Assembly (NCBI GenBank): GCA_903939515.1
Contig: CAJAHH010000072.1
Span: forward strand, 1-56,494
Reading direction: 5' to 3'
DNA from: an uncultured Verrucomicrobiota bacterium
GTDB taxonomy: Bacteria; Verrucomicrobiota; Verrucomicrobiia; Limisphaerales; UBA9464
Length of the DNA: 56,494 nucleotides
Position numbers and translations under genes: made by a program
Notes under the pieces: generated by a model
Told to the model about the DNA's origin: nothing
Databases searched by the model: none
Seen by the model: only the letters and a program-made list of their open reading frames with translations
Part shown: positions 1-56,494 of the stretch, piece after piece
Numbering within the stretch: the first letter of the stretch is position 1
Layout of the letters: each line of letters opens with the position of its first letter

Positions 1-4
1 GGCG

Positions 5-508
5 ATGAGAAGGCGTGGCAACCAATTGGAGGGATACCGGCGCTGTTTCAGTGGGCTGCTGGTTGGCCTGATGACGTTGATGCTCTGGTTGTCGGCCGAT
101 GCCGCTGCGCATCGCCAGCTTCATGCGTTTGTGGAGTCGGCCGGCGAGCTTCATGGAGGCGCCGACTGTGATCACGAGTCAGATCCAGTCCATGGGGAGG
201 GGGAGGATCATTGTGCCATCACGCTCTTTCCGCAGGGCAAGATGGACTCGTCAGCTGATTCTATCACTGGCTTCCGATTCGAGCCTGTATTGGTTGAGGC
301 GTCGCTTATCATCCCGGAGACGGAGATCCAGTGTCCGGCCTGGCAACGCCAGCGCACCGGCCCCCATTCAAATCCCTTACCGGGCGCAGCGCCGCAGGCT
401 TCTGAGACGATTCGCCTGCGGGTGTGGCGCTGCGTCCCGGTGCATTACTCGAGCCTTCCGGCGGAAGGCTTGTGGGCACGTTGCATCGAAGATCTCTCAT
501 CACTATGA
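5..508 (+). CDS. small secreted His/Cys-rich protein, probable metal-related
   Basis: A 167-residue protein with an N-terminal hydrophobic segment (about residues 16-34) ending in an Ala-rich stretch, so it is probably exported. It is followed by a His/Asp/Cys-rich stretch (residues 36-70) with many His and two Cys. Its stop overlaps the ATG of the downstream COG0523 GTPase by 4 nt, which indicates translational coupling. Short secreted proteins with a similar 'HC-A-x-T-L-F' segment occur beside zinc-uptake and CobW genes in related bacteria; this is recalled, not searched. A role in metal handling is an inference from the His/Cys content and the neighbour. The C-terminal half is unremarkable. 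Upstream sequence lies outside the window, so the operon may begin earlier. Confidence 0.6.
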
Positions 509-1791
509 CGAATTCCAAATCTGACTGGCTTGGGGCCGCTTTCTCTCAGGACCGACGGCCCCCACTGCCTGTGACAGTGCTCTCCGGGTTTCTTGGTGCG
601 GGCAAGACGACGCTGCTGAACCACATCCTGCACAACCGCGAACACCGCCGTGTCGCGCTCATTGTCAATGATATGAGCGAGGTGAACATCGACGCCGCGC
701 TGGTGAAAGGGGGCGGCGCAGCGCTCAACCGCTCTGAGGAGAAGTTGGTGGAGATGAGCAATGGGTGCATCTGCTGCACTCTGCGGGAGGATCTGCTCAA
801 GGAGGTGGCTGCCCTCGCCCGGGAAGGGCGTTTCGATCAGGTGGTCATCGAGAGCACCGGGGTCAGCGAGCCGCTGCCGGTCGCCGAGACCTTCACCTTC
901 GCGGACGAGCAGGGGCGGACGCTCAACGATCTCGCGCAGCTCGACACCATGGTAACGGTCGTGGATGCCTTCAATTTCCTGCGAGACTACGCGTCGGCCG
1001 ATTCCCTGATCCAGCGGGGCCAAAGCCGTGATGAAGACGACGACCGCTGCGTGGTGGACCTGCTCGTTGAGCAGGTGGAATTCGCCGACGTGATCGTGGT
1101 CAACAAGACCGACCTGGTCACCCCGGCCCAGCTCGCCCAATTGGCCGGCATTCTCAAGGCCCTCAATCCGCGGGCGCGTCAGGTTTTCAGCCAGTTTGGC
1201 CGGGTCCCCTTGGGCGAGGTCCTCGCCACGCGGCTGTTCGATTTCGAGGCGGCGCAGGCCGCCCCCGGCTGGCTCAAGGAACTCCGCGGGGAACACACGC
1301 CCGAGACCGAGGAATACGGCATCGGCAGCTTCGTTTACCGCGCCCGGCGGCCGTTGCATCCGGAGCGCTTCATGCGCTGCATCCAGTCGGAGTGGCCCGG
1401 AGTGCTCCGCAGCAAGGGCTTCTTTTGGCTCGCGACCCGCCACGACTGGGCCGGTTCCTGGAGCCAGGCCGGCCCGGCCTGCCGCACCGAGGGAGCCGGC
1501 CTGTGGTGGGCCGCCGCCCCGAAGAACCAATGGCCCGACAGCGAGGAGGAAGTCCGCGACATCATGGCGGACTGGCGCAAGCCCTGGGGCGACCGCCGGC
1601 AGGAGATCGTCATCATCGGCCAGGACTTGGACCAGTCCCGGCTCACCGACCTCCTGGATGCCTGCCTGCTCACGGACGTCGAAATGGGCCTCGGCCCGGA
1701 CGGCTGGCTCGCGTTGCCCGACCCGTTCACGCCGTGGCGAAAAGCGGAGGAAACCACACCGGAGTCCACCCCAACTCAGCTCATTTCTTGA
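505..1791 (+). CDS. COG0523 (CobW/ZNG-type) GTPase
   Basis: A 428-residue P-loop GTPase of the COG0523 family, whose members act as metallochaperones or metal insertases. Motifs visible: Walker [10 protein letters not shown] (28-36), the family metal motif GCICC (87-91), ESTGVSEP (116-123), NKTD (200-203) and a C-terminal CobW_C domain (about 270-415). The start at 505 gives the usual N-terminus ahead of the P-loop and overlaps the previous stop as ATGA; the longer reading frame from 424 would run through the upstream gene. The His/Cys-rich neighbour and a second COG0523 gene 7 kb downstream suggest zinc, but the metal is not determined by sequence. Domain assignment is certain, substrate is not. 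Confidence 0.93.
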
Positions 1792-2702
1792 GAACTGACC
1801 TCCCCAAAAAGCAGATCAATCTGCGCCGACCCACAACGAAGTCCCACTCATCCGTTTTCAACCGGTGGGGGACGCAGCTCTGGGTGCTACTAACGCTCCT
1901 GCTCACGGCAAGGGCCCAAGAGGAAATCCCCCATATCAACGCCGGCGCTGCGGCCCGGACGATTGGCTCATCCCTGATTTTTGCCCAAGGCGACGCGTTT
2001 GAGGCCGGATCCGGTTGGACGGTGCCATTGCGACTCTCCGCCGATGGGCCTTACGCGGGCTGGTTCCACAACGAAATCGTCTTCGGAGCCCTTCCAGCCA
2101 CGGCGGGATTCGGCGGCCCCTACCCCGATTCAGCGCTTCCCGGGACGAAAATCTACCTGGAGGTGACGAACATGGAGGGACCACCCGGAGGCGAATTCAC
2201 GTTCTGGCAGACCCGCTCCAACACGCCGTCCTTCCGAGTGCCCAGCGGAACGGTCAACGGCACGAACAACTGGAAGCTGACCGACGGCTCAGGCCGACCG
2301 GGAACGGATCCTTACGGCCACCGGCACGGGCGTCGCTTTGCGGTGAACCTGCCCGGAACCTACACCGTGGGTTTCACCCTCCGCGACCTCGGGACCAATG
2401 GGCCCGGCGGCGGCCCCATTCACGCGCCGAGCCAGCTCTACCGGATGCGCTTCCTGGCCCAACCTGAACCGTTCACCCCTCCGCCCGCCTTGGGACGCGC
2501 GACCTTGGCCGATGGGAGGCTCACATGCCGATTGGTTAGCGAACCCAACGAGCCTCACATCCTGGAGTCTTCGGAAGACTTGGTTGCGTGGCGAACGATT
2601 GCCCAATTCGAGACCACCAACTCCGTCCAAACCCTTCTGCTGTCTCCAATATCAGATGCGCCGGCCTGCTTCTACCGCGTGTCGAGACCCTCTCCCCGTT
2701 AG
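1788..2702 (+). CDS. secreted single-domain HxH protein, choice-of-anchor M-like
   Basis: The frame has no ATG after the GTPase. The best start is a TTG at 1788 whose last bases overlap the GTPase stop (TTGA), giving 304 residues with a signal peptide (hydrophobic [13 protein letters not shown], then QEE). The body resembles the choice-of-anchor M module of the next gene: a Pro/Gly-rich beta domain ending with an H-R-H motif followed by F[12 protein letters not shown]. The C-terminal 70 residues ([18 protein letters not shown]...) look like the terminal beta domain common on verrucomicrobial secreted proteins. Paired His in an extracytoplasmic domain within a GTPase operon suggests metal binding; this is inferred. 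The non-ATG start is the main uncertainty. Confidence 0.65.
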
Positions 2703-2718
2703 CCAAACCCATTGCACA

Positions 2719-5700
2719 ATGAACATAATCCTAACCTTAGCCGCCCTGCTTGGCGCGGCGCCGATCTTGCACGCAGCCCAATTCACTGGGCGCATCACTG
2801 CCGAGCCAATCACCGTAGCCGGGGTCACCAATGTCAGCGCGGTTGCCCTCTCAAATGGCGGGGTTCTCCTGGGCTATTCCGCTGACGGGCCGACGGGCAG
2901 CCTTCGTGGCTTCACCGCGACCGGGACCAACGTCGTGTCCCTGCCCATGCCGCCCGGGTCAACCGACCTGCAGCCATGGGGATTCGATTCGGCCGGAACG
3001 ATCGTCGGCGAACTCGACTTTACGAGCGGTTTCATTCTCCGCGGGACCAACTTCACCGTCGTGGATTTCCCGGCGGAAGGCGTTACCGAGACGTTGCTGA
3101 CAGGCATCAATGATGCCGGGTTGATCACGGGCACGGCTTTCGGTGACGCGGGACCATTCGGTTTCACCCTGCAGAATACAAACTTCGCCCTGCTGGCCAT
3201 TCCGGGGGCTAGTCGTTCCTTCGCTTACGACGTGAACAACCGCGGGGTTGTGGTCGGGCAATACCGCCAGGGGGCCGGCGATACCTTCGGATTCTGGAAG
3301 CGGGGTACCAACGCCCACATCGCACTCCGGATTCCCGGAGCCGACCGAACAATCGCCTACGGCATCAACAACAACGACGTGATCGTCGGTGCCTATCGTC
3401 GCACCAACGAGACCTCATTCCATGGATTCATCTATGAAGCCGGCGTCTACACGCTCTTCGACGTGCCGAATTCCACGTGGACCGTCCCCTCCGATTTGAA
3501 CGACGAGGGCGTGATCATCGGCTACTACCGCACTGCCGAAGGAGCGACTCTTCCCTTCCGGGCAGCACGGCCCATACCGAAGATCCGCTACCTGGCGACG
3601 ACTTTCGACGTCCCCGGAAAACCCCATACGCTCGCCCATGGACTCAATGACCGCGGCGAGATCATCGGCCAATGGTATGGCCCCGAATTCGCGGAAGGAG
3701 GCGGGTTCCGCCGCGGAATGGACAATGGCTTTGAGCTCTTCACTCCGCCCACCGGTTACAATGGCACCTCGCCCCAGTCCATCAACAATGCCGGCGCCAT
3801 CGTGGGCCAGGCCTATCCGGACGGATTCATCCGCAAGGGAGGCACCAGTCAGGCCATTACGTTCGCCGACCATAGCGAGGTCTTCCTGAGGTCCATCAAC
3901 GCCTCCGGAGTCTTTGGTGGCAACGCGGTCGGCGACTTTGGGGACGTGCCGGTCGTTGCCCGGGACGGAACGAATCTCACCGTCCTGCCCCTCCCGGACT
4001 ACGTGGCGGCGGGAGTCCTGACGATCACCGACGATGGGGTCGTGGGTGGCTACCGCCTGCAGAGTGCTGTCGTGGACGCGACGACCAATAGTTTCACAAG
4101 TGGCTATATCCACGACGGAACAAACACGACGACCGTGCGCGTTCCCGGCTCGTTCTACACCTCGGTGGATCACCTCAGCCCTCGCGGTGAAGCGTTCGGG
4201 TCCTTTCTCGCGCGAACCGCGGGGAACGCTCTGCGCAGTTACGTCCTCGACGATGACGAGTTCTCGGAGATCGAATTGATTCTCGATCACCCCAAAGCTC
4301 GCCGGCCGAGCATTACGGACCGGAATGAGTCCGGCACTCTGGTCGGCTTCTACACCTTGCCCGACGGAAGCTACCATGGCTTCGTCGCCTACCGGGAGGA
4401 CGCCCGGCTGACCGATGTCCACAGCGATATCGGCTTTGATTTCACGGTCGCCGACGGCTGGAATCCTCACGTCCACAATCACGGCACCGAGACGGAGTTC
4501 AAGCCTTGGGAAGCCGTCCTGGTCGTCAACCCGCAGGCGCGGGTCTCCGTGCCGGCGAATCCAGCCTTCAGTTTTCTCGGAGCAGCAGGAGCGCCCGTCT
4601 GGATTCTTCCCCAGACGTTTCAGCCGGGGCTCCTGTATCTGGGAGTCGGCGCAGAGGCCATCGAGCCCGGCACGTTCCAGGATGACAAGTTCCGCCTCGA
4701 ACTGAAGGCGGTAACCGGGCCGGGTGATTTCTCGCTCTATCTTGTCGATGGTTTCGGCAAACCCACCGCCTTCATGAACACCCGCGACGGCATCACCGCC
4801 GCAGATCGCTACGACGTCATCGCCGGGAGTCACGTGCACATGAACTGGGGCTTCACACGGCCGGGCACCTACACCGTCACCCTTCAAGCCAAGGGCATTC
4901 TGGCCGACGGGACTCTCACCACGCCGGGACCGCGGACGTACACGTTTCTGGTTCTCGAAGCGCCAACCCAACTTGCGCTGGTCCCTTGGGGCCAGCCCAG
5001 CAACGTCGGTGGTCCTTTGAATGGTGTTTCAAGCGTCTCCCCGGCTGACCTGGATGGAGACGGAAAGCCTGACATCCTGGCCGGCGCATATGGCGCGGGT
5101 CATGTCAGCTGGTTAAAGAATTTAGGCAGCGGCTCCTTCGGCAACGAGCAGATCATCGACTCCGTCGCTGAAGGCGTATGGTTCACCAAGGCTGGAGATC
5201 TCGATGGTGACGGAGATCAAGATGTGCTGGCCGGACTCTATTCTGGTTCACTCAACTGGTATCGCAACGACGGCTCGGGCGCCTTCCTAAAACAGGTCCT
5301 CGACACCAACAGCGTGGGCGCTTGGCTGGAAATCGGCGACCTGGATGGCGATGGAAGAACTGACGTGCTCGCCGGTCCGGATGGGGGTACCAATGTCTGG
5401 TGGTATCGTGGTTTGTCCGGGGGGACCTTCGCGGCCGGCACCAACCTTGTCACAGGTCTGGGTGGTCTGGGCGGTATTGTGGTGCGCGATATCGACGGTG
5501 ACGGGGATCAGGACCTGATGCTGGGCGACTACCGGAGCGATGAGTTGGTCTGGTATCTCAATCAGGGAGGTGGGGTGTTGGGAACCAAACAAATGGTTGC
5601 CGGCGGCGATGGCTCCGGGTTGGTGGATTTGCGCGATTTGGATGGCGATGGACGGGCGGACCTCATCTCTCTCGAATACAACGCCGAGAAAGTCTCATGG

Positions 5701-7611
5701 TTCAAGAACCTGGGCGGCGGCGCCTTTGGTCCGCGTCAGGCCATGCCGTTCAACCTTTCCGGGCCCTACGCCGTGACCGTCGCGGATTTCGACGGGGATG
5801 GCGACCTGGATGTGGCAGTGGCGACCTACAGCAGCGCGCCGGACTTCGCCTGGGCGGCTAACCAAGGCAACGGCATGTTCTCCGAACCGTTGCTCATTAG
5901 CAGATCCATGGGCCAGGTTAGCATGCTGGCTTCCTCGGACTTTGATGCCGATGGCGACGTCGACATCGCGGTGGGAAGCTTCTCCAGCGGTCAGGTGTTC
6001 CTGTTCGACAACCAGCGCGGCGAAAAGGCGACCTCGGTTGTGCCTCCAGCGGACGGAAGGTATCTGCTCGGCCAGAATCTCGACACCACGGTGCACTTCG
6101 GATTCCCGGTCACGGTCGTCGGCAAACCGCAGATTGATCTGCAGATCGGAACGAATGTCGTCGCGGCCACGTATTACTCCGGGTCCGGGACCCCGTCGCT
6201 CACGTTCCGGCACACCGTGGCCGAGGCGGACAGCGACACGAATGGAGTGGCTCTGTTGTCTGAAGCCGTGCGCCCGAATGGCGGTGGCATTTTCGATCCG
6301 TTCGGTGGACCGGCTAGTCTCGATATCACGCCCGCGACGTGGAGTTCCGTGCTGGTCTCGGGTTCCGCGCCGTTCGTGGTCTCGATTCAGCGGGCGGGCG
6401 CGACGCCGACGGATGCAGGTGAGATTCTGTTTACCGTCACCTTCAATGAGCCGGTCGCTGGCTTCGGGTCGACGGACGTGAACGCAACGCCTTCGAGCGG
6501 CCTGACGGGCGCGTCGGTCACAGGTGTCTCCGGCAGCGGCGCACAGTATCAGGTGAGCGTCGGCACGGGCGCGGGCAGCGGCACGCTCGGGTTGGGCATC
6601 CTCGCCGGTGCCAGCATCACGGATACGAATGGCGTTCCCTTGGGCGCAGCGTTTGGCGGTGGTGAAGTCTTCACGCTCCTTCGCGGGCCGATGCACACCA
6701 TCACCAATTTCTATCCTTCGGGTCACGGTGACATTGCGGTCGGCTACGATACGCGCGGCTGGAATGTGAGCATTGACAGCGATGATCACGGGAGGTTTGC
6801 GGTGCGAGATGCGTTGATCTATGGCGGCCCGGACGGTCGGACTGTCCGCAGCAGTGGTCCGCTCTTCGATTTCCTCGGCGTTAGCGCAGGGCAGCCGCTC
6901 TATGTTTGGGCCGAGAACGGGACCATTCCAACGCTGCCTGAACTCGGAGTCGGCGGTGAAGGTGTTCCCGGGGGTACAGTGGCGGCGTATTTCAATTCGG
7001 ATCCGCGCGTAAATGCGAGTGGCCCGTGGGTCAACGTTCGACTGGCCGCGGTGCGGGGGCCGAAGGGTGCTCACCTCTCCGTCTATACCATGACGCAGTT
7101 CGGCACCCCCGTCGTCTGGTGGGCGACCTCAGACGGGGTCACAGCGAATGACACGGTTACGATTCTCGAGGGCAGCCATCAGCACTTCAACTTCGCGTTC
7201 ACTCAGCCCGGTATCTACGAAGCGGATATCATTGTCTCCGGTTATCGGGACGCAAACGGCAATGGCGTTTATGACGCGGGCGCGGATCCCTACATCGAGA
7301 GTGGCGTTGAGACGCTCTACTTCGCCATCGATCTGTCGTTTGGCATGCAGTCCTACACAATTCCTGCTGGAATGAGCGGTCGGCGGCCCTTGCCCGCGGC
7401 CAGCATCCGCCTGGAGACCGATGGCGGTCTGACAATCCGCTTCGTGACGGAAGAAGGCGTACTCTACCAACTCCAGACCCGCGCCCAGCTCGGGGCGGGA
7501 GCTTGGGAAAACGCGGGCCAGCCGTTCATCGGCACCGGCCGCGAAAAACAACTCCCCGTTCCGGCCGGCGAGGCGGCGAGCTACTTCCGCCTCACGACCG
7601 GGAACTATTGA
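2719..7611 (+). CDS. giant secreted multidomain protein (HAF, choice-of-anchor M x2, VCBS/FG-GAP)
   Basis: The ATG at 2719 gives 1630 residues with a clean signal peptide (MNIILTLAALLGAAPILHA). In order: HAF-type repeats with recurring 'NNxGxIVGxY' (about 25-560); a first choice-of-anchor M-like domain (about 565-750) ending in SHVHMNWGF-x-x-PGTYTV; VCBS/FG-GAP propeller repeats, each with D-x-DGDG (about 770-1115); an Ig-like segment (about 1215-1310); a second M-like domain (about 1325-1540) with SHQHFNFAF-x-x-PGIY; and a verrucomicrobial C-terminal beta domain (about 1555-1630). M-type domains are known beside metal ABC transporters in Actinobacteria. The last Tyr and the stop codon are supplied by the IS630 terminal repeat; before insertion the gene would have ended at TAA one codon earlier. 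It is likely a surface-exposed metal-locus protein. Confidence 0.85.
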   Translation: MNIILTLAALLGAAPILHAAQFTGRITAEPITVAGVTNVSAVALSNGGVLLGYSADGPTGSLRGFTATGTNVVSLPMPPGSTDLQPWGFDSAGTIVGELDFTSGFILRGTNFTVVDFPAEGVTETLLTGINDAGLITGTAFGDAGPFGFTLQNTNFALLAIPGASRSFAYDVNNRGVVVGQYRQGAGDTFGFWKRGTNAHIALRIPGADRTIAYGINNNDVIVGAYRRTNETSFHGFIYEAGVYTLFDVPNSTWTVPSDLNDEGVIIGYYRTAEGATLPFRAARPIPKIRYLATTFDVPGKPHTLAHGLNDRGEIIGQWYGPEFAEGGGFRRGMDNGFELFTPPTGYNGTSPQSINNAGAIVGQAYPDGFIRKGGTSQAITFADHSEVFLRSINASGVFGGNAVGDFGDVPVVARDGTNLTVLPLPDYVAAGVLTITDDGVVGGYRLQSAVVDATTNSFTSGYIHDGTNTTTVRVPGSFYTSVDHLSPRGEAFGSFLARTAGNALRSYVLDDDEFSEIELILDHPKARRPSITDRNESGTLVGFYTLPDGSYHGFVAYREDARLTDVHSDIGFDFTVADGWNPHVHNHGTETEFKPWEAVLVVNPQARVSVPANPAFSFLGAAGAPVWILPQTFQPGLLYLGVGAEAIEPGTFQDDKFRLELKAVTGPGDFSLYLVDGFGKPTAFMNTRDGITAADRYDVIAGSHVHMNWGFTRPGTYTVTLQAKGILADGTLTTPGPRTYTFLVLEAPTQLALVPWGQPSNVGGPLNGVSSVSPADLDGDGKPDILAGAYGAGHVSWLKNLGSGSFGNEQIIDSVAEGVWFTKAGDLDGDGDQDVLAGLYSGSLNWYRNDGSGAFLKQVLDTNSVGAWLEIGDLDGDGRTDVLAGPDGGTNVWWYRGLSGGTFAAGTNLVTGLGGLGGIVVRDIDGDGDQDLMLGDYRSDELVWYLNQGGGVLGTKQMVAGGDGSGLVDLRDLDGDGRADLISLEYNAEKVSWFKNLGGGAFGPRQAMPFNLSGPYAVTVADFDGDGDLDVAVATYSSAPDFAWAANQGNGMFSEPLLISRSMGQVSMLASSDFDADGDVDIAVGSFSSGQVFLFDNQRGEKATSVVPPADGRYLLGQNLDTTVHFGFPVTVVGKPQIDLQIGTNVVAATYYSGSGTPSLTFRHTVAEADSDTNGVALLSEAVRPNGGGIFDPFGGPASLDITPATWSSVLVSGSAPFVVSIQRAGATPTDAGEILFTVTFNEPVAGFGSTDVNATPSSGLTGASVTGVSGSGAQYQVSVGTGAGSGTLGLGILAGASITDTNGVPLGAAFGGGEVFTLLRGPMHTITNFYPSGHGDIAVGYDTRGWNVSIDSDDHGRFAVRDALIYGGPDGRTVRSSGPLFDFLGVSAGQPLYVWAENGTIPTLPELGVGGEGVPGGTVAAYFNSDPRVNASGPWVNVRLAAVRGPKGAHLSVYTMTQFGTPVVWWATSDGVTANDTVTILEGSHQHFNFAFTQPGIYEADIIVSGYRDANGNGVYDAGADPYIESGVETLYFAIDLSFGMQSYTIPAGMSGRRPLPAASIRLETDGGLTIRFVTEEGVLYQLQTRAQLGAGAWENAGQPFIGTGREKQLPVPAGEAASYFRLTTGNY

Positions 7612-7633
7612 GAATCGCATAATAGGGTGTCAT
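7606..7633 (+). repeat. IS630 left terminal inverted repeat
   Basis: A 28-bp inverted repeat beginning TATTGAGAATCGCATAATAG and ending in TGTCAT, with the target TA as its first two bases. The stop codon of the upstream 1630-residue protein (7609-7611) and the transposase stop (7630-7632, minus strand) both lie inside it. Confidence 0.93.
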
Positions 7634-8202
7634 TCAGGCCATAGCGTGGATTGTTTGTAGCAGGCGGCGATGATGGAGCGGCGGCGGCGCATGCGGCGCA
7701 GAGCGGCGGTGGCCTGCAAGCTGAGGTCCCAGGCCTGTGTGGCGATCAGGTTGCCGATCTGATGGGTCTTGAGGTTCCCCCACATGTACTCGACGGGATT
7801 GAGTTCGGGAGCGTAGGCAGGCAACCGTTCAACCACGATGCGTCCGGCGGTGCTGGCCACGTAGTCCTGGACCAGGCGGCTGCGATGGATCGGGGCACCG
7901 TCCCAGACGACGCTCAGTTTCCCCGGGACATGCCGCTGCAGGTGTCGGAGGAACTCGATGACCTGGGGACCCTTGATGCTGCCGGGGTGGATCTGGAAGT
8001 AGAACCGGTACAGGGCCAGACCGCCGATCATGGAAAGGCTTTTCCAGCCGAAGGTTTCCTGGATCACCGGCGTCTGGCCTCGGGGCGCCCAGGTACGTAC
8101 CCGGGTGGGACGTGTGCTCAGTCCGCTTTCGTCGATGAAGACGAGGGTTCGGCCCTCTTTGCGGGCTTTTTTTTTATCGCCGGCCACTCGACCCGCTTCC
8201 AA
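7630..8202 (-). CDS. IS630 transposase OrfB (DDE catalytic part)
   Basis: 190 residues in the -1 frame relative to OrfA, overlapping it by about 85 nt. It contains the DDE triad contexts: FIDESG (first Asp), WDGAPIHRS (second Asp) and AYAPELNPVEYMW (Glu). It is likely made as an OrfA-OrfB fusion by -1 slippage on AAAAAAAAAG rather than from its own start at 8202. It ends inside the left terminal repeat. Confidence 0.88.
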   Translation of the reverse strand: MEAGRVAGDKKKARKEGRTLVFIDESGLSTRPTRVRTWAPRGQTPVIQETFGWKSLSMIGGLALYRFYFQIHPGSIKGPQVIEFLRHLQRHVPGKLSVVWDGAPIHRSRLVQDYVASTAGRIVVERLPAYAPELNPVEYMWGNLKTHQIGNLIATQAWDLSLQATAALRRMRRRRSIIAACYKQSTLWPE

Positions 8203-8633
8203 CGGCGGATCTTGGGCTCGTCGCGCTCAATCGCGCGGCGCTCCGGGCGTTGGCAACTGAACCCGTTGTCGCCCAACAGTCGCCAGACATGGCCGGGATG
8301 ATACTGGACCCCGGTCAAATCCTTGATGAGGGTTGCCACACGCGGAAGCGTCCACAGGTTGGTCTTGTAGCCTCGGCTCACCGGCCCTTCGACAAGTGCC
8401 TTCACGACCAACTCGGTTTGAAGAGCAGTCAGCTTGGACTTGCGGCCCGCCTTTCCCTTGCTGGTCAGGCCGGCCTTGCCGCCCTTCTCCCACGCCGCCT
8501 TCCAACGGTAGGCCACCTGACGGCTCACCCCGAGCCTCCGCCCGACTTCCGGGGCCGAGGTTCCCTTCTCGAACATCGCAGCAGCCTGAACCCGCCGCTT
8601 CTCCATCCGTGCATGATCTCGCGTCAGCGCCAT
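8118..8633 (-). CDS. IS630 transposase OrfA (N-terminal helix-turn-helix part)
   Basis: 171 residues. The N-terminal part is a helix-turn-helix (ALTRDHARMEKRRVQAAAMF, then 'APEVGRRLGVSRQVAYRWK') followed by the winged-helix region of IS630 transposases ('GYKTNLWTLPRVATLI'). After the A9 run at 8167-8175 this frame quickly ends without the catalytic domain, so the product is the DNA-binding half. The DDE part lies in the -1 frame. Confidence 0.88.
   Translation of the reverse strand: MALTRDHARMEKRRVQAAAMFEKGTSAPEVGRRLGVSRQVAYRWKAAWEKGGKAGLTSKGKAGRKSKLTALQTELVVKALVEGPVSRGYKTNLWTLPRVATLIKDLTGVQYHPGHVWRLLGDNGFSCQRPERRAIERDEPKIRRWKRVEWPAIKKKPAKRAEPSSSSTKAD
8166..8176 (-). other. putative -1 ribosomal frameshift site (A9 run)
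   Basis: On the minus strand the sequence ATA-AAA-AAA-AAG-CCC (OrfA frame) contains nine consecutive A. Sliding back one base gives GAT-AAA-AAA-AAA-GCC (OrfB frame), joining the two halves of the transposase. A6G/A7-type slippery sites of this kind are established in IS630 and other IS families. A plain sequencing or replication indel in the homopolymer is the alternative. Confidence 0.65.
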
Positions 8634-8660
8634 GCACGGAGCTTACACCGACGATACAAT

Positions 8661-8688
8661 ATGTCACCCTATTATGCGAGTCTCAATA
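8661..8688 (-). repeat. IS630 right terminal inverted repeat
   Basis: Reverse complement of the left end with two mismatches; the target TA is 8687-8688. It contains an ATG (8661, plus strand) that is in frame with the downstream GTPase and could add 28 residues to it. Confidence 0.93.
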
Positions 8689-8744
8689 AAACCAACCGCG
8701 TGGTGGTGGATCCAAACACCGCCGCCACGCCTAACTTTCAAAAT

Positions 8745-9854
8745 ATGTCCGCCCGTCGTACTCGCGTTCCACATCCGAGCACCTCCTTGGAAATCAGGCT
8801 CGCCGCCCGGCCGCTGGTGCTTTTCACCGGAATTCTTGGGGCGGGCAAGACGACGTTATTGCGTATGCTGCTTCCGGTGCTTCAAAGACTGGACGTCCCC
8901 GCAAGGGTGGTCATCAACGACTATCACAACGCGGCCGTGGACGCGGCGACCCTTGCCCACGTCTCCGAAGAGGTGACGGCTGTTTCGGGTAGTTGTGTGT
9001 GTTGTGAATCCCGGGATGAACTTTTCGACGTCCTGGCCCTTCCGCCTCGGCGGCCGGACGAGGTGCTGCTCGTCGAAACCAATGGCACCACGGACACCCT
9101 TGAGCTGCTGGAGGCGCTGGCCACCGATTCCCGCACATGCAGCTTCCGACCGCTTCAGGTGGGCCTGGTGGATTGTCAGCGCTGGCAGCTGCCCCACTGG
9201 CAGCGGGAGTTGGAAGTGCGCCAAATTCAGACCGCCAGCCATTTGGTGTTCACCCGGGGTAGTCATGTGACCAGGACCCGGGGCGCCGCCGTGAAAGCCT
9301 CGGTTCGCTCGGTGAATCGGCGAGCGGTCGTCACCAACCCGGAGCGTTTGGGTCAGCAGTTGCAGCGGCTTGGCGGCCAGCGGCGCTGGTTCATTCCCTC
9401 CGCAGTCCGGGTCCGTGGTCTGCCCGGACCTGCTGCCCGATCCTCCGTTCGCGATCATCGGGCGGGAGCGGCCGTTCGTGATCACCGTCGAGGGCATGAT
9501 CACAGTCATGCGGCGCTCGCTCACGGATTCACCTCAATTGAACTGAACCTTCCCCGCGGAGTTACCGAGCAGCAGGTGCTGGCCTGGCTCGAGGTCCTCC
9601 CGGATGAAGTTCTGCGGGTCAAGGGCCTCATCCGTCTCGGCAATGGACCCGAAGGCCTCTGCTCCTTTCAGCGGGTGGGCCGGGTTCTTGACCTCGCACG
9701 CTATCCGGACGTCGGCCGCTCTGGTTTGGGTGCCCGGGCCATTCTGATTGGACCCAATCTCGATGCTGCCGCCCTGGTCCGGCTGACCGAACGGGCGCTG
9801 AGAAAGATTCCCCTGACCAGAGCCCGCCGCTCCATCGGGCGAAACCCTGAATGA
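8745..9854 (+). CDS. divergent COG0523-family GTPase with His-rich linker
   Basis: 369 residues from the ATG at 8745, the first Met giving a normal N-terminus before the P-loop. Walker A GILGAGKTT (29-37) and the family motif GSCVCC (82-87) are present. The canonical NKxD guanine-specificity motif is not visible; 'VFTRGS' (168-173) occupies its place. Residues 237-260 are His-rich (HDHSH), a common metal-binding insert before the CobW_C domain (about 262-365). The stop overlaps the next ATG by 4 nt. Before the IS630 insertion this gene lay about 55 bp downstream of the giant surface protein, so it was probably in the same operon. Function is probably metal trafficking; nucleotide specificity is uncertain. 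Confidence 0.85.
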   Translation: MSARRTRVPHPSTSLEIRLAARPLVLFTGILGAGKTTLLRMLLPVLQRLDVPARVVINDYHNAAVDAATLAHVSEEVTAVSGSCVCCESRDELFDVLALPPRRPDEVLLVETNGTTDTLELLEALATDSRTCSFRPLQVGLVDCQRWQLPHWQRELEVRQIQTASHLVFTRGSHVTRTRGAAVKASVRSVNRRAVVTNPERLGQQLQRLGGQRRWFIPSAVRVRGLPGPAARSSVRDHRAGAAVRDHRRGHDHSHAALAHGFTSIELNLPRGVTEQQVLAWLEVLPDEVLRVKGLIRLGNGPEGLCSFQRVGRVLDLARYPDVGRSGLGARAILIGPNLDAAALVRLTERALRKIPLTRARRSIGRNPE

Positions 9855-10366
9855 ATTCGATTCCCTCATCACTGCGCCCTGCGGAGTTGGCCCGTGAATT
9901 GGAAGGCCAGATGCTTCGCTGGGGGCGTGACGTGACATCACCGCATGGCAATTTGCTGGAGCGTCATGGCTTCCTCCGCTTTAGAACGCCGGATCACGAT
10001 GGCAGCAGCAGCTATCGCCTGTATTGGCGGGACCGTTTGATCGAGCTGCACAGTTCGTGCATCACCTTCTGCGGCGGCGGCCGTCCCGGACTCCGGTATG
10101 TCTGGAGCCGCAAACGCGTCTATCTGTGGTTGGACCGTGAACCCTTCGCGCCCGGGAGCGGGTCGGACGCCGCGTTGATCCTTCCCTTTCATCCGGGGGA
10201 GTTGGACTCCTTTCGGTTGGCCGCCGTCGAGTTGCGCCAGTGGCTTGAGGCGTATGCGGCCTGGCGAGCCCGGGTTTCCTCGAACCTGGTGATGGAGTCG
10301 ACGGGTAAGCCATCGGTTTCTCGTTGGTTCGGGAGTTTTCGCCGCTGGTGGAGACCGGCCTTTTAG
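9851..10366 (+). CDS. conserved-looking hypothetical protein in metal operon
   Basis: 171 residues; I do not recognise the family. No signal peptide or membrane segment. It is Arg/Trp-rich, with a beta-rich middle (SSYRLYWRDRLIELHSSC, then 'GLRYVWSRKRVYLWLD') and an alpha-helical C-terminal third (FRLAAVELRQWLEAYAAWRA) ending in a basic Trp-rich tail. ATGA overlap with the upstream COG0523 gene indicates co-translation, and the next small gene begins 74 bp later. Its role is presumably tied to the GTPase. Confidence 0.7.
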   Translation: MNSIPSSLRPAELARELEGQMLRWGRDVTSPHGNLLERHGFLRFRTPDHDGSSSYRLYWRDRLIELHSSCITFCGGGRPGLRYVWSRKRVYLWLDREPFAPGSGSDAALILPFHPGELDSFRLAAVELRQWLEAYAAWRARVSSNLVMESTGKPSVSRWFGSFRRWWRPAF

Positions 10367-10440
10367 TGGTGTTCGCTGCTCGCGAATCGAGCCCCGAAAT
10401 CCCGCGGTCAGCAGACGGTTCCAACAACGCTTCAATCCTC

Positions 10441-10719
10441 ATGAATCTTCTCGGTGCCCAGAGCCCTTTGCCGCGACACTCCTATTACGCACGTCTCAAG
10501 CGTTGGACCCGTGAATTCCTCCACCTGGATGAAGACGTCACGCTGACGATCCAGAAACTCCGATTTGCCGAACCGAGGTGCCCCGATCTGGAGACGGTGA
10601 TCGGCATCTCCCGGGCACCGGGTCAGTGGCGGCGACTGCGCATCGCCCGGCTTGCCGCCGACGTGACCCGGGAGGATCTGCGGACGGCGGCGTCTCATCT
10701 CCTTACAGGAAACCCATGA
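10441..10719 (+). CDS. small conserved protein of COG0523 gene neighbourhoods
   Basis: 92 residues from the ATG at 10441; the longer frame from 10324 overlaps the previous gene and is not needed. The segment 'ARLKRWTREFLHLDEDV...EPRCPDLETVI' resembles short proteins frequently annotated loosely as 'nitrate reductase' next to CobW-type GTPases; this is recalled rather than searched. No membrane segment. The single Cys lies in E-P-R-C-P-D. Its stop overlaps the start of the PepSY protein (ATGA). A role as GTPase partner is plausible but unproven. Confidence 0.7.
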   Translation: MNLLGAQSPLPRHSYYARLKRWTREFLHLDEDVTLTIQKLRFAEPRCPDLETVIGISRAPGQWRRLRIARLAADVTREDLRTAASHLLTGNP

Positions 10720-11900
10720 GCAGGGTCTCCGACTCAGTCGTCCGAAGAAGCGGTCCCCATTCGGCCGCCCAACCCGTGTTGGGGGTGCGTCCTGTTCGCC
10801 GCTGGGTGTTATGGCTGCACCTTGGTGTTGGGTTGGGCCTCGGCCTGTTGCTGGTTGTTGTAGCGCTGAGCGGGAGTCTCATCGTGTTTCGAGCTGAGAT
10901 TGAGGACGCCCTGCACGCGTCGCTGACTCGCGTCTTTCCAGGCGGCAGCCGGGTGGCGCTCCAGCCGATTCTCGACCGGGCGCAAGCAGCGCATCCAGGG
11001 GCGATGTTCCACACCATCAACTTACCCACATCAGCCGGCCAATCGGTTTCGTTCTGGGGTCATGACGGAGAGGGTCGCTCGTTTCATGCCTTTGCGAATC
11101 CATACACTGGCGAACTGCTGGGAGCGGACCTTGCAGGCGACAATCCCACGGAGTGGCTCTATCACCTGCACGCGAACCTGCTGGCGGGGGCCGTCGGTGA
11201 ACAGGTCAATGGCGCGGCTGCTGGCCTGTGGGTGGTGCTGGTGATCACGGGCATCGCTTTGTGGTGGCCCCGAAGAGGGCGTCCCTGGCGGGATGCCTTC
11301 GTGGTGCAATGGAGGGCTCAGTGGCGTCGTCGGAACTTCGATCTCCATCGGGTCACCGGCATTGTCGTCGCGGTCCCGTTACTGCTCGTTGCCATCACCG
11401 GTGCCTACTTCCCGTTCAATACCCCATTTCGCTGGTTGGCTGAGACGCTAACCGGTACGCGTGCCGCCGAAGCCTCACCCCGATCACGGTCCACCGGACC
11501 CGAGGAGAGGCGAGTATCCATCGACGAAGTCCTGGATGTCGCCGTGACCTCCTTTCCGGGCGCGCCACCCAACTGGATTCACCTGCCGGAGAATTCCACC
11601 GATGTGTTTTCCGTGCGTTTCCGGCTTCCGGGCGAGTGGAGGCTAGAGGGAATGAACCATGTCCATGTGGACCCATCCACCGGCGCCCTGCTCCGGGTGG
11701 ACCGACACGCCGAGCGGAGCGCCGCCCAGCGCATGCTTCGTGCGATGTTTCCCCTGCATGTCGGCACGTTTGGTGGACTCACAACACGCGTCATTTGGCT
11801 GTTACTGGGGCTCGCTCCGCTGATGCTGCTGGTCACGGGGAGTCTCATGGGGTGGAGGCATGTTGTCTCCCCGCGTCGGCGGCAGGCGATCCACCACTGA
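10716..11900 (+). CDS. PepSY-TM (PepSY-associated transmembrane) protein
   Basis: 394 residues. The N-terminal membrane segment (about 30-55, HLGVGLGLGLLLVVVALSGS) is followed by a PepSY-like periplasmic portion, further membrane segments (about 170-190 and 218-240, 'HRVTGIVVAVPLLLVAITGA') and a C-terminal one (about 355-378). The pattern W-x-x-x-LH-x-x-x-G near each first helix and 'FDLHRVTG' is characteristic of PepSY-TM proteins, many of which serve as ferric-siderophore reductases or sit with TonB receptors. The ATG overlaps the preceding stop. It ends the metal operon; nothing convincing follows on this strand for 1.8 kb. Confidence 0.88.
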   Translation: MSRVSDSVVRRSGPHSAAQPVLGVRPVRRWVLWLHLGVGLGLGLLLVVVALSGSLIVFRAEIEDALHASLTRVFPGGSRVALQPILDRAQAAHPGAMFHTINLPTSAGQSVSFWGHDGEGRSFHAFANPYTGELLGADLAGDNPTEWLYHLHANLLAGAVGEQVNGAAAGLWVVLVITGIALWWPRRGRPWRDAFVVQWRAQWRRRNFDLHRVTGIVVAVPLLLVAITGAYFPFNTPFRWLAETLTGTRAAEASPRSRSTGPEERRVSIDEVLDVAVTSFPGAPPNWIHLPENSTDVFSVRFRLPGEWRLEGMNHVHVDPSTGALLRVDRHAERSAAQRMLRAMFPLHVGTFGGLTTRVIWLLLGLAPLMLLVTGSLMGWRHVVSPRRRQAIHH

Positions 11901-12342
11901 ACCTCACATGCCCCTTGATGAATAGGAACCGCGCCCCGGTGACAGCAGTGCATGCGGAGGAAGCTTTGCGCTTCACCGTCCGCTCGAAGCGGCACCGATC
12001 ATGGCGCGTCCGACCGGGCGTCATCCGTTTCGCAACCTGCTTGCCGCCGCCAGCGGCCGGGGACTGATGGCACGGATCGCGATCTGGACTTGATTTCATC
12101 CGCAGGGTCCGTCCGGACGCTGCAATCACCACAAATCGAAAACAAAGAAAGCACGCATCAAGAGTGAACACCCCCATTGAACCACCCTCGCCTGCGAGCC
12201 GAAAGCAACAGCCAAGCTGTAACCGTCTATTCTACCTGGACTACCGGCATGCTCGAAATATTTTTTTCCGCGCGCGTAAGGGTCTGGAACACGCCAAGAA
12301 AGATTGCGCCCATGCCATGCATGGATTTCGATTATACTATCC

Positions 12343-12441
12343 ATGACTTCACCCATGCGCTCACGGATTGGGAGAAGGGAGGGCGCCTCCGTCTCGCTGG
12401 CCGAGGCAAAGGCGCACGTGGTGGCCGCAGCGAACGCCTAG
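12343..12441 (+). pseudogene. possible remnant of a Phd/YefM-type antitoxin N-terminus
   Basis: A 32-residue open frame (MTSPMRSRIGRREG...) whose segment ASVSLAEAKAHVVAA resembles the conserved N-terminal 'VSLAEAKAHLS' helix of Phd/YefM antitoxins. The usual continuation (G-E-E-x-V-I-T-R-x-G) is absent because the frame ends at TAG. No toxin gene is evident beside it. It could equally be chance similarity. Confidence 0.3.
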
Positions 12442-12465
12442 AACTCGGGCAGCAATGACACGGCC

Positions 12466-12855
12466 ATGAAGCCACCAAGGACTTCCCACTCCCGCCGCCG
12501 TTTCCCAGTCGGGATGGGAATCACCCTGCTGCTGCCGCTCGGGGAATCATGTGCGGCGCCGTCCTGTTCGGTGTTGCCACCCGGGCTTCGCCGGCGCATC
12601 CGGGTGAAACGGGCGGATTTCGAACGATGGCGAAACATCGTGGCCTACCACAGCGCCACCGTTCAGGGAAACGCGGCGATGTTCGATGCGCACCATCGGA
12701 AGGTGCACCGAATGGAGAACGGCCTCGCCTACGATTTCGTGATTGGCAATGGCAGGGGATCGGGTGATGGACGAATCGAGGTGGGACCACGGCGCTCCCT
12801 GATTCCAGAGAACGCCCGGATCGACCGACTAAAAACTAGACCCGTCCGGATCTGA
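12466..12855 (+). CDS. doubtful hypothetical ORF
   Basis: 129 codons that I do not recognise. The second half (residues about 60-100, with '[18 protein letters not shown]' and '[11 protein letters not shown]') looks more protein-like than the basic, Pro-rich first half, so this may be a fragment of an older gene. It overlaps the putative terminator of the convergent aldolase gene. Low confidence that it is expressed. Confidence 0.2.
12831..12853 (-). terminator. putative Rho-independent terminator of the aldolase gene
   Basis: On the minus strand, four nucleotides after the aldolase stop codon, AGATCC-GGAC-GGGTCT can form a 6-bp stem (one G-U pair) with a 4-nt loop, followed within two bases by TTTTT. 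Position and structure fit an intrinsic terminator, although the stem is short. Confidence 0.5.
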
Positions 12856-12856
12856 A

Positions 12857-13687
12857 TCAGGCCAGATAACCCGCCGCCTGCACGGCTGTAGTGCCATCGT
12901 GGACCAGGGACATCAGAGCCCGGGTCATGCCGGCTGGGTTGGCGTGCTGGATGATATTGCGGCCGTACACGATACCCGATGCGCCCTGGGCGATGAGTTG
13001 TTCGGTGCGCTGGAGGATCTCGGTGTCGGAAGCCTTGCCGCCGCCGCGAACAAGCACTGGGATGCCGCCGGCGATTTGCACCACGCGGTGGTACACCGAC
13101 ACGTCATCAGTGGGGTCGGCCTTGATGATGTCGGCTCCCAGTTCCACGGCCTGGCGCACCAAGGGCAGGATCTTCTGAAGATCGCCATCCACCATGTACC
13201 CGCCAGCCTTGGCGTTGGGCTGGAACACCAGGGGCTCGATCATCAGCGGCATGGCATACCGGTCGCACTCGGGCTTGATGCGCAGGATGTTCTGAATGCA
13301 CTGGTCGGTGACCTCGGGCTGACCGGGAATCCGGAAGAGGTTTACCACCACACACGTGGCATCGAGGCGAAGAGCCTGCTCGACCGGAGCGTCGATCATG
13401 CGGCTGAAGAGGCTGCGTGGAAGGTCTTGGCCGTAGACGTTGGCCACATCAGTACGCAGGACCAACGCGGGCTTCTCCTTGCCGGGAAGCGCCTGGAGGT
13501 GTCGGGCCTGCCCCACGGTCAATTGAACCGCGTCGGGTGCTGCGGTCACAACGGTTTGCACGGCCCTGCCAAGATCCTCAATGCCAGAGAGGAACCCGTA
13601 TTCGTTGAAGAAGCCATGGTCCATCGCCACGTCGAAGCAGCGGTTGGACTTGGCGTTGAACAGCCGATTGAGGCGGTAGGATTTCAT
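12857..13687 (-). CDS. class I fructose-bisphosphate aldolase, DhnA/DeoC-LacD type
   Basis: 276 residues from the ATG at 13687, which gives the compact TIM-barrel start; the frame is open for 30 codons further upstream. Visible features: MDHG near the N-terminus (22-25), the Schiff-base lysine context ADIIKADPTDD (Lys189), the phosphate-binding GGGK loop (215-218) and GASGIVYGRN (235-243). These fit the archaeal-type class I aldolase family (FbaB/DhnA/LsrF). It probably cleaves fructose-1,6-bisphosphate or a related phosphosugar in the cytoplasm; exact substrate cannot be read from sequence. It is divergent from tgt with 89 bp between the chosen starts, and a terminator-like hairpin follows the stop. 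Confidence 0.87.
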   Translation of the reverse strand: MKSYRLNRLFNAKSNRCFDVAMDHGFFNEYGFLSGIEDLGRAVQTVVTAAPDAVQLTVGQARHLQALPGKEKPALVLRTDVANVYGQDLPRSLFSRMIDAPVEQALRLDATCVVVNLFRIPGQPEVTDQCIQNILRIKPECDRYAMPLMIEPLVFQPNAKAGGYMVDGDLQKILPLVRQAVELGADIIKADPTDDVSVYHRVVQIAGGIPVLVRGGGKASDTEILQRTEQLIAQGASGIVYGRNIIQHANPAGMTRALMSLVHDGTTAVQAAGYLA

Positions 13688-13689
13688 GA

Positions 13690-14979
<1,290 letters not shown>

Positions 14980-15098
14980 TTAGATCCTAGAGCGAGTAGT
15001 GGGCGGAGGTTGGCGGTGGGGTTCACCGTTTCACAGTTTTCAGTGACGGGGGCCGCTTGCGTCGATTGGAACTCTGCGTCTTGATCTCTGCCTTCCCA

Positions 15099-17831
15099 AT
15101 GAGACGCCTGCTGACCTGGTTCCAACGAGACCGCCCCCGGCGAGTATTCTGCCTCTGGGCGGGCATTGTCGGAATAGTTGCGATTCTGATCGTTGTGGCT
15201 CCGGTGGCGGCTGCCGAAACTGAACCCTTGGCGGCAGCGGTCCCAGCGTCGAATCACTGGTCTTTCCGAGCTCTCACCCGGCCCGCGATTCCCGTGGGTG
15301 ATCACCCGGTGGACGCCTTCATCCGGTCCGCTTTGAAGACCCAAGGGCTGGTACCGAATCCTCCGGCCTCCCCGCGCGATCTCATCCGTCGCCTGCATTG
15401 GGACCTCGTGGGATTGCCTCCAGAACCTCAGCTTGTGGCGGAGTTTGAGAGGGATCCGTCGCGCCCGCGGTATGAGGCTCTGGTAGAGCGCCTTCTGGCT
15501 TCACCGCGCTACGGAGAACGCTGGGCCCGGCATTGGCTGGACGTGGTCCGCTACACCGAAAGCCAGGGCTTCGAATACGACCGTCCGAGGGATCACGCGT
15601 GGCCGTTTCGCGACTACGTCATCCGCAGTTTTAACGCCGATACCCCCTACGACCGCTTCATGCGGGAGCAGGTGGCCGGAGACGTGTTGGAGCCGGTGAC
15701 CTCGGAGGGCGTCATCGCTTCGAGCATGCTGGTTTCGGGACCTTGGGATCAGGCCGGCAATTCGCAAGCCAATGCCACGCAACGGGCCATCACCCGGGAA
15801 GAGGAAATGGATGATCTGGTCAGCGTCGTTGGGCAAACCTTCTTGGGACTCACCGTCAATTGTGCCCGCTGCCACGATCACAAGTTCGACCCCATACCCA
15901 TCGGTGACTACTACCGCATCAAGTCGGTCTTCGATGGGGTCCGTCATGGAGATCGTTCCATTGAGGGCACCGAAGATCTCCGTCTGCGCGAACAGCGCAA
16001 AGATCAGGGCCGTCGCGAAATAGAATCCGAGGTGCGCCGAATCGCTTCCATCGAGGCCCAGGCGATAGCGCGAGTTCCACGCGCGACTAGCCAAACCGAG
16101 ATCGCTCCCTTACCCCGATTTCAGTGGAATTTCAGCCGACTAGAAACCGCTGAGGTGACCGGTAAACTCCATGGCAGTGCTCAGATCGCCGCGGGCGTCT
16201 TGGAACTCCCGAAGCCCGAGGCCTACTTCCAGTCGATGCCCCTGACTCGGGATATTCGCGAAAAGACTCTGAGCGTCTGGGTTCGTCTCTCCGACCTCCA
16301 GCAAGGGGGCGGCGCAGCCCTTTCACTGGAGCGGTCCGACGGCCAGGTTTTCGATGCGCTCGTTTTCGGCGAACGGCAGCCCCGCAAATGGACCGCCGGC
16401 AGCGAGGGATTCCAGCGGACCCGTGATCTCCAAGCCCCGGAAGAATCCGAAGCCCTCGGTGGCTGGGTCCACATGGCGGCGGTGTATTCTGCAGATCGAA
16501 AGGTAGCCCTCTATCGCAATGGTCAACCGTATGGAGAACCGTATGAGGTTCCCGCCTTGGTGACCTTCCTCGCTGGGAATGCCCGGATTGCCATTGGCCG
16601 GCGTCATGAGAACGGCGGCAAACCGTGGCTGACGGGTGCCGTCCGGCAGGCGGCCCTCCATGATCGGGCCCTCAGTCCACTCGAGATACAGGCCGTCTTC
16701 CGGGAGGGCGGTGGTGGACCCTCGCTGACCGAAGCGCTGGCGCACCTGACAGCCCAAGATCGTCGGGAGCGGGATGAGGCCCGGCAACGCCTCCAGGCAG
16801 CCCAGCGTCGATTGCAGGCCGAGGAAAAGCCGGCCGGCCTCGTCTACGCGGGCCGTCGCGAGCAACCGGCGCCAACACGGATCCTGCGGCGCGGTGATGT
16901 GAAATCGCCGGGAGACATCGTGAGCCCGTCGGGTTTATCCGCTTTCGATTCCTTGCCCAAGGATCTGGGCTTGGCCCCGGATGCCCCGGAGGCCGATCGC
17001 CGTCGGCGCTTTGCCCATTGGTTGGCCGATCCGCGCAATCCCCTGCCCGCCCGAGTTTTGGTGAACCGAATCTGGGGATATCACTTCGGCCAGGGATTGG
17101 TGGGCACCCCCAGCGATCTAGGACGAAGCGGAACCAAGCCCAGTCATCCGGAATTGCTAGATTGGTTGGCGAGCGAATTCATCGCACGCGGTTGGAGCCA
17201 GAAGGCGCTGCACCGCCTCATCGTTTCCTCGGAAACCTACCAACAGTCTTCCGAGGCCCGCAGCGATGGCTTGGCGACGGATGCCGACGCGGTGTTTCTC
17301 TGGCGCTTTCCGCCCCGACGCCTAGAAGGTGAGACGATCCGGGATGCCATGCTGGCGGTCAGCGGTGAGCTTAATTTTCAAGTCGGAGGGCCGAGTTTCC
17401 GTCCGTTCACAACCAGTGAGTATGGTGCTACATTCTACCATCTGGTCGATCGAGGGACTCCAGAGTTCAACCGTCGCACGGTGTATCGAATGAACATCAA
17501 CTCGGGCAAAGAACCGCTTCTGGATGCCTTAGATTGTCCGGACCCATCGGTGAGGACTCCGCGCCGTGGCGTAACGACTACGCCGTTGCAGGCCTTGGGA
17601 CTGATGAACAGTGGCTTCGTCCAGCGTCAGGCCGATCACCTGGCTCGTCGGGCGCTCACTCTGGCGGCCAATCAACCCGATGAAGCAGTCACCCAACTCT
17701 GGAAGCTGACCCTAGGTCGGAGCCCGGACGTGGAAGAATCTCAAATGGCTCGCCGAACACTCCGCGAACGGGGGTTGCCCCATGTTGCTTGGGTGCTACT
17801 GAACACCACCGAGTTTGTTTATGTCCGCTGA
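15099..17831 (+). CDS. DUF1549/DUF1553 secreted protein with LamG insert
   Basis: 910 residues with an N-terminal hydrophobic signal or anchor (about 10-37, ending VAPVAAAE). DUF1549 spans about 65-290 and contains the CxxCH of 'NCARCHDHKFDPIP' (Cys255, Cys258, His259). A concanavalin/LamG-like domain lies at about 365-535 ('LSVWVRLSD...VHMAAVYSADRKVALYRNG'). DUF1553 covers about 620-885 ('RFAHWLADPRNPLPARVLVNRIW'). This architecture is typical of Planctomycetes-Verrucomicrobia, where it is always paired with a DUF1501 protein as here. No separate N-terminal cytochrome domain is present. The biochemical role is unknown; a link to polysaccharide or sulfatase pathways is often proposed. The stop overlaps the next start by 11 nt. 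Confidence 0.92.
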   Translation: MRRLLTWFQRDRPRRVFCLWAGIVGIVAILIVVAPVAAAETEPLAAAVPASNHWSFRALTRPAIPVGDHPVDAFIRSALKTQGLVPNPPASPRDLIRRLHWDLVGLPPEPQLVAEFERDPSRPRYEALVERLLASPRYGERWARHWLDVVRYTESQGFEYDRPRDHAWPFRDYVIRSFNADTPYDRFMREQVAGDVLEPVTSEGVIASSMLVSGPWDQAGNSQANATQRAITREEEMDDLVSVVGQTFLGLTVNCARCHDHKFDPIPIGDYYRIKSVFDGVRHGDRSIEGTEDLRLREQRKDQGRREIESEVRRIASIEAQAIARVPRATSQTEIAPLPRFQWNFSRLETAEVTGKLHGSAQIAAGVLELPKPEAYFQSMPLTRDIREKTLSVWVRLSDLQQGGGAALSLERSDGQVFDALVFGERQPRKWTAGSEGFQRTRDLQAPEESEALGGWVHMAAVYSADRKVALYRNGQPYGEPYEVPALVTFLAGNARIAIGRRHENGGKPWLTGAVRQAALHDRALSPLEIQAVFREGGGGPSLTEALAHLTAQDRRERDEARQRLQAAQRRLQAEEKPAGLVYAGRREQPAPTRILRRGDVKSPGDIVSPSGLSAFDSLPKDLGLAPDAPEADRRRRFAHWLADPRNPLPARVLVNRIWGYHFGQGLVGTPSDLGRSGTKPSHPELLDWLASEFIARGWSQKALHRLIVSSETYQQSSEARSDGLATDADAVFLWRFPPRRLEGETIRDAMLAVSGELNFQVGGPSFRPFTTSEYGATFYHLVDRGTPEFNRRTVYRMNINSGKEPLLDALDCPDPSVRTPRRGVTTTPLQALGLMNSGFVQRQADHLARRALTLAANQPDEAVTQLWKLTLGRSPDVEESQMARRTLRERGLPHVAWVLLNTTEFVYVR

Positions 17832-19245
17832 TACCAAACTGCTGAACCGCCGCCACTTCCTCTCCAGCAGTGTGGGCGGCCTCGGTAACATTGCGCTGGC
17901 TTGGCTTTTGGCGCGTGACCGCGCGCTGGCTGCTCCCTCCGTGGTGCCCACTGTGCACCACCGCCCCCGTGCCAAGAGAATCGTGCAAGTGTTCTGCTGC
18001 GGCGGTGTGAGCCACCTCGACACCTTCGACTACAAACCCGAGCTGGAACGCCTTCACGGCACCGAACTCACCGGTCGAGGTGAGAATTTGGGGTTCTTTG
18101 GTCAGCCTGGGAAGCTGATGAAGAGTGTCTACCCGTTCCGTCAGCGCGGTCAGAGTGGCGCCTGGGTGAGTGACCTTCTACCCCACCTCGCAGGGTGTGC
18201 CGATGACTTGTGCTTCATCCACTCGATGTTCGCCAAGAGCAACAACCACACGCCGGCGACCTTCCAGATGAACAGCGGCTTCACGCTGAATGGCTTCCCC
18301 AGCATGGGGGCCTGGCTGAGCTATGGACTGGGTTCTGAGAATGAGAACTTACCCGCCTTCGTGGTGCTGCCTGACCCGCGCGGATTGCCAGCCGGTGGGT
18401 CCATCAATTGGACGTCGGGTTTCTTGCCGGCCAACCATCAGGGTGTTCCGTTCCGCACTCAGTCCCAAGAACCGATCGTGGACTTGGAGACTCCGGCCTC
18501 CGTTTCGCCCGAGGCTCGGTTGGCTGATTTGCAAATGCTCAATCGCATCAACGGTGAGTTTGCCTCGGCCCATCCCGGTGACCGCGCCTTCGCCGCCCGT
18601 CTGCGATCGTATGAGTTGGCGGCACGAATGCAGGTCAGCATTCCTGAGGCGACTCGAGTAACGGGCGAAAGTGAGGCCGTGCGCCGGTTGTACGGTCTAG
18701 ACGATCCGGCCAACAAAGGGTTTGCCCGCAACTGCCTGATGGCCCGTCGACTTCTCGAACGGGGTGTGCGCTTCGTTCAAATTATTAATGGCGGCGCATT
18801 TGGAAGTCCCCGAATCAATTGGGATGGCCATGAAAACCTCCGTGAGAATCACGACACCCAGGCGGCCACGATGGATCGCCCGGTAGCGGCGCTTATCCAA
18901 GATCTCAAGCAGCGAGGCATGTTGGAGGACACCCTTTTTGTCTGGTCCACGGAGTTTGGCCGCAGTCCTGTCACTCAGGGCGTCGGCGCCTCGGGTCGCG
19001 ACCATCATCCCGTTGCGTTCACCAGTTTCTTAGCCGGAGCGGGAATCCGGCCGGGGCATCGGTATGGATCCTCCGATGAGATCGGCTATTCGGTGGGCGA
19101 GAATCGAGTGAGCGTTCCGGATTTTCACGCGACCCTCCTTCATCTATTGGGCATTGATCACGAAAAACTCACCTTCTACCACAACGGTATCCAACGACGT
19201 CTGACCGATGTCCACGGCGAGGTGATCCGCGGGATTCTCGCCTGA
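17821..19245 (+). CDS. DUF1501 protein with Tat-type signal
   Basis: 474 residues. The N-terminus NRRHFLSSSVGG followed by a hydrophobic stretch and ARDRALA resembles a Tat signal. The body has family features: 'CGGVSHLDTFDYKPEL', 'HHRPRAKRIVQVFC', 'WDGHENLRENHDTQ' and 'STEFGRSPVTQG', reminiscent of the alkaline-phosphatase/sulfatase superfamily fold with putative metal-binding Asp/His. The ATG at 17821 is preferred to TTG at 17815. The overlap with the DUF1549/DUF1553 gene confirms the obligate pair. The enzymatic activity of DUF1501 is not established. Confidence 0.92.
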   Translation: MSADTKLLNRRHFLSSSVGGLGNIALAWLLARDRALAAPSVVPTVHHRPRAKRIVQVFCCGGVSHLDTFDYKPELERLHGTELTGRGENLGFFGQPGKLMKSVYPFRQRGQSGAWVSDLLPHLAGCADDLCFIHSMFAKSNNHTPATFQMNSGFTLNGFPSMGAWLSYGLGSENENLPAFVVLPDPRGLPAGGSINWTSGFLPANHQGVPFRTQSQEPIVDLETPASVSPEARLADLQMLNRINGEFASAHPGDRAFAARLRSYELAARMQVSIPEATRVTGESEAVRRLYGLDDPANKGFARNCLMARRLLERGVRFVQIINGGAFGSPRINWDGHENLRENHDTQAATMDRPVAALIQDLKQRGMLEDTLFVWSTEFGRSPVTQGVGASGRDHHPVAFTSFLAGAGIRPGHRYGSSDEIGYSVGENRVSVPDFHATLLHLLGIDHEKLTFYHNGIQRRLTDVHGEVIRGILA

Positions 19246-19338
19246 AAAATTGGGCCCAGTCTGGCGCATTGGGAATCTCCCAAGGTTGACTTCGGCCCGT
19301 GCGCCGCTATTGCTGCGCCCGTCCTTTTTTCGAACGCC

Positions 19339-19626
19339 ATGGCCACGATCACTATTCTGCCCACCCAGAAGTCTGCCGAAATCCCCGATGGAAAGTTGCT
19401 CGTCGAGGCCGGCGAGTTGGCCGGAGTCGAAATGGAGGCCGGCTGTTTCAGTTGTTCCTGTGGCACTTGTGCCGCCGAGGTGGTCTCCGGCATGGAGAAC
19501 CTCTCGCCGCCGACCGACGAAGAGTTGGACGTGCTCGACCAATGGAATAAAGACCCCGAGCGTTTCCGCCTCACTTGCTGTGTCCGCCTGCTCAAGGGGC
19601 AATGCACCTTGCGAGCCGGTCATTAA
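19339..19626 (+). CDS. plant-type 2Fe-2S ferredoxin
   Basis: 95 residues. The cluster ligands are visible as C36-x4-C41-x2-C44 with a distal Cys at 80 or 81 (LTCCVRLL), the pattern of [2Fe-2S] ferredoxins; an extra Cys (C39) lies within the loop. It is a soluble cytoplasmic electron carrier; the partner is unknown. It stands between the DUF1501 gene (93-bp gap) and the MFS gene (90-bp gap) and may be monocistronic. A perfect 6-bp inverted repeat (TTGGGA-atc-TCCCAA, 19269-19283) precedes it without a T-run. Confidence 0.9.
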   Translation: MATITILPTQKSAEIPDGKLLVEAGELAGVEMEAGCFSCSCGTCAAEVVSGMENLSPPTDEELDVLDQWNKDPERFRLTCCVRLLKGQCTLRAGH

Positions 19627-19716
19627 TCGACCACTGCACTCTTTGTCGGCAGGGAGTAAACCGGGCAATCGACGGTTGCCGATGGCCGTGGAGAAGATCC
19701 AGACTGCCAGCACAAC

Positions 19717-20913
19717 ATGAAGTCTGGTTCTCCGCTGTTGGTCATATTTCTGACGGTCTTCATCGATCTGATCGGATTCGGCATCTGCCTGCCACTGCTC
19801 CCTAAATACGCGGAGCGATACGGCGCACAAGGGTGGCAAATCGGCGCGGCCATGGGGGTGTATTCGCTCATGCAGCTGGTCTTTGCTCCGTGGTGGGGAC
19901 AGTTGAGCGACCGGATCGGGCGGCGGCCGGTGCTGCTGGTGAGCAACTTCGGCTCCATCATCGCCTACGGGCTCTTCGGACTCTCAGCCAGTTATATCGG
20001 CGACACGGGTTTCTGGATTCTAATCGGTTCCCGCATCTTTGCTGGCATTTGCGGGGCCAACCTGTCCGTGGCTTCGGCCTATATTGCGGATGTCACCACT
20101 CCAGAAAAACGCTCCAAAGGCATGGGCCTCATCGGCATGGCCTTTGGCTTGGGCTTCATCTTGGGACCGGTCATCGGGTCACAGTCGTTTAAACATTTCG
20201 GGCTGGCAGGTCCCGGGGCCGTGGCCGCGGGCATTTGTGCACTCAATTTTCTGCTGGGGTGCTTCATTTTGCCGGAGACCCGGAAGAAGGATGCGGCTCC
20301 GGCCATCCGGCGTCCGCGTTTTGCACAGATCCGCCATGTGTTGGGCATGAAGGAAGTCGGGTTCTTAATAGGCATCTACTTCCTGGGAACCTTCGCCTTC
20401 ACGGCCTTCGAATCCACCCTGCCCTTGTTGCTCGACACCAAGCTGCACTATGACGAAGAGCATGTCGGCTACGTCTTCGCTTTCTGTGGCATCATGGCTG
20501 CCATGGTTCAGGGCGGAGGTATCGGGCGCCTGGTCAAATCCTTCGGCGAACGTCGGCTGATAGGGGCCAGTCTCCTCGTGGTCGCGGTCAGCCTAGTGCT
20601 CATGCCCTTGGCCAACTCGTTGCCCACGATGCTCGCGGCCCTCGCGGTCTTCGCGATCGGTTCGGGCATCAACCGCGCTCCCACCATGGGACTCATTTCG
20701 CAACTCAGCCCGGCGGACGAACAAGGAACCACCCTGGGAATCGCCCAAAGCGCCGGCACCCTCGCCCGCGTCCTCGGACCGACCGTGGCCACGACCCTTT
20801 ACGATTTGTGGTTGCCGGCCCCTTACCTGGCCTGCGCCACCATTGCCCTGCTGGCCGGACTCCTTGCCGTCCTGCGGTTAATGGGGTCCACTGCGAAATC
20901 CCCTTCGGCATGA
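19717..20913 (+). CDS. MFS transporter, TetA/multidrug-efflux type
   Basis: 398 residues with about 12 hydrophobic segments. The N-terminal 'VIFLTVFIDLIGFGICLPLLP' and MFS motif A 'GQLSDRIGRRPVLL' (loop 2-3) match the tetracycline/multidrug DHA1 branch of proton antiporters. A second copy of the G-x-x-x-D/R pattern lies in the C-terminal half ('GRLVKSFGERRLIG'). Substrate cannot be inferred. The stop overlaps the ATG of the PQQ-propeller gene by 4 nt, so the two are translated together. Confidence 0.9.
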   Translation: MKSGSPLLVIFLTVFIDLIGFGICLPLLPKYAERYGAQGWQIGAAMGVYSLMQLVFAPWWGQLSDRIGRRPVLLVSNFGSIIAYGLFGLSASYIGDTGFWILIGSRIFAGICGANLSVASAYIADVTTPEKRSKGMGLIGMAFGLGFILGPVIGSQSFKHFGLAGPGAVAAGICALNFLLGCFILPETRKKDAAPAIRRPRFAQIRHVLGMKEVGFLIGIYFLGTFAFTAFESTLPLLLDTKLHYDEEHVGYVFAFCGIMAAMVQGGGIGRLVKSFGERRLIGASLLVVAVSLVLMPLANSLPTMLAALAVFAIGSGINRAPTMGLISQLSPADEQGTTLGIAQSAGTLARVLGPTVATTLYDLWLPAPYLACATIALLAGLLAVLRLMGSTAKSPSA

Positions 20914-22205
20914 AACACCTTCTCTTCAGTCTGATGACCGCGGCCTCACTGCTGGCCGCTGACAAACACTGGCCTGAATTCCGCGGGCCGCACGGTGACG
21001 GACTCAGCTCCGCGACAAAACTCCCACTAAAGTGGTCTGAGCAGCAGAACGTGGCGTGGAAGACCGCGATCCATGACAAGGGATGGTCATCGCCGGTCAT
21101 TTGGGGCGATCAGGTTTGGGTCACCACGGCGACCGACGACGGCCGCCGTCTGTATGCTCTGTGCCTCGACCGAGATTCCGGGAAGTTGGTCCATGACATT
21201 CTGGTCTTCGAGGCGGAACAACCCGATCTCTGGAAGCGCTACAACAGCTACGCCTCGCCCACGCCGGTCATTGAAAAAGGCCGAATTTACGTGTCGTTCG
21301 GCGAAGCGGGCACCGCTTGCTTGGACACGCGCTCCGGCAAGAAGTTGTGGGAGCGCCGCGACCTCAAGTGCAACCACTTCCGGGGGGCTGGGTCCTCGCC
21401 GATCTTGCATCAAGGGGCCCTCTTTCTGAACTTCGATGGCAGCGACCGGCAATTCCTGGTCGCGCTGGATGCCAAGACCGGAGCCACCCGCTGGCTGAAG
21501 GATCGTTCCGTCGACTACAAAGACCTCGGCCCCAACGGCAAGCCTGAGGCCGATGGAGATATGCGCAAAGCCTTCGCCACCTGCACCGTGACCACGATCG
21601 ACGGCATTCCTCATCTGGTCAGTCAGGGAGCTAAAGCAGTGTATGGACTCGATGCTCGGGATGGACGCGAGTTGTGGCGGGTCGAGGAGCGCACCAGCCA
21701 TTCGGCAGGCACGCGTCCCGTGATCGGGCATGGGTTAATTTTTGTTCCCAGCGGATGGTCGCAAGGGCAGACCCTAGCCATTCGCCCGAATGCCGCCGGT
21801 ACGGTGCTGGATGCCAATGGGGAATCCGCTCCGGCGGCCGGTGTTCAACTCGCCTGGAAGTCCAAGCGGGGCACGCCGAAGAAACCGTCGTTGACGTTGG
21901 TCGGCGATCTCCTCTTCGGGGTCGAGGATGGCGGCGTGGCCAATTGTTGGGAGGCCACCACTGGCAAGCTCGTCTGGAGTGAGCGGTTGGGAGGCAATTA
22001 CTCGGCCTCGCCCTTGGCTACCCGGGATCGCTTGTATTGTTTCAGTGAAGGCGGTGCTGCGGTTGTGATCGCCGCCGACCGGACGTTCCGTCGTCTGGCC
22101 GACAACCAGCTCGACGGAGGGTGCATGGCCTCCCCCGCGGCCGCTGGAGAGGCTCTCTGGGTCCGGACTCAAACCCACCTCTACCGATTGGAAGAGCGGC
22201 ACTAA
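20910..22205 (+). CDS. secreted PQQ-like beta-propeller protein
   Basis: 431 residues with a short signal peptide (MKHLLFSLMTAASLLAA) and the opening 'HWPEFRGPHGDGLS' typical of PQQ-repeat beta-propeller proteins abundant in Planctomycetes and Verrucomicrobia. Recurring blades include 'YALCLDRDSGKLV', 'TACLDTRSGKKLWERRD', 'YGLDARDGRELWRVEE' and 'NCWEATTGKLVWSERL'. There is no evidence of dehydrogenase catalytic residues, so PQQ binding is not implied. It is co-translated with the upstream transporter; the reason for that pairing is unknown. Confidence 0.9.
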   Translation: MKHLLFSLMTAASLLAADKHWPEFRGPHGDGLSSATKLPLKWSEQQNVAWKTAIHDKGWSSPVIWGDQVWVTTATDDGRRLYALCLDRDSGKLVHDILVFEAEQPDLWKRYNSYASPTPVIEKGRIYVSFGEAGTACLDTRSGKKLWERRDLKCNHFRGAGSSPILHQGALFLNFDGSDRQFLVALDAKTGATRWLKDRSVDYKDLGPNGKPEADGDMRKAFATCTVTTIDGIPHLVSQGAKAVYGLDARDGRELWRVEERTSHSAGTRPVIGHGLIFVPSGWSQGQTLAIRPNAAGTVLDANGESAPAAGVQLAWKSKRGTPKKPSLTLVGDLLFGVEDGGVANCWEATTGKLVWSERLGGNYSASPLATRDRLYCFSEGGAAVVIAADRTFRRLADNQLDGGCMASPAAAGEALWVRTQTHLYRLEERH

Positions 22206-22287
22206 TCCTTTGGATCCGCGGGCGCTCAACAAAAGGTGTGCGAGTGCTCTTTGACTTCGGCTCCAACCTCCCGTTTCTTGTGTGTGC

Positions 22288-22611
22288 ATGTCGTTCGACG
22301 GTAAAAAACTTGGAATCCTGATCTCCGCGCCGCCCGACGATCCGGCCTTCCTCCACGGAGTCCGTTTTGCTGCTGCGGCGTTGCAGGCCGGTTGCTCGGT
22401 TTACCTGTATTGCATTGATTCAGCGGTTGCAGGTGTGGGGCACGCGGAGTTGCAGGCTCTGCGTCCTCAGGGATTGAAGTTTTTCGCCTGCGCCTATGGA
22501 GCGCACCACCACGGCGTTCCCGTGGACGATCGCGCCACCTTTGCCGGACTCACCGTCGTGAGCGACCTCATCGCCAGCACCGATCGATTCGTTAGTTTCA
22601 ACGCGCCATGA
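22288..22611 (+). CDS. DsrE-like protein with TusD-like active-site Cys
   Basis: 107 residues from the ATG at 22288 (a GTG two codons upstream is possible). The fold signature of the DsrE/F superfamily is seen: 'LGILISAPPDD' first strand, an Ala-rich helix 'GVRFAAAALQAGCSVYLYCID', and 'GLKFFACAYGAHHHGV' carrying Cys68 at the position of the sulfur-accepting Cys of TusD/DsrE. Three consecutive His follow it (73-75). The stop overlaps the next start (ATGA). It is probably the first subunit of a DsrEFH/TusBCD-like trio involved in sulfur relay. Confidence 0.78.
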   Translation: MSFDGKKLGILISAPPDDPAFLHGVRFAAAALQAGCSVYLYCIDSAVAGVGHAELQALRPQGLKFFACAYGAHHHGVPVDDRATFAGLTVVSDLIASTDRFVSFNAP

Positions 22612-22958
22612 AACCCCGAGTTCTGATTGTCGTGGATTCGGATCCTCGGACCAGCGGTCGCCCAGCCGAGGCCATTCGTGTGGCTGCAGGTATCGGAACC
22701 TGGAAGAAGGCTGAGGTGCTCCTCTACCTGCGAGGCGCTGCCATCTTGTCGTTGTCGGAATATTCCGATGAGTGGATCGACGAAGACAACTTCACTCGGT
22801 ACCTGCCGATCCTTCAAGAATGGGGCCGGCCGGTTTACGTTCAGAAGGGGGCTTCAGAATTGGCACTGTTGGGCGAACCCTTGACCCCATTCGAGGAGGT
22901 TTCCGAAGCCCAATGGGCCACCTTGGCGGCCCAATCCACCTACGTGTTCCGATTTTGA
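22608..22958 (+). CDS. DsrE/TusC-like protein lacking Cys
   Basis: 116 residues. The N-terminal 'KPRVLIVVDSDPRTSGRPAEAIRVAAGIGTWKKAEVLLYL' has the strand-helix-strand layout of DsrE-like proteins. The protein contains no Cys at all, as in structural TusC/DsrF-type subunits. The ATG overlaps the previous stop; the next gene follows after 13 bp. Assignment to DsrF/TusC rests on fold-like pattern and position, not on a diagnostic motif. Confidence 0.68.
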   Translation: MKPRVLIVVDSDPRTSGRPAEAIRVAAGIGTWKKAEVLLYLRGAAILSLSEYSDEWIDEDNFTRYLPILQEWGRPVYVQKGASELALLGEPLTPFEEVSEAQWATLAAQSTYVFRF

Positions 22959-22971
22959 GTCTCTACCTGCC

Positions 22972-23151
22972 ATGAAGCGTATCCTTCACATTCTGACTCA
23001 TCCTGCGAAGCCCGAGATAGAGCAACTCATCCTCGACCAGCAGAATTCGCCGGATCAAGAGGTACTTGTCCTCTCACTGAACGAAGAGAACCCGGATTAT
23101 AAACTCCTTCTGGAGAAGGTGTTACAGTCGGATTCTATCCAATGCTGGTGA
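22972..23151 (+). CDS. 59-residue TusB/DsrH-like small protein
   Basis: A short gene of 60 codons (ATG 22972, TGA 23149-23151) coding MKRILHILTHPAKPEIEQLI... and ending SDSIQCW. The 'ILHILTHP' strand, 'EVLVLSLNEENPDYK' and the terminal Cys-Trp are consistent with a reduced TusB/DsrH-like subunit, the third member expected after DsrE- and DsrF-like genes. It follows 13 bp after the previous stop on the same strand and the frame is clean and amphipathic. It is shorter than usual TusB/DsrH (about 95 residues). Confidence 0.65.
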   Translation: MKRILHILTHPAKPEIEQLILDQQNSPDQEVLVLSLNEENPDYKLLLEKVLQSDSIQCW

Positions 23152-23154
23152 CCC

Positions 23155-23174
23155 CTTCCCGTGTCCGAGGGAAG
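23155..23174. terminator. possible hairpin between convergent operons
   Basis: CTTCCC (23155-23160) and GGGAAG (23169-23174) form a 6-bp stem with an 8-nt loop in the 31-bp space between the converging DsrE-like and flagellar operons. Neither side has a clear T-run, so termination is only suggested by position. Confidence 0.25.
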
Positions 23175-23182
23175 CCGCGTCA

Positions 23183-23560
23183 TCAAGTGAAGTGTTCCCA
23201 GAATATCGGACTCGGTGCCGGGGTGCCGTAGCTCCGACGCAATTGGTGAGACTGTTTGAGCATGGCGTTGGATTGCTGGCGTTCGGCTTCCAAAGCCACC
23301 ACGGCCTGTTGGAACTCCGGTCCCATCGCCGACTCCTGGTCCAAAACAGCCCTCAAGTGCCGTCGCTGATCGGGTGTCAAAACGTGGTTGGGAGGCAGAA
23401 GCACTTCGAGGTCTCGTTGACACTCAGATTTTCGCTCCAGGATTGGCTCCACCTCGGTCCAATCCCGACGAGAAATAACTTCCTTTAACAGCCCGTTCAG
23501 CTCTTCCCAAGAGTGTAAGGCAGTATGGATCGGGTCTGTCGATGACGGAGCGCTGTCCAT
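23183..23560 (-). CDS. FliT-like flagellar export chaperone candidate
   Basis: 125 residues, all predicted alpha-helical: 'SWEELNGLLKEVISRRDWTEVEPILERKSECQRDLEVLL' then a Pro break and 'ERQQSNAMLKQSHQLRRSYG'. FliT and FlgN chaperones are short helical proteins with this kind of 'xxLL..R..L..ER' repeat pattern and follow fliS in many operons. Its ATG shares one base with the fliS stop (TGATG), so it is coupled. No sequence-specific motif proves FliT, so the call rests on size, helix pattern and position. Confidence 0.6.
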   Translation of the reverse strand: MDSAPSSTDPIHTALHSWEELNGLLKEVISRRDWTEVEPILERKSECQRDLEVLLPPNHVLTPDQRRHLRAVLDQESAMGPEFQQAVVALEAERQQSNAMLKQSHQLRRSYGTPAPSPIFWEHFT

Positions 23561-24033
23561 CAGACACTCATGTTGAAATTGACCCGCTCGCTCGCCGGTG
23601 CGCTGGCGGGACGTGTTCCGGCTGACTCAAGGGTGGAACCCGCGATTTGAGCGGCCAACATCTCGCGCCATGCCTCTTGGATGACCTTCAGATGTCGTTG
23701 AGCCTCCTTTAAGGGCTCTGGATCCTTGCGGAGGTTCCCTTGAATCAAGTGGTCTCCGATGTAGCCGTACAATCCGAAGAGTTTTTTCGAAAAATCACCG
23801 CCTGCCTCCAAATCCAACGCCACGCGTAACTGAGAGACGATGGCCCCTGCTTTGGTGATTTGGTTGTGAATGGTCTGCTGACGTAAACCAAATTCCTCGA
23901 TATCGAATCCGTCAATCGAACGCTGAATGGCCAACACGGCGCCATCGAGCAGCATTTGAACAATACGCTGCTTGGAGACGGTGGCCTCCGTGGCTGAACG
24001 GTAGGCCGCAAACGCACTACGGGCCTGTGACAT
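23560..24033 (-). CDS. fliS: flagellin export chaperone FliS
   Basis: 157 residues. FliS binds newly made flagellin in the cytoplasm and delivers it to the export gate. Seen: 'AYRSATEATVSKQRIVQMLLDGAVLAIQRSIDG' and 'YGYIGDHLIQGNLRKDPEPLKEAQRHLKVIQEAWREM', which match FliS helices including the Y-x-Y-I/L-x-x-x-L segment. It is slightly longer than the usual ~130 residues because of a C-terminal tail. It sits downstream of the fliD operon segment and immediately upstream of the FliT-like gene. Confidence 0.9.
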   Translation of the reverse strand: MSQARSAFAAYRSATEATVSKQRIVQMLLDGAVLAIQRSIDGFDIEEFGLRQQTIHNQITKAGAIVSQLRVALDLEAGGDFSKKLFGLYGYIGDHLIQGNLRKDPEPLKEAQRHLKVIQEAWREMLAAQIAGSTLESAGTRPASAPASERVNFNMSV

Positions 24034-24069
24034 ACGCTCAGTGTTTGGGAATTAGTTCGGTGCCTAAGA

Positions 24070-24327
24070 TCAGCCGAACAAGGCTGCTATACGGTCCACC
24101 CCATCTAACGGGGGATACTGACTCGTCGGACTGGCTTTGCGAACCATTTCCTTAACGAGTTTGAAATCGCTCTCGGCCCGCTCTTTGGCTTGAGCCAGCA
24201 TCTCGCGGGTGATCTTTGGCGGCGGCCGCAATGAAACCGATTCACCCGGCTCGGGCGGACGGCCCGTCTTGACCTTCACCTCTGTAGGCAAGGTCGGTTC
24301 CTGAGTTTTTATGGCTTCTATTTTCAC
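24070..24327 (-). CDS. small protein, possible divergent FlgM anti-sigma factor
   Basis: 85 residues beginning MKIEAIK with a disordered Pro-rich first half ('GESVSLRPPP') and a helical second half ending 'SQYPPLDGVDRIAALFG'. FlgM proteins are ~90 residues, disordered N-terminally, and their C-terminal part has an 'I-x-x-G-x-Y-x-x-d-x-x-x-I-A' pattern; the tail here is reminiscent but not decisive. A strong ribosome-binding site GAGGAGGT lies 8 nt before the ATG. Its operon also encodes sigma-28, which supports but does not prove an anti-sigma role. Confidence 0.55.
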   Translation of the reverse strand: MKIEAIKTQEPTLPTEVKVKTGRPPEPGESVSLRPPPKITREMLAQAKERAESDFKLVKEMVRKASPTSQYPPLDGVDRIAALFG

Positions 24328-24392
24328 AATACCTCCTCAACCAACAAAGTGCGGCAGGATCCACCGGCACTTAAGAGGAAAAGTGATTCCCG

Positions 24393-25151
24393 TCAGGATT
24401 TTTTGGATTGAGGCGCTGAAACTGCCTTCGGGCTGCCGTTGGTTGCGCCCAATGGGGGGTTGGGGGCGGGCTGAAAATCCCTCTTGAGCAAGCGCACGGT
24501 CCGCGAAACCCCGTATCGAATAAACCGCTGCGGGCTATCCACCGACAACGCCGGCGGTGGATCGGTTTCGATGCCCAAGGATTCTCTGAGGTATTTCCGG
24601 GCGTCATTCAATGTGGCGGCTTCTCCAGCATTGAATCCGTCATCGAATTGCCAAAGCACCGCGCCATCATGGACTCGGACAAGGGTCAACTTGAGGCCGA
24701 TGCGCAGCGGTGGGTACGGTTGGTAGGTCGAGAGACTCGAAAAGAGAATCGCCTCTGCGGAGGTCTGACGCTGGACATCTTGGAGCAACTGGCTCGGGAG
24801 AGCCTCGGTCGTCCGCAATTCCAAGGCGCCCTGCAGCCAGCGTCCTTTGGGAGGTTGGTAAAAAACCGCTTCGAACGGGCCATCTTGTCTCAGTTCGGCA
24901 ATAATGCCTGCTTGAACCTCGGTGGCCGCCTCGGATTGAGGGGTTCCCAACCCGCCTTCAGGCAAAGCGGTGGGCAGAATTGCCACACGCCCGATGGTCT
25001 TCAGGGCGTCGAAACCCATCGATGAGTGGTTGAACTGGCTGCGAAATGGGCCCGTGTACGAGGGATCTGTCAGTCGCTTGGCGACCGAGCTGCAACCCAT
25101 GGCCAGAGCTAGCACCACTCCCAGATTGAGGACATGCGCCGGCCGGATCAT
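24393..25151 (-). CDS. lipoprotein of the flagellar operon
   Basis: 252 residues with a lipoprotein signal (lipobox LAMG before Cys20). The mature part contains 'VAILPTALPEGG', 'EVQAGIIAELRQDGPFEAVF' and 'LKLTLVRVHDGAVLWQFDDGFNAG', a layout resembling TolB_N/CsgG/FlgO-type lipoproteins that form outer-membrane-associated rings; family membership is not certain. The ATG overlaps the fliD stop by 4 nt. Since flgH and flgI are not in the window, an outer-membrane role around the rod or hook is conceivable. The C-terminal 30 residues are low-complexity. Confidence 0.78.
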   Translation of the reverse strand: MIRPAHVLNLGVVLALAMGCSSVAKRLTDPSYTGPFRSQFNHSSMGFDALKTIGRVAILPTALPEGGLGTPQSEAATEVQAGIIAELRQDGPFEAVFYQPPKGRWLQGALELRTTEALPSQLLQDVQRQTSAEAILFSSLSTYQPYPPLRIGLKLTLVRVHDGAVLWQFDDGFNAGEAATLNDARKYLRESLGIETDPPPALSVDSPQRFIRYGVSRTVRLLKRDFQPAPNPPLGATNGSPKAVSAPQSKKS

Positions 25152-26938
25152 GAGGATATTCCGAGTTTCTGGTTGAGGAATTGCATCTGGGAATTGGATT
25201 TGGCTTGGGCTGCCTCCATGGCTCGAAATCCAGTCAAAAGGCGCTCTCGGTTGGACTGAACACGCCGCTCCATGGCGACCAATTGGTTATCGAGTTTTGA
25301 GGACTGCTCGGTCAACCCCTTCTGCCGCTGAGACAAAGTGCCTGAGTTTTCATCCACCATGGGCTTCACAAAGCTCGTAATCCGGGCGCTCAGGCCGGTG
25401 GTGGCGGTCGAGAAGAACTTCTGAACTTCGGATAACTGGCTCGAAAGCGCAGTATTTAGCGAGGCTGAGTTGGTCGCGGACAGTTCATTGGTGTAGCCCG
25501 TCGTGCTGTATCCGAGGTCAGCGAGCCCTCGGATGGTCGTGCTCGGGCCTCCCGACAACTGGAGACTCAACAAGCTACGAAGGCTCGAACCCAACTGAAA
25601 GATGGTCTGATCGTACGCCAAGACACCGGCTGTGATTTTTCCCGCGGCGTCGCGATTACTGACGGTCAAGGAGGAGATCAGCGACTGAACCCGGTTCACC
25701 GAACTGACCAGCGCATCAACGGCCGATCGGGCCGCGCCGGTGTCGTTGGCGCTGGTGATGGTCGTTGTCCCCACCTTGGAGGCGGTGAACGTCAGACCCG
25801 TGAGCCCTGAATCGGAGTCACGGATAGAGTTAGACCGGGCCTTGGCTGTGGCTCCCCCGTTGATCGAATACACCAAATCGGTGCCACTGCTCAAACTACT
25901 CCCTGTCCCTGTCAGGCCAAACGCTGTCAGGAAATTACTGCTGCCGCTTTGTGCCAATACAACGCCTCGATTTCCAGGCTCCTTGTTCTTAAGCACGAAG
26001 CGGTTCAGCCCCGAATCAAAAGAGGCCTGAACCCCGGCTGCTGAGTCATTAATACTACTGAGCACCGAAGCCAAGGTGCTGCTGGAAGAGTAGTCGATGG
26101 AAACCCCGTTAATTGAGAAGGCGCCCGTCGTCGCTGTGGTTCCGTAGGTCAGCGGTGTCACCAAGGGCTGGCTAGACAAACTGCCAGAGAGTTTGAGGGA
26201 GCCCAACTTGGAGTCACTGACTGCGCTGGCACCGGGAGCAGGGGTAAAGAGCTTGAGGCAACTCAGGAGATTGGACGTGTCCGAGGCGGATCCCAGGATT
26301 AGGTTTTTCCCATCAGGACGGGCGATGGTGACCTGATCGTTAGCGCTGGAATAGGTAGCCACTCCCGTTGAACCAATGGCGGTGTCCAGTTTAACCAGCA
26401 CATCCTTGAGGGTGTCGGTAGTGGCCACGGTCACCGTGGTGTTCGTCACCGTGCCTGAGCTGTTCTGGACTCCGATGGTCACAGTGCCGGCCGTCAGCGT
26501 GGCCCCCCACCCTGCTGCCGAAAGAACGGGACCCGTCGGAGCTCCGGCATTGGCGCTGACATCAGCGGTGTGCAGCGGACTAATAATTCCCGACGTGGCC
26601 CCCAACCAACTCGAAGGCGTGGCGAGGGTGGTTACATTGATGGAGTAACTTCCGGTCACCGCTCCATCCGCTGCGCTTACTGTGGCAATGGAAGTGTCCG
26701 ACGAACTCACCGATCGACGGTTGTAGAGGCTAGAATCACCCAGCGCGGTGGCTTTGGTCTGAAGGTCGGTCAGTTGCGTTGCGATCTGCCCGAGGGCGGA
26801 GCGGCGATTAGCCAAGGTGGTCTGCTCGGTCCGGACCGTGGCCTGAGGAGCCCGCTCCACATTCGTGAGTTGATCCACCACCGACTTCCAGTCGAAACCA
26901 GAGGCCAAACCCGAAATGGACATGTCCAAACCAGCCAT
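25148..26938 (-). CDS. fliD: flagellar hook-associated protein 2 (filament cap)
   Basis: 596 residues. FliD caps the growing filament and helps flagellin fold. N-terminal family signature 'ISGLASGFDWKSVVDQLTNVERAPQ' and the coiled C-terminus 'QRQKGLTEQSSKLDNQLVAMERRVQSNRERLLTGFRAMEAAQAKSNSQMQFLNQKLG' are both present. The middle is Ser/Thr-rich, as expected for the exposed domains. The ATG at 26938 is used rather than the upstream TTG at 26944. It follows the Cys-tail protein by 9 bp and overlaps the lipoprotein gene by 4 nt. Confidence 0.95.
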   Translation of the reverse strand: MAGLDMSISGLASGFDWKSVVDQLTNVERAPQATVRTEQTTLANRRSALGQIATQLTDLQTKATALGDSSLYNRRSVSSSDTSIATVSAADGAVTGSYSINVTTLATPSSWLGATSGIISPLHTADVSANAGAPTGPVLSAAGWGATLTAGTVTIGVQNSSGTVTNTTVTVATTDTLKDVLVKLDTAIGSTGVATYSSANDQVTIARPDGKNLILGSASDTSNLLSCLKLFTPAPGASAVSDSKLGSLKLSGSLSSQPLVTPLTYGTTATTGAFSINGVSIDYSSSSTLASVLSSINDSAAGVQASFDSGLNRFVLKNKEPGNRGVVLAQSGSSNFLTAFGLTGTGSSLSSGTDLVYSINGGATAKARSNSIRDSDSGLTGLTFTASKVGTTTITSANDTGAARSAVDALVSSVNRVQSLISSLTVSNRDAAGKITAGVLAYDQTIFQLGSSLRSLLSLQLSGGPSTTIRGLADLGYSTTGYTNELSATNSASLNTALSSQLSEVQKFFSTATTGLSARITSFVKPMVDENSGTLSQRQKGLTEQSSKLDNQLVAMERRVQSNRERLLTGFRAMEAAQAKSNSQMQFLNQKLGISS

Positions 26939-26947
26939 AAGCAAAAA

Positions 26948-27346
26948 TCAGTAAACGCAGTCGAGTGAGATTCGTTCACCGCAGGGGCATTCTACGGTGA
27001 CCTTTTGGACTAAATCACCCACTCGGGTGACCACGATGCCCGGCGCCTTGGGCTCCTGAGTCTCGACAGGAGACACCACTTCAGAAGCATACAAATCCCG
27101 CAAAGAAATTGGCCGCGTCTTGGTCATCATTCGGGGAGAACGGATCCCAGAAAGGATTGCTTCTATGACCGCCTCATCGAGGCCCATCCGAAGGGCGTCG
27201 GAGAGATCCGCCAGTGCCTTGTCCGCTGGAACCGACACCGAAGATTTGGTGTCGACCGGCGGGGTGACCGGAGAAAATTCCGGGGTAGCCGAAGCCGAAG
27301 CCGGAGCAAACTCATACCGAGGAAATGGAACAAACTCAGCAGCCAT
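26948..27346 (-). CDS. unknown flagellar-operon protein with Cys-rich tail
   Basis: 132 residues from the ATG at 27346 (a GTG two codons earlier overlaps the motB stop). No membrane segment. The first half is Pro/Ser-rich and disordered. The second half has 'VIEAILSGIRSPRMMTKTRPISLRDLYASEV' and ends in VECPCGERISLDCVY, with Cys-x-Cys then Cys, suggesting a small metal- or structure-stabilising knuckle at the extreme C-terminus. I do not recognise the family. It lies between motB and fliD in the same operon. Confidence 0.68.
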   Translation of the reverse strand: MAAEFVPFPRYEFAPASASATPEFSPVTPPVDTKSSVSVPADKALADLSDALRMGLDEAVIEAILSGIRSPRMMTKTRPISLRDLYASEVVSPVETQEPKAPGIVVTRVGDLVQKVTVECPCGERISLDCVY

Positions 27347-27348
27347 GG

Positions 27349-28080
27349 TCACTGGGTCTTGGGAGCTGCTTTCCCGGCCCTCACCACAATGGTCACCCGC
27401 CGGTTGCCGGGGTCGTCACGCAAGCGATCCGGCAGCGGTTGTTCGCTGCCCATTCCTGAAATCTTGCGAATCTGTGAGGACTTCACTCCGAATGATTGCA
27501 GCAATTGGCGGGCCGAGTTGGCTCGAATAGCCGACAATTCCCAAGGATCTCCGTCGGATGTACCCGCCTCGCCGGCGGTATGGCCGTTCAATTCCAACTC
27601 CACCTGAGGATAGCGAGCCAACTCCCAACCCACGGTCTCGAAGACCAATTGACCATACTCGGTCATGCCCCGTGCCCCGGCTTGAAACAGCGGTTTCCCA
27701 GGACTGTCGAAGAACGTGATCAGCAAACCTTCACTCGAACGCTCTACCTTGACCGAACGGGTGTCCTTCCATTCGGGATTCTCCATGACGGCCCGTTCCA
27801 GTCGTTCATCTAGGCGCTGCATGAATTCCAGCGGAACGGCCGATTGATTTTCGAAGAGTTTCGAGCGGTTCTGAGCGCCATCCGATTCAGAGGTCTTCTG
27901 AGGCATAACACCCAAGGAGTTCTTAACCGTGGACATCATCCGGTTGCGGAAGTAGCTAGCCAGTTCGCCCTTGGTCTTCTCGTCCTGGGCAACAATCCAC
28001 ATGACCATGAAAAAGGCCATCATGCCCGTGACAAAGTCGGCATAAGCCACTTTCCATGCACCACCTCCTCCTGCTGCCAT
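27349..28080 (-). CDS. motB: flagellar motor stator protein MotB
   Basis: 243 residues. One transmembrane helix near the N-terminus in 'WKVAYADFVTGMMAFFMVMWIVA' with the conserved ion-carrying Asp (A-D-F), then a plug region and an OmpA/MotB peptidoglycan-binding domain (about 115-240) with 'VELELNGHTAGE', 'LSAIRANSARQLLQSFGV' and 'IRKISGMGSEQPL'. It anchors the stator to the cell wall. It follows motA by 25 bp. The Gly-rich start MAAGGGGAWK corresponds to the usual 'hGGaWKVAYADFVTA' N-terminus. Confidence 0.94.
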   Translation of the reverse strand: MAAGGGGAWKVAYADFVTGMMAFFMVMWIVAQDEKTKGELASYFRNRMMSTVKNSLGVMPQKTSESDGAQNRSKLFENQSAVPLEFMQRLDERLERAVMENPEWKDTRSVKVERSSEGLLITFFDSPGKPLFQAGARGMTEYGQLVFETVGWELARYPQVELELNGHTAGEAGTSDGDPWELSAIRANSARQLLQSFGVKSSQIRKISGMGSEQPLPDRLRDDPGNRRVTIVVRAGKAAPKTQ

Positions 28081-28105
28081 AAGTCAATTTATTAGGAAAA
28101 CACAC

Positions 28106-28960
28106 TCACTTCATGGTCTTCAGCATCGTCTCCAACTCGGAGGATGCCGGGCGAACGTCGTCACTGAGGACGCGCCGACCCACTTCGCAGGCTAACAACG
28201 GTGCCGCGCCATTGGCGAAGCTCACAGTGGCCTCCTTGATCACATTCATATACATGGCCTCAGCCCGGCAGATGAAATCGATGTTCGTGGCCAAGGGTGC
28301 CACCACGCCGTAAGAAGCGAAGATGCCGTAGAACGTTCCGCACAACGCCGAGCTAATGCTCGCTCCGACGACTGTGGTTCCTTGGTCGATCTTGCCCATG
28401 GTCAACACGATGCCCAATACCGCGGCAACGATGCCGAAGGCGGGCATTGAATCAGCCACCTTACCCAGCACTTCCACCGGTTCATGATGCTCGTGATGGG
28501 CCGTGATCAGGGATTGCTTCATGAGAGACTCCAACTGATCGGGCTTGATGCGTCCATCCACCACGGGCTTCAGTCCATCGCACAGAAAGTCCATGGCGTG
28601 ATGGTTGCTGTAAAACTTAGGGTACTTCTTAAAGAGGCTACTTCCAGCCGGGTTCATTACGTGTTCTTCCAGGGCGATCATTCCGCCGCGGCGCCCGAGC
28701 ACGAAGAGCTCATAGAGGCACTTCAGCAGTTCCTCATAGTGGGTCTTGTTGTAAGGCGGTCCTTTGAGGGTCGCTGTTAAACCGTGGACGATTCCCTTCA
28801 GCGTCTTGACCGGGGCCATAATGACCAAGGCTCCGAGTCCCATCCCTGCAATGGGGATGACTTCTCCCGTATGATACAGTGCCAACGGGTTGCCCCCGTT
28901 CATCATGAAACCAAGACAGGTAAGACCGATAATGATGACGAATCCAATAATGACGACCAT
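28106..28960 (-). CDS. motA: flagellar motor stator protein MotA
   Basis: 284 residues with four membrane segments, two near the N-terminus ('VVIIGFVIIIGLTCLGFMM', 'MGLGALVIMAP') and two around 175-225 ('MPAFGIVAAVLGIVLTMG', 'LCGTFYGIFASYGVVAPLA'). The MotA loop with 'PxxxxLESLMKQSLITAHHEHHEP' and the conserved Pro and Gly residues of the pore helices ('ADSMPAFGIVAAVLG') are present. It forms the ion channel with MotB. It starts 5 bp after the fliA stop, so sigma-28 and the stator are co-transcribed. Confidence 0.95.
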   Translation of the reverse strand: MVVIIGFVIIIGLTCLGFMMNGGNPLALYHTGEVIPIAGMGLGALVIMAPVKTLKGIVHGLTATLKGPPYNKTHYEELLKCLYELFVLGRRGGMIALEEHVMNPAGSSLFKKYPKFYSNHHAMDFLCDGLKPVVDGRIKPDQLESLMKQSLITAHHEHHEPVEVLGKVADSMPAFGIVAAVLGIVLTMGKIDQGTTVVGASISSALCGTFYGIFASYGVVAPLATNIDFICRAEAMYMNVIKEATVSFANGAAPLLACEVGRRVLSDDVRPASSELETMLKTMK

Positions 28961-28965
28961 AGGTT

Positions 28966-29766
28966 TTAGATGGGATTAACTCGCTTGATGTAGGCACTCA
29001 GAGCCGAGACGGCCTGCACATGGATTTGACAGGCACGGGCTTCGGTGAATCCGAGGATTTCTCCGATATCCTTCAATCGGAGACCCTCGTAATAGAACAT
29101 GTTCAGAACCTTCTTCTGGACGTCGGGGAGCACTTGGATCCGGTCGCGGATCTGCTGATGCAATTCCCGTTGAAGGAGCATTTCAGAGGGGCCCTGCTGA
29201 TTCAGGTCCGCCAACTCCCGTGAGGGCAGCTCGTCGCTCGCCAAGAAGGCAGGTTCCGAGAGGCTTTCAAAGATCACTCCGCGCAACCGGTCGAGCAGTT
29301 GCCGATACTCCGGCATACCAATTCCGAGTCGCGAGGCGATTTGCTCCTCGGAGGGCGGCCCGCCCAGCTCAGTCGTCAGCGTATCGATGGTTTCCTCGAG
29401 CGCCTGACGCCGCGCCAAGTCGGACCGAGAGAGCGGACTAATACGGCGCAGTTCGTCGAAGATCGCGTTTTTGATGCGAATGCGCGCAAAATGAGGAAAA
29501 GAGGCTCCTTTGAGCGGGTCATAGGTTCTTCCGGCTTGGACTAGGGCGAAAAGCCCGAGATTAATCCAATCATCCAGGTCAGTACCTGCTGGGAGCGCCG
29601 GGCAGTACCGTTGAACGGTTCTGACCACCAGAGGTGCGTATCGCCGCAGCAAATCCTCCTCACCATCGGCCGGCCCGATGGTGTCCCGGTAGCTGTGCAG
29701 CGCCCGGACCTTGTGGGTCAAGGAGCTCAGTACAGTCGGGGCTTCTGAGAACTCAGTGGCTGGCAT
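28966..29766 (-). CDS. fliA: RNA polymerase sigma factor for flagellar operon (sigma-28)
   Basis: 266 residues. Region 2 'EEDLLRRYAPLVVRTVQRYCPALPAGTDLDDWINLGLFALVQAGRTYDPLKGASFPHFARIRIKNAIFDELR' and region 4 'VLPDVQKKVLNMFYYEGLRLKDIGEILGFTEARACQIHVQAV' (helix-turn-helix) match FliA/WhiG sigma factors. It directs late flagellar gene transcription. Its start overlaps the preceding 85-residue gene by 14 nt. Its position in front of motA, motB and fliD, in a large operon, means it may be expressed together with structural genes rather than separately. Confidence 0.94.
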   Translation of the reverse strand: MPATEFSEAPTVLSSLTHKVRALHSYRDTIGPADGEEDLLRRYAPLVVRTVQRYCPALPAGTDLDDWINLGLFALVQAGRTYDPLKGASFPHFARIRIKNAIFDELRRISPLSRSDLARRQALEETIDTLTTELGGPPSEEQIASRLGIGMPEYRQLLDRLRGVIFESLSEPAFLASDELPSRELADLNQQGPSEMLLQRELHQQIRDRIQVLPDVQKKVLNMFYYEGLRLKDIGEILGFTEARACQIHVQAVSALSAYIKRVNPI

Positions 29767-30010
29767 TACCCCTCGTATTCACTGGGTTTTCTACGGCGGG
29801 CTTCTCGTCACCACCGGTGGTGGAGGAGACCGATTCTTGGCTCGCTCGAAAAATCAGCCGGCACCATTGGCGGGAGATGAGCGCCATAATGCCGCCTGAG
29901 ATGGCTGCGTGAAACAGACTCTCAACCCAGTCGACGCCATTGAAGAGGGAGATCGCCAGCAGCAGCAGGGCGACTCCCGTTCCGATGGCAGCGCTGACGA
30001 GTTGAATCAT
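29753..30010 (-). CDS. small two-helix membrane protein upstream of fliA
   Basis: 85 residues with two hydrophobic segments (about 3-23, 'LVSAAIGTGVALLLLAISLF', and about 30-48, 'SLFHAAISGGIMALISRQW') and a hydrophilic C-terminal tail. I do not recognise the family. Its ATG overlaps the stop of the upstream transposase-like gene by 4 nt and its own end overlaps fliA by 14 nt, so it is clearly an operon member. It could be a small regulator or partner of the flagellar export or stator machinery; nothing specific shows this. Confidence 0.7.
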   Translation of the reverse strand: MIQLVSAAIGTGVALLLLAISLFNGVDWVESLFHAAISGGIMALISRQWCRLIFRASQESVSSTTGGDEKPAVENPVNTRGNASH

Positions 30011-31134
30011 ACGTTGCCGGACTCCATGACCTTCGAAGGGGACTGAAGCACTTCGAGGATGGCGTCATCGCTCACAAAGGGCTTCCGAGCATCCAACTCC
30101 CCTTCCCACTCAATCATCGCGGACGAGAGGAGTCTGGCCTTCATGGCAGGATGGGTGGGAACTTCGTCTTGAGAGGCGCGGCTGCGAACCAAACGCATTT
30201 CGCGTTCCAACCAGGAGACCGAGGACAAGGGCGTCTGGAGCTCTCGGGGCAAATTCACGACCGAGAGTGTCGAGGCCTGACCAGGACCCGGAGATTTGAC
30301 CCAGGATGAAATAGGATGCCCTTCGGATAAGTGCTGGGCCCAACTTTCGGCCAAAACCATCGGATCGCCTCGGAATCCCGGGTGCGTCCGTCGCGCTTTG
30401 ACATTCGAAGTCGCCCCGCGAACTCGTGATACAAACTGCCGTTGGCAAACCTGCAATCGGGCCTGTGGCCACTGGGTGGCTGCAGCCTCGAAAAGCCCCG
30501 GGGTCATCCGTGCGGTTAACCCAGAAATCTCCCCCATACCTCGCTGATCCAAAGCGCGGAAAATCTCGGGCCAATTGGGAGTGCTGGCCGCACCTAAGGT
30601 GAAATCTGCGACCATCCGATACCCATGCTGATCGACAGCCACCAGACACGTGGCCGGCAGGCATTCTGATCCAGAGTTTTGGCTAATCCGCTCCCGCCAC
30701 GTCAGCACAAAGAGCCAGAAATGTCTGGGGAGTCTCCGGCGTCGCCATCCGCGGATTTGGGAATCGAGAGTAAGAGCCGCTCGCTCAACCTGGGACTCGT
30801 CAAAGCGCAACCCGCACCGTTCATCCAGCCAATCTCTGGCCGCATTTGGCGCTTCTCGCCTGAGCACCGCTGCGGCGACTGCCACCTGTCGGGCCCGATC
30901 CATCCAGGTCCCCTGATCTAGCGGCGGTGGGCGAAACGGTGTGAAGACGACATTCCCTTCATTGGGCGATCGGGAGCCCGAATCCGGAGTGGGGAACTCG
31001 TGGGGCAAATTGGCCACCAACTCCCGAAGGATCGACGCCAGGCGTGAGTGCCCTTCGCGGGTCAACACCTGGATCGGGTTTGGGGGAGTCACGGAATCCT
31101 GAAGTTCCATGGCAGATGAGTTTTCCAAAGTCAT
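30007..31134 (-). CDS. IS256/Mutator transposase-derived protein, catalytically dead, in fliA operon
   Basis: 375 residues. Residues about 95-240 align by eye with the IS256-family (Mutator) catalytic region: 'WLDERCGLRFDESQVERAAL' corresponds to the 'ly-G-l-vS-st-vSr' helix; 'WRRRRLP' to 'W-x-x-R-pL'; 'VDQHGYRMV...TLGA' to 'G-x-D-x-x-G-x-R-x-vLG'; 'NWPEIFRALDQRGM' to 'W-x-x-fL-x-x-L-x-x-RGL'; 'GLFEAA' to 'GL-x-x-Ai'; and 'QVCQRQFVSRV' to 'QRC-x-x-H-x-x-RN'. The catalytic Asp positions appear replaced (V143 and A208 in the expected contexts) and the His of QRCxxH is Gln233. The frame is intact, no terminal repeats are seen, and it is coupled to its neighbours by 4-nt overlaps at both ends. 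This fits a domesticated transposase serving a new role, perhaps in DNA binding. Confidence 0.75.
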   Translation of the reverse strand: MTLENSSAMELQDSVTPPNPIQVLTREGHSRLASILRELVANLPHEFPTPDSGSRSPNEGNVVFTPFRPPPLDQGTWMDRARQVAVAAAVLRREAPNAARDWLDERCGLRFDESQVERAALTLDSQIRGWRRRRLPRHFWLFVLTWRERISQNSGSECLPATCLVAVDQHGYRMVADFTLGAASTPNWPEIFRALDQRGMGEISGLTARMTPGLFEAAATQWPQARLQVCQRQFVSRVRGATSNVKARRTHPGFRGDPMVLAESWAQHLSEGHPISSWVKSPGPGQASTLSVVNLPRELQTPLSSVSWLEREMRLVRSRASQDEVPTHPAMKARLLSSAMIEWEGELDARKPFVSDDAILEVLQSPSKVMESGNV

Positions 31135-32918
31135 GGAAGCAATGATGAGTAGGCAGTCACGTGTACCAGAGAGTTATTGGCGACCATCGGAGCCGGTGGT
31201 GCCGCCTCACCCCGCTCCTCCACCTGCATCCCCGGCTCAGCAGTGATGCCGCTGATGCGAAGGAAGTCGTAGATGTAGCGGGCTGAAAGAGCGACGGCCC
31301 CGGAGTTGGGGTAAGCCTTGGGGGCTGGGTCGGTCACGATTCCGAGAATCTGACCAGAAACATCGAGCACCGGTGCACCCACCGTGGACAAGGGCATCCG
31401 GTCTGAGAGGGTGAAGTAGCGCGGATCGGCCTTCATCCCGGAGTTGCGCAGGATCCGCGACCGATGTGCGCTGGGTTGAAGACTGTCACGCGAACTGGCT
31501 CCTGGCTCCATTTGCATGCAGAACACCCAAGAACCCGGTCTTATGGAACTGCGGTTGGTTTGGACCGCCAGCGAATGAAAAGACCGAGCTCCACCTTGGA
31601 TTTGCACAATGGCCAAACCCAGGAAGGGATCTACCTTGACCGGTGTTGCCCGGAGTTTACCGCCGACAATACTTACTGTGATACTGCGCGAGGAATTGGG
31701 CACATGCCTCGCGCTCGTAAGGACATGCCCGGCACCGGACACGATGAAGCCCGCTCCGAAGGCACTGGGCGTTTCATCGGTCATCCGGGCGTCGGATTGA
31801 ATAGCGGCCACCCCGTCATCCCGGAAGGTTGAAATAATGGGCCTGAATTCGTTGACTAAAGACCGGCCACGGTCCAGATCGACGGGCGCAATAATACGCA
31901 TCAACTGACGCCGAGCGCCCGAGGCGACTTCCAGGCCGCTCATCTCAGACAGAGTCCACCAACGATAAGCCTCAGCCATGTCCGTCTTCATGACTCGGCC
32001 TCGGTAGTAATACTGACCGAGGAGGTATTGAGATTCACGATGACCATGCTCTGCAGCCTTTCTCAGGTAGGTCTCGGCCATAACCGGATTCTGGACACTG
32101 CCTCCCGAATCGTAGATCACCCCCAATTGATACTGAGCAGGCACAAAGTCGGATTCCGCAGCCCTGCGGTACCACTGGATGGCCCGAGACAAGTCCACAG
32201 GAGCCCCACGACCATAATGATAGAGGCTTGCCAAACTACACATCGAAGGCACAAAGCCGTGCTCTGCAGCACGGGAGAACCAAACCACTGCATTCGAGGC
32301 TTGGTTTTGATCCAAATTAAGTTGTCCCAACAGGTGCTGAGCGGCGACCAGACCTTCGCCGGAAGCATGATCCAGATATTTCCGGGCAGCCGACCAGTCC
32401 AAGGGTAATCCGTTGGTTCCTGTGTAATAGCTGCGTCCCAAATTATAGAGAGCGACCGGATTCCCCAATTCAGCGGCCTGGCGGTAGTAAGACATGGCCT
32501 TGGCAATGTCTTTGGGGACTCCCCGCCCGGTTTCATATAAGTACCCCAGGTTCACTAAAGCGGGCGAACTCTGGCTCTGTGCCGCCCGGGAATAGGCATC
32601 CAACAAAACCGGGCTAGACCCCGTCACCTGTTTGAGTTGGTTGGATAAACCGACGTTGAACCAGGACCAGGACGCATCCGACGGCCCGGAAGAGTCGGGA
32701 ACCTGCACCATGGGAGGAAACGCATCGCCGACTGCAACGCTGCTTGGAGTCGGATCGAGTGCCTCAGCAATGAGAGCCGGTTGAGCGGGTTTCTCAACAG
32801 GAGAACCCACCGCCCACAGCACGCCACCAACCGCGGAGACCATCGCGGCCACAAGAAGTCCAGACAGAGACCTCCTCACCAGGGTCCCCGTGGATTGATC
32901 TGTTCGCGATACCAACAT
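31131..32918 (-). CDS. Sel1-repeat protein fused to inactive trypsin-like domain, membrane-anchored
   Basis: 595 residues from the ATG at 32918, preceded by GAGGTAGAG; a TTG ten codons upstream is less likely. One membrane anchor at about 16-37. Sel1-like repeats span about 118-345 ('A-x-x-x-LG-x-x-Y-x-x-G-x-G-x-x-x-D-x-x-x-A' periodicity). A trypsin-like serine-protease domain covers about 385-560: 'FGAGFIVSGAGHVLTSARHV' keeps the catalytic His405, but the 'DLA' Asp is Gly434 in LGLAIVQI and the GxSGxP nucleophile is Val513 in STVGAPVL. It therefore appears to be a pseudoprotease. It heads the minus flagellar operon, divergent from flgB, and overlaps the transposase-like gene by 4 nt. Confidence 0.82.
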   Translation of the reverse strand: MLVSRTDQSTGTLVRRSLSGLLVAAMVSAVGGVLWAVGSPVEKPAQPALIAEALDPTPSSVAVGDAFPPMVQVPDSSGPSDASWSWFNVGLSNQLKQVTGSSPVLLDAYSRAAQSQSSPALVNLGYLYETGRGVPKDIAKAMSYYRQAAELGNPVALYNLGRSYYTGTNGLPLDWSAARKYLDHASGEGLVAAQHLLGQLNLDQNQASNAVVWFSRAAEHGFVPSMCSLASLYHYGRGAPVDLSRAIQWYRRAAESDFVPAQYQLGVIYDSGGSVQNPVMAETYLRKAAEHGHRESQYLLGQYYYRGRVMKTDMAEAYRWWTLSEMSGLEVASGARRQLMRIIAPVDLDRGRSLVNEFRPIISTFRDDGVAAIQSDARMTDETPSAFGAGFIVSGAGHVLTSARHVPNSSRSITVSIVGGKLRATPVKVDPFLGLAIVQIQGGARSFHSLAVQTNRSSIRPGSWVFCMQMEPGASSRDSLQPSAHRSRILRNSGMKADPRYFTLSDRMPLSTVGAPVLDVSGQILGIVTDPAPKAYPNSGAVALSARYIYDFLRISGITAEPGMQVEERGEAAPPAPMVANNSLVHVTAYSSLLP

Positions 32919-32966
32919 CTCTCTACCTCGCAGCAACTCGTAGGCCAATCATTCTCTGGAGACCTA

Positions 32967-32982
32967 TGGCACGACCCGTGCT
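32967..32982 (+). promoter_or_regulatory. sigma-54-like motif and palindrome between divergent flagellar operons
   Basis: TGGCACGACCCGTGCT matches the -24/-12 consensus TGGCACG-N4-TTGCW except for one base (GTGC for TTGC). The same bases form an inverted repeat GCACG-acc-CGTGC. If it is a sigma-54 promoter, transcription would start almost at the flgB ATG (32994), which would leave no leader; an operator for a dimeric regulator is therefore an equal alternative. Confidence 0.3.
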
Positions 32983-32993
32983 GCGGGGATGGT

Positions 32994-33377
32994 ATGACCG
33001 AAGCGCTGTTTGGCAGCGTCAACTATATGGCGGAGAAGCGAAGTCTGGATGCGTGTGTCGAACGGCAGCGCGCCCTGGCGTCGAACATCGCTAATCTAGA
33101 GACGCCCGGATTTCGGCGGATGGACGTCCCTGCACAGTTTCGCAGCCAACTCTCTGAGGCGGTTCGACGTCAGGATGTTTCCTCGATGAACACGCTTCGG
33201 CCTAACGCGGTGATCGACTCTTCAGCGCCGGCACGGACCCCTGATGGCAATTCAGTCAACCTGACCGACGAGTTGGTTGCCATGCAGGACAATGGATTAG
33301 AGCACAGCCTTCACGTTCAAATGATTTCAGGTCGCATGTCCCGGCTCCGGGCCGCCATCAGCGGGAGGATGTCATGA
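32994..33377 (+). CDS. flgB: flagellar basal-body rod protein FlgB
   Basis: 127 residues. The N-terminus MTEALFGSVNYMAEKRSLDACVERQRALASNIANLETPGFRRMDV matches FlgB, including the rod/hook signature 'NIAN-x-x-TPGF'. It is the proximal rod component next to the MS ring. The ATG at 32994 yields the correct start; the open frame extends much further upstream but through the divergent promoter region. First gene of the 22-gene plus operon, overlapping flgC by 4 nt. Confidence 0.94.
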   Translation: MTEALFGSVNYMAEKRSLDACVERQRALASNIANLETPGFRRMDVPAQFRSQLSEAVRRQDVSSMNTLRPNAVIDSSAPARTPDGNSVNLTDELVAMQDNGLEHSLHVQMISGRMSRLRAAISGRMS

Positions 33378-33799
33378 ATCTTATTCCAGGAGCCAATAGT
33401 GCATCTCAGGGACTCCGCGCCGAGCAAGTCCGACTGGAGGTCATCAGTCAGAACATTGCCAATGCGCGCACCACGAAGACCGCCGATGGCGGACCTTACC
33501 AGCGGCAATCGGTCCGATTCAAGGCAGCACTCGGTGATGCCATGGCAGCGCAGTCGTCGTCTTCAGCCAAGAATGAACCGACGCTAGAAATCGTTCGAGA
33601 CCCCCGCCCTGCCGTCCGGGTCTACCAGCCCGGTCACCCAGACTCCGACAAAGAGGGTTTTGTGGCTTATCCCGCCATCAATATCCACGAGGAGATGGCA
33701 GACCTGATTTCCGCCAACCGTTCGTATGAGGCCAACATCGCCGTCATGCGCAACGGACGGGCATTGGCACAACAAGCCCTCTCCATTGGGAAGCGCTGA
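33374..33799 (+). CDS. flgC: flagellar basal-body rod protein FlgC
   Basis: 141 residues. 'SASQGLRAEQVRLEVISQNIANARTTKTADGGPYQRQSVRF' at the N-terminus and 'MADLISANRSYEANIAVMRNGRALAQQALSIGKR' at the C-terminus are FlgC signatures; the N-terminal rod motif and the C-terminal helix together form the coiled core of the rod. The ATG overlaps the flgB stop (ATGA) and fliE follows after 26 bp. Confidence 0.95.
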   Translation: MNLIPGANSASQGLRAEQVRLEVISQNIANARTTKTADGGPYQRQSVRFKAALGDAMAAQSSSSAKNEPTLEIVRDPRPAVRVYQPGHPDSDKEGFVAYPAINIHEEMADLISANRSYEANIAVMRNGRALAQQALSIGKR

Positions 33800-33825
33800 G
33801 CACTGACTGACACCGGCCCGCCACC

Positions 33826-34167
33826 ATGACTCCCATCACCAACAGCTTTTCCAGCAATCTCGCCGCAGCCTGGGCGCGGCCCGCGATGGGCAAGACGGCA
33901 GGAACGGCGTCCAGTGTCGCCGGCGATACTTCCGTTGCAGCACCCGGATCCCGATTTGGAGACATGCTCTCCGAAATGGTGCAGAAGACCGACGCCAGTC
34001 AGAAGACGTCCGCCGCAACGACCGGCGCCATGCTTTCCGGCCAAAACGTACCGTTGCATCAAGTGATGATCGCTTCGGAGGAGGCCAGTATTTCGTTCCA
34101 ACTGATGCTCGAGGTCCGCAACAAGCTGCTCGATGGCTATCAGGAGCTCATGCGCATGCAGGTCTGA
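33826..34167 (+). CDS. fliE: flagellar hook-basal body protein FliE
   Basis: 113 residues. The C-terminal half 'GDMLSEMVQKTDASQKTSAATTGAMLSGQNVPLHQVMIASEEASISFQLMLEVRNKLLDGYQELMRMQV' is a standard FliE, the adaptor between the MS ring and the rod. The N-terminal 45 residues are a variable Ala/Thr-rich lead. It follows the usual flgB-flgC-fliE order. A 61-bp gap separates it from fliF. Confidence 0.94.
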   Translation: MTPITNSFSSNLAAAWARPAMGKTAGTASSVAGDTSVAAPGSRFGDMLSEMVQKTDASQKTSAATTGAMLSGQNVPLHQVMIASEEASISFQLMLEVRNKLLDGYQELMRMQV

Positions 34168-34228
34168 GACCCCCTAAATCCAAGTCCAGACCTAAGTCCA
34201 CGTCCCGAAGCCTCGTTTGTTTTCATCC

Positions 34229-35977
34229 ATGGAAGTTGTCCAAAAACTAACCAAGCAGTTGCGAGAGATCCTCGCCAAACTGAGCGTCACCCAGCAGGTG
34301 TTGTTCGGTTTCGCCGGTCTCGGCATCGTGATTGCCGGTATCGCCATAGCGCTGCTCGGTGGCAGGACCGATTGGCGCTTGTTGTACGGTCGACTGGATG
34401 CCGCCGAAGTGGGTCGCATTGTCGGTGTCCTGGAAGCCCAAAAGGTTCCTCACCGCATTGTCTCGGGTGGATCGGCGATTCAGGTGTCCGCCGAACAAGT
34501 TCATTCCCTGCGGGCTCAACTCGCTGCCAAGGGCATGCCCAAGGCCGATGGAACGGGTTTCGAAATTTTTGACCGACCGGCCTTCGGCATGTCGGACTTC
34601 GTCCAAAAGGCCAATTATGTCCGAGCCCTTCAGGGAGAATTGGCTCGCACCCTGCAGCAAATCGACGGTGTCGAGAGCGCGCGGGTCATGATCGTTCTCC
34701 CCGAAAACCGGCTGGTGATCGACGCACAACGGAAGGCCACCGCTTCAGTCTTCCTGAATGTTCGCATGGCCGGTTTGCTCACACAGGAGGCCGTCAGCGC
34801 CATCCGATTCTTGGTCTCCAATTCGGTTGAGGGGTTGCAAGCTCGCGATGTCACCGTGGTGGACAACTACGGAGCTATTCTATCCGAGCCGTCCGACGAA
34901 GGTGGAGGCGCCTCGGCCGTCAGTGGTCAGTTGCAGCAGCGCAAAAACATTGAGCGGTACCTGACTGAAAAGCTGCGGTCCATGTTCGAGACCATCCTGG
35001 GTCCGGGGCAGGCCGTGGTGCGTGTCTCGGCAGAGATCTCCTTCGACGCGGTGACGCGCAGTTCCGAATACTACGATCCGGCCGGATCGGTTCCCAAGAA
35101 TCAGAAGAGGACTCAGGAGACCACCGACTCTCTAAATCCGATCGCTGGCGGGGTTGCTGGAGTGGCTCCTAATACCGGAACCAACTTGAATTCAGCCGGA
35201 ACTCAGGGTTCCCGGCTCCAGAAACTCGATCAGACCGATGATTTCTACGTCAGCCGCAGCCAAACCAATGTCGTCGCTGGCATCGGTGGCCTCCGCAGGG
35301 TGAGTGCGGCGGTGTTCGTGAACCAACGCTTCGAAGGCAAGGGTGCCGATCGCAAGGCTGTCCCTCGGACCCAGTTAGACATGGACAAACTCAAACGGGC
35401 CGCAGAACGCGCTCTGGGTCTGCCGAAAGGTGACGAGGCTCTGGGAGATGTGGCCGTAGAGGAACTCTCCTTCAACGAAGAACCCAAGATCGAGGAGACC
35501 GCACGGTTGGATCGAGACGCTCTCTGGTTCAAGGGGGTCGAAGCGGCCCGCGTGGGTGGTATGTTGCTGGGTTCCATTCTGATCCTGTTCTTGCTCTGGC
35601 GAATGCTGCGGCGCGGTTCCGAGGAGATGATTGCCGCGGGTGTCCCTGTTGGCCAGTTAATGGCAGGCCAGCAAATGATTCTTGCCAACGGCATGGTGGT
35701 GGCTGGGGGCGTTCCAGGAGCCGCAGGAGTCGGAGCAGCGGTTGCTGGCGCACCTGCTTCAGCCAAAACCGACTCAGATGCCAGTGAAGAAGAAGAAGCC
35801 AACGAAGCTGCCCAGGAACAGAAGAAGAAAATGAAGATGGATTTCGGACTGAGCAAACAGCGTCCGGAACGGGTCACGCTGGAAGTGCTCAAGGACCTGA
35901 TCCGAGACAATCCACAAAAGATGACCCAAGCCGCGCGTGCCTGGCTCACGGCGAAGCCTGAGGAGGAAGGCGAATGA
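34229..35977 (+). CDS. fliF: flagellar MS-ring protein FliF
   Basis: 582 residues from the ATG at 34229 (a TTG four codons upstream is unlikely). Transmembrane helices at about 27-47 and 440-460 bracket the periplasmic ring-building domains, including 'YGRLDAAEVGRIVGVLEAQKVPHRI', 'GMSDFVQKANYVRALQGELARTLQQIDGVESARVMIVLPE' and 'ASVFLNVR'. The C-terminal cytoplasmic 'RVTLEVLKDLIRDNPQKMTQAARAWLTAKPEEE' is the FliG-binding segment. A Gly/Ala-rich linker at about 495-515 and a Glu-rich stretch at about 520-530 precede it. The stop overlaps fliG by 4 nt. Confidence 0.96.
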   Translation: MEVVQKLTKQLREILAKLSVTQQVLFGFAGLGIVIAGIAIALLGGRTDWRLLYGRLDAAEVGRIVGVLEAQKVPHRIVSGGSAIQVSAEQVHSLRAQLAAKGMPKADGTGFEIFDRPAFGMSDFVQKANYVRALQGELARTLQQIDGVESARVMIVLPENRLVIDAQRKATASVFLNVRMAGLLTQEAVSAIRFLVSNSVEGLQARDVTVVDNYGAILSEPSDEGGGASAVSGQLQQRKNIERYLTEKLRSMFETILGPGQAVVRVSAEISFDAVTRSSEYYDPAGSVPKNQKRTQETTDSLNPIAGGVAGVAPNTGTNLNSAGTQGSRLQKLDQTDDFYVSRSQTNVVAGIGGLRRVSAAVFVNQRFEGKGADRKAVPRTQLDMDKLKRAAERALGLPKGDEALGDVAVEELSFNEEPKIEETARLDRDALWFKGVEAARVGGMLLGSILILFLLWRMLRRGSEEMIAAGVPVGQLMAGQQMILANGMVVAGGVPGAAGVGAAVAGAPASAKTDSDASEEEEANEAAQEQKKKMKMDFGLSKQRPERVTLEVLKDLIRDNPQKMTQAARAWLTAKPEEEGE

Positions 35978-37017
35978 GCGCCATGGAAACAGCCGCCCGG
36001 GACATGCTTCGCGGGAAAACCGTTCCAACGGGTCCCGTTCGTCTCACCCCCTCTCAGAAGATGGCAGCCCTACTGGTGCTGCTCGGCGAGGAAAGCGCCA
36101 GCATCTTGATCAAGAGTCTCGATGACAACGAGCGCGAACTCGTTTCATCGGAAATGGTCAATTTGCCACTGATGACCGTTGAGCAGCAGACCTCCGTGCT
36201 CAAGGAGTTCACGGAGATGGCCATTCAAGCCAATTCCGGGGTCAGCGGATCGGTCGAATACACTCGGATGGTGCTCGAGAAAGCGGTGGGTCTCTTTAAA
36301 GCAGCCGAGGTCATCGGCCGCGTGGGCACTCGACGTACCTCGGTGGCTGCCATGCAGCAAATCATCGATCTCGATGCCACCTCTATTTGCAATCTCCTCA
36401 AGGAGGAGCAACCGCAGACCGTTGCGCTAGTGGTCAGTTATCTGACGGCCCAGAAGGGATCCGAGGTGCTCAAGAGTCTTCCTGAAAGTCTTCAGGAACA
36501 AGTCATCGAGCGTCTGGCGACACTGGCTTCTACCCCGATTGAGGTGGTGGAAACGGTGGGCGAGGTTCTGTCCAAGAAGATTGGTCGCAAGGTGACCAAA
36601 GCCCTCAACCAGACCGGAGGCATTAAGGCGGCGGCGGCTACCCTCAACGCGATGGATAAGACCATCCGCTTGGGAATCCTCAACAAACTCGATGAACGAG
36701 TGCCCGATCTGGTGCGGTCCATCCGCATGAAGATGTTCACCTTCGACGATCTGGCCACTCTGGACGTCAAGTCTCTCCAAAAGGTACTCCGCGAAGTCGA
36801 AGCCGCCCGTCTGGCCATCGCACTGAGCGCAGCCAACGAGAATTTAAGGCAGGCCCTTCTGGGGGCGCTGTCGAAGCGTGCGGCCGAAACGGTCAACGAC
36901 GAAATTTCCAACCTCGGGAAGACCAGTCTTCGCGAAATCGAGCAGGCGCAAGAAGGCATCGTGGATGTCGTCCGCAAGCTCGAAACCGACGGCGAGATCT
37001 CCCTGGACTCCGCCTAA
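35974..37017 (+). CDS. fliG: flagellar motor switch protein FliG
   Basis: 347 residues. Seen: the middle-domain 'EEQPQTVALVVSYL' (corresponding to EHPQ) and the C-terminal torque helix region 'VPDLVRSIRMKMFTFDDLATLDVKSLQKVLREVEAARLAIALS'. The N-terminal domain binds FliF, the middle domain FliM, and the C-terminal charged ridge contacts MotA. The ATG at 35974 overlaps the fliF stop. The N-terminus carries about 20 extra residues before 'LTPSQKMAALLVLLG'. Confidence 0.97.
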   Translation: MSAMETAARDMLRGKTVPTGPVRLTPSQKMAALLVLLGEESASILIKSLDDNERELVSSEMVNLPLMTVEQQTSVLKEFTEMAIQANSGVSGSVEYTRMVLEKAVGLFKAAEVIGRVGTRRTSVAAMQQIIDLDATSICNLLKEEQPQTVALVVSYLTAQKGSEVLKSLPESLQEQVIERLATLASTPIEVVETVGEVLSKKIGRKVTKALNQTGGIKAAAATLNAMDKTIRLGILNKLDERVPDLVRSIRMKMFTFDDLATLDVKSLQKVLREVEAARLAIALSAANENLRQALLGALSKRAAETVNDEISNLGKTSLREIEQAQEGIVDVVRKLETDGEISLDSA

Positions 37018-37025
37018 TTTAACCT

Positions 37026-37658
37026 ATGACTCAAACACTCCTACAACATTCCTCAACGCTTCGAGACATTCGGCTCTCGGTGCTCGGATTCCACCGCGAA
37101 GAGCGATTGTCTCCGCCGGTAGACATCGAAGCTATGCGTCGCAAGATCGAACACGAGGCTTATCGCCGTGGTGTTTCGACAGCCACCGAAGCCTGCGAAG
37201 AGCGGGTCCGGGTGCTGCGTGAGGAAATCGAGCTGAAGCACCGGGAAGAGGTCGGCGTCTACCTTGAGCAGCTGTCCCAGAAGATGTCCTCTCAGTTGGC
37301 TGAGCGGATGGAGATTCTGGAGAAGGCCTTGCTCCAACTGACAGTCGAGGCAGTCGCCAAGATCGTTGGGAGCCTGCCCATCACCGTCGACGTCATTGAG
37401 GCCAGCCTTCGAGAGACTCTCGGCGCAGCCTTGGGCACTCCGGTGCTGCGGGTGATGCTCAATCCCGAGGATATGACGATGCTCGAGAAAGCGTCCTACA
37501 GCGAAATCCGCTCCCAATGCGCGGCCCGTGGTATCCAGATGGTCCCTGATTCTGGAGTGGATCGTGGCGGATGCCTCGTAGAGACCCAGTCTGGATTCGT
37601 CGACGGCCTCCGGTCTTCGCGCATCGCCAGCTTCAGCAGCGCCCTTGAGGGGGCTTGA
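37026..37658 (+). CDS. fliH: flagellar export ATPase regulator FliH
   Basis: 210 residues, mostly helical. Charged coiled-coil region at about 40-110 ('EACEERVRVLREEIELKHREEVGVYLEQLSQKMSSQLAERMEILEKALLQLTVEAVAKIVG') and the C-terminal 'GVDRGGCLVETQSGFVDGLRSSRIASF', typical of FliH/YscL proteins that bind and restrain FliI. The stop shares a base with the fliI start (TGATG). The N-terminus begins MTQTLLQHSSTLRDIRLSVLGF. Confidence 0.9.
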   Translation: MTQTLLQHSSTLRDIRLSVLGFHREERLSPPVDIEAMRRKIEHEAYRRGVSTATEACEERVRVLREEIELKHREEVGVYLEQLSQKMSSQLAERMEILEKALLQLTVEAVAKIVGSLPITVDVIEASLRETLGAALGTPVLRVMLNPEDMTMLEKASYSEIRSQCAARGIQMVPDSGVDRGGCLVETQSGFVDGLRSSRIASFSSALEGA

Positions 37659-39070
37659 TGTTTGAACTGGTTCCAGACAACCCGACCGGTCTGCGGTTTA
37701 TCCAGCAGGCGCAACAACGCCTGAGAGAGGCGCGCCTGACCACCCCTGTGGGGTCCGTGGTGCGCGTTGCGGGGCTAACGGTCGAATCACTGGGACCCAA
37801 GGCGGCGCTTGGGGACTTGTGCCATATCCGTTGCTCCAACGGTCGTGAGATCAGCGTCGAAGTAGTGGGGTTTCATAATCAGAACCTGATTCTGATGCCT
37901 CTCGACACGATCGATGGATTGTGTCCCGGAGACGAAGTTCGGACTAGTCCCCAGAGGCGACGGGTTCCCCTGGCCTCCGAACTTTCCGGCAGGGTCATCG
38001 ATGCCTTGGGCAAGCCCCTAGACAGTGGCCTCCCTCTCCAATGGATTGCTTCTACAGGAGATGGCGCGGTGCCCAATCCCTTGTCTCGGGCCCGAATCCA
38101 ACATCCGCTCATCACCGGAGTCCGGGCCATCGATAGCTTTACTCCACTCGGACGAGGCCAACGGGTAGGAATCTTCGCAGGAAGCGGCGTGGGAAAATCG
38201 ACGCTCTTGGGAATGATCGCCCGCCGCTCGGATGCCGACATCAATGTGGTTGCACTGATCGGCGAGCGTGGACGCGAGGTGCGTGAATTCCTCGAAAATG
38301 ATCTCAGCGAAGAGGGTCGTGCCCGCTCCATTGTGATCGTAGCCACGGCCGACCAACCCGCCTTGCTCCGGGTGAAGGCGGCTTCACTGGCGCTGCAAAT
38401 TTCGGAGCAACTCCGAGATGAGGGTCGCAAGGTGTTGTTGATGATGGACTCGGTCACCCGATTTGCCATGGCCCAGAGAGAAATCGGCCTGGCCGTCGGA
38501 GAACCGCCCACCGCCCGAGGGTACACACCCTCGGTCTTCGCAGCCCTACCTCGACTTCTGGAGCGAGCGGGAAACTCCGATCGCGGGTCGATCACTGGTA
38601 TTTTCACGGTTTTGGTCGAGGGAGATGACCTGACTGAACCCATCGCCGACGCCACCCGTTCCATTCTCGATGGTCACATCGTCCTGACCCGTGAATTGGC
38701 CGACCGCAACCACTGGCCAGCCATCGAGGTGCTCGGAAGCATCAGTCGTTTGAACCGGGATTTGCTCAACTCCGATCAAATCACTCTTCAAGGAGAGGCC
38801 CGCGAATTACTCGCGTTGCATCGCCAAAACCGGGATTTGATCGGAGTGGGTGCTTATGTGGCCGGTTCGAACCCAAAACTCGATCGGGCGATAGCAACCC
38901 TGCCCCACCTCGATGGATTCCTGCGTCAGTCTCAGACGGAGGTGCCGTCTCCGACTCCCTTGTGGGAGTTGCTGGCGATGGCCTTGCGTCAGGGAATGAC
39001 ACCCATCGGCAACACCTTTGGAGATCGCTCAAAGCCTATTGGCGCGTTTCGTGCTGCGACGCCCCGATAA
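37658..39070 (+). CDS. fliI: flagellum-specific export ATP synthase FliI
   Basis: 470 residues. Walker A GSGVGKST (about 175-182), 'GERGREVREFLEND' and the Walker B-like 'VLLMMDSVTRFAMAQREIGLAVGEPP' match the flagellar/type III export ATPase. The N-terminal beta-barrel and C-terminal 'LLSL'-type region are present. The ATG at 37658 is preferred to the adjacent TTG. It couples ATP hydrolysis to unfolding of export substrates together with FliH and FliJ. Four bp separate it from fliJ. Confidence 0.97.
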   Translation: MFELVPDNPTGLRFIQQAQQRLREARLTTPVGSVVRVAGLTVESLGPKAALGDLCHIRCSNGREISVEVVGFHNQNLILMPLDTIDGLCPGDEVRTSPQRRRVPLASELSGRVIDALGKPLDSGLPLQWIASTGDGAVPNPLSRARIQHPLITGVRAIDSFTPLGRGQRVGIFAGSGVGKSTLLGMIARRSDADINVVALIGERGREVREFLENDLSEEGRARSIVIVATADQPALLRVKAASLALQISEQLRDEGRKVLLMMDSVTRFAMAQREIGLAVGEPPTARGYTPSVFAALPRLLERAGNSDRGSITGIFTVLVEGDDLTEPIADATRSILDGHIVLTRELADRNHWPAIEVLGSISRLNRDLLNSDQITLQGEARELLALHRQNRDLIGVGAYVAGSNPKLDRAIATLPHLDGFLRQSQTEVPSPTPLWELLAMALRQGMTPIGNTFGDRSKPIGAFRAATPR

Positions 39071-39073
39071 GGT

Positions 39074-39487
39074 ATGGGTCGATTCCGATTTAGCCTAGAA
39101 ACGTTGCTTCAGATACGCGCCTCTCAGGAGAGTGCGGCGGCTCAAGCATTGGCTCAGGCCAATCAGGACCAGTTGCGCTGCCAAAGCGATCTGGATCGGG
39201 TGATGTCCGACAGCCGTTCTCTCAACGACTCGCTCTCCGAAGGTGGAATCGCTGCATCAATCTCCGTGGCGCTGCGGCCCGGAATGCGACTCAACGCCGA
39301 GCGCGCTCGAGCCGCCCTGGCAGCCCAACACGTGGTGGTGACCCAGCGTTTGTCGGAGTGGCAACAAGCCAAACTCCGTTTAAGCCTGCTCGAAAAACTT
39401 CGCGAAGCCCGCCTCAAGGAACATCAGCGATCGGAACGGTTGGCCGAAGAGCGCTACCTCGACGAGCGCGTCATTCAAAGCTTCTGA
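39074..39487 (+). CDS. fliJ: flagellar export chaperone FliJ
   Basis: 137 residues forming a long antiparallel coiled coil ('FRFSLETLLQIRASQESAAAQALAQANQDQLRCQSDLDRV' and 'LRLSLLEKLREARLKEHQRSERLAEERYLDERV'), the size and pattern of FliJ. FliJ sits in the centre of the FliI hexamer and helps couple it to the export gate. It starts 3 bp after the fliI stop. No Cys-rich or other specialised feature; position after fliI is decisive. Confidence 0.9.
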   Translation: MGRFRFSLETLLQIRASQESAAAQALAQANQDQLRCQSDLDRVMSDSRSLNDSLSEGGIAASISVALRPGMRLNAERARAALAAQHVVVTQRLSEWQQAKLRLSLLEKLREARLKEHQRSERLAEERYLDERVIQSF

Positions 39488-39492
39488 CTCCC

Positions 39493-40248
39493 ATGCGCAC
39501 ACTTCTCCTCGCCCTATTAATCATCCTTCTCGGCATTGGCACCTCCGTCGCCACATTCCTCTTGGGTGGCAAGGTGGCGCAGAAGCGCATTCAAACGATC
39601 CTTGCCCAGATCGTCGAAGCCTCTCAGGCGGCGGCGGCCGTCAAGTCCCCGGAGCAGGACGTTCTCCAAGATGCACCCGATACCCAACCGGCAGGCAACG
39701 AGCGCCAGACTGAGCTGAGCTTGGCCGCTTTGGAGGCCATGCGGGAAACTTCCGAACCCGGTTCACTGCGCTTCGACAATCCGGACGTCGTCAATTTACT
39801 CAACCAACTGCGCACTCGCCAAGAGTACCAGGACGGCCGCGAAAAGCGTTTGAAGGAACTCGAAGAAAGAATCCGCCTAGAGATGCAGAATCTCAACCTA
39901 GCCACGCAGTGGATTGCTCAAGCCCGAGTCAGCCAAGACCAGCTATTGACCAATAGGATCACCTATATCCGGGTGGAAGAACAGCGAAGCCTTCTGGAGC
40001 ATGGTCGCCGAATATCCGCGCTACCGCCGCCCCAGGCCGTCGCTATTTTGACCAACTATACGCCGGATGAGATCGCCCGAACGCTGACCGTCATCAATTC
40101 CACCAACGCCTCGACGCTGTTAGGCGCCTTGGTCGGCACGGGAGAATCGGGTGTGCGTCTGGCTGCGGACATTTCTCGTAGAATGATGCACATCTCGCTG
40201 CGGTCGCCCGATGGAACCAATTCCACTGCGGGTTCACCTACGCCATGA
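39493..40248 (+). CDS. MotE/YlxF-like protein between fliJ and fliK
   Basis: 251 residues with an N-terminal membrane helix ('TLLLALLIILLGIGTSVATFLLGG', about 3-26), a linker, a coiled coil (about 95-140, 'RQEYQDGREKRLKELEERIRLEMQNLN') and a C-terminal module with 'ILTNYTPDEIARTLTVINSTNASTLLGALVGTG', resembling the MgtE-N-like repeat 'Y-x-x-M-x-P-x-x-A-x-x-I-L'. Proteins of this kind (YlxF/MotE) lie between fliJ and fliK in many operons and serve as MotC or stator chaperones in some species. The ATG is at 39493 and the stop overlaps fliK by 4 nt. Confidence 0.72.
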   Translation: MRTLLLALLIILLGIGTSVATFLLGGKVAQKRIQTILAQIVEASQAAAAVKSPEQDVLQDAPDTQPAGNERQTELSLAALEAMRETSEPGSLRFDNPDVVNLLNQLRTRQEYQDGREKRLKELEERIRLEMQNLNLATQWIAQARVSQDQLLTNRITYIRVEEQRSLLEHGRRISALPPPQAVAILTNYTPDEIARTLTVINSTNASTLLGALVGTGESGVRLAADISRRMMHISLRSPDGTNSTAGSPTP

Positions 40249-43139
40249 TTTCAAGCGACCTGAAGACAGCGAATTTAAGTCCCCGCGCTTCCCTGCCCTT
40301 TTCATGGAATTCCGACGGGGATTCAGGGTTTGCAACCGGCAGGCCCACTGGAGCAACGGCGTTTCAGGCACACCTGAAATCAGCCCAATCGGCCCAGTCC
40401 TCGGAGACGGCCTCCTCACCGGTGGCCGACGCACCCCAGAAAGCAGAAACGGCAGGATCGGCGGACCCTTCATCGAGGGTTTCGTTCCAGAATCCTTCGA
40501 GCGACCCACAGGTTCGGCCTTCGATCAAACCCACCCGCAAGGCGTCTCTCAATCTCCGAGCGATGGTCGACGCCAAGGTGAGATTCATTGGCCCGAGCAC
40601 CGCTTCTATTTCGACACCCTCCGTATCCTCTTCAGTTCCATCGGCACAAGCCGGGCCGTCCTCTTGGGGAGAACCCCTCGGGCCGGCTGAACGGTCAGAG
40701 TCGGAGTTACGCAGGCCACCGGCCTTGACCTCTGGAGACTCACCCCGGAATGACGTTCTTCAAGGAATGCCAGAGCGCCCATTGATGGATTCTCAGCGGT
40801 TACCCGATGCAGAAGTCTTAATATTGCCCAATAGGAGTGGTGACCCACAGGAGGTCCCCACTGCCAAGCAGATATCGTCCGATGTGTTCTCAACCCCTTC
40901 CGATGGGGGGCGGACGTATGCGTCGAGGATGGTCGCCAAGAGCCCCGACTACGCGTCGTCAACAGACTCGAATTCCGAGATCAAGCCTGAGTTTGCATCA
41001 GCCCTTGAGGAGTTGCCTGCGATGGTGTCGACGAACTCCGGCGGCGGTGAATCAACTTCCAACCCGGAGACCATTGCAGCCATGAGTGGACGGGTTGCAG
41101 TGGTCCAAATCCCAGCCAACGGTTCCCTGCGAGCTGCAGTCACGACAGAGACATTTCAGTCGTTACCGACGTCACGATCCGCCACCGCTTCCGATCCGTC
41201 GATGGGCATCGATTTGATCTCAAGCGAGGTTCGAGACGCCGCCCGTCGTGCTGTGGCGCAATCGCAACTCCTGGGCACGTCACCCGTCGCGGGCGTATCC
41301 GTTCGTCCCGCCAACAACAATGATGCGTTCCGCAGTCTCATTCTTGATCCGGGGACCGGCGCCCTTCCGAGTTTAACCACGGATTTGGCCCCTTCATTGG
41401 GGGGGCGCTTGAGCGACAACGCCTCGAAACAGAATCCTGGTTCACCCTTAGCGACCGGTCTGTCCTCCGTGCTTCCGACGCCATCCACGATGGCGCGGAC
41501 TTCTGAGACCAACGGCGCAGAACCCTCTGCGAACACTCGACTAGAGACTGTCCAAAATGGGGTTTCAGATCCAACCCGAGTCCAACGGAACGTCGCGACG
41601 ACCGCGCCGACTCCGTCGATCCTCCCTGTCGAATCCGGCTCGCAAAACGGTGAAATTATCCAGCGCGAGGCACGCTCGGCTAACCCGAGTTCGCAGTTGA
41701 TTGAGAACACTTCAGCGAACAATCCATCGGAGACTGTCGCAAATCGGGCTTCAGACCCAACCGGGGTCCAGCGGAACGTCGCGACGACCGCGCCAACTCC
41801 GTCAATCCTCCCTGTCGAATCAGGCTCGCAAAACGGTGCGTTGTTCCAGCGCGAGGCACGCTCGGCTAACCCGAGTTCGCAGTTGATTGAGAACGCTTCG
41901 GCGAACAAACCATCGGAGACGGCTGGAAGCCGGGTTTCAGATCCAACCGGAGTCCAACGGAACGTCGTGACGACCGCGCCAACTCCGTCAATCCTCCCAG
42001 TCGAATCAGGCTCGCAAAACGGTGAAGTCATCCAGCGCGAGGCACGCTCGGCCAACCCGAGTTCGCAGTTGATTGAGAACGCTTCGGCGAACAATCCATC
42101 GGAGACGGCTGGAAGCCGGGTTTCAGATCCAACCGGAGTCCAACGGAACGTCGCGACGACCGCGCCAACTCCGTCAATCCTCCCTGTCGAGTCAGGCTCG
42201 AAAAACGGTGAAGTCATCCAGCGCGAGGCACGCTCGGCTAACCCGAATCCAGGGTTGAGTGAGAATCCGTCGACCGTTGAAGCCACCGACTCCAGCGCGG
42301 CCAGCCAGTCCAGTCTCGCCGAATCGCAATCACCACCCAAGCCGTCAGGCCCCTCCCTCCGACCGGCGAACCGATCACCCCACGCTAGGGGTATTGATTC
42401 CGTTGCATCGACTGTTGCGGCACGCACCTCCGTCGAGGCCGATAAGAGTTCTCCAACGCCTTTGGTTCTGGCGAATGGCACCGAAGATCGGATGCGCTTA
42501 GATTCCCTCGGTCGTGATGCGGGATCCGGTTCCTCGTCAAATCCAGGACCGGAGCATTCACAAACGCCCGGCACTCCCGCAGCCGGCCTGTTCCCCGGAG
42601 CTTCGCAGTCCCCATCGTTCCAGGAACCCTTGGTTGATGGTGCCTCCAACTTATCCAAGACCGCGGACGCCGGCACTTCAGCTTCGCTCCTTCACGAATC
42701 TCACAAACCCAGTGCTGTCCGACTGGTTCATCTGGACTCCCCGGGAGCTGGCGGCTTGGAACTGCGCATCCAAGAAGTTGGCGAAAAACTTATCATCCGG
42801 ACGCAGGATCTAGTGGGTTCCATCGACGGGCAAAGCACCCAATGGAAAGAGCTCCAACAGCGCTTGGAGACCAGCGGCATTGTTCTCATGCCCATCGAGG
42901 CCTCATTGGGTGCAACGGCTGCACCGATCGAAGCTCGAAGCTCATCCGAGGAATTGCGGCACACAGTTTGCTACGACGGCTCTATGGGCTCCACAGGTCG
43001 CGATAGTTCAGATCCTCGCTCGTCGAGTGGTCAGGCACGCTCCTCTGGAGAACCTTCTCACTTGGTCGCTCCGGAGCTGCCCGATGAGACCACTGAATCT
43101 GCCGAGGTGCTGCCAGCCTCCCGGCAGTGGTGGGCCTGA
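40245..43139 (+). CDS. fliK: flagellar hook-length control protein FliK with internal tandem repeats
   Basis: 964 residues, about twice the usual FliK. The long N-terminal and central part is Ser/Pro/Asn-rich and disordered. Four copies of a 62-residue repeat occupy residues 425-672; the last three are nearly identical. The C-terminal Flg_hook domain lies at about 815-890 ('GGLELRIQEVGEKLIIRTQDLVGS...LQQRLETSGIVLMPIEA'). FliK is an infrequent molecular ruler whose length relates to hook length, so repeat number could tune hook length. The ATG at 40245 overlaps the preceding stop, and flgD follows after 19 bp. Confidence 0.88.
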   Translation: MISSDLKTANLSPRASLPFSWNSDGDSGFATGRPTGATAFQAHLKSAQSAQSSETASSPVADAPQKAETAGSADPSSRVSFQNPSSDPQVRPSIKPTRKASLNLRAMVDAKVRFIGPSTASISTPSVSSSVPSAQAGPSSWGEPLGPAERSESELRRPPALTSGDSPRNDVLQGMPERPLMDSQRLPDAEVLILPNRSGDPQEVPTAKQISSDVFSTPSDGGRTYASRMVAKSPDYASSTDSNSEIKPEFASALEELPAMVSTNSGGGESTSNPETIAAMSGRVAVVQIPANGSLRAAVTTETFQSLPTSRSATASDPSMGIDLISSEVRDAARRAVAQSQLLGTSPVAGVSVRPANNNDAFRSLILDPGTGALPSLTTDLAPSLGGRLSDNASKQNPGSPLATGLSSVLPTPSTMARTSETNGAEPSANTRLETVQNGVSDPTRVQRNVATTAPTPSILPVESGSQNGEIIQREARSANPSSQLIENTSANNPSETVANRASDPTGVQRNVATTAPTPSILPVESGSQNGALFQREARSANPSSQLIENASANKPSETAGSRVSDPTGVQRNVVTTAPTPSILPVESGSQNGEVIQREARSANPSSQLIENASANNPSETAGSRVSDPTGVQRNVATTAPTPSILPVESGSKNGEVIQREARSANPNPGLSENPSTVEATDSSAASQSSLAESQSPPKPSGPSLRPANRSPHARGIDSVASTVAARTSVEADKSSPTPLVLANGTEDRMRLDSLGRDAGSGSSSNPGPEHSQTPGTPAAGLFPGASQSPSFQEPLVDGASNLSKTADAGTSASLLHESHKPSAVRLVHLDSPGAGGLELRIQEVGEKLIIRTQDLVGSIDGQSTQWKELQQRLETSGIVLMPIEASLGATAAPIEARSSSEELRHTVCYDGSMGSTGRDSSDPRSSSGQARSSGEPSHLVAPELPDETTESAEVLPASRQWWA
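41517..42260 (+). repeat. four 186-bp tandem repeats inside fliK
   Basis: Units at 41517-41702, 41703-41888, 41889-42074 and 42075-42260 (62 codons each). The first unit is divergent in its first 28 bp; copies 2-4 differ mainly by single-base substitutions such as GEVIQ/GALFQ. The period is a multiple of three, so gain or loss of a unit keeps the reading frame. Each unit begins E-N-x-S-A-N and contains 'VQRNVATTAPTPSILPVESG'. Confidence 0.93.
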
Positions 43140-43158
43140 AACCAGAGACGATACTGAC

Positions 43159-43611
43159 ATGAGCATTCCATCCTTCATGACCACCACGGCCGCCACTCAG
43201 GCGGCGCAGGCCAATACGGCGACACAGCGTCCCTTGGTCAAAACACTGGGTCAGGATGATTTCCTGAAGCTGCTGACCATGCAGATGCAGAATCAGGATC
43301 CGATGAACCCGCAGACAAATACCGATTTTGTCGCGCAGATGGCTCAGTTCACCTCTCTGGAGCAGTCACGGAGCATGACGAGCAGCCTCCAGAGCATCCA
43401 AGCTCGCCAGGATGTCCAGACGGCAGTTCAACTTATCGGTAAGCCGGTCCAACTCGCCGATGGCACCATGGGGGTCGTTGAAAAGGTCACCCTCGACAAA
43501 ACTGGCAAACCATCCCTGCAGGTGGGTTCTAAGAACTACGGCCTCGACAAGGTGGTGGCCTACGAACAACCCACAAACCTCCTCGCCAACCCTTCTCCAG
43601 TGGGTCCGTGA
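43159..43611 (+). CDS. flgD: flagellar hook assembly protein FlgD
   Basis: 150 residues from the ATG at 43159. The N-terminal 'LGQDDFLKLLTMQMQNQDPMNPQTNTDFVAQMAQFTSLEQ' is the FlgD hallmark; the hook cap scaffolds hook growth. It is shorter than enteric FlgD (about 230) because the C-terminal Ig-like domain is missing or reduced to 'VQLADGTMGVVEKVTLDKTGKPSLQVGSKNYGLDKVVAY', a length common in this operon layout. It sits between fliK and the hook gene. Confidence 0.94.
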   Translation: MSIPSFMTTTAATQAAQANTATQRPLVKTLGQDDFLKLLTMQMQNQDPMNPQTNTDFVAQMAQFTSLEQSRSMTSSLQSIQARQDVQTAVQLIGKPVQLADGTMGVVEKVTLDKTGKPSLQVGSKNYGLDKVVAYEQPTNLLANPSPVGP

Positions 43612-43656
43612 GAATCCCTTTAATGCGCTGAGTCCCAACCAATAACCGACACACAC

Positions 43657-44574
43657 ATGATCAGATCCCTCAATACCGCGAGCCTCGGAATCCGACAATT
43701 CCAGTCTTCCCTGGATGTTCTGGCCAACAACCTCGCTAACCTCAATACGGTCGGTTACAAGGCGAGCCGAGCGGATTTTGTTGAATCACTGAACTCGGTG
43801 CTACGGGCTCCGACTCCCGATACGGCGAGCGGAAGCGGCACCTCCGGTGTGAGCCTGGGCAATGGTGTGGCGACGGCCGCCATTCGCTCTAATTTCTCGC
43901 AGGGTTCCATTAACCAGTCAGGGTTAGCGACCGATTTCTCCATCACGGGTACCGGCTACTTCTTGGTCAGAAATTCCACGTCGGGCGAAGTCTTCGCGAC
44001 ACGCTCAGGCAACTTCCGTCTCGACTCAACGGGATACCTCGTCACCGACGGTGGCATGCGAGTCCAGGGTGTGGAGGATTTCCAGAAGGATCCCAACAAG
44101 ATCGGTGATATCCGTTTCGACAAGGGCACGGTGCCTTCCACCGCTGCACCCACGGCCGCGACCGCTTCCATCACCAACATCAGTGTGGATGGTTCCGGCA
44201 AGTTAAACACCCTGCTGGACGATGGCACGCAATACGTGCGCGCTCAGGTGGTTCTGCAAAATTTCAGCAATGAGCAAGCCTTGGTTCGAGCTGGTAACAA
44301 CTTGTTCACCAATTTGACAGCATCCGGGGCCGCGACGGCTGGTGCTACCGGTGCTTTCACCTCGACTCCCAATAACCAGATTTTGAATGGGGCCCGCAAG
44401 GCCAATCAAGACGGTATGGGCCGCATCGAGCAGGGTGCACTCGAACTCTCGAATGTCGACGTATCCAGGGAGTTCTCGAACATGATCACTACCCAACGCG
44501 CTTTTCAGGCGAACGCCCGCATGATTACCACCAGCGATTCGATCCTCGAGGAGTTGGTCAACTTGAAGCGCTAA
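43657..44574 (+). CDS. flgE: flagellar hook-basal body protein, probable hook FlgE
   Basis: 305 residues. The N-terminal rod/hook motif 'SSLDVLANNLANLNTVGYKASRADF' and the C-terminal 'NVDVSREFSNMITTQRAFQANARMITTSDSILEELVNLKR' define the FlgE/F/G family. The central part includes 'GTGYFLVRN...FATRSGNFRLDSTGYLVTDGGMRVQG'. Length is between FlgG (about 260) and a short hook protein. Its position right after fliK-flgD, as in Bacillus, supports FlgE, but FlgG/FlgF cannot be excluded by motif alone. No other flgE/F/G gene is in the window. Confidence 0.85.
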   Translation: MIRSLNTASLGIRQFQSSLDVLANNLANLNTVGYKASRADFVESLNSVLRAPTPDTASGSGTSGVSLGNGVATAAIRSNFSQGSINQSGLATDFSITGTGYFLVRNSTSGEVFATRSGNFRLDSTGYLVTDGGMRVQGVEDFQKDPNKIGDIRFDKGTVPSTAAPTAATASITNISVDGSGKLNTLLDDGTQYVRAQVVLQNFSNEQALVRAGNNLFTNLTASGAATAGATGAFTSTPNNQILNGARKANQDGMGRIEQGALELSNVDVSREFSNMITTQRAFQANARMITTSDSILEELVNLKR

Positions 44575-44593
44575 GCCTTTCCCGAGAATCCCC

Positions 44594-45358
44594 ATGTCCG
44601 ACCCACACGACAAAGAAAAGAAACCCGCAGCGGAAGAAGCTGCTGGCGCACCGAAGGCCGCCAAGGGTGGGATGCTGGTGCCGTTGATCGCAGCTGCCAT
44701 CATCTCGGTCGGCGGCAGTTTTGGCGTCGGTTACTTCCTCAACAAACAGTTGCTCAGCGGCATCAACAAGGATTTGGCGCTCGCTCTAGCACAGGTGGGG
44801 GCTTCCGAGGATCATGGCGATTCCCATGGTGCAGCCAAAGACCACAAGGCTCCCTCAGGGGCTCATGGAGCAGACGCGAGCCATGGCAAGCCATCGAAAG
44901 ACGACGCTCACTCGGGTGGAGCCGACCATGGTGCAGCCCCCAAGAAGGCCGATGCAGCGGCCGCCCATGACGCTCCAAAACCGAAGGCGGACCCCCACGG
45001 TGCTCCGGCCAAAAAGGAAACCCCTGAAGAGATCGCCAAGGCGGCTCAAGTCAAGGCCGGGCTCTTCCCTCTGGGTGCCGATCCCATTGTGGCCAACCCC
45101 TCGGGTGACACCCGTTTTGTGGTGGTCAAGGTAACTCTCCTCAGTGTGGGCCAGGCCGATATATCCGCACAGGTGGAGGCCAACATTGATCGATTGCGGG
45201 ATGCGGTTTCAGCCTTTCTGGCCGACCAGCGCATCGATGACATGCAGAAGCGTGGCTTCCGCAGTCAGATGGCCGCCCAACTGGCCTTGGCGTTCAATCG
45301 GATCTTAGGTCCGGGGACGGTCAAGGAGATCATCTTCCCTCAGTTCGTGATTCAGTGA
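44594..45358 (+). CDS. fliL: flagellar basal-body protein FliL with His-rich linker
   Basis: 254 residues, longer than the usual ~170. One membrane helix at about 27-49, then a linker (about 70-145) rich in His, Asp, Ala, Lys and Gly with nine His between 74 and 135, and the C-terminal FliL domain ('RFVVVKVTLLSVGQADISAQVEANIDRLRDAVSAFLADQRIDDMQKRGFRSQMAAQLALAFNRILGPGTVKEIIFPQFVIQ'). FliL surrounds the stator and stabilises it. The His-rich periplasmic linker may bind metal, an inference. The stop overlaps fliM by 4 nt (GTGA). Confidence 0.92.
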   Translation: MSDPHDKEKKPAAEEAAGAPKAAKGGMLVPLIAAAIISVGGSFGVGYFLNKQLLSGINKDLALALAQVGASEDHGDSHGAAKDHKAPSGAHGADASHGKPSKDDAHSGGADHGAAPKKADAAAAHDAPKPKADPHGAPAKKETPEEIAKAAQVKAGLFPLGADPIVANPSGDTRFVVVKVTLLSVGQADISAQVEANIDRLRDAVSAFLADQRIDDMQKRGFRSQMAAQLALAFNRILGPGTVKEIIFPQFVIQ

Positions 45359-46281
45359 GTGCTTCCGACCCAACGGACTCGGCAGCGGGTGCCAAAAAGC
45401 CATCCGAGGTAAAACCCTTTGTGGTGGGTCAGGCCAGTTCCCTGTCCGCCCAAGAACTGAACCGCTTCCGGATTCACAATGAAGGGATCATGCGCTCGGT
45501 GGGCGCACGACTCTCGCTATTTCTCCGTGCTGAGTTCGCCTTCGATTTGGAGCACCTCGATGCCATGGAACTCGGGCGCTACGCCGCTAAGGCGGAGCCC
45601 ATCGACAATTACATCCTTTTCCAAGTAGAACGCTTTCCTGGTACCGGAGTGGTCGGTTTTCCAAAGCCTTTGGCTCTGGCGATCGGCGACCGAATGCTCG
45701 GCGGCCGAGGGTTTGGAGCCAATCCCGACCGAGAGTTGCGCGAGGTTGAGTTAGCCCTGCTGAACCAAGCGGTCTTGTTGGCACTCAAGGAATACTTCTC
45801 CAAGTGGAGCGATTCGCCGGACGAGGCCAAGGTCCGTATCGTGGGCCGCGAGACAAACATCAAGCTCCTGGCCGAGGATCATCCCACAGCGGTGGTCTAT
45901 ATCCTCAAGGTGCAGGCAATCATCGGCGATTGCTTCTCCACCGTGGATATCATTCTGCCTTTGGAGATGATGGCCCAGAGCATTCAGAAAGCCATGGTGA
46001 GCATGGGCGAAGCTGGATCAGATGCAGCCAGTTTGGCCAAGGATGAAGTCCTTTGGAACCCCGGCTACAACGACCTAACGATGCGTGTTTCCGCGCTTTG
46101 GGCCGGTTTGACCATCACCCCCCGAGAAATTCTTCAGATGCGGGCCGGAGACATGATTCCCCTAGACCCATCGAAGATCGATGAGGTGGAGCTACAAATC
46201 GAGGGCCTTCCTCGGTTCCGCGGTAAACTCGGCAGCGCCAACCGCAAGGTGGCCATCGAGATCACTGAACGACTCACCTGA
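45355..46281 (+). CDS. fliM: flagellar motor switch protein FliM
   Basis: 308 residues starting at a GTG overlapped with the fliL stop. Middle CheC-like domain 'YAAKAEPIDNYILFQVERFPGTGVVGFPKPLALAIGDRMLGGRG' and C-terminal SpoA-type 'SALWAGLTITPREILQMRAGDMIPLDPSKIDEVELQIEGLPRFRGKLGSANRKVAIEI' are clear. The canonical N-terminal CheY-binding motif (LSQ-x-E-I-D) is not visible: residues 1-30 are an Asp/Ser/Lys-rich lead and the similarity begins at about 30 ('SLSAQELNRFRIHNEGIMRS'). The switch may therefore be regulated differently. Confidence 0.93.
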   Translation: MSASDPTDSAAGAKKPSEVKPFVVGQASSLSAQELNRFRIHNEGIMRSVGARLSLFLRAEFAFDLEHLDAMELGRYAAKAEPIDNYILFQVERFPGTGVVGFPKPLALAIGDRMLGGRGFGANPDRELREVELALLNQAVLLALKEYFSKWSDSPDEAKVRIVGRETNIKLLAEDHPTAVVYILKVQAIIGDCFSTVDIILPLEMMAQSIQKAMVSMGEAGSDAASLAKDEVLWNPGYNDLTMRVSALWAGLTITPREILQMRAGDMIPLDPSKIDEVELQIEGLPRFRGKLGSANRKVAIEITERLT

Positions 46282-46289
46282 TTACAACC

Positions 46290-46568
46290 ATGACCACCGA
46301 CAGCAGCGACAACCCGTCCATTGAGTTCCTCCTCGACGTCCCCATTCAGTTGAATGCTGAGCTCGGCTCCTGCGAGATGACCTGCCGCGAGTTGCTCAAA
46401 CTCGACATCGGGTCCGTGGTTCAGTTGGACAAGCCGGCGCACGCCTCAGTCGATCTCTTCGTGAACACGAAGTTAGTGGCTCGAGGAGAAGTCGTCGTCG
46501 CCGAGGGCAATTTTGGAATTAAGATCAAGGAAGTCGTTTCCCGCCCTGGTTCCCTGCCCAAGGCATGA
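46290..46568 (+). CDS. fliN: flagellar motor switch protein FliN
   Basis: 92 residues, a single SpoA domain: 'FLLDVPIQLNAELGSCEMTCRELLKLDIGSVVQLDKPAHASVDLFVNTKLVARGEVVVAEGNFGIKIKEVV'. It forms the C-ring base with FliM. It lacks the long N-terminal extension of many FliN proteins. It follows fliM by 8 bp and overlaps fliO by 4 nt. Confidence 0.95.
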   Translation: MTTDSSDNPSIEFLLDVPIQLNAELGSCEMTCRELLKLDIGSVVQLDKPAHASVDLFVNTKLVARGEVVVAEGNFGIKIKEVVSRPGSLPKA

Positions 46569-46966
46569 CCAACCTGACCCCAGTATTGCCCGCTGCAGCC
46601 GTCGGATCGTCGCTACTGGCAGATTGGACCCGAATGTTGGGAACGTTGTGCCTGCTGCTGGCCACCGTCTGGGTGGGTCTCATTTGGCTGAAGGGTCGCA
46701 ACTGGTTCAAAACGGCAATAGACCGACGCATCCGCCTTCGAGTAGATGAGAGCCGCGGACTGGGCAACCGGTCCTTCCTGCACTTGGTTTCCTGTGGTAG
46801 TCAGCAGTTCCTAGTTTCCTCATCACCGGCCGGGGTTTCAATGATCGCCGAACTCATGCCGGAGGAATCCCATTCACCGGCGACTGCTCCTATTGCCTCC
46901 GATTTTACACAGCGTCTGAACGAGGCACTTCCCAAGGTCCCCACCGGCAGGCCGGGTGCACCATGA
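46565..46966 (+). CDS. fliO: flagellar export protein FliO
   Basis: 133 residues with one membrane helix at about 26-45 ('MLGTLCLLLATVWVGLIWL') and a cytoplasmic part containing 'LVSCGSQQFLVSSSPAGVSMIAEL', matching the FliO pattern 'L-x-x-V-x-x-x-x-x-x-L-v-G-x-x-x-x-x-i-x-L-L'. It assists assembly of FliP. The assignment rests on this and on its place between fliN and fliP. Overlaps fliP by 4 nt. Confidence 0.85.
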   Translation: MTNLTPVLPAAAVGSSLLADWTRMLGTLCLLLATVWVGLIWLKGRNWFKTAIDRRIRLRVDESRGLGNRSFLHLVSCGSQQFLVSSSPAGVSMIAELMPEESHSPATAPIASDFTQRLNEALPKVPTGRPGAP

Positions 46967-47805
46967 ACCTCCCGGACTCTCACCTGGGATTACCGCGATC
47001 CACTCCGATCCCAGTCTGCCGCGCGATCGTGTCTGTCTTCCGATGGGTTTTCACAGCCGTGATGCTGGCTTGGGGGACCCTTCACCTTCAGGCACAGGGT
47101 GACTCATCGGTCGTCACCAACGCGGCCTCTGCTGTGCCCACCGGGGTCACTTTCAGCATCAACGGACTTCCGAAACCCCAAGATGTGGATACCAGCATCC
47201 AGATCGTTGGTGCGCTGACCCTGCTGTCGTTGGCTCCCTCGTTGCTCATGCTGATGACGAGTTTTCCGCGGATCATCATTGTCTTCTCGTTGGCCAAGAA
47301 TGCCTTAGGTGTGGCCTCAGCCATCCCGAGCCAGTTGGTGATGGGGTTTTCGCTCATCCTCACCTTCTTCATCATGCGCCCGGTCATCCGGGATATTGAG
47401 ACCACCGCCCTGGCACCTTACCGCACCAGTCAGATCACCAGCACCGAGGCGCTGGATCGGGCATCCCTGCGGATTAAGGCATTCATGCTCCGACAAACCC
47501 GGACCGATCAGGTGGAATTCTTCGCTGGACTGGCCGGTATTCCTCCGACCGAGGCCAAAGATCTTCCGCTGTCGGTCGTGGTTCCGGCCTTCCTCATCAA
47601 TGAGCTCCGGACGGCCTTCCAAATGGGATTTTTGGTGTTTCTACCCTTTCTCCTCATCGACTACGTGGTGGCGATTATTCTCATGAGTCTGGGGCTCATG
47701 TTCTTACCACCGGCCAACATTTCCCTGCCCCTGAAGATCCTTTTGTTCGTCCTCGTGGATGGCTGGGGGCTGATCACCAAGTCCTTGGTCAACAGCTTCA
47801 TCTGA
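46963..47805 (+). CDS. fliP: flagellar export gate protein FliP
   Basis: 280 residues. The N-terminal signal peptide (hydrophobic stretch to about residue 43) is typical of FliP. Core motifs 'SLAPSLLMLMTSFPRIIIVFSLAKNALG', 'LILTFFIMRPV' and 'SVVVPAFLINELRTAFQMGFLVFLPFLLIDYVVAIILMSLGLMFLPP' are fully conserved. FliP pentamers form the gate with FliQ and FliR. It overlaps fliO by 4 nt; fliQ follows after 31 bp. Confidence 0.96.
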   Translation: MNLPDSHLGLPRSTPIPVCRAIVSVFRWVFTAVMLAWGTLHLQAQGDSSVVTNAASAVPTGVTFSINGLPKPQDVDTSIQIVGALTLLSLAPSLLMLMTSFPRIIIVFSLAKNALGVASAIPSQLVMGFSLILTFFIMRPVIRDIETTALAPYRTSQITSTEALDRASLRIKAFMLRQTRTDQVEFFAGLAGIPPTEAKDLPLSVVVPAFLINELRTAFQMGFLVFLPFLLIDYVVAIILMSLGLMFLPPANISLPLKILLFVLVDGWGLITKSLVNSFI

Positions 47806-47836
47806 GCGCTGTCGACCCCTTCAAGAAACCCATCGC

Positions 47837-48106
47837 ATGACACCGGAACTGGCTGTGGACCTCCTCAAGCAACTGGTCGAGCGAATCTTCATCGTGGCGT
47901 CACCACTGCTGCTGACGGCCATGATCACAGGGTTGATCGTGAGTCTCATTCAAACGATCACCTCGCTTCAGGAGCAGACCCTTAGTTTCGTGCCCAAAGC
48001 GCTCACTGTCCTTGGGGTTTTGCTGATGATTCTGCCGTGGGCGCTCCAAATCGTGATGGACTACACCACAGGCGTCATCGGCCTCATGGGACGCATCAAC
48101 CGTTAG
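47837..48106 (+). CDS. fliQ: flagellar export gate protein FliQ
   Basis: 89 residues with two hydrophobic helices ('IVASPLLLTAMITGLIVSLIQTITSLQEQTLSFVPK' and 'VLGVLLMILPWALQIVMDYTTGVI'). 'Q-T-x-x-x-L-Q-E-Q-T-L-x-F-x-P-K' is the invariant FliQ loop. Part of the FliPQR gate. Eight bp separate it from fliR. Confidence 0.96.
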   Translation: MTPELAVDLLKQLVERIFIVASPLLLTAMITGLIVSLIQTITSLQEQTLSFVPKALTVLGVLLMILPWALQIVMDYTTGVIGLMGRINR

Positions 48107-48114
48107 GATGCCCT

Positions 48115-48897
48115 ATGGACCAATTGTGGACAGGTTGGTGGGTGCTGTGGAGGACAGGTGCCTGCTTGTCCGCATCCCCAATCACCTCGGGGCGCGGCAT
48201 CCCGGTGCGGGTCCGTCTGATGGTCACTCTGGCCGTGGTTTGGGCCATGATTCCGGTGGCCCAACGGCTGCCGATTCCGTCGATGACATCGGGCTGGCTT
48301 GAGATCTCACTGCTCACTGCCCGTGAAACACTCATCGGCCTGCTGTTGGGCTTCAGTTCCCGGTTTGCGGTCTTCGCCGCACAGGGAGCAGGCCATTTGA
48401 TCTCCAATGAAATGGGCCTACAAAGCGCCCAAATCTTCTCTCCAGGCTCCGGTGAGCCCTCCAGTGAGCCCAGCGTGATGCTCGAATTTCTGGCTCAGTT
48501 GATCATGTTTGGAGGCGGTTTCTACGACCGCTGGTTGCTGGCCTTCGCTGAGAGTTTCCAGTTGCTGCCAATGGTCTCGACGGGCGTCACGGATGCCTCA
48601 GGACTCCTCAACTGGATGAGTGGAATGACCGCGGCCACGCTGATGCTTTCAGTCAAACTGGCGATGCCGGTTATAGCAGGCGGATTTCTTCTCAATGTCG
48701 CTCTACTGCTCTTGGGGCGAGCGCTTCCCCAGCTGCCTGTTTTCCAAGATAGCTTTTTGTTTCGCGCAGTGATCGGGCTGTACCTCTTCGGTGCCAGCCT
48801 TCATTTAGCCGCACTGCACCTCAGCGCACGTGCCCAGCGATTGCCGGGAGACCTGCTCGATGCAGCCGGCTTGTTGCGGGTGATTCCGGGTAATTGA
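48115..48897 (+). CDS. fliR: flagellar export gate protein FliR
   Basis: 260 residues with about six membrane segments. 'TARETLIGLLLGFSSRFAVFAAQGAGHLISNEMGLQSAQIFSPGS' is a core FliR block, as is 'VKLAMPVIAGGFLLNVALLLLGRALPQLPVF'. Start ATG at 48115; the frame extends upstream through fliQ but that is not family-like. It completes the FliPQR gate and is followed by flhB after 10 bp. Confidence 0.94.
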   Translation: MDQLWTGWWVLWRTGACLSASPITSGRGIPVRVRLMVTLAVVWAMIPVAQRLPIPSMTSGWLEISLLTARETLIGLLLGFSSRFAVFAAQGAGHLISNEMGLQSAQIFSPGSGEPSSEPSVMLEFLAQLIMFGGGFYDRWLLAFAESFQLLPMVSTGVTDASGLLNWMSGMTAATLMLSVKLAMPVIAGGFLLNVALLLLGRALPQLPVFQDSFLFRAVIGLYLFGASLHLAALHLSARAQRLPGDLLDAAGLLRVIPGN

Positions 48898-48907
48898 AAG
48901 GCGCGCC

Positions 48908-49999
48908 ATGGCTGACGATCCCGAGAGCAAAACAGAGCAGGCAACGCCCAAGCGCCTCGAGGAATCCCTTTCCAAAGGTCAGTTCGCCCGCAGCGCCGAG
49001 GTCAACACCCTCTTCAGCATCCTGACGACCCTCCTCATACTAAAATGGATGGGGTCTGATCTCTGGACCGAGCTGACGTATCAGTTTCGAGGCCTCTTGG
49101 GAAACATCCAACCCGATCTCCCTTCGGCCGACTCGGTGGTGGCCGGAGCCTATTCGAGCGGAATGCGATTGGCCGGATTCATTTTGCCACCGCTCGGAAT
49201 GGCCATGGTATCCGGCATCATCGCCTCAGGGCTTCAGAGTCGATTCCATTTCACTCCGGGCGCCTTGAGCCTCAACTGGGGACGACTCAATCCCCTCGAG
49301 GGAATGCAGCAACTCTTCAAGCCCGGTATGCTTGTCCGGACGGGGGTCAAGATGCTCAATCTGGTGGTGATCCTGCTGGTAGCCTGGGGTCTTGTTTTGG
49401 ACCTGGTGAACGAACCGGTTTTTCTGACGGACTCCAGCCTCGAAGAGCTTCTGCGCTTCATGGGCACTGCGGTAGAGAAGCTCCTGGGACGCTTGCTCTT
49501 CGGCCTAGCGATCATCGTAGCCGCCGATTACGGCTATCAAGTTTGGAAAACCTCCGAGGATCTCAAGATGTCCAAGCAAGAGGTCAAGGAGGAGTCGCGT
49601 TCCAGCGAAGGCGATCCGGAATCCAAAGCCCGCATGAAGAGAGCTCAGCGGAAGATGCGCGTGAGTTGGCGCAAGACAGTTCCAACCGCAGATGTGGTGG
49701 TGACCAACCCCACGCATCTCTCGGTCGCTCTCAAGTTCGACTCAGCCGTCGACAAAGCACCCCGTGTGGTGGCGAAAGGCCAGGGTTTCAATGCCCTCCG
49801 GATTCGGGAAATCGCCAAAGAATTCCAAGTACCACTGGTGGAGAACAAGCCGGTCGCCCGGCTGCTATTCCAGATTTGCGAGGAGGGAGACGCCATAGAT
49901 CCGAGGGTCTATCAAGCGGTCGCCGAGATCCTCGCCTTCGTCTACCGGACCAACCGTTACCGCTACTACCTCGGCAAGAACACCCCACCGAATGGCTAA
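48908..49999 (+). CDS. flhB: flagellar export apparatus protein FlhB
   Basis: 363 residues. The N-terminal 'ESKTEQATPKRLEESLSKGQFARSAEV' is conserved, four membrane helices span about 30-210, and the autocleavage site NPTH is at 267-270 with cleavage expected between Asn267 and Pro268. The C-terminal cytoplasmic domain 'PRVVAKGQGFNALRIREIAKEFQVPLVENKPVARLLF' participates in the hook-to-filament substrate switch with FliK. Overlaps flhA by 8 nt. Confidence 0.97.
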   Translation: MADDPESKTEQATPKRLEESLSKGQFARSAEVNTLFSILTTLLILKWMGSDLWTELTYQFRGLLGNIQPDLPSADSVVAGAYSSGMRLAGFILPPLGMAMVSGIIASGLQSRFHFTPGALSLNWGRLNPLEGMQQLFKPGMLVRTGVKMLNLVVILLVAWGLVLDLVNEPVFLTDSSLEELLRFMGTAVEKLLGRLLFGLAIIVAADYGYQVWKTSEDLKMSKQEVKEESRSSEGDPESKARMKRAQRKMRVSWRKTVPTADVVVTNPTHLSVALKFDSAVDKAPRVVAKGQGFNALRIREIAKEFQVPLVENKPVARLLFQICEEGDAIDPRVYQAVAEILAFVYRTNRYRYYLGKNTPPNG

Positions 50000-52073
50000 T
50001 CCCCTCTCATCCCCGGGTCTGTCGGTCCGGATGCCAAAGTCCCAGTTGGCGGTCGCGTTCTTCGTCCTGGGTTCGTTGCTGCTGCTCATTCAGCCGATCC
50101 CGTCATTCCTGCTCGATATCCTCATCGTGCTGAGTCTCGGGAGCGCAATTCTCACGTTGATGGTCGTGCTCTTCCTCCGCGATCCGGCGGAGTTCTCGAC
50201 GTTTCCCACGCTGCTGCTCATTACCACGTTGTTCCGGCTCGGCCTGAACGTGGCCTCCACCCGACTCATCCTGAGTACAGGTGAGGCAGGCCAAATTATT
50301 TCGGCCTTCGGTGAACAAGTAGTCGGGGGCAATTATGTCATCGGCGTCATCATCTTCGCGCTGCTGACGGTCATTAATTTCGTGGTCATCACCAAGGGCG
50401 CAGGGCGAATTGCAGAGGTCGCGGCCCGATTCACCCTGGATGCGCTGCCGGGCAAACAAATGGCCATCGACCAGGAACTCAATTCTGGAGCTATTTCGGA
50501 GGTGGTTGCTCGGAACCGGCGACAAATGCTGCAACGCGAAATCGATTTCTATGGAGCCATGGACGGCTCGTCGAAGTTCGTTCGTGGGGATGCCATCGCG
50601 GCCATTCTCATCGCGGTCATTAACATCGTTGGCGGCTTTTTGATCGGCGTCTTCCAGCGAAACGAGTCGGCCCTGGAGGTGTTGAGCCGGTACACCATTC
50701 TGTCCATTGGTGACGGCCTCGTCTCACAGGTGCCGTCCTTGATTTTCTCGACCGCGGCGGCACTGCTCGTGACTCGTGCGGCAGCCCGGGAAGACCTCGG
50801 GACTGCGTTGGGTCAGCAGTTGGTGCTCCAACGACGCCCCATCCTTCTGACTGCGGGTGCGATGGGATTTGTGGCCTTGATGCCCGGGTTCCCGACGGTT
50901 CTCTTGCTGTGCACTTCCGGTCTCCTCTTTGCCTTGTGGCGGACACTGCCCGAGCGACCGGCATCCCTCTCGGGTTTGGAATCCGCAACCAATGAAGCGG
51001 CTGCCAAAGATGCACCCAAGGCCGGTCAGGAACCCATTCAGCAACTTCTTTCCGTCGATCCGCTGGAAGTTCAGCTGGGATTTGGATTGGTCACCTTGGC
51101 CGATGTGAGCAAGGGCGGAGACCTCTTGGAGCGGGTCACTGGAGTTCGAAAGAATTTCGCCCAGACCATGGGCTTTGTCGTCCCCTCGGTCCGCCTGTGG
51201 GACAATCTTCAATTGGACTCGCAGGAGTACCAGATTCTCTTCCGCGGAAACATGGTAGGACGCGGGACATTGCGCCCGGGCCGCTGGCTCGCCATGAACA
51301 TCAGTCATAGCGACCAGGTGATTGCTGGCGAGGCCACCACTGAGCCGGTCTTCAATTTGCCTGCCGTCTGGATCGATGAACTCCACCGCAGCAGCGCGGA
51401 ATTAGCGGGGTACACCGTGGTGGATACCACCTCCGTGCTCGTCACGCATTTCCAGGAGTGCATCCGCCGGCATGCCCACCAATTGCTCAGCCGACAAGAT
51501 GTCGACGGACTCCTCGACAATCTCAAGAAAACCCAACCGGCCCTAGTCAATGAGCTGGTGCCCGCACAACTCAATCTGGGACAGATCCAGCGCATCCTTC
51601 AGAATTTGCTCATCGAAGGCATTTCGATCCGCAACCTGGTGAGCATCCTAGAGCGGGTGGCCGACAGCTCAGCGACCACCAAGAACATCGACGAATTGTC
51701 CGAACAAGCCCGTCGTTCCATTGGTCCAGAGTTGGTCAAAGGCTACCTGGATGAGCGGGGTAATCTCTCGGCCATCACTTTGGAAAGTTGGCTAGAAGAA
51801 GAGTTGGCCAAAGGACTCCATCCGGGAATGACCGAGAATACGTTGGCCTTAACGCCCATGGCGGCGCAGCACCTCAGCTTCCATATCGGGAAGGCAATCC
51901 AACCCGCTGTGGCCGAAGGGCGCATTCCCCTATTGCTGTGTTCCGGAGTCATCCGCCTTGGGCTCCGTAAGTTCTTCGGCCCTACCTATCCGGACCTGCG
52001 ATTTCTGGCCTACGAAGAATTGCCCCCACGGCTCCGAGTCAACACCGAGTACTCGATCCCCAGTCTGCCTTGA
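49992..52073 (+). CDS. flhA: flagellar export apparatus protein FlhA
   Basis: 693 residues. Eight membrane helices in the first ~310 residues, with the conserved FHIPEP-type cytoplasmic loop 'ARFTLDALPGKQMAIDQELNSGAI' and 'RREIDFYGAMDGSSKFVRGDAIA' (written here across two lines of the family pattern). The C-terminal domain docks chaperone-substrate complexes ('LLIEGISIRNLVSILERVAD'). It overlaps flhB by 8 nt and precedes flhF by 9 bp. Confidence 0.97.
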   Translation: MANPLSSPGLSVRMPKSQLAVAFFVLGSLLLLIQPIPSFLLDILIVLSLGSAILTLMVVLFLRDPAEFSTFPTLLLITTLFRLGLNVASTRLILSTGEAGQIISAFGEQVVGGNYVIGVIIFALLTVINFVVITKGAGRIAEVAARFTLDALPGKQMAIDQELNSGAISEVVARNRRQMLQREIDFYGAMDGSSKFVRGDAIAAILIAVINIVGGFLIGVFQRNESALEVLSRYTILSIGDGLVSQVPSLIFSTAAALLVTRAAAREDLGTALGQQLVLQRRPILLTAGAMGFVALMPGFPTVLLLCTSGLLFALWRTLPERPASLSGLESATNEAAAKDAPKAGQEPIQQLLSVDPLEVQLGFGLVTLADVSKGGDLLERVTGVRKNFAQTMGFVVPSVRLWDNLQLDSQEYQILFRGNMVGRGTLRPGRWLAMNISHSDQVIAGEATTEPVFNLPAVWIDELHRSSAELAGYTVVDTTSVLVTHFQECIRRHAHQLLSRQDVDGLLDNLKKTQPALVNELVPAQLNLGQIQRILQNLLIEGISIRNLVSILERVADSSATTKNIDELSEQARRSIGPELVKGYLDERGNLSAITLESWLEEELAKGLHPGMTENTLALTPMAAQHLSFHIGKAIQPAVAEGRIPLLLCSGVIRLGLRKFFGPTYPDLRFLAYEELPPRLRVNTEYSIPSLP

Positions 52074-52082
52074 TTCATCGAC

Positions 52083-53090
52083 ATGAATCACCATTCCTCT
52101 GATCGATCTGCGATTCCCCAGACAGGCCTGATGCTCTTCAAGGGCCATACGGCCGAAGAAGCCTTGGCCAAGGTGCATCAAAGTCTTGGATCCTCGGCCA
52201 TCGTGGTGCAACTCAAGCGCGTCCCGTCGGCCGGCATTGGCCGGATTTGGGGAGCCATGGAAATTGAGGCGTGGGCTCAGGCCCCTGCCCCAATAATACC
52301 GACCCCGATAACCTCCGATTCACCGGTTGCTCGGGTCCGCTCTGCTCCGAAAGAAGCCCGGACGATGGAGCTGCTTCGGAGTCTCGGTCTCAATGAGGAC
52401 TCCGCCCGGAAGGTGCACCAGTCTATTCCCAGTTCGGGCGCGGCATTGACCAACCAGGAGGCCTGTCTTCAGCTCGGCGCTGCACTGCTCGCTGCATGGG
52501 ATAAAGGCACCAAGCGGATTCCAAAAACACCCCGCCGGATTGCCCTCATTGGGGCGGCGGGCTCCGGCAAAAGCGTGGCGACCGCCAAGTGGATTACCAT
52601 CGAATCACTCCGCCATCGGCACGATTGCCGGATCTGGTGCCTCGATGGAATTGTCGCTAATTCAGCGGAGTTTTTATCACAGCATGCCGAACTGCTGGGA
52701 ATTCCCGTGGAGACGACCTGGAACCCCGGGCTACCGCCGTGCTCCCGCGAATTTCTAGACCTGCCCGGCTGGAACCCCACCGATCCGGATGTCTCCGATC
52801 GGATGGCCAATCTCCTCGACCGCTTTGAACCGGACTGCTTGCTGCTCACCCTCAATGCAGCGTATGAGGCATCCATCCTCCAAAATCAGGTGAAGCAGTT
52901 CATGCCCTTCCGACCGCATGGGTTGCTCCTCACGCATTTGGATGAGTGCGGGTCACCCTCCAAAGTCTGGGATCTAGTCCTCTCCAGCGGCATTGCGCTC
53001 TTTGGGACATCGAGTGGCCGTTTCATCCCGGGCGGTTTCGATCGCACCGGAGGCGAAGCCTGGATGGAACGATTGTTCGAGCAGGTCTGA
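52083..53090 (+). CDS. flhF: FlhF-like SRP-family GTPase, divergent
   Basis: 335 residues, shorter than typical FlhF. The opening 'MLFKGHTAEEALAKVHQSLGSSAIVVQLKRV' is the FlhF-type N-terminus. The NG domain has a P-loop GAAGSGKSV (about 153-161) instead of GPTGVGKTT, 'DLPGW' in place of DTAGR, and 'THLDE' in place of TKLDE. The family assignment comes from the N-terminus and the position after flhA. Changes in all three GTPase motifs suggest altered or reduced GTP use. FlhG is not seen downstream. FlhF determines flagellum placement at the pole in many species. Confidence 0.78.
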   Translation: MNHHSSDRSAIPQTGLMLFKGHTAEEALAKVHQSLGSSAIVVQLKRVPSAGIGRIWGAMEIEAWAQAPAPIIPTPITSDSPVARVRSAPKEARTMELLRSLGLNEDSARKVHQSIPSSGAALTNQEACLQLGAALLAAWDKGTKRIPKTPRRIALIGAAGSGKSVATAKWITIESLRHRHDCRIWCLDGIVANSAEFLSQHAELLGIPVETTWNPGLPPCSREFLDLPGWNPTDPDVSDRMANLLDRFEPDCLLLTLNAAYEASILQNQVKQFMPFRPHGLLLTHLDECGSPSKVWDLVLSSGIALFGTSSGRFIPGGFDRTGGEAWMERLFEQV

Positions 53091-53152
53091 ACGGAGATCG
53101 GTCCTGACCTTGGAGCTTCATCCGGCCACAGCACGGTGGTGCTTCAAAAAAT

Positions 53153-53278
53153 CCAACCTCACCCAAGAACCTCCGAGGTAAGGCGATTTCTCCGAAAGCG
53201 CCACGTCCGCAGACACGGACCGCCGCAGACACGGACCGGGCAGAGATCTGTCACTACCCAGAAGGTCCTCGGGCAACA
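53153..53278. repeat. dispersed repeat, copy A
   Basis: First of three copies of a repeat ending in CGGGCAACA. It begins near CCAACCTCACCC, includes ACCTCCGAGGT (an inverted repeat ACCTC-c-GAGGT), then 'GGCGATTTCTCCGAAAGCGC' and about two 16-bp units of the type ACGGACCGCCGCAGAC, and a tail related to AGATC...AGGTCCTCGGG. It is shorter than copy B because it has fewer tandem units. It lies in the 284-bp gap between flhF and the HDOD gene. Confidence 0.8.
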
Positions 53279-53297
53279 TCCGGGCGGTCAAAAACCA

Positions 53298-53312
53298 ACC
53301 GTCAGTGACGGT
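53298..53312. promoter_or_regulatory. 15-bp perfect palindrome downstream of flhF
   Basis: ACCGTCAGTGACGGT is symmetric around a central G (7-bp arms). The loop is too short for a full hairpin and no T-run follows on the plus strand, so it might be a protein-binding site or part of a weak terminator for the flagellar operon. Confidence 0.35.
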
Positions 53313-53338
53313 GTGAAAACTAATGATACCTGCCGGTT

Positions 53339-53363
53339 AAAAAGTTCCCTGCTCTCAAGCAGG
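53339..53363 (-). terminator. putative Rho-independent terminator of the HDOD gene
   Basis: On the minus strand, CCTGC-TTGAGA-GCAGG forms a 5-bp GC-rich stem with a 6-nt loop, followed by GAAC and then TTTTT. It lies 12 bp after the HDOD stop codon at 53375, the expected spacing for an intrinsic terminator. Confidence 0.5.
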
Positions 53364-53374
53364 TCCAAAGACTC

Positions 53375-54643
53375 TCAGAAGAGCTTCGCGAGTTCTGCGG
53401 CCTTGCTAATGGAGTTGTTGCACACGTCATCCAACGCCTCCCGGGGCACCTGATATCGTTGCCCCACCTTGTTGGCGAAGATCTCGTTCCATTCCTCGCC
53501 ATGAGACGGGTGAAGAGTACTCACATAGTGGGCCGCATCCGGACGTGTCTGGGCCGCACCATCATTGTGATCTTTCATGCAAAGCATCACATCTTCCGGC
53601 AATTCCCAGTGCAATGCGATCAAGGCCCCAACTTCGGCATGATCCCAGCCCATAGTCTCATGCTCCAGAGTGTGAAGGTCTCGCTTTTCTTCGATCGCAG
53701 TCGAAAAAATCTTCATGTAGTCGTCCTTCTTACTGCTGACAATCAGCGGCACACTGAGGTCCTGAAGAAATCCTGCGGTGAAGGACAGATTGGCTTTGGA
53801 CGGTTGGACAATGTCGGCGAGCTCTCGAGCCAGCACCGCACGGCGTGAACTCGCTTTCCAGAAGTCGCCGAGCGCGAACTTCGCATGGGTCTGACTGGGC
53901 ATCGCCGCCTTCGAACCGACAATCATGACGATGCGCTCTAAGTCCGCATTTCCCATGAGCATGATGGCGTGATCCAGAGACTGGACCTTGCTCTTCGGAG
54001 AGTACGCGGTGGAGTTCACCGTGTTCATCACCTTGCCCACCAACTGGGCATCGATCGACATGACCTCCATGATCTTTCCAGGAGTCGTGTCGGGATCCCG
54101 GAGTCGACGCAAGGTTTCGAAGACAGCCTTCCTGAATCGCGGAACCTCGACATCCCCGAGGAGTTGGCGAATGCGGTCCTGGACGTCCGTCGGCGACCAT
54201 CCGGCATACGGATTAATGAGCGCCGGCGCTGCCGGAACAATGAGGCCGCCCTCAGTGGTCACCGATCCTGGTGCCGGCTTACCGCGGTTCAACGTCGGTC
54301 GTGGCCGCTCGATGACTTGAATGATCGGCCGGCGCGGCGCGACGACAGCCCCTTTGCCTCGGCGTCCGCCCTTTCCAGCCGGCGCCTTCGGTTTTGCAGC
54401 CGGTTTGGGCTGCGGTGGTGGAACGACCGGCTTTGCCCCTCCGTGACCATGGGTCGCTTTCCAAATCGACAAGGCCGGGTTGGCCTCGGCGTCCTGAGCA
54501 TCCGCCTTCTGGTTCTTTCCTCTTAAGGCGCCTTGAAGCATCGAACCCAGCGAACGGGCCAACCGAACGGCCCTGCCGGGTTGCTGATCCGGAGAAACCG
54601 AGGAGGGTGCTGGTTTGTTGGAAGATCCTTCGCCCGGTTTCAT
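53375..54643 (-). CDS. HDOD-domain protein with basic low-complexity linker
   Basis: 422 residues. The N-terminal ~140 residues are disordered and rich in Lys, Ala, Pro and Gly ('KPAAKPKAPAGKGGRRGKGA'). An HDOD domain follows at about 155-365: 'PRFRKAVFETLRRLRDPDTTPGKIMEVMSIDAQLVGKVMNTVNSTAYSPKSKVQSLDHAIMLMGNADLERIVM', and the C-terminal 'LEHETMGWDHAEVGALIALHWELPEDV' matches its conserved 'E..i.G.dHaevGa.La..W.lP'. HDOD proteins lack HD phosphodiesterase activity in many cases and act in signalling and motility. It begins 8 bp after the channel gene stop, so the two are co-transcribed. Confidence 0.9.
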   Translation of the reverse strand: MKPGEGSSNKPAPSSVSPDQQPGRAVRLARSLGSMLQGALRGKNQKADAQDAEANPALSIWKATHGHGGAKPVVPPPQPKPAAKPKAPAGKGGRRGKGAVVAPRRPIIQVIERPRPTLNRGKPAPGSVTTEGGLIVPAAPALINPYAGWSPTDVQDRIRQLLGDVEVPRFRKAVFETLRRLRDPDTTPGKIMEVMSIDAQLVGKVMNTVNSTAYSPKSKVQSLDHAIMLMGNADLERIVMIVGSKAAMPSQTHAKFALGDFWKASSRRAVLARELADIVQPSKANLSFTAGFLQDLSVPLIVSSKKDDYMKIFSTAIEEKRDLHTLEHETMGWDHAEVGALIALHWELPEDVMLCMKDHNDGAAQTRPDAAHYVSTLHPSHGEEWNEIFANKVGQRYQVPREALDDVCNNSISKAAELAKLF

Positions 54644-54651
54644 AAGGTTGT

Positions 54652-56124
54652 TTATTCGCCGCGACGGCCCAACTGGTTGCTGAAGATAGTGAGTAATCCA
54701 CCCAGTCCGACGTAACCCACTAGGGTCAGCAAGTTCACGACAAATTGGGCGGCCACGGTCTTGGGCAGGATATCTCCGAAACCGAGGGTCAGTGCCACGA
54801 CGAAGGAAAAATAAATAGTCTCATACCAACTGCGTTGGAAGTCGGACGGGACAAACAATGCCGGAGTTACTACTCCGAGCGGGGCCGAACTTTGCCAACT
54901 GGCTTCTTTGCCCTCGGCCGCCGCCAAATTGGAGGCCGCGAGAAGATTTCCGCCGTCCTGATCCTTCAGATCCAGGGACGATTGCGTCGACCACAACGCC
55001 AAGGTGTCATCTTTGGGCAGATAGGCCGCGGTGATCGCCTGGTGGGTCGACTCATGAATCTTCTCACAAAGGTGATTCAGAGAGTCTTTTTCGGGATCAT
55101 AGTGAACCACCGTTCCATTAATACTCAGCGCCCCCGCTTTGACGGCCGTTGCGAAGCCCGCCGACTTCATCGGAACCTCCGGATCCACCTTGGTGAGACT
55201 GTCCGGGAGTAGTGCGAACGCGACGGCAAAGCCACCGATCAACAGAAAATTGAGCGCCACCCATCGGACCAGGCTTCGTCCACAATCGGAGGTCAGCCAC
55301 CACAGCCAATAGACCACCCGAGCCATCTTGCCCTGGTTACGAAACTCCTCGAGGTAGTTCTCATCCACGATGTGGCGACGCACCAAATACGCCCCAGTAA
55401 AATCGATGTCCCGAATATCCGAACCAATCCAGTTGGCGCTCGTGTAGTTCGTCAATCCACGCAATTGGATCGCGTGCAGGTCCGCCTTACCAAAATCGGC
55501 ACGGCTGACATCGCATTCACGCAAGTCGCTTCCCGTCAGGTTGGCCTGGTTGAACTCCGTCTCATGCAATTGAGATTCCAAGAGTCGCGCATCCTGAATG
55601 GAGGCCAAATGCACGCGAGCCTTCGTCCAGCTCGATTTAATGGCGCTGGCGCCGTCCAAGTTGGCTCGGATCAAATTGGCACCGTCGAAAATGGCTTCGC
55701 CAAAACCAGCCCCCTGCGCGGACGCCTCACTCAAATTAGCGCCCCGGAAGGAGGATGCCATGAACTCCCCTCCATCGAGGCATGCCTGGAACATGACTGC
55801 CTCATCAAACTTGGCGTGGGTGGCCACCACCCCTTTGAAATTACAGCGACTCAGCTCACTGCCGGTGAAATCACAGCCGGAAAGGTCGAGGCCGCTAAAA
55901 TCCCGCCCCAGAAAGTTCATCCCCGAGAGGCGTTGCAGCTCGATCGGAAGCGCTTCCCCGGCCGTTTGTGCCTGACGGTAGCGGAACAGGATTTCATCTT
56001 CCCGACTCAACGTCTCGACGGCCACCGGGGTCTCCGTCTCTAGAGAATCGGGTGTGACAGCAGCCTCCGTCTCAAGCGACGTCGGGTTCTCTAAGGGATC
56101 GTTTTCGGTCAACTCGGTGGACAT
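54652..56124 (-). CDS. pentapeptide-repeat protein fused to two-helix ion channel
   Basis: 490 residues. The cytoplasmic N-terminal part carries pentapeptide repeats at about 70-245 (A/C-D/N-L/F-x-x periodicity). Then one membrane helix at about 285-306, a long ~120-residue extracytoplasmic loop, and the channel pore with the selectivity filter T-L-G-F-G-D (446-451) followed by helix two (458-482). The filter resembles the TxGxGD of K+ channels. A right-handed beta-helix regulating a K+-like channel is a known bacterial architecture; the large loop between helix 1 and the pore is unusual. It heads the operon with the HDOD protein. Confidence 0.9.
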   Translation of the reverse strand: MSTELTENDPLENPTSLETEAAVTPDSLETETPVAVETLSREDEILFRYRQAQTAGEALPIELQRLSGMNFLGRDFSGLDLSGCDFTGSELSRCNFKGVVATHAKFDEAVMFQACLDGGEFMASSFRGANLSEASAQGAGFGEAIFDGANLIRANLDGASAIKSSWTKARVHLASIQDARLLESQLHETEFNQANLTGSDLRECDVSRADFGKADLHAIQLRGLTNYTSANWIGSDIRDIDFTGAYLVRRHIVDENYLEEFRNQGKMARVVYWLWWLTSDCGRSLVRWVALNFLLIGGFAVAFALLPDSLTKVDPEVPMKSAGFATAVKAGALSINGTVVHYDPEKDSLNHLCEKIHESTHQAITAAYLPKDDTLALWSTQSSLDLKDQDGGNLLAASNLAAAEGKEASWQSSAPLGVVTPALFVPSDFQRSWYETIYFSFVVALTLGFGDILPKTVAAQFVVNLLTLVGYVGLGGLLTIFSNQLGRRGE

Positions 56125-56226
56125 GAGATTGGTCTAGAGGAAACGAATAGATACCGGTCCCCGGAGTAGGCATGCGGCAGAATCCCCTCCTCCTTAAGGA
56201 AGGATTGCGATTTGATCGCACCAAAA
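56125..56226. other. upstream region of the channel operon
   Basis: No gene. It contains the self-complementary TCCTTAAGGA (56191-56200), followed by GCGAT-TTG-ATCGC, an inverted repeat with 5-bp arms. These could be part of the promoter/operator region of the minus-strand channel gene; no clear -35/-10 was identified. Confidence 0.3.
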
Positions 56227-56386
56227 CCCCAACCTCACCTGAGAACCTCCGAGGTGGGGCGATTTTTCCGAAAGCGCCATGTCAGCAGACACGGACCGCC
56301 GCAAAGACAGACCACCGCAGAAACGGATCGCCGCAAAGACGGACCGCTCGGAGATCGTTCCCTAACTCGGAAGTCTTCGGGCTACA
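56227..56386. repeat. dispersed repeat, copy B
   Basis: Second copy: AACCTCACCTGAGAACCTCC, the inverted repeat ACCTCCGAGGT, then GGGGCGATTTTTCCGAAAGC, followed by about 3.5 tandem 16-bp units (ACGGACCGCCGCAAAG, ACAGACCACCGCAGAA, ACGGATCGCCGCAAAG, ACGGACCGCT) and the tail ending TCTTCGGGCTACA. It is the longest of the three copies and shows the unit structure best. Confidence 0.85.
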
Positions 56387-56404
56387 ATCCAATGTTCCTA
56401 CCAC

Positions 56405-56494
56405 AACCCCCGCCTCGCCCGAGCACCTCCGAGGTGGGGCGATTTCTCCGAAAGCGCCATGTCTGCGGACGCGGACCGCCGCAAAGACAGACCA
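56405..56494. repeat. dispersed repeat, copy C, cut by the window end
   Basis: Third copy, starting 18 bp after copy B in the same orientation: AACCCCCGCCTCGCCCGAGC, ACCTCCGAGGT, then GGGGCGATTTCTCCGAAAGC and the first 16-bp units, continuing past the window end. Confidence 0.85.

Follow-up and report, generated by a model that had tools for sequence, protein, structure and literature searches.

What is a transposase-like gene doing among flagellar genes, and does the protein still work as a transposase? The question is raised by a 375-codon frame at 31134-30007 (minus strand) in the window, the whole 56,494-nucleotide stretch of DNA analysed here, which comes from an uncultured Verrucomicrobiota bacterium. 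The frame is open throughout and shares 4 nt with each of its neighbours, an upstream Sel1/trypsin ORF (lower end 31131) and a downstream 85-aa ORF, p85 (upper end 30010); the ORF coordinates thus confirm the full-length frame and the overlaps on both sides described in an earlier, sequence-only reading. The operon has the order Sel1/trypsin-like gene, transposase-like gene, p85, fliA, motA, motB, a 134-aa gene, and fliD. The divergent run starting at a flgB-like gene includes fliF, fliG, fliH, a fliI-type ATPase, a hook/rod gene, fliM, fliN, flhB and flhA, and an SRP54-type GTPase in the flhF position; for part of the genes in this run the flagellar identities are from Pfam. The features are as follows.

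27349..28080, minus strand: motB (Pfam)
28106..28960, minus strand: motA (Pfam)
28966..29766, minus strand: fliA, sigma28 (Pfam and NCBIfam profiles)
29753..30010, minus strand: p85, small protein of 85 aa directly before fliA, apparently with two membrane helices (by eye)
30007..31134, minus strand: IS256-derived, catalytically dead transposase homologue of 375 aa (ORF list, profiles, alignment, model)
31131..32918, minus strand: Sel1-repeat and trypsin-like protein, the operon's first gene, catalytic Ser apparently Val
32933..32947, minus strand: putative sigma54-type -24/-12 element (GG-N10-GC) before the Sel1-transposase-p85-fliA-motAB operon, conserved in 8/8
32967..32981, plus strand: putative divergent sigma54-type -24/-12 element (GG-N10-GC) before flgB, conserved in 8/8
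32994..33377, plus strand: flgB-like rod protein gene, first in the divergent structural operon

In the Sel1/trypsin-like protein the His and Asp are kept, and the Val at the apparent catalytic Ser (Leu in one relative) was seen by eye across all eight aligned sequences; judged from these residues, it is a probable dead protease beside the dead transposase. PADLOC returned two weak matches for this protein (E 0.0065 and 0.0089) and none for the transposase-like protein or p85, and p85 has no Pfam match above the cut-off. At 43 of 50 other Verrucomicrobiota loci (L053, L058 and L068 among them) fliA is likewise immediately preceded by a small same-strand ORF (60-145 aa). Three of these reach E 0.01 with p85 by blastp and none by tblastn, so the kinship of p85 with them rests mainly on place and size.

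Relationship to IS256 transposases and state of the active site

The transposase-like protein is a homologue of the IS256/Mutator transposases. Transposase_mut is its only Pfam match at E values up to 5 (1.7e-7, 30.9 bits against a cut-off of 21, residues 101-243), and the NCBIfam IS256 model, which matches all nine members of the clade described below, covers residues 83-340 (3.1e-16, 59 bits, under the equivalog cut-off of 150). The IS256/Mutator catalytic core of about 145 residues that had been aligned by eye is therefore backed by a significant profile match, and the NCBIfam match is longer. An AlphaFold model built from 19 rows (nine from the clade and ten IS256 rows from viral contigs, with L152 left out because its frame looked broken) has a pLDDT of 74.9 and a pTM of 0.71; the nine clade rows alone give a pLDDT of 37.7. 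The predicted fold is closest to the transposase of ISCth4, an IS256 family member, which is the top match of the 19-row model in Foldseek (3.0e-13) and in VIA-align (Z 19.3, rmsd 9.4 over 314 residues; the next family is P element, Z 10.0), a match that is helped by the IS256 rows added to the model's alignment. Lower VIA-align rows, including other transposases and retroviral integrases, were set aside as reflecting a common fold only.

ISCth4 transposase is laid out as a DD (1-56), an NDB (56-108) and an HTH (108-165), besides an RNase H-like core that carries a helical insertion domain (PMC7780238). With domain limits drawn by us from the alignment and the model, the window protein has helices 20-41 at the place of the dimerisation domain, an HTH at about 67-137, an RNase H-like core at 138-236 and 297-350, and a shortened insertion domain at 237-296. 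The family's combination of an HTH and an RNase H-like fold with a helical insertion domain is thus found in the model, for which ISCth4 is the top match and IS256 rows were used. The insertion domain has about 10 alignment columns fewer than in IS256 transposases, and the N-terminal NDB DNA-binding segment is largely absent in alignments, with a pLDDT under 50 for region 43-67.

Catalytic positions were read from a MAFFT alignment of the window protein with 27 IS256 proteins from the phylum, using the triad and C/DxxH motif as defined for ISCth4 in PMC7780238. The first catalytic Asp column (Asp in 26/27 IS256 proteins) is Leu144 in the window protein and the second (27/27) is Arg209; the CxxH His (27/27) is Gln233, with its partner Cys230 kept. 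The protein therefore has neither the DDE triad nor the C/DxxH motif (C230xxQ233), and retains 38 of the 108 columns in which the IS256 set reaches at least 90% conservation. The third catalytic residue is kept as E310 (Glu in all 26 IS256 proteins reaching that column), a point outside the sequence-only reading. That reading had placed Val143 and Ala208 at the catalytic Asp positions and Gln233 at the His; the loss of both Asp and the change to Gln233 hold in this alignment, and the two Asp positions were each off by one. Within the clade residue 144 is Leu in eight members and Phe in one, and residues 209, 230, 233 and 310 are invariant. The ungapped phmmer alignment to ISCth4 would place the first Asp at Thr145, and as there is no acidic residue between 125 and 147 the first Asp is lost under either alignment.

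No terminal inverted repeats were found in the flanks, in agreement with what had been noted by eye: the best local inverted match there scores 13, while shuffled sequences average 11.9 (sd 1.7) and reach 20 at most. With both Asp gone, the His changed to Gln233, the NDB largely missing and no terminal repeats found, it is very unlikely that this is a working transposase.

Distribution, selection and the second flagellar system

Orthologues are present in nine species of one Verrucomicrobiota genus. Each genome has a single close copy, at 74-94% identity to that of the window, and the relatives are MAGs. Eight loci came from a peptide-pattern scan over 84,980 species, a method able to detect close relatives only. 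A protein search of 320 genomes of the order found an orthologue in nine; these belong without exception to the window's genus and comprise the window and the eight already obtained by the scan. This protein search gave matches in 31 genomes, the 22 without an orthologue matching at 27% identity or less; the window genome (G000) additionally has an IS256, and G295 has a 24-residue piece on another contig. An alignment search of a sample of 387 genomes of the phylum yielded no further orthologue; 13 genomes had matches, one of them the window genome itself. The 12 others were rejected as orthologues: the best cover residues 64-251, and the ORFs that were aligned (only those of 330 aa or more) keep the second Asp, the His and, where they reach it, the Glu. 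The match in G620 is a 36-residue stretch with stops. Six of 72,556 plasmid records have matches, at 22-28% identity.

The gene lies upstream of p85-fliA-motA in all nine species, and the Sel1 gene precedes it with a 4-nt overlap in all eight whose contig reaches that far (window included). The frame is open in all nine, one being truncated by the contig end. Its median dN/dS is 0.081 (22 of 36 pairs, dS<1.5, orthologues under 70% of length dropped), which indicates a protein maintained by purifying selection; the neighbours have medians of 0.034 (fliA), 0.030 (motA), 0.049 (motB), 0.108 (Sel1) and 0.140 (p85). The several copies or varying sites of a mobile IS256 element are not seen, the neighbours being the same in nine species, and the gene has two marks of a domesticated transposase: it is present once, at the same locus, in each of several species, and it is under purifying selection. 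In an IS256 tree (40 rows, with five near-identical clade rows taken out, phylum ORFs of at least 330 aa only, and ten viral-contig rows added) the clade is on a stem of length 6.55. Domestication of a transposase as a host gene, as had been proposed from the window alone, is strongly supported by these sequence comparisons: one copy, one locus in nine species, purifying selection, the loss of both Asp and no ends found.

The window contains a second, divergent flagellar cluster (22958-53090). Other copies in the window genome are fliA on contig C136 (37%), fliG on C8 (50%), flhA on C76 (56%) and another motAB. Among 50 genomes of the family, window-type FliA (91% or more) is present in exactly the nine orthologue genomes, the other FliA among the matches listed being at 42% or less. 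Window-type FlhA is found in 10 of 19 genomes of the genus, and in an FlhA tree of 52 rows it forms one clade of ten genus genomes (100/100), including a divergent copy in G289, and groups (94/95) with sixteen primary FlhA sequences from the genus. This second-type FlhA of G289 (L250, contig C93) is at 62-63% and lies beside homologues of the window's flhB, flhF, fliP-position and fliR-position genes; the locus is possibly an early branch of the second flagellar system and might help to date the capture. Searches of G289 with the clade alignment, MotA and FliF gave no matches and also missed its primary copies and its known IS256, so that absence there is uninformative.

The primary system has the order flhF, small protein, fliA, motA, motB. 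No match to the transposase-like protein was obtained at 50 other fliA loci of the phylum (tblastn at E 0.01, with flanks of about 1.5 kb or as much as the contig offered), and the only known setting of the gene is therefore the second system's operon. Its earlier description as a flagellar-operon gene accordingly stands for this second, lineage-specific cluster, where it always precedes p85-fliA-motA in the nine orthologue species, and does not extend to Verrucomicrobiota fliA/motA operons generally.

We also note a 964-aa protein at 40245-43139 (plus strand) in the fliK position, with no Pfam match at E 0.001; it is about 60% and 53% (partial alignments) in two relatives, most of its neighbours being above 86%. 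Outside the flagellar cluster there is a piece of a DDE_3 (IS630-type) transposase at 7630-8202 (minus strand; Pfam 5e-30).

Expression, possible function and comparison with known systems

The two putative sigma54-type elements lie 12-14 nt before their start codons, so the messages would be nearly leaderless. They were compared in eight sequences, the ninth contig ending too early, and RpoN is encoded in the window genome. With one mismatch the -24/-12 pattern occurs 17 times in the window, compared to a chance mean of 10.1 (none of 100 shuffles gives as many); the loose pattern is thus not rare here, and the two promoters rest on conservation and position, not on the pattern. By eye, no operator-like conserved block was seen in the divergent promoter region beyond the two elements. 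From the conserved element and the genomic rpoN, we infer that the dead transposase would be expressed together with FliA and MotAB, in the middle class of flagellar genes; the short distance to the start codons and the frequency of the loose pattern count against this.

Of all domains the HTH is the most highly conserved within the clade (59 of 71 columns invariant), which fits the possible DNA-binding regulator of late flagellar genes suggested in the sequence-only reading; the insertion domain is among the least conserved (24 of 60). The ISCth4 HTH contacts the transposon ends through Y120, S125, T126, R127, E144, S147 and K148, according to PMC7780238 (numbering fitted to the PDB sequence by an inferred offset of 3). 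K148 alone of the seven has a like residue in the clade, R118, and the other six align in turn to V90, A95, P96, N/D/E97, S/T114 and E117. Since almost none of the end contacts survive, whatever DNA the protein might bind would have to be a new target, and with the NDB mostly missing as well, the inherited recognition of transposon ends has probably been lost. The protein is only mildly basic (pI 8.35-9.60), which, like the missing NDB and the lack of an operator-like block, tells against a DNA-binding regulator.

The comparisons support the capture of an IS256-family transposase gene by a flagellar operon in the ancestor of one clade, with loss of its ends, both catalytic Asp and most of the NDB end-binding segment and retention as a host gene. 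We propose that the protein, which would be made together with FliA and MotAB from the putative sigma54-type promoter, most likely acts as a dimer joined through its N-terminal helices, and that the conserved HTH on a dead RNase H-like scaffold would bind a new DNA target and regulate the second flagellar system, whose genes would thereby be controlled apart from those of the primary system. Taken whole, this captured, dead, dimeric HTH regulator is a tentative explanation to which we give a little less than an even chance. That a DDE transposase became a transcription regulator, giving a duplicated flagellar system its own control with a new target through a repurposed HTH, is a claim we hold with more reserve.

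The protein could instead have been domesticated as a scaffold or adaptor that does not bind DNA, its dimeric HTH and RNase H-like body binding another protein of the flagellar set; candidates are FliA, the small product of 24070-24327, the Sel1 pseudoprotease and p85. The missing NDB and changed contacts make such a protein-only role nearly as likely as a regulator, since the HTH is conserved in spite of them; the 4-nt overlaps with both neighbours and an upstream neighbour that likewise looks like a dead enzyme point the same way. The retained HTH scaffold and RNase H-like fold count against it, and on balance we think it a fair way from being expected, though a serious contender. It is improbable that the protein is a dominant-negative inhibitor of active IS256 elements, its place in the operon being incidental: there are helices at the place of the dimerisation domain, and an intact-looking IS256 transposase gene (393-422 aa) is located elsewhere in the genome, but the identity to it is only 24%, which makes mixed dimers with a live transposase unlikely, and retention in the second flagellar operon would be left unexplained. 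Residual DNA cutting or joining with other metal ligands, for example in local rearrangement of flagellar genes, would account for the invariant E310 and Cys230, but neither Asp is replaced by an acidic residue and the gene's flanks lack detectable inverted repeats, so we consider it very improbable. A decaying pseudogene, suggested by the lost catalytic residues and long branch, is scarcely credible for a gene that is open in all nine species at the same place with the same overlaps, and it is contradicted by the selection signal (dN/dS about 0.08).

The preferred reading, a domesticated regulator, can be set beside several known systems. The window protein resembles IS256-family transposases (ISCth4 TnpA, IS256) in profile, predicted fold, domain order (HTH, RNase H-like core, helical insertion domain) and the placing of the catalytic Glu and the Cys; it differs from them in having lost both catalytic Asp and the CxxH His, in its mostly missing NDB and shorter insertion domain, and in being a single copy without detected ends, fixed in an operon. 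Domesticated DDE transposases are well documented in eukaryotes, and the bacterial cases that can be named here come mostly from other transposon proteins (RAYT, TnpB/TldR and Cas1). TldR is nuclease-dead and derived from TnpB. Like the window protein it is a dead transposon protein tied to flagella, and PMC13418256 describes it as an RNA-guided, phage-borne regulator of flagellin; the window protein, in contrast, is of the unrelated DDE transposase family and is encoded within the chromosomal flagellar operon itself. It also lacks TnpB/Cas12-type sequence, Transposase_mut being the only Pfam domain detected.

In the open-licence literature, most subscription papers being outside this scope, we found no description of a bacterial flagellar operon that has domesticated an IS256-type transposase. 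What automatic annotation might call an IS256 transposase can turn out to be one of the host's own genes, as this case shows. Because the dead protein has become fixed, is kept by strong purifying selection and is seen solely in the second flagellar system, both the time of capture and the function are testable. The plant proteins FHY3 and FAR1, which with TldR are the nearest functional parallels, derive from Mutator-like transposases, of the same Mutator superfamily. They too are transposases turned into host genes; unlike the window protein, for which regulation is proposed, they are plant proteins and proven transcription factors. If the regulator reading is true, the window protein would be a bacterial counterpart of FHY3/FAR1.
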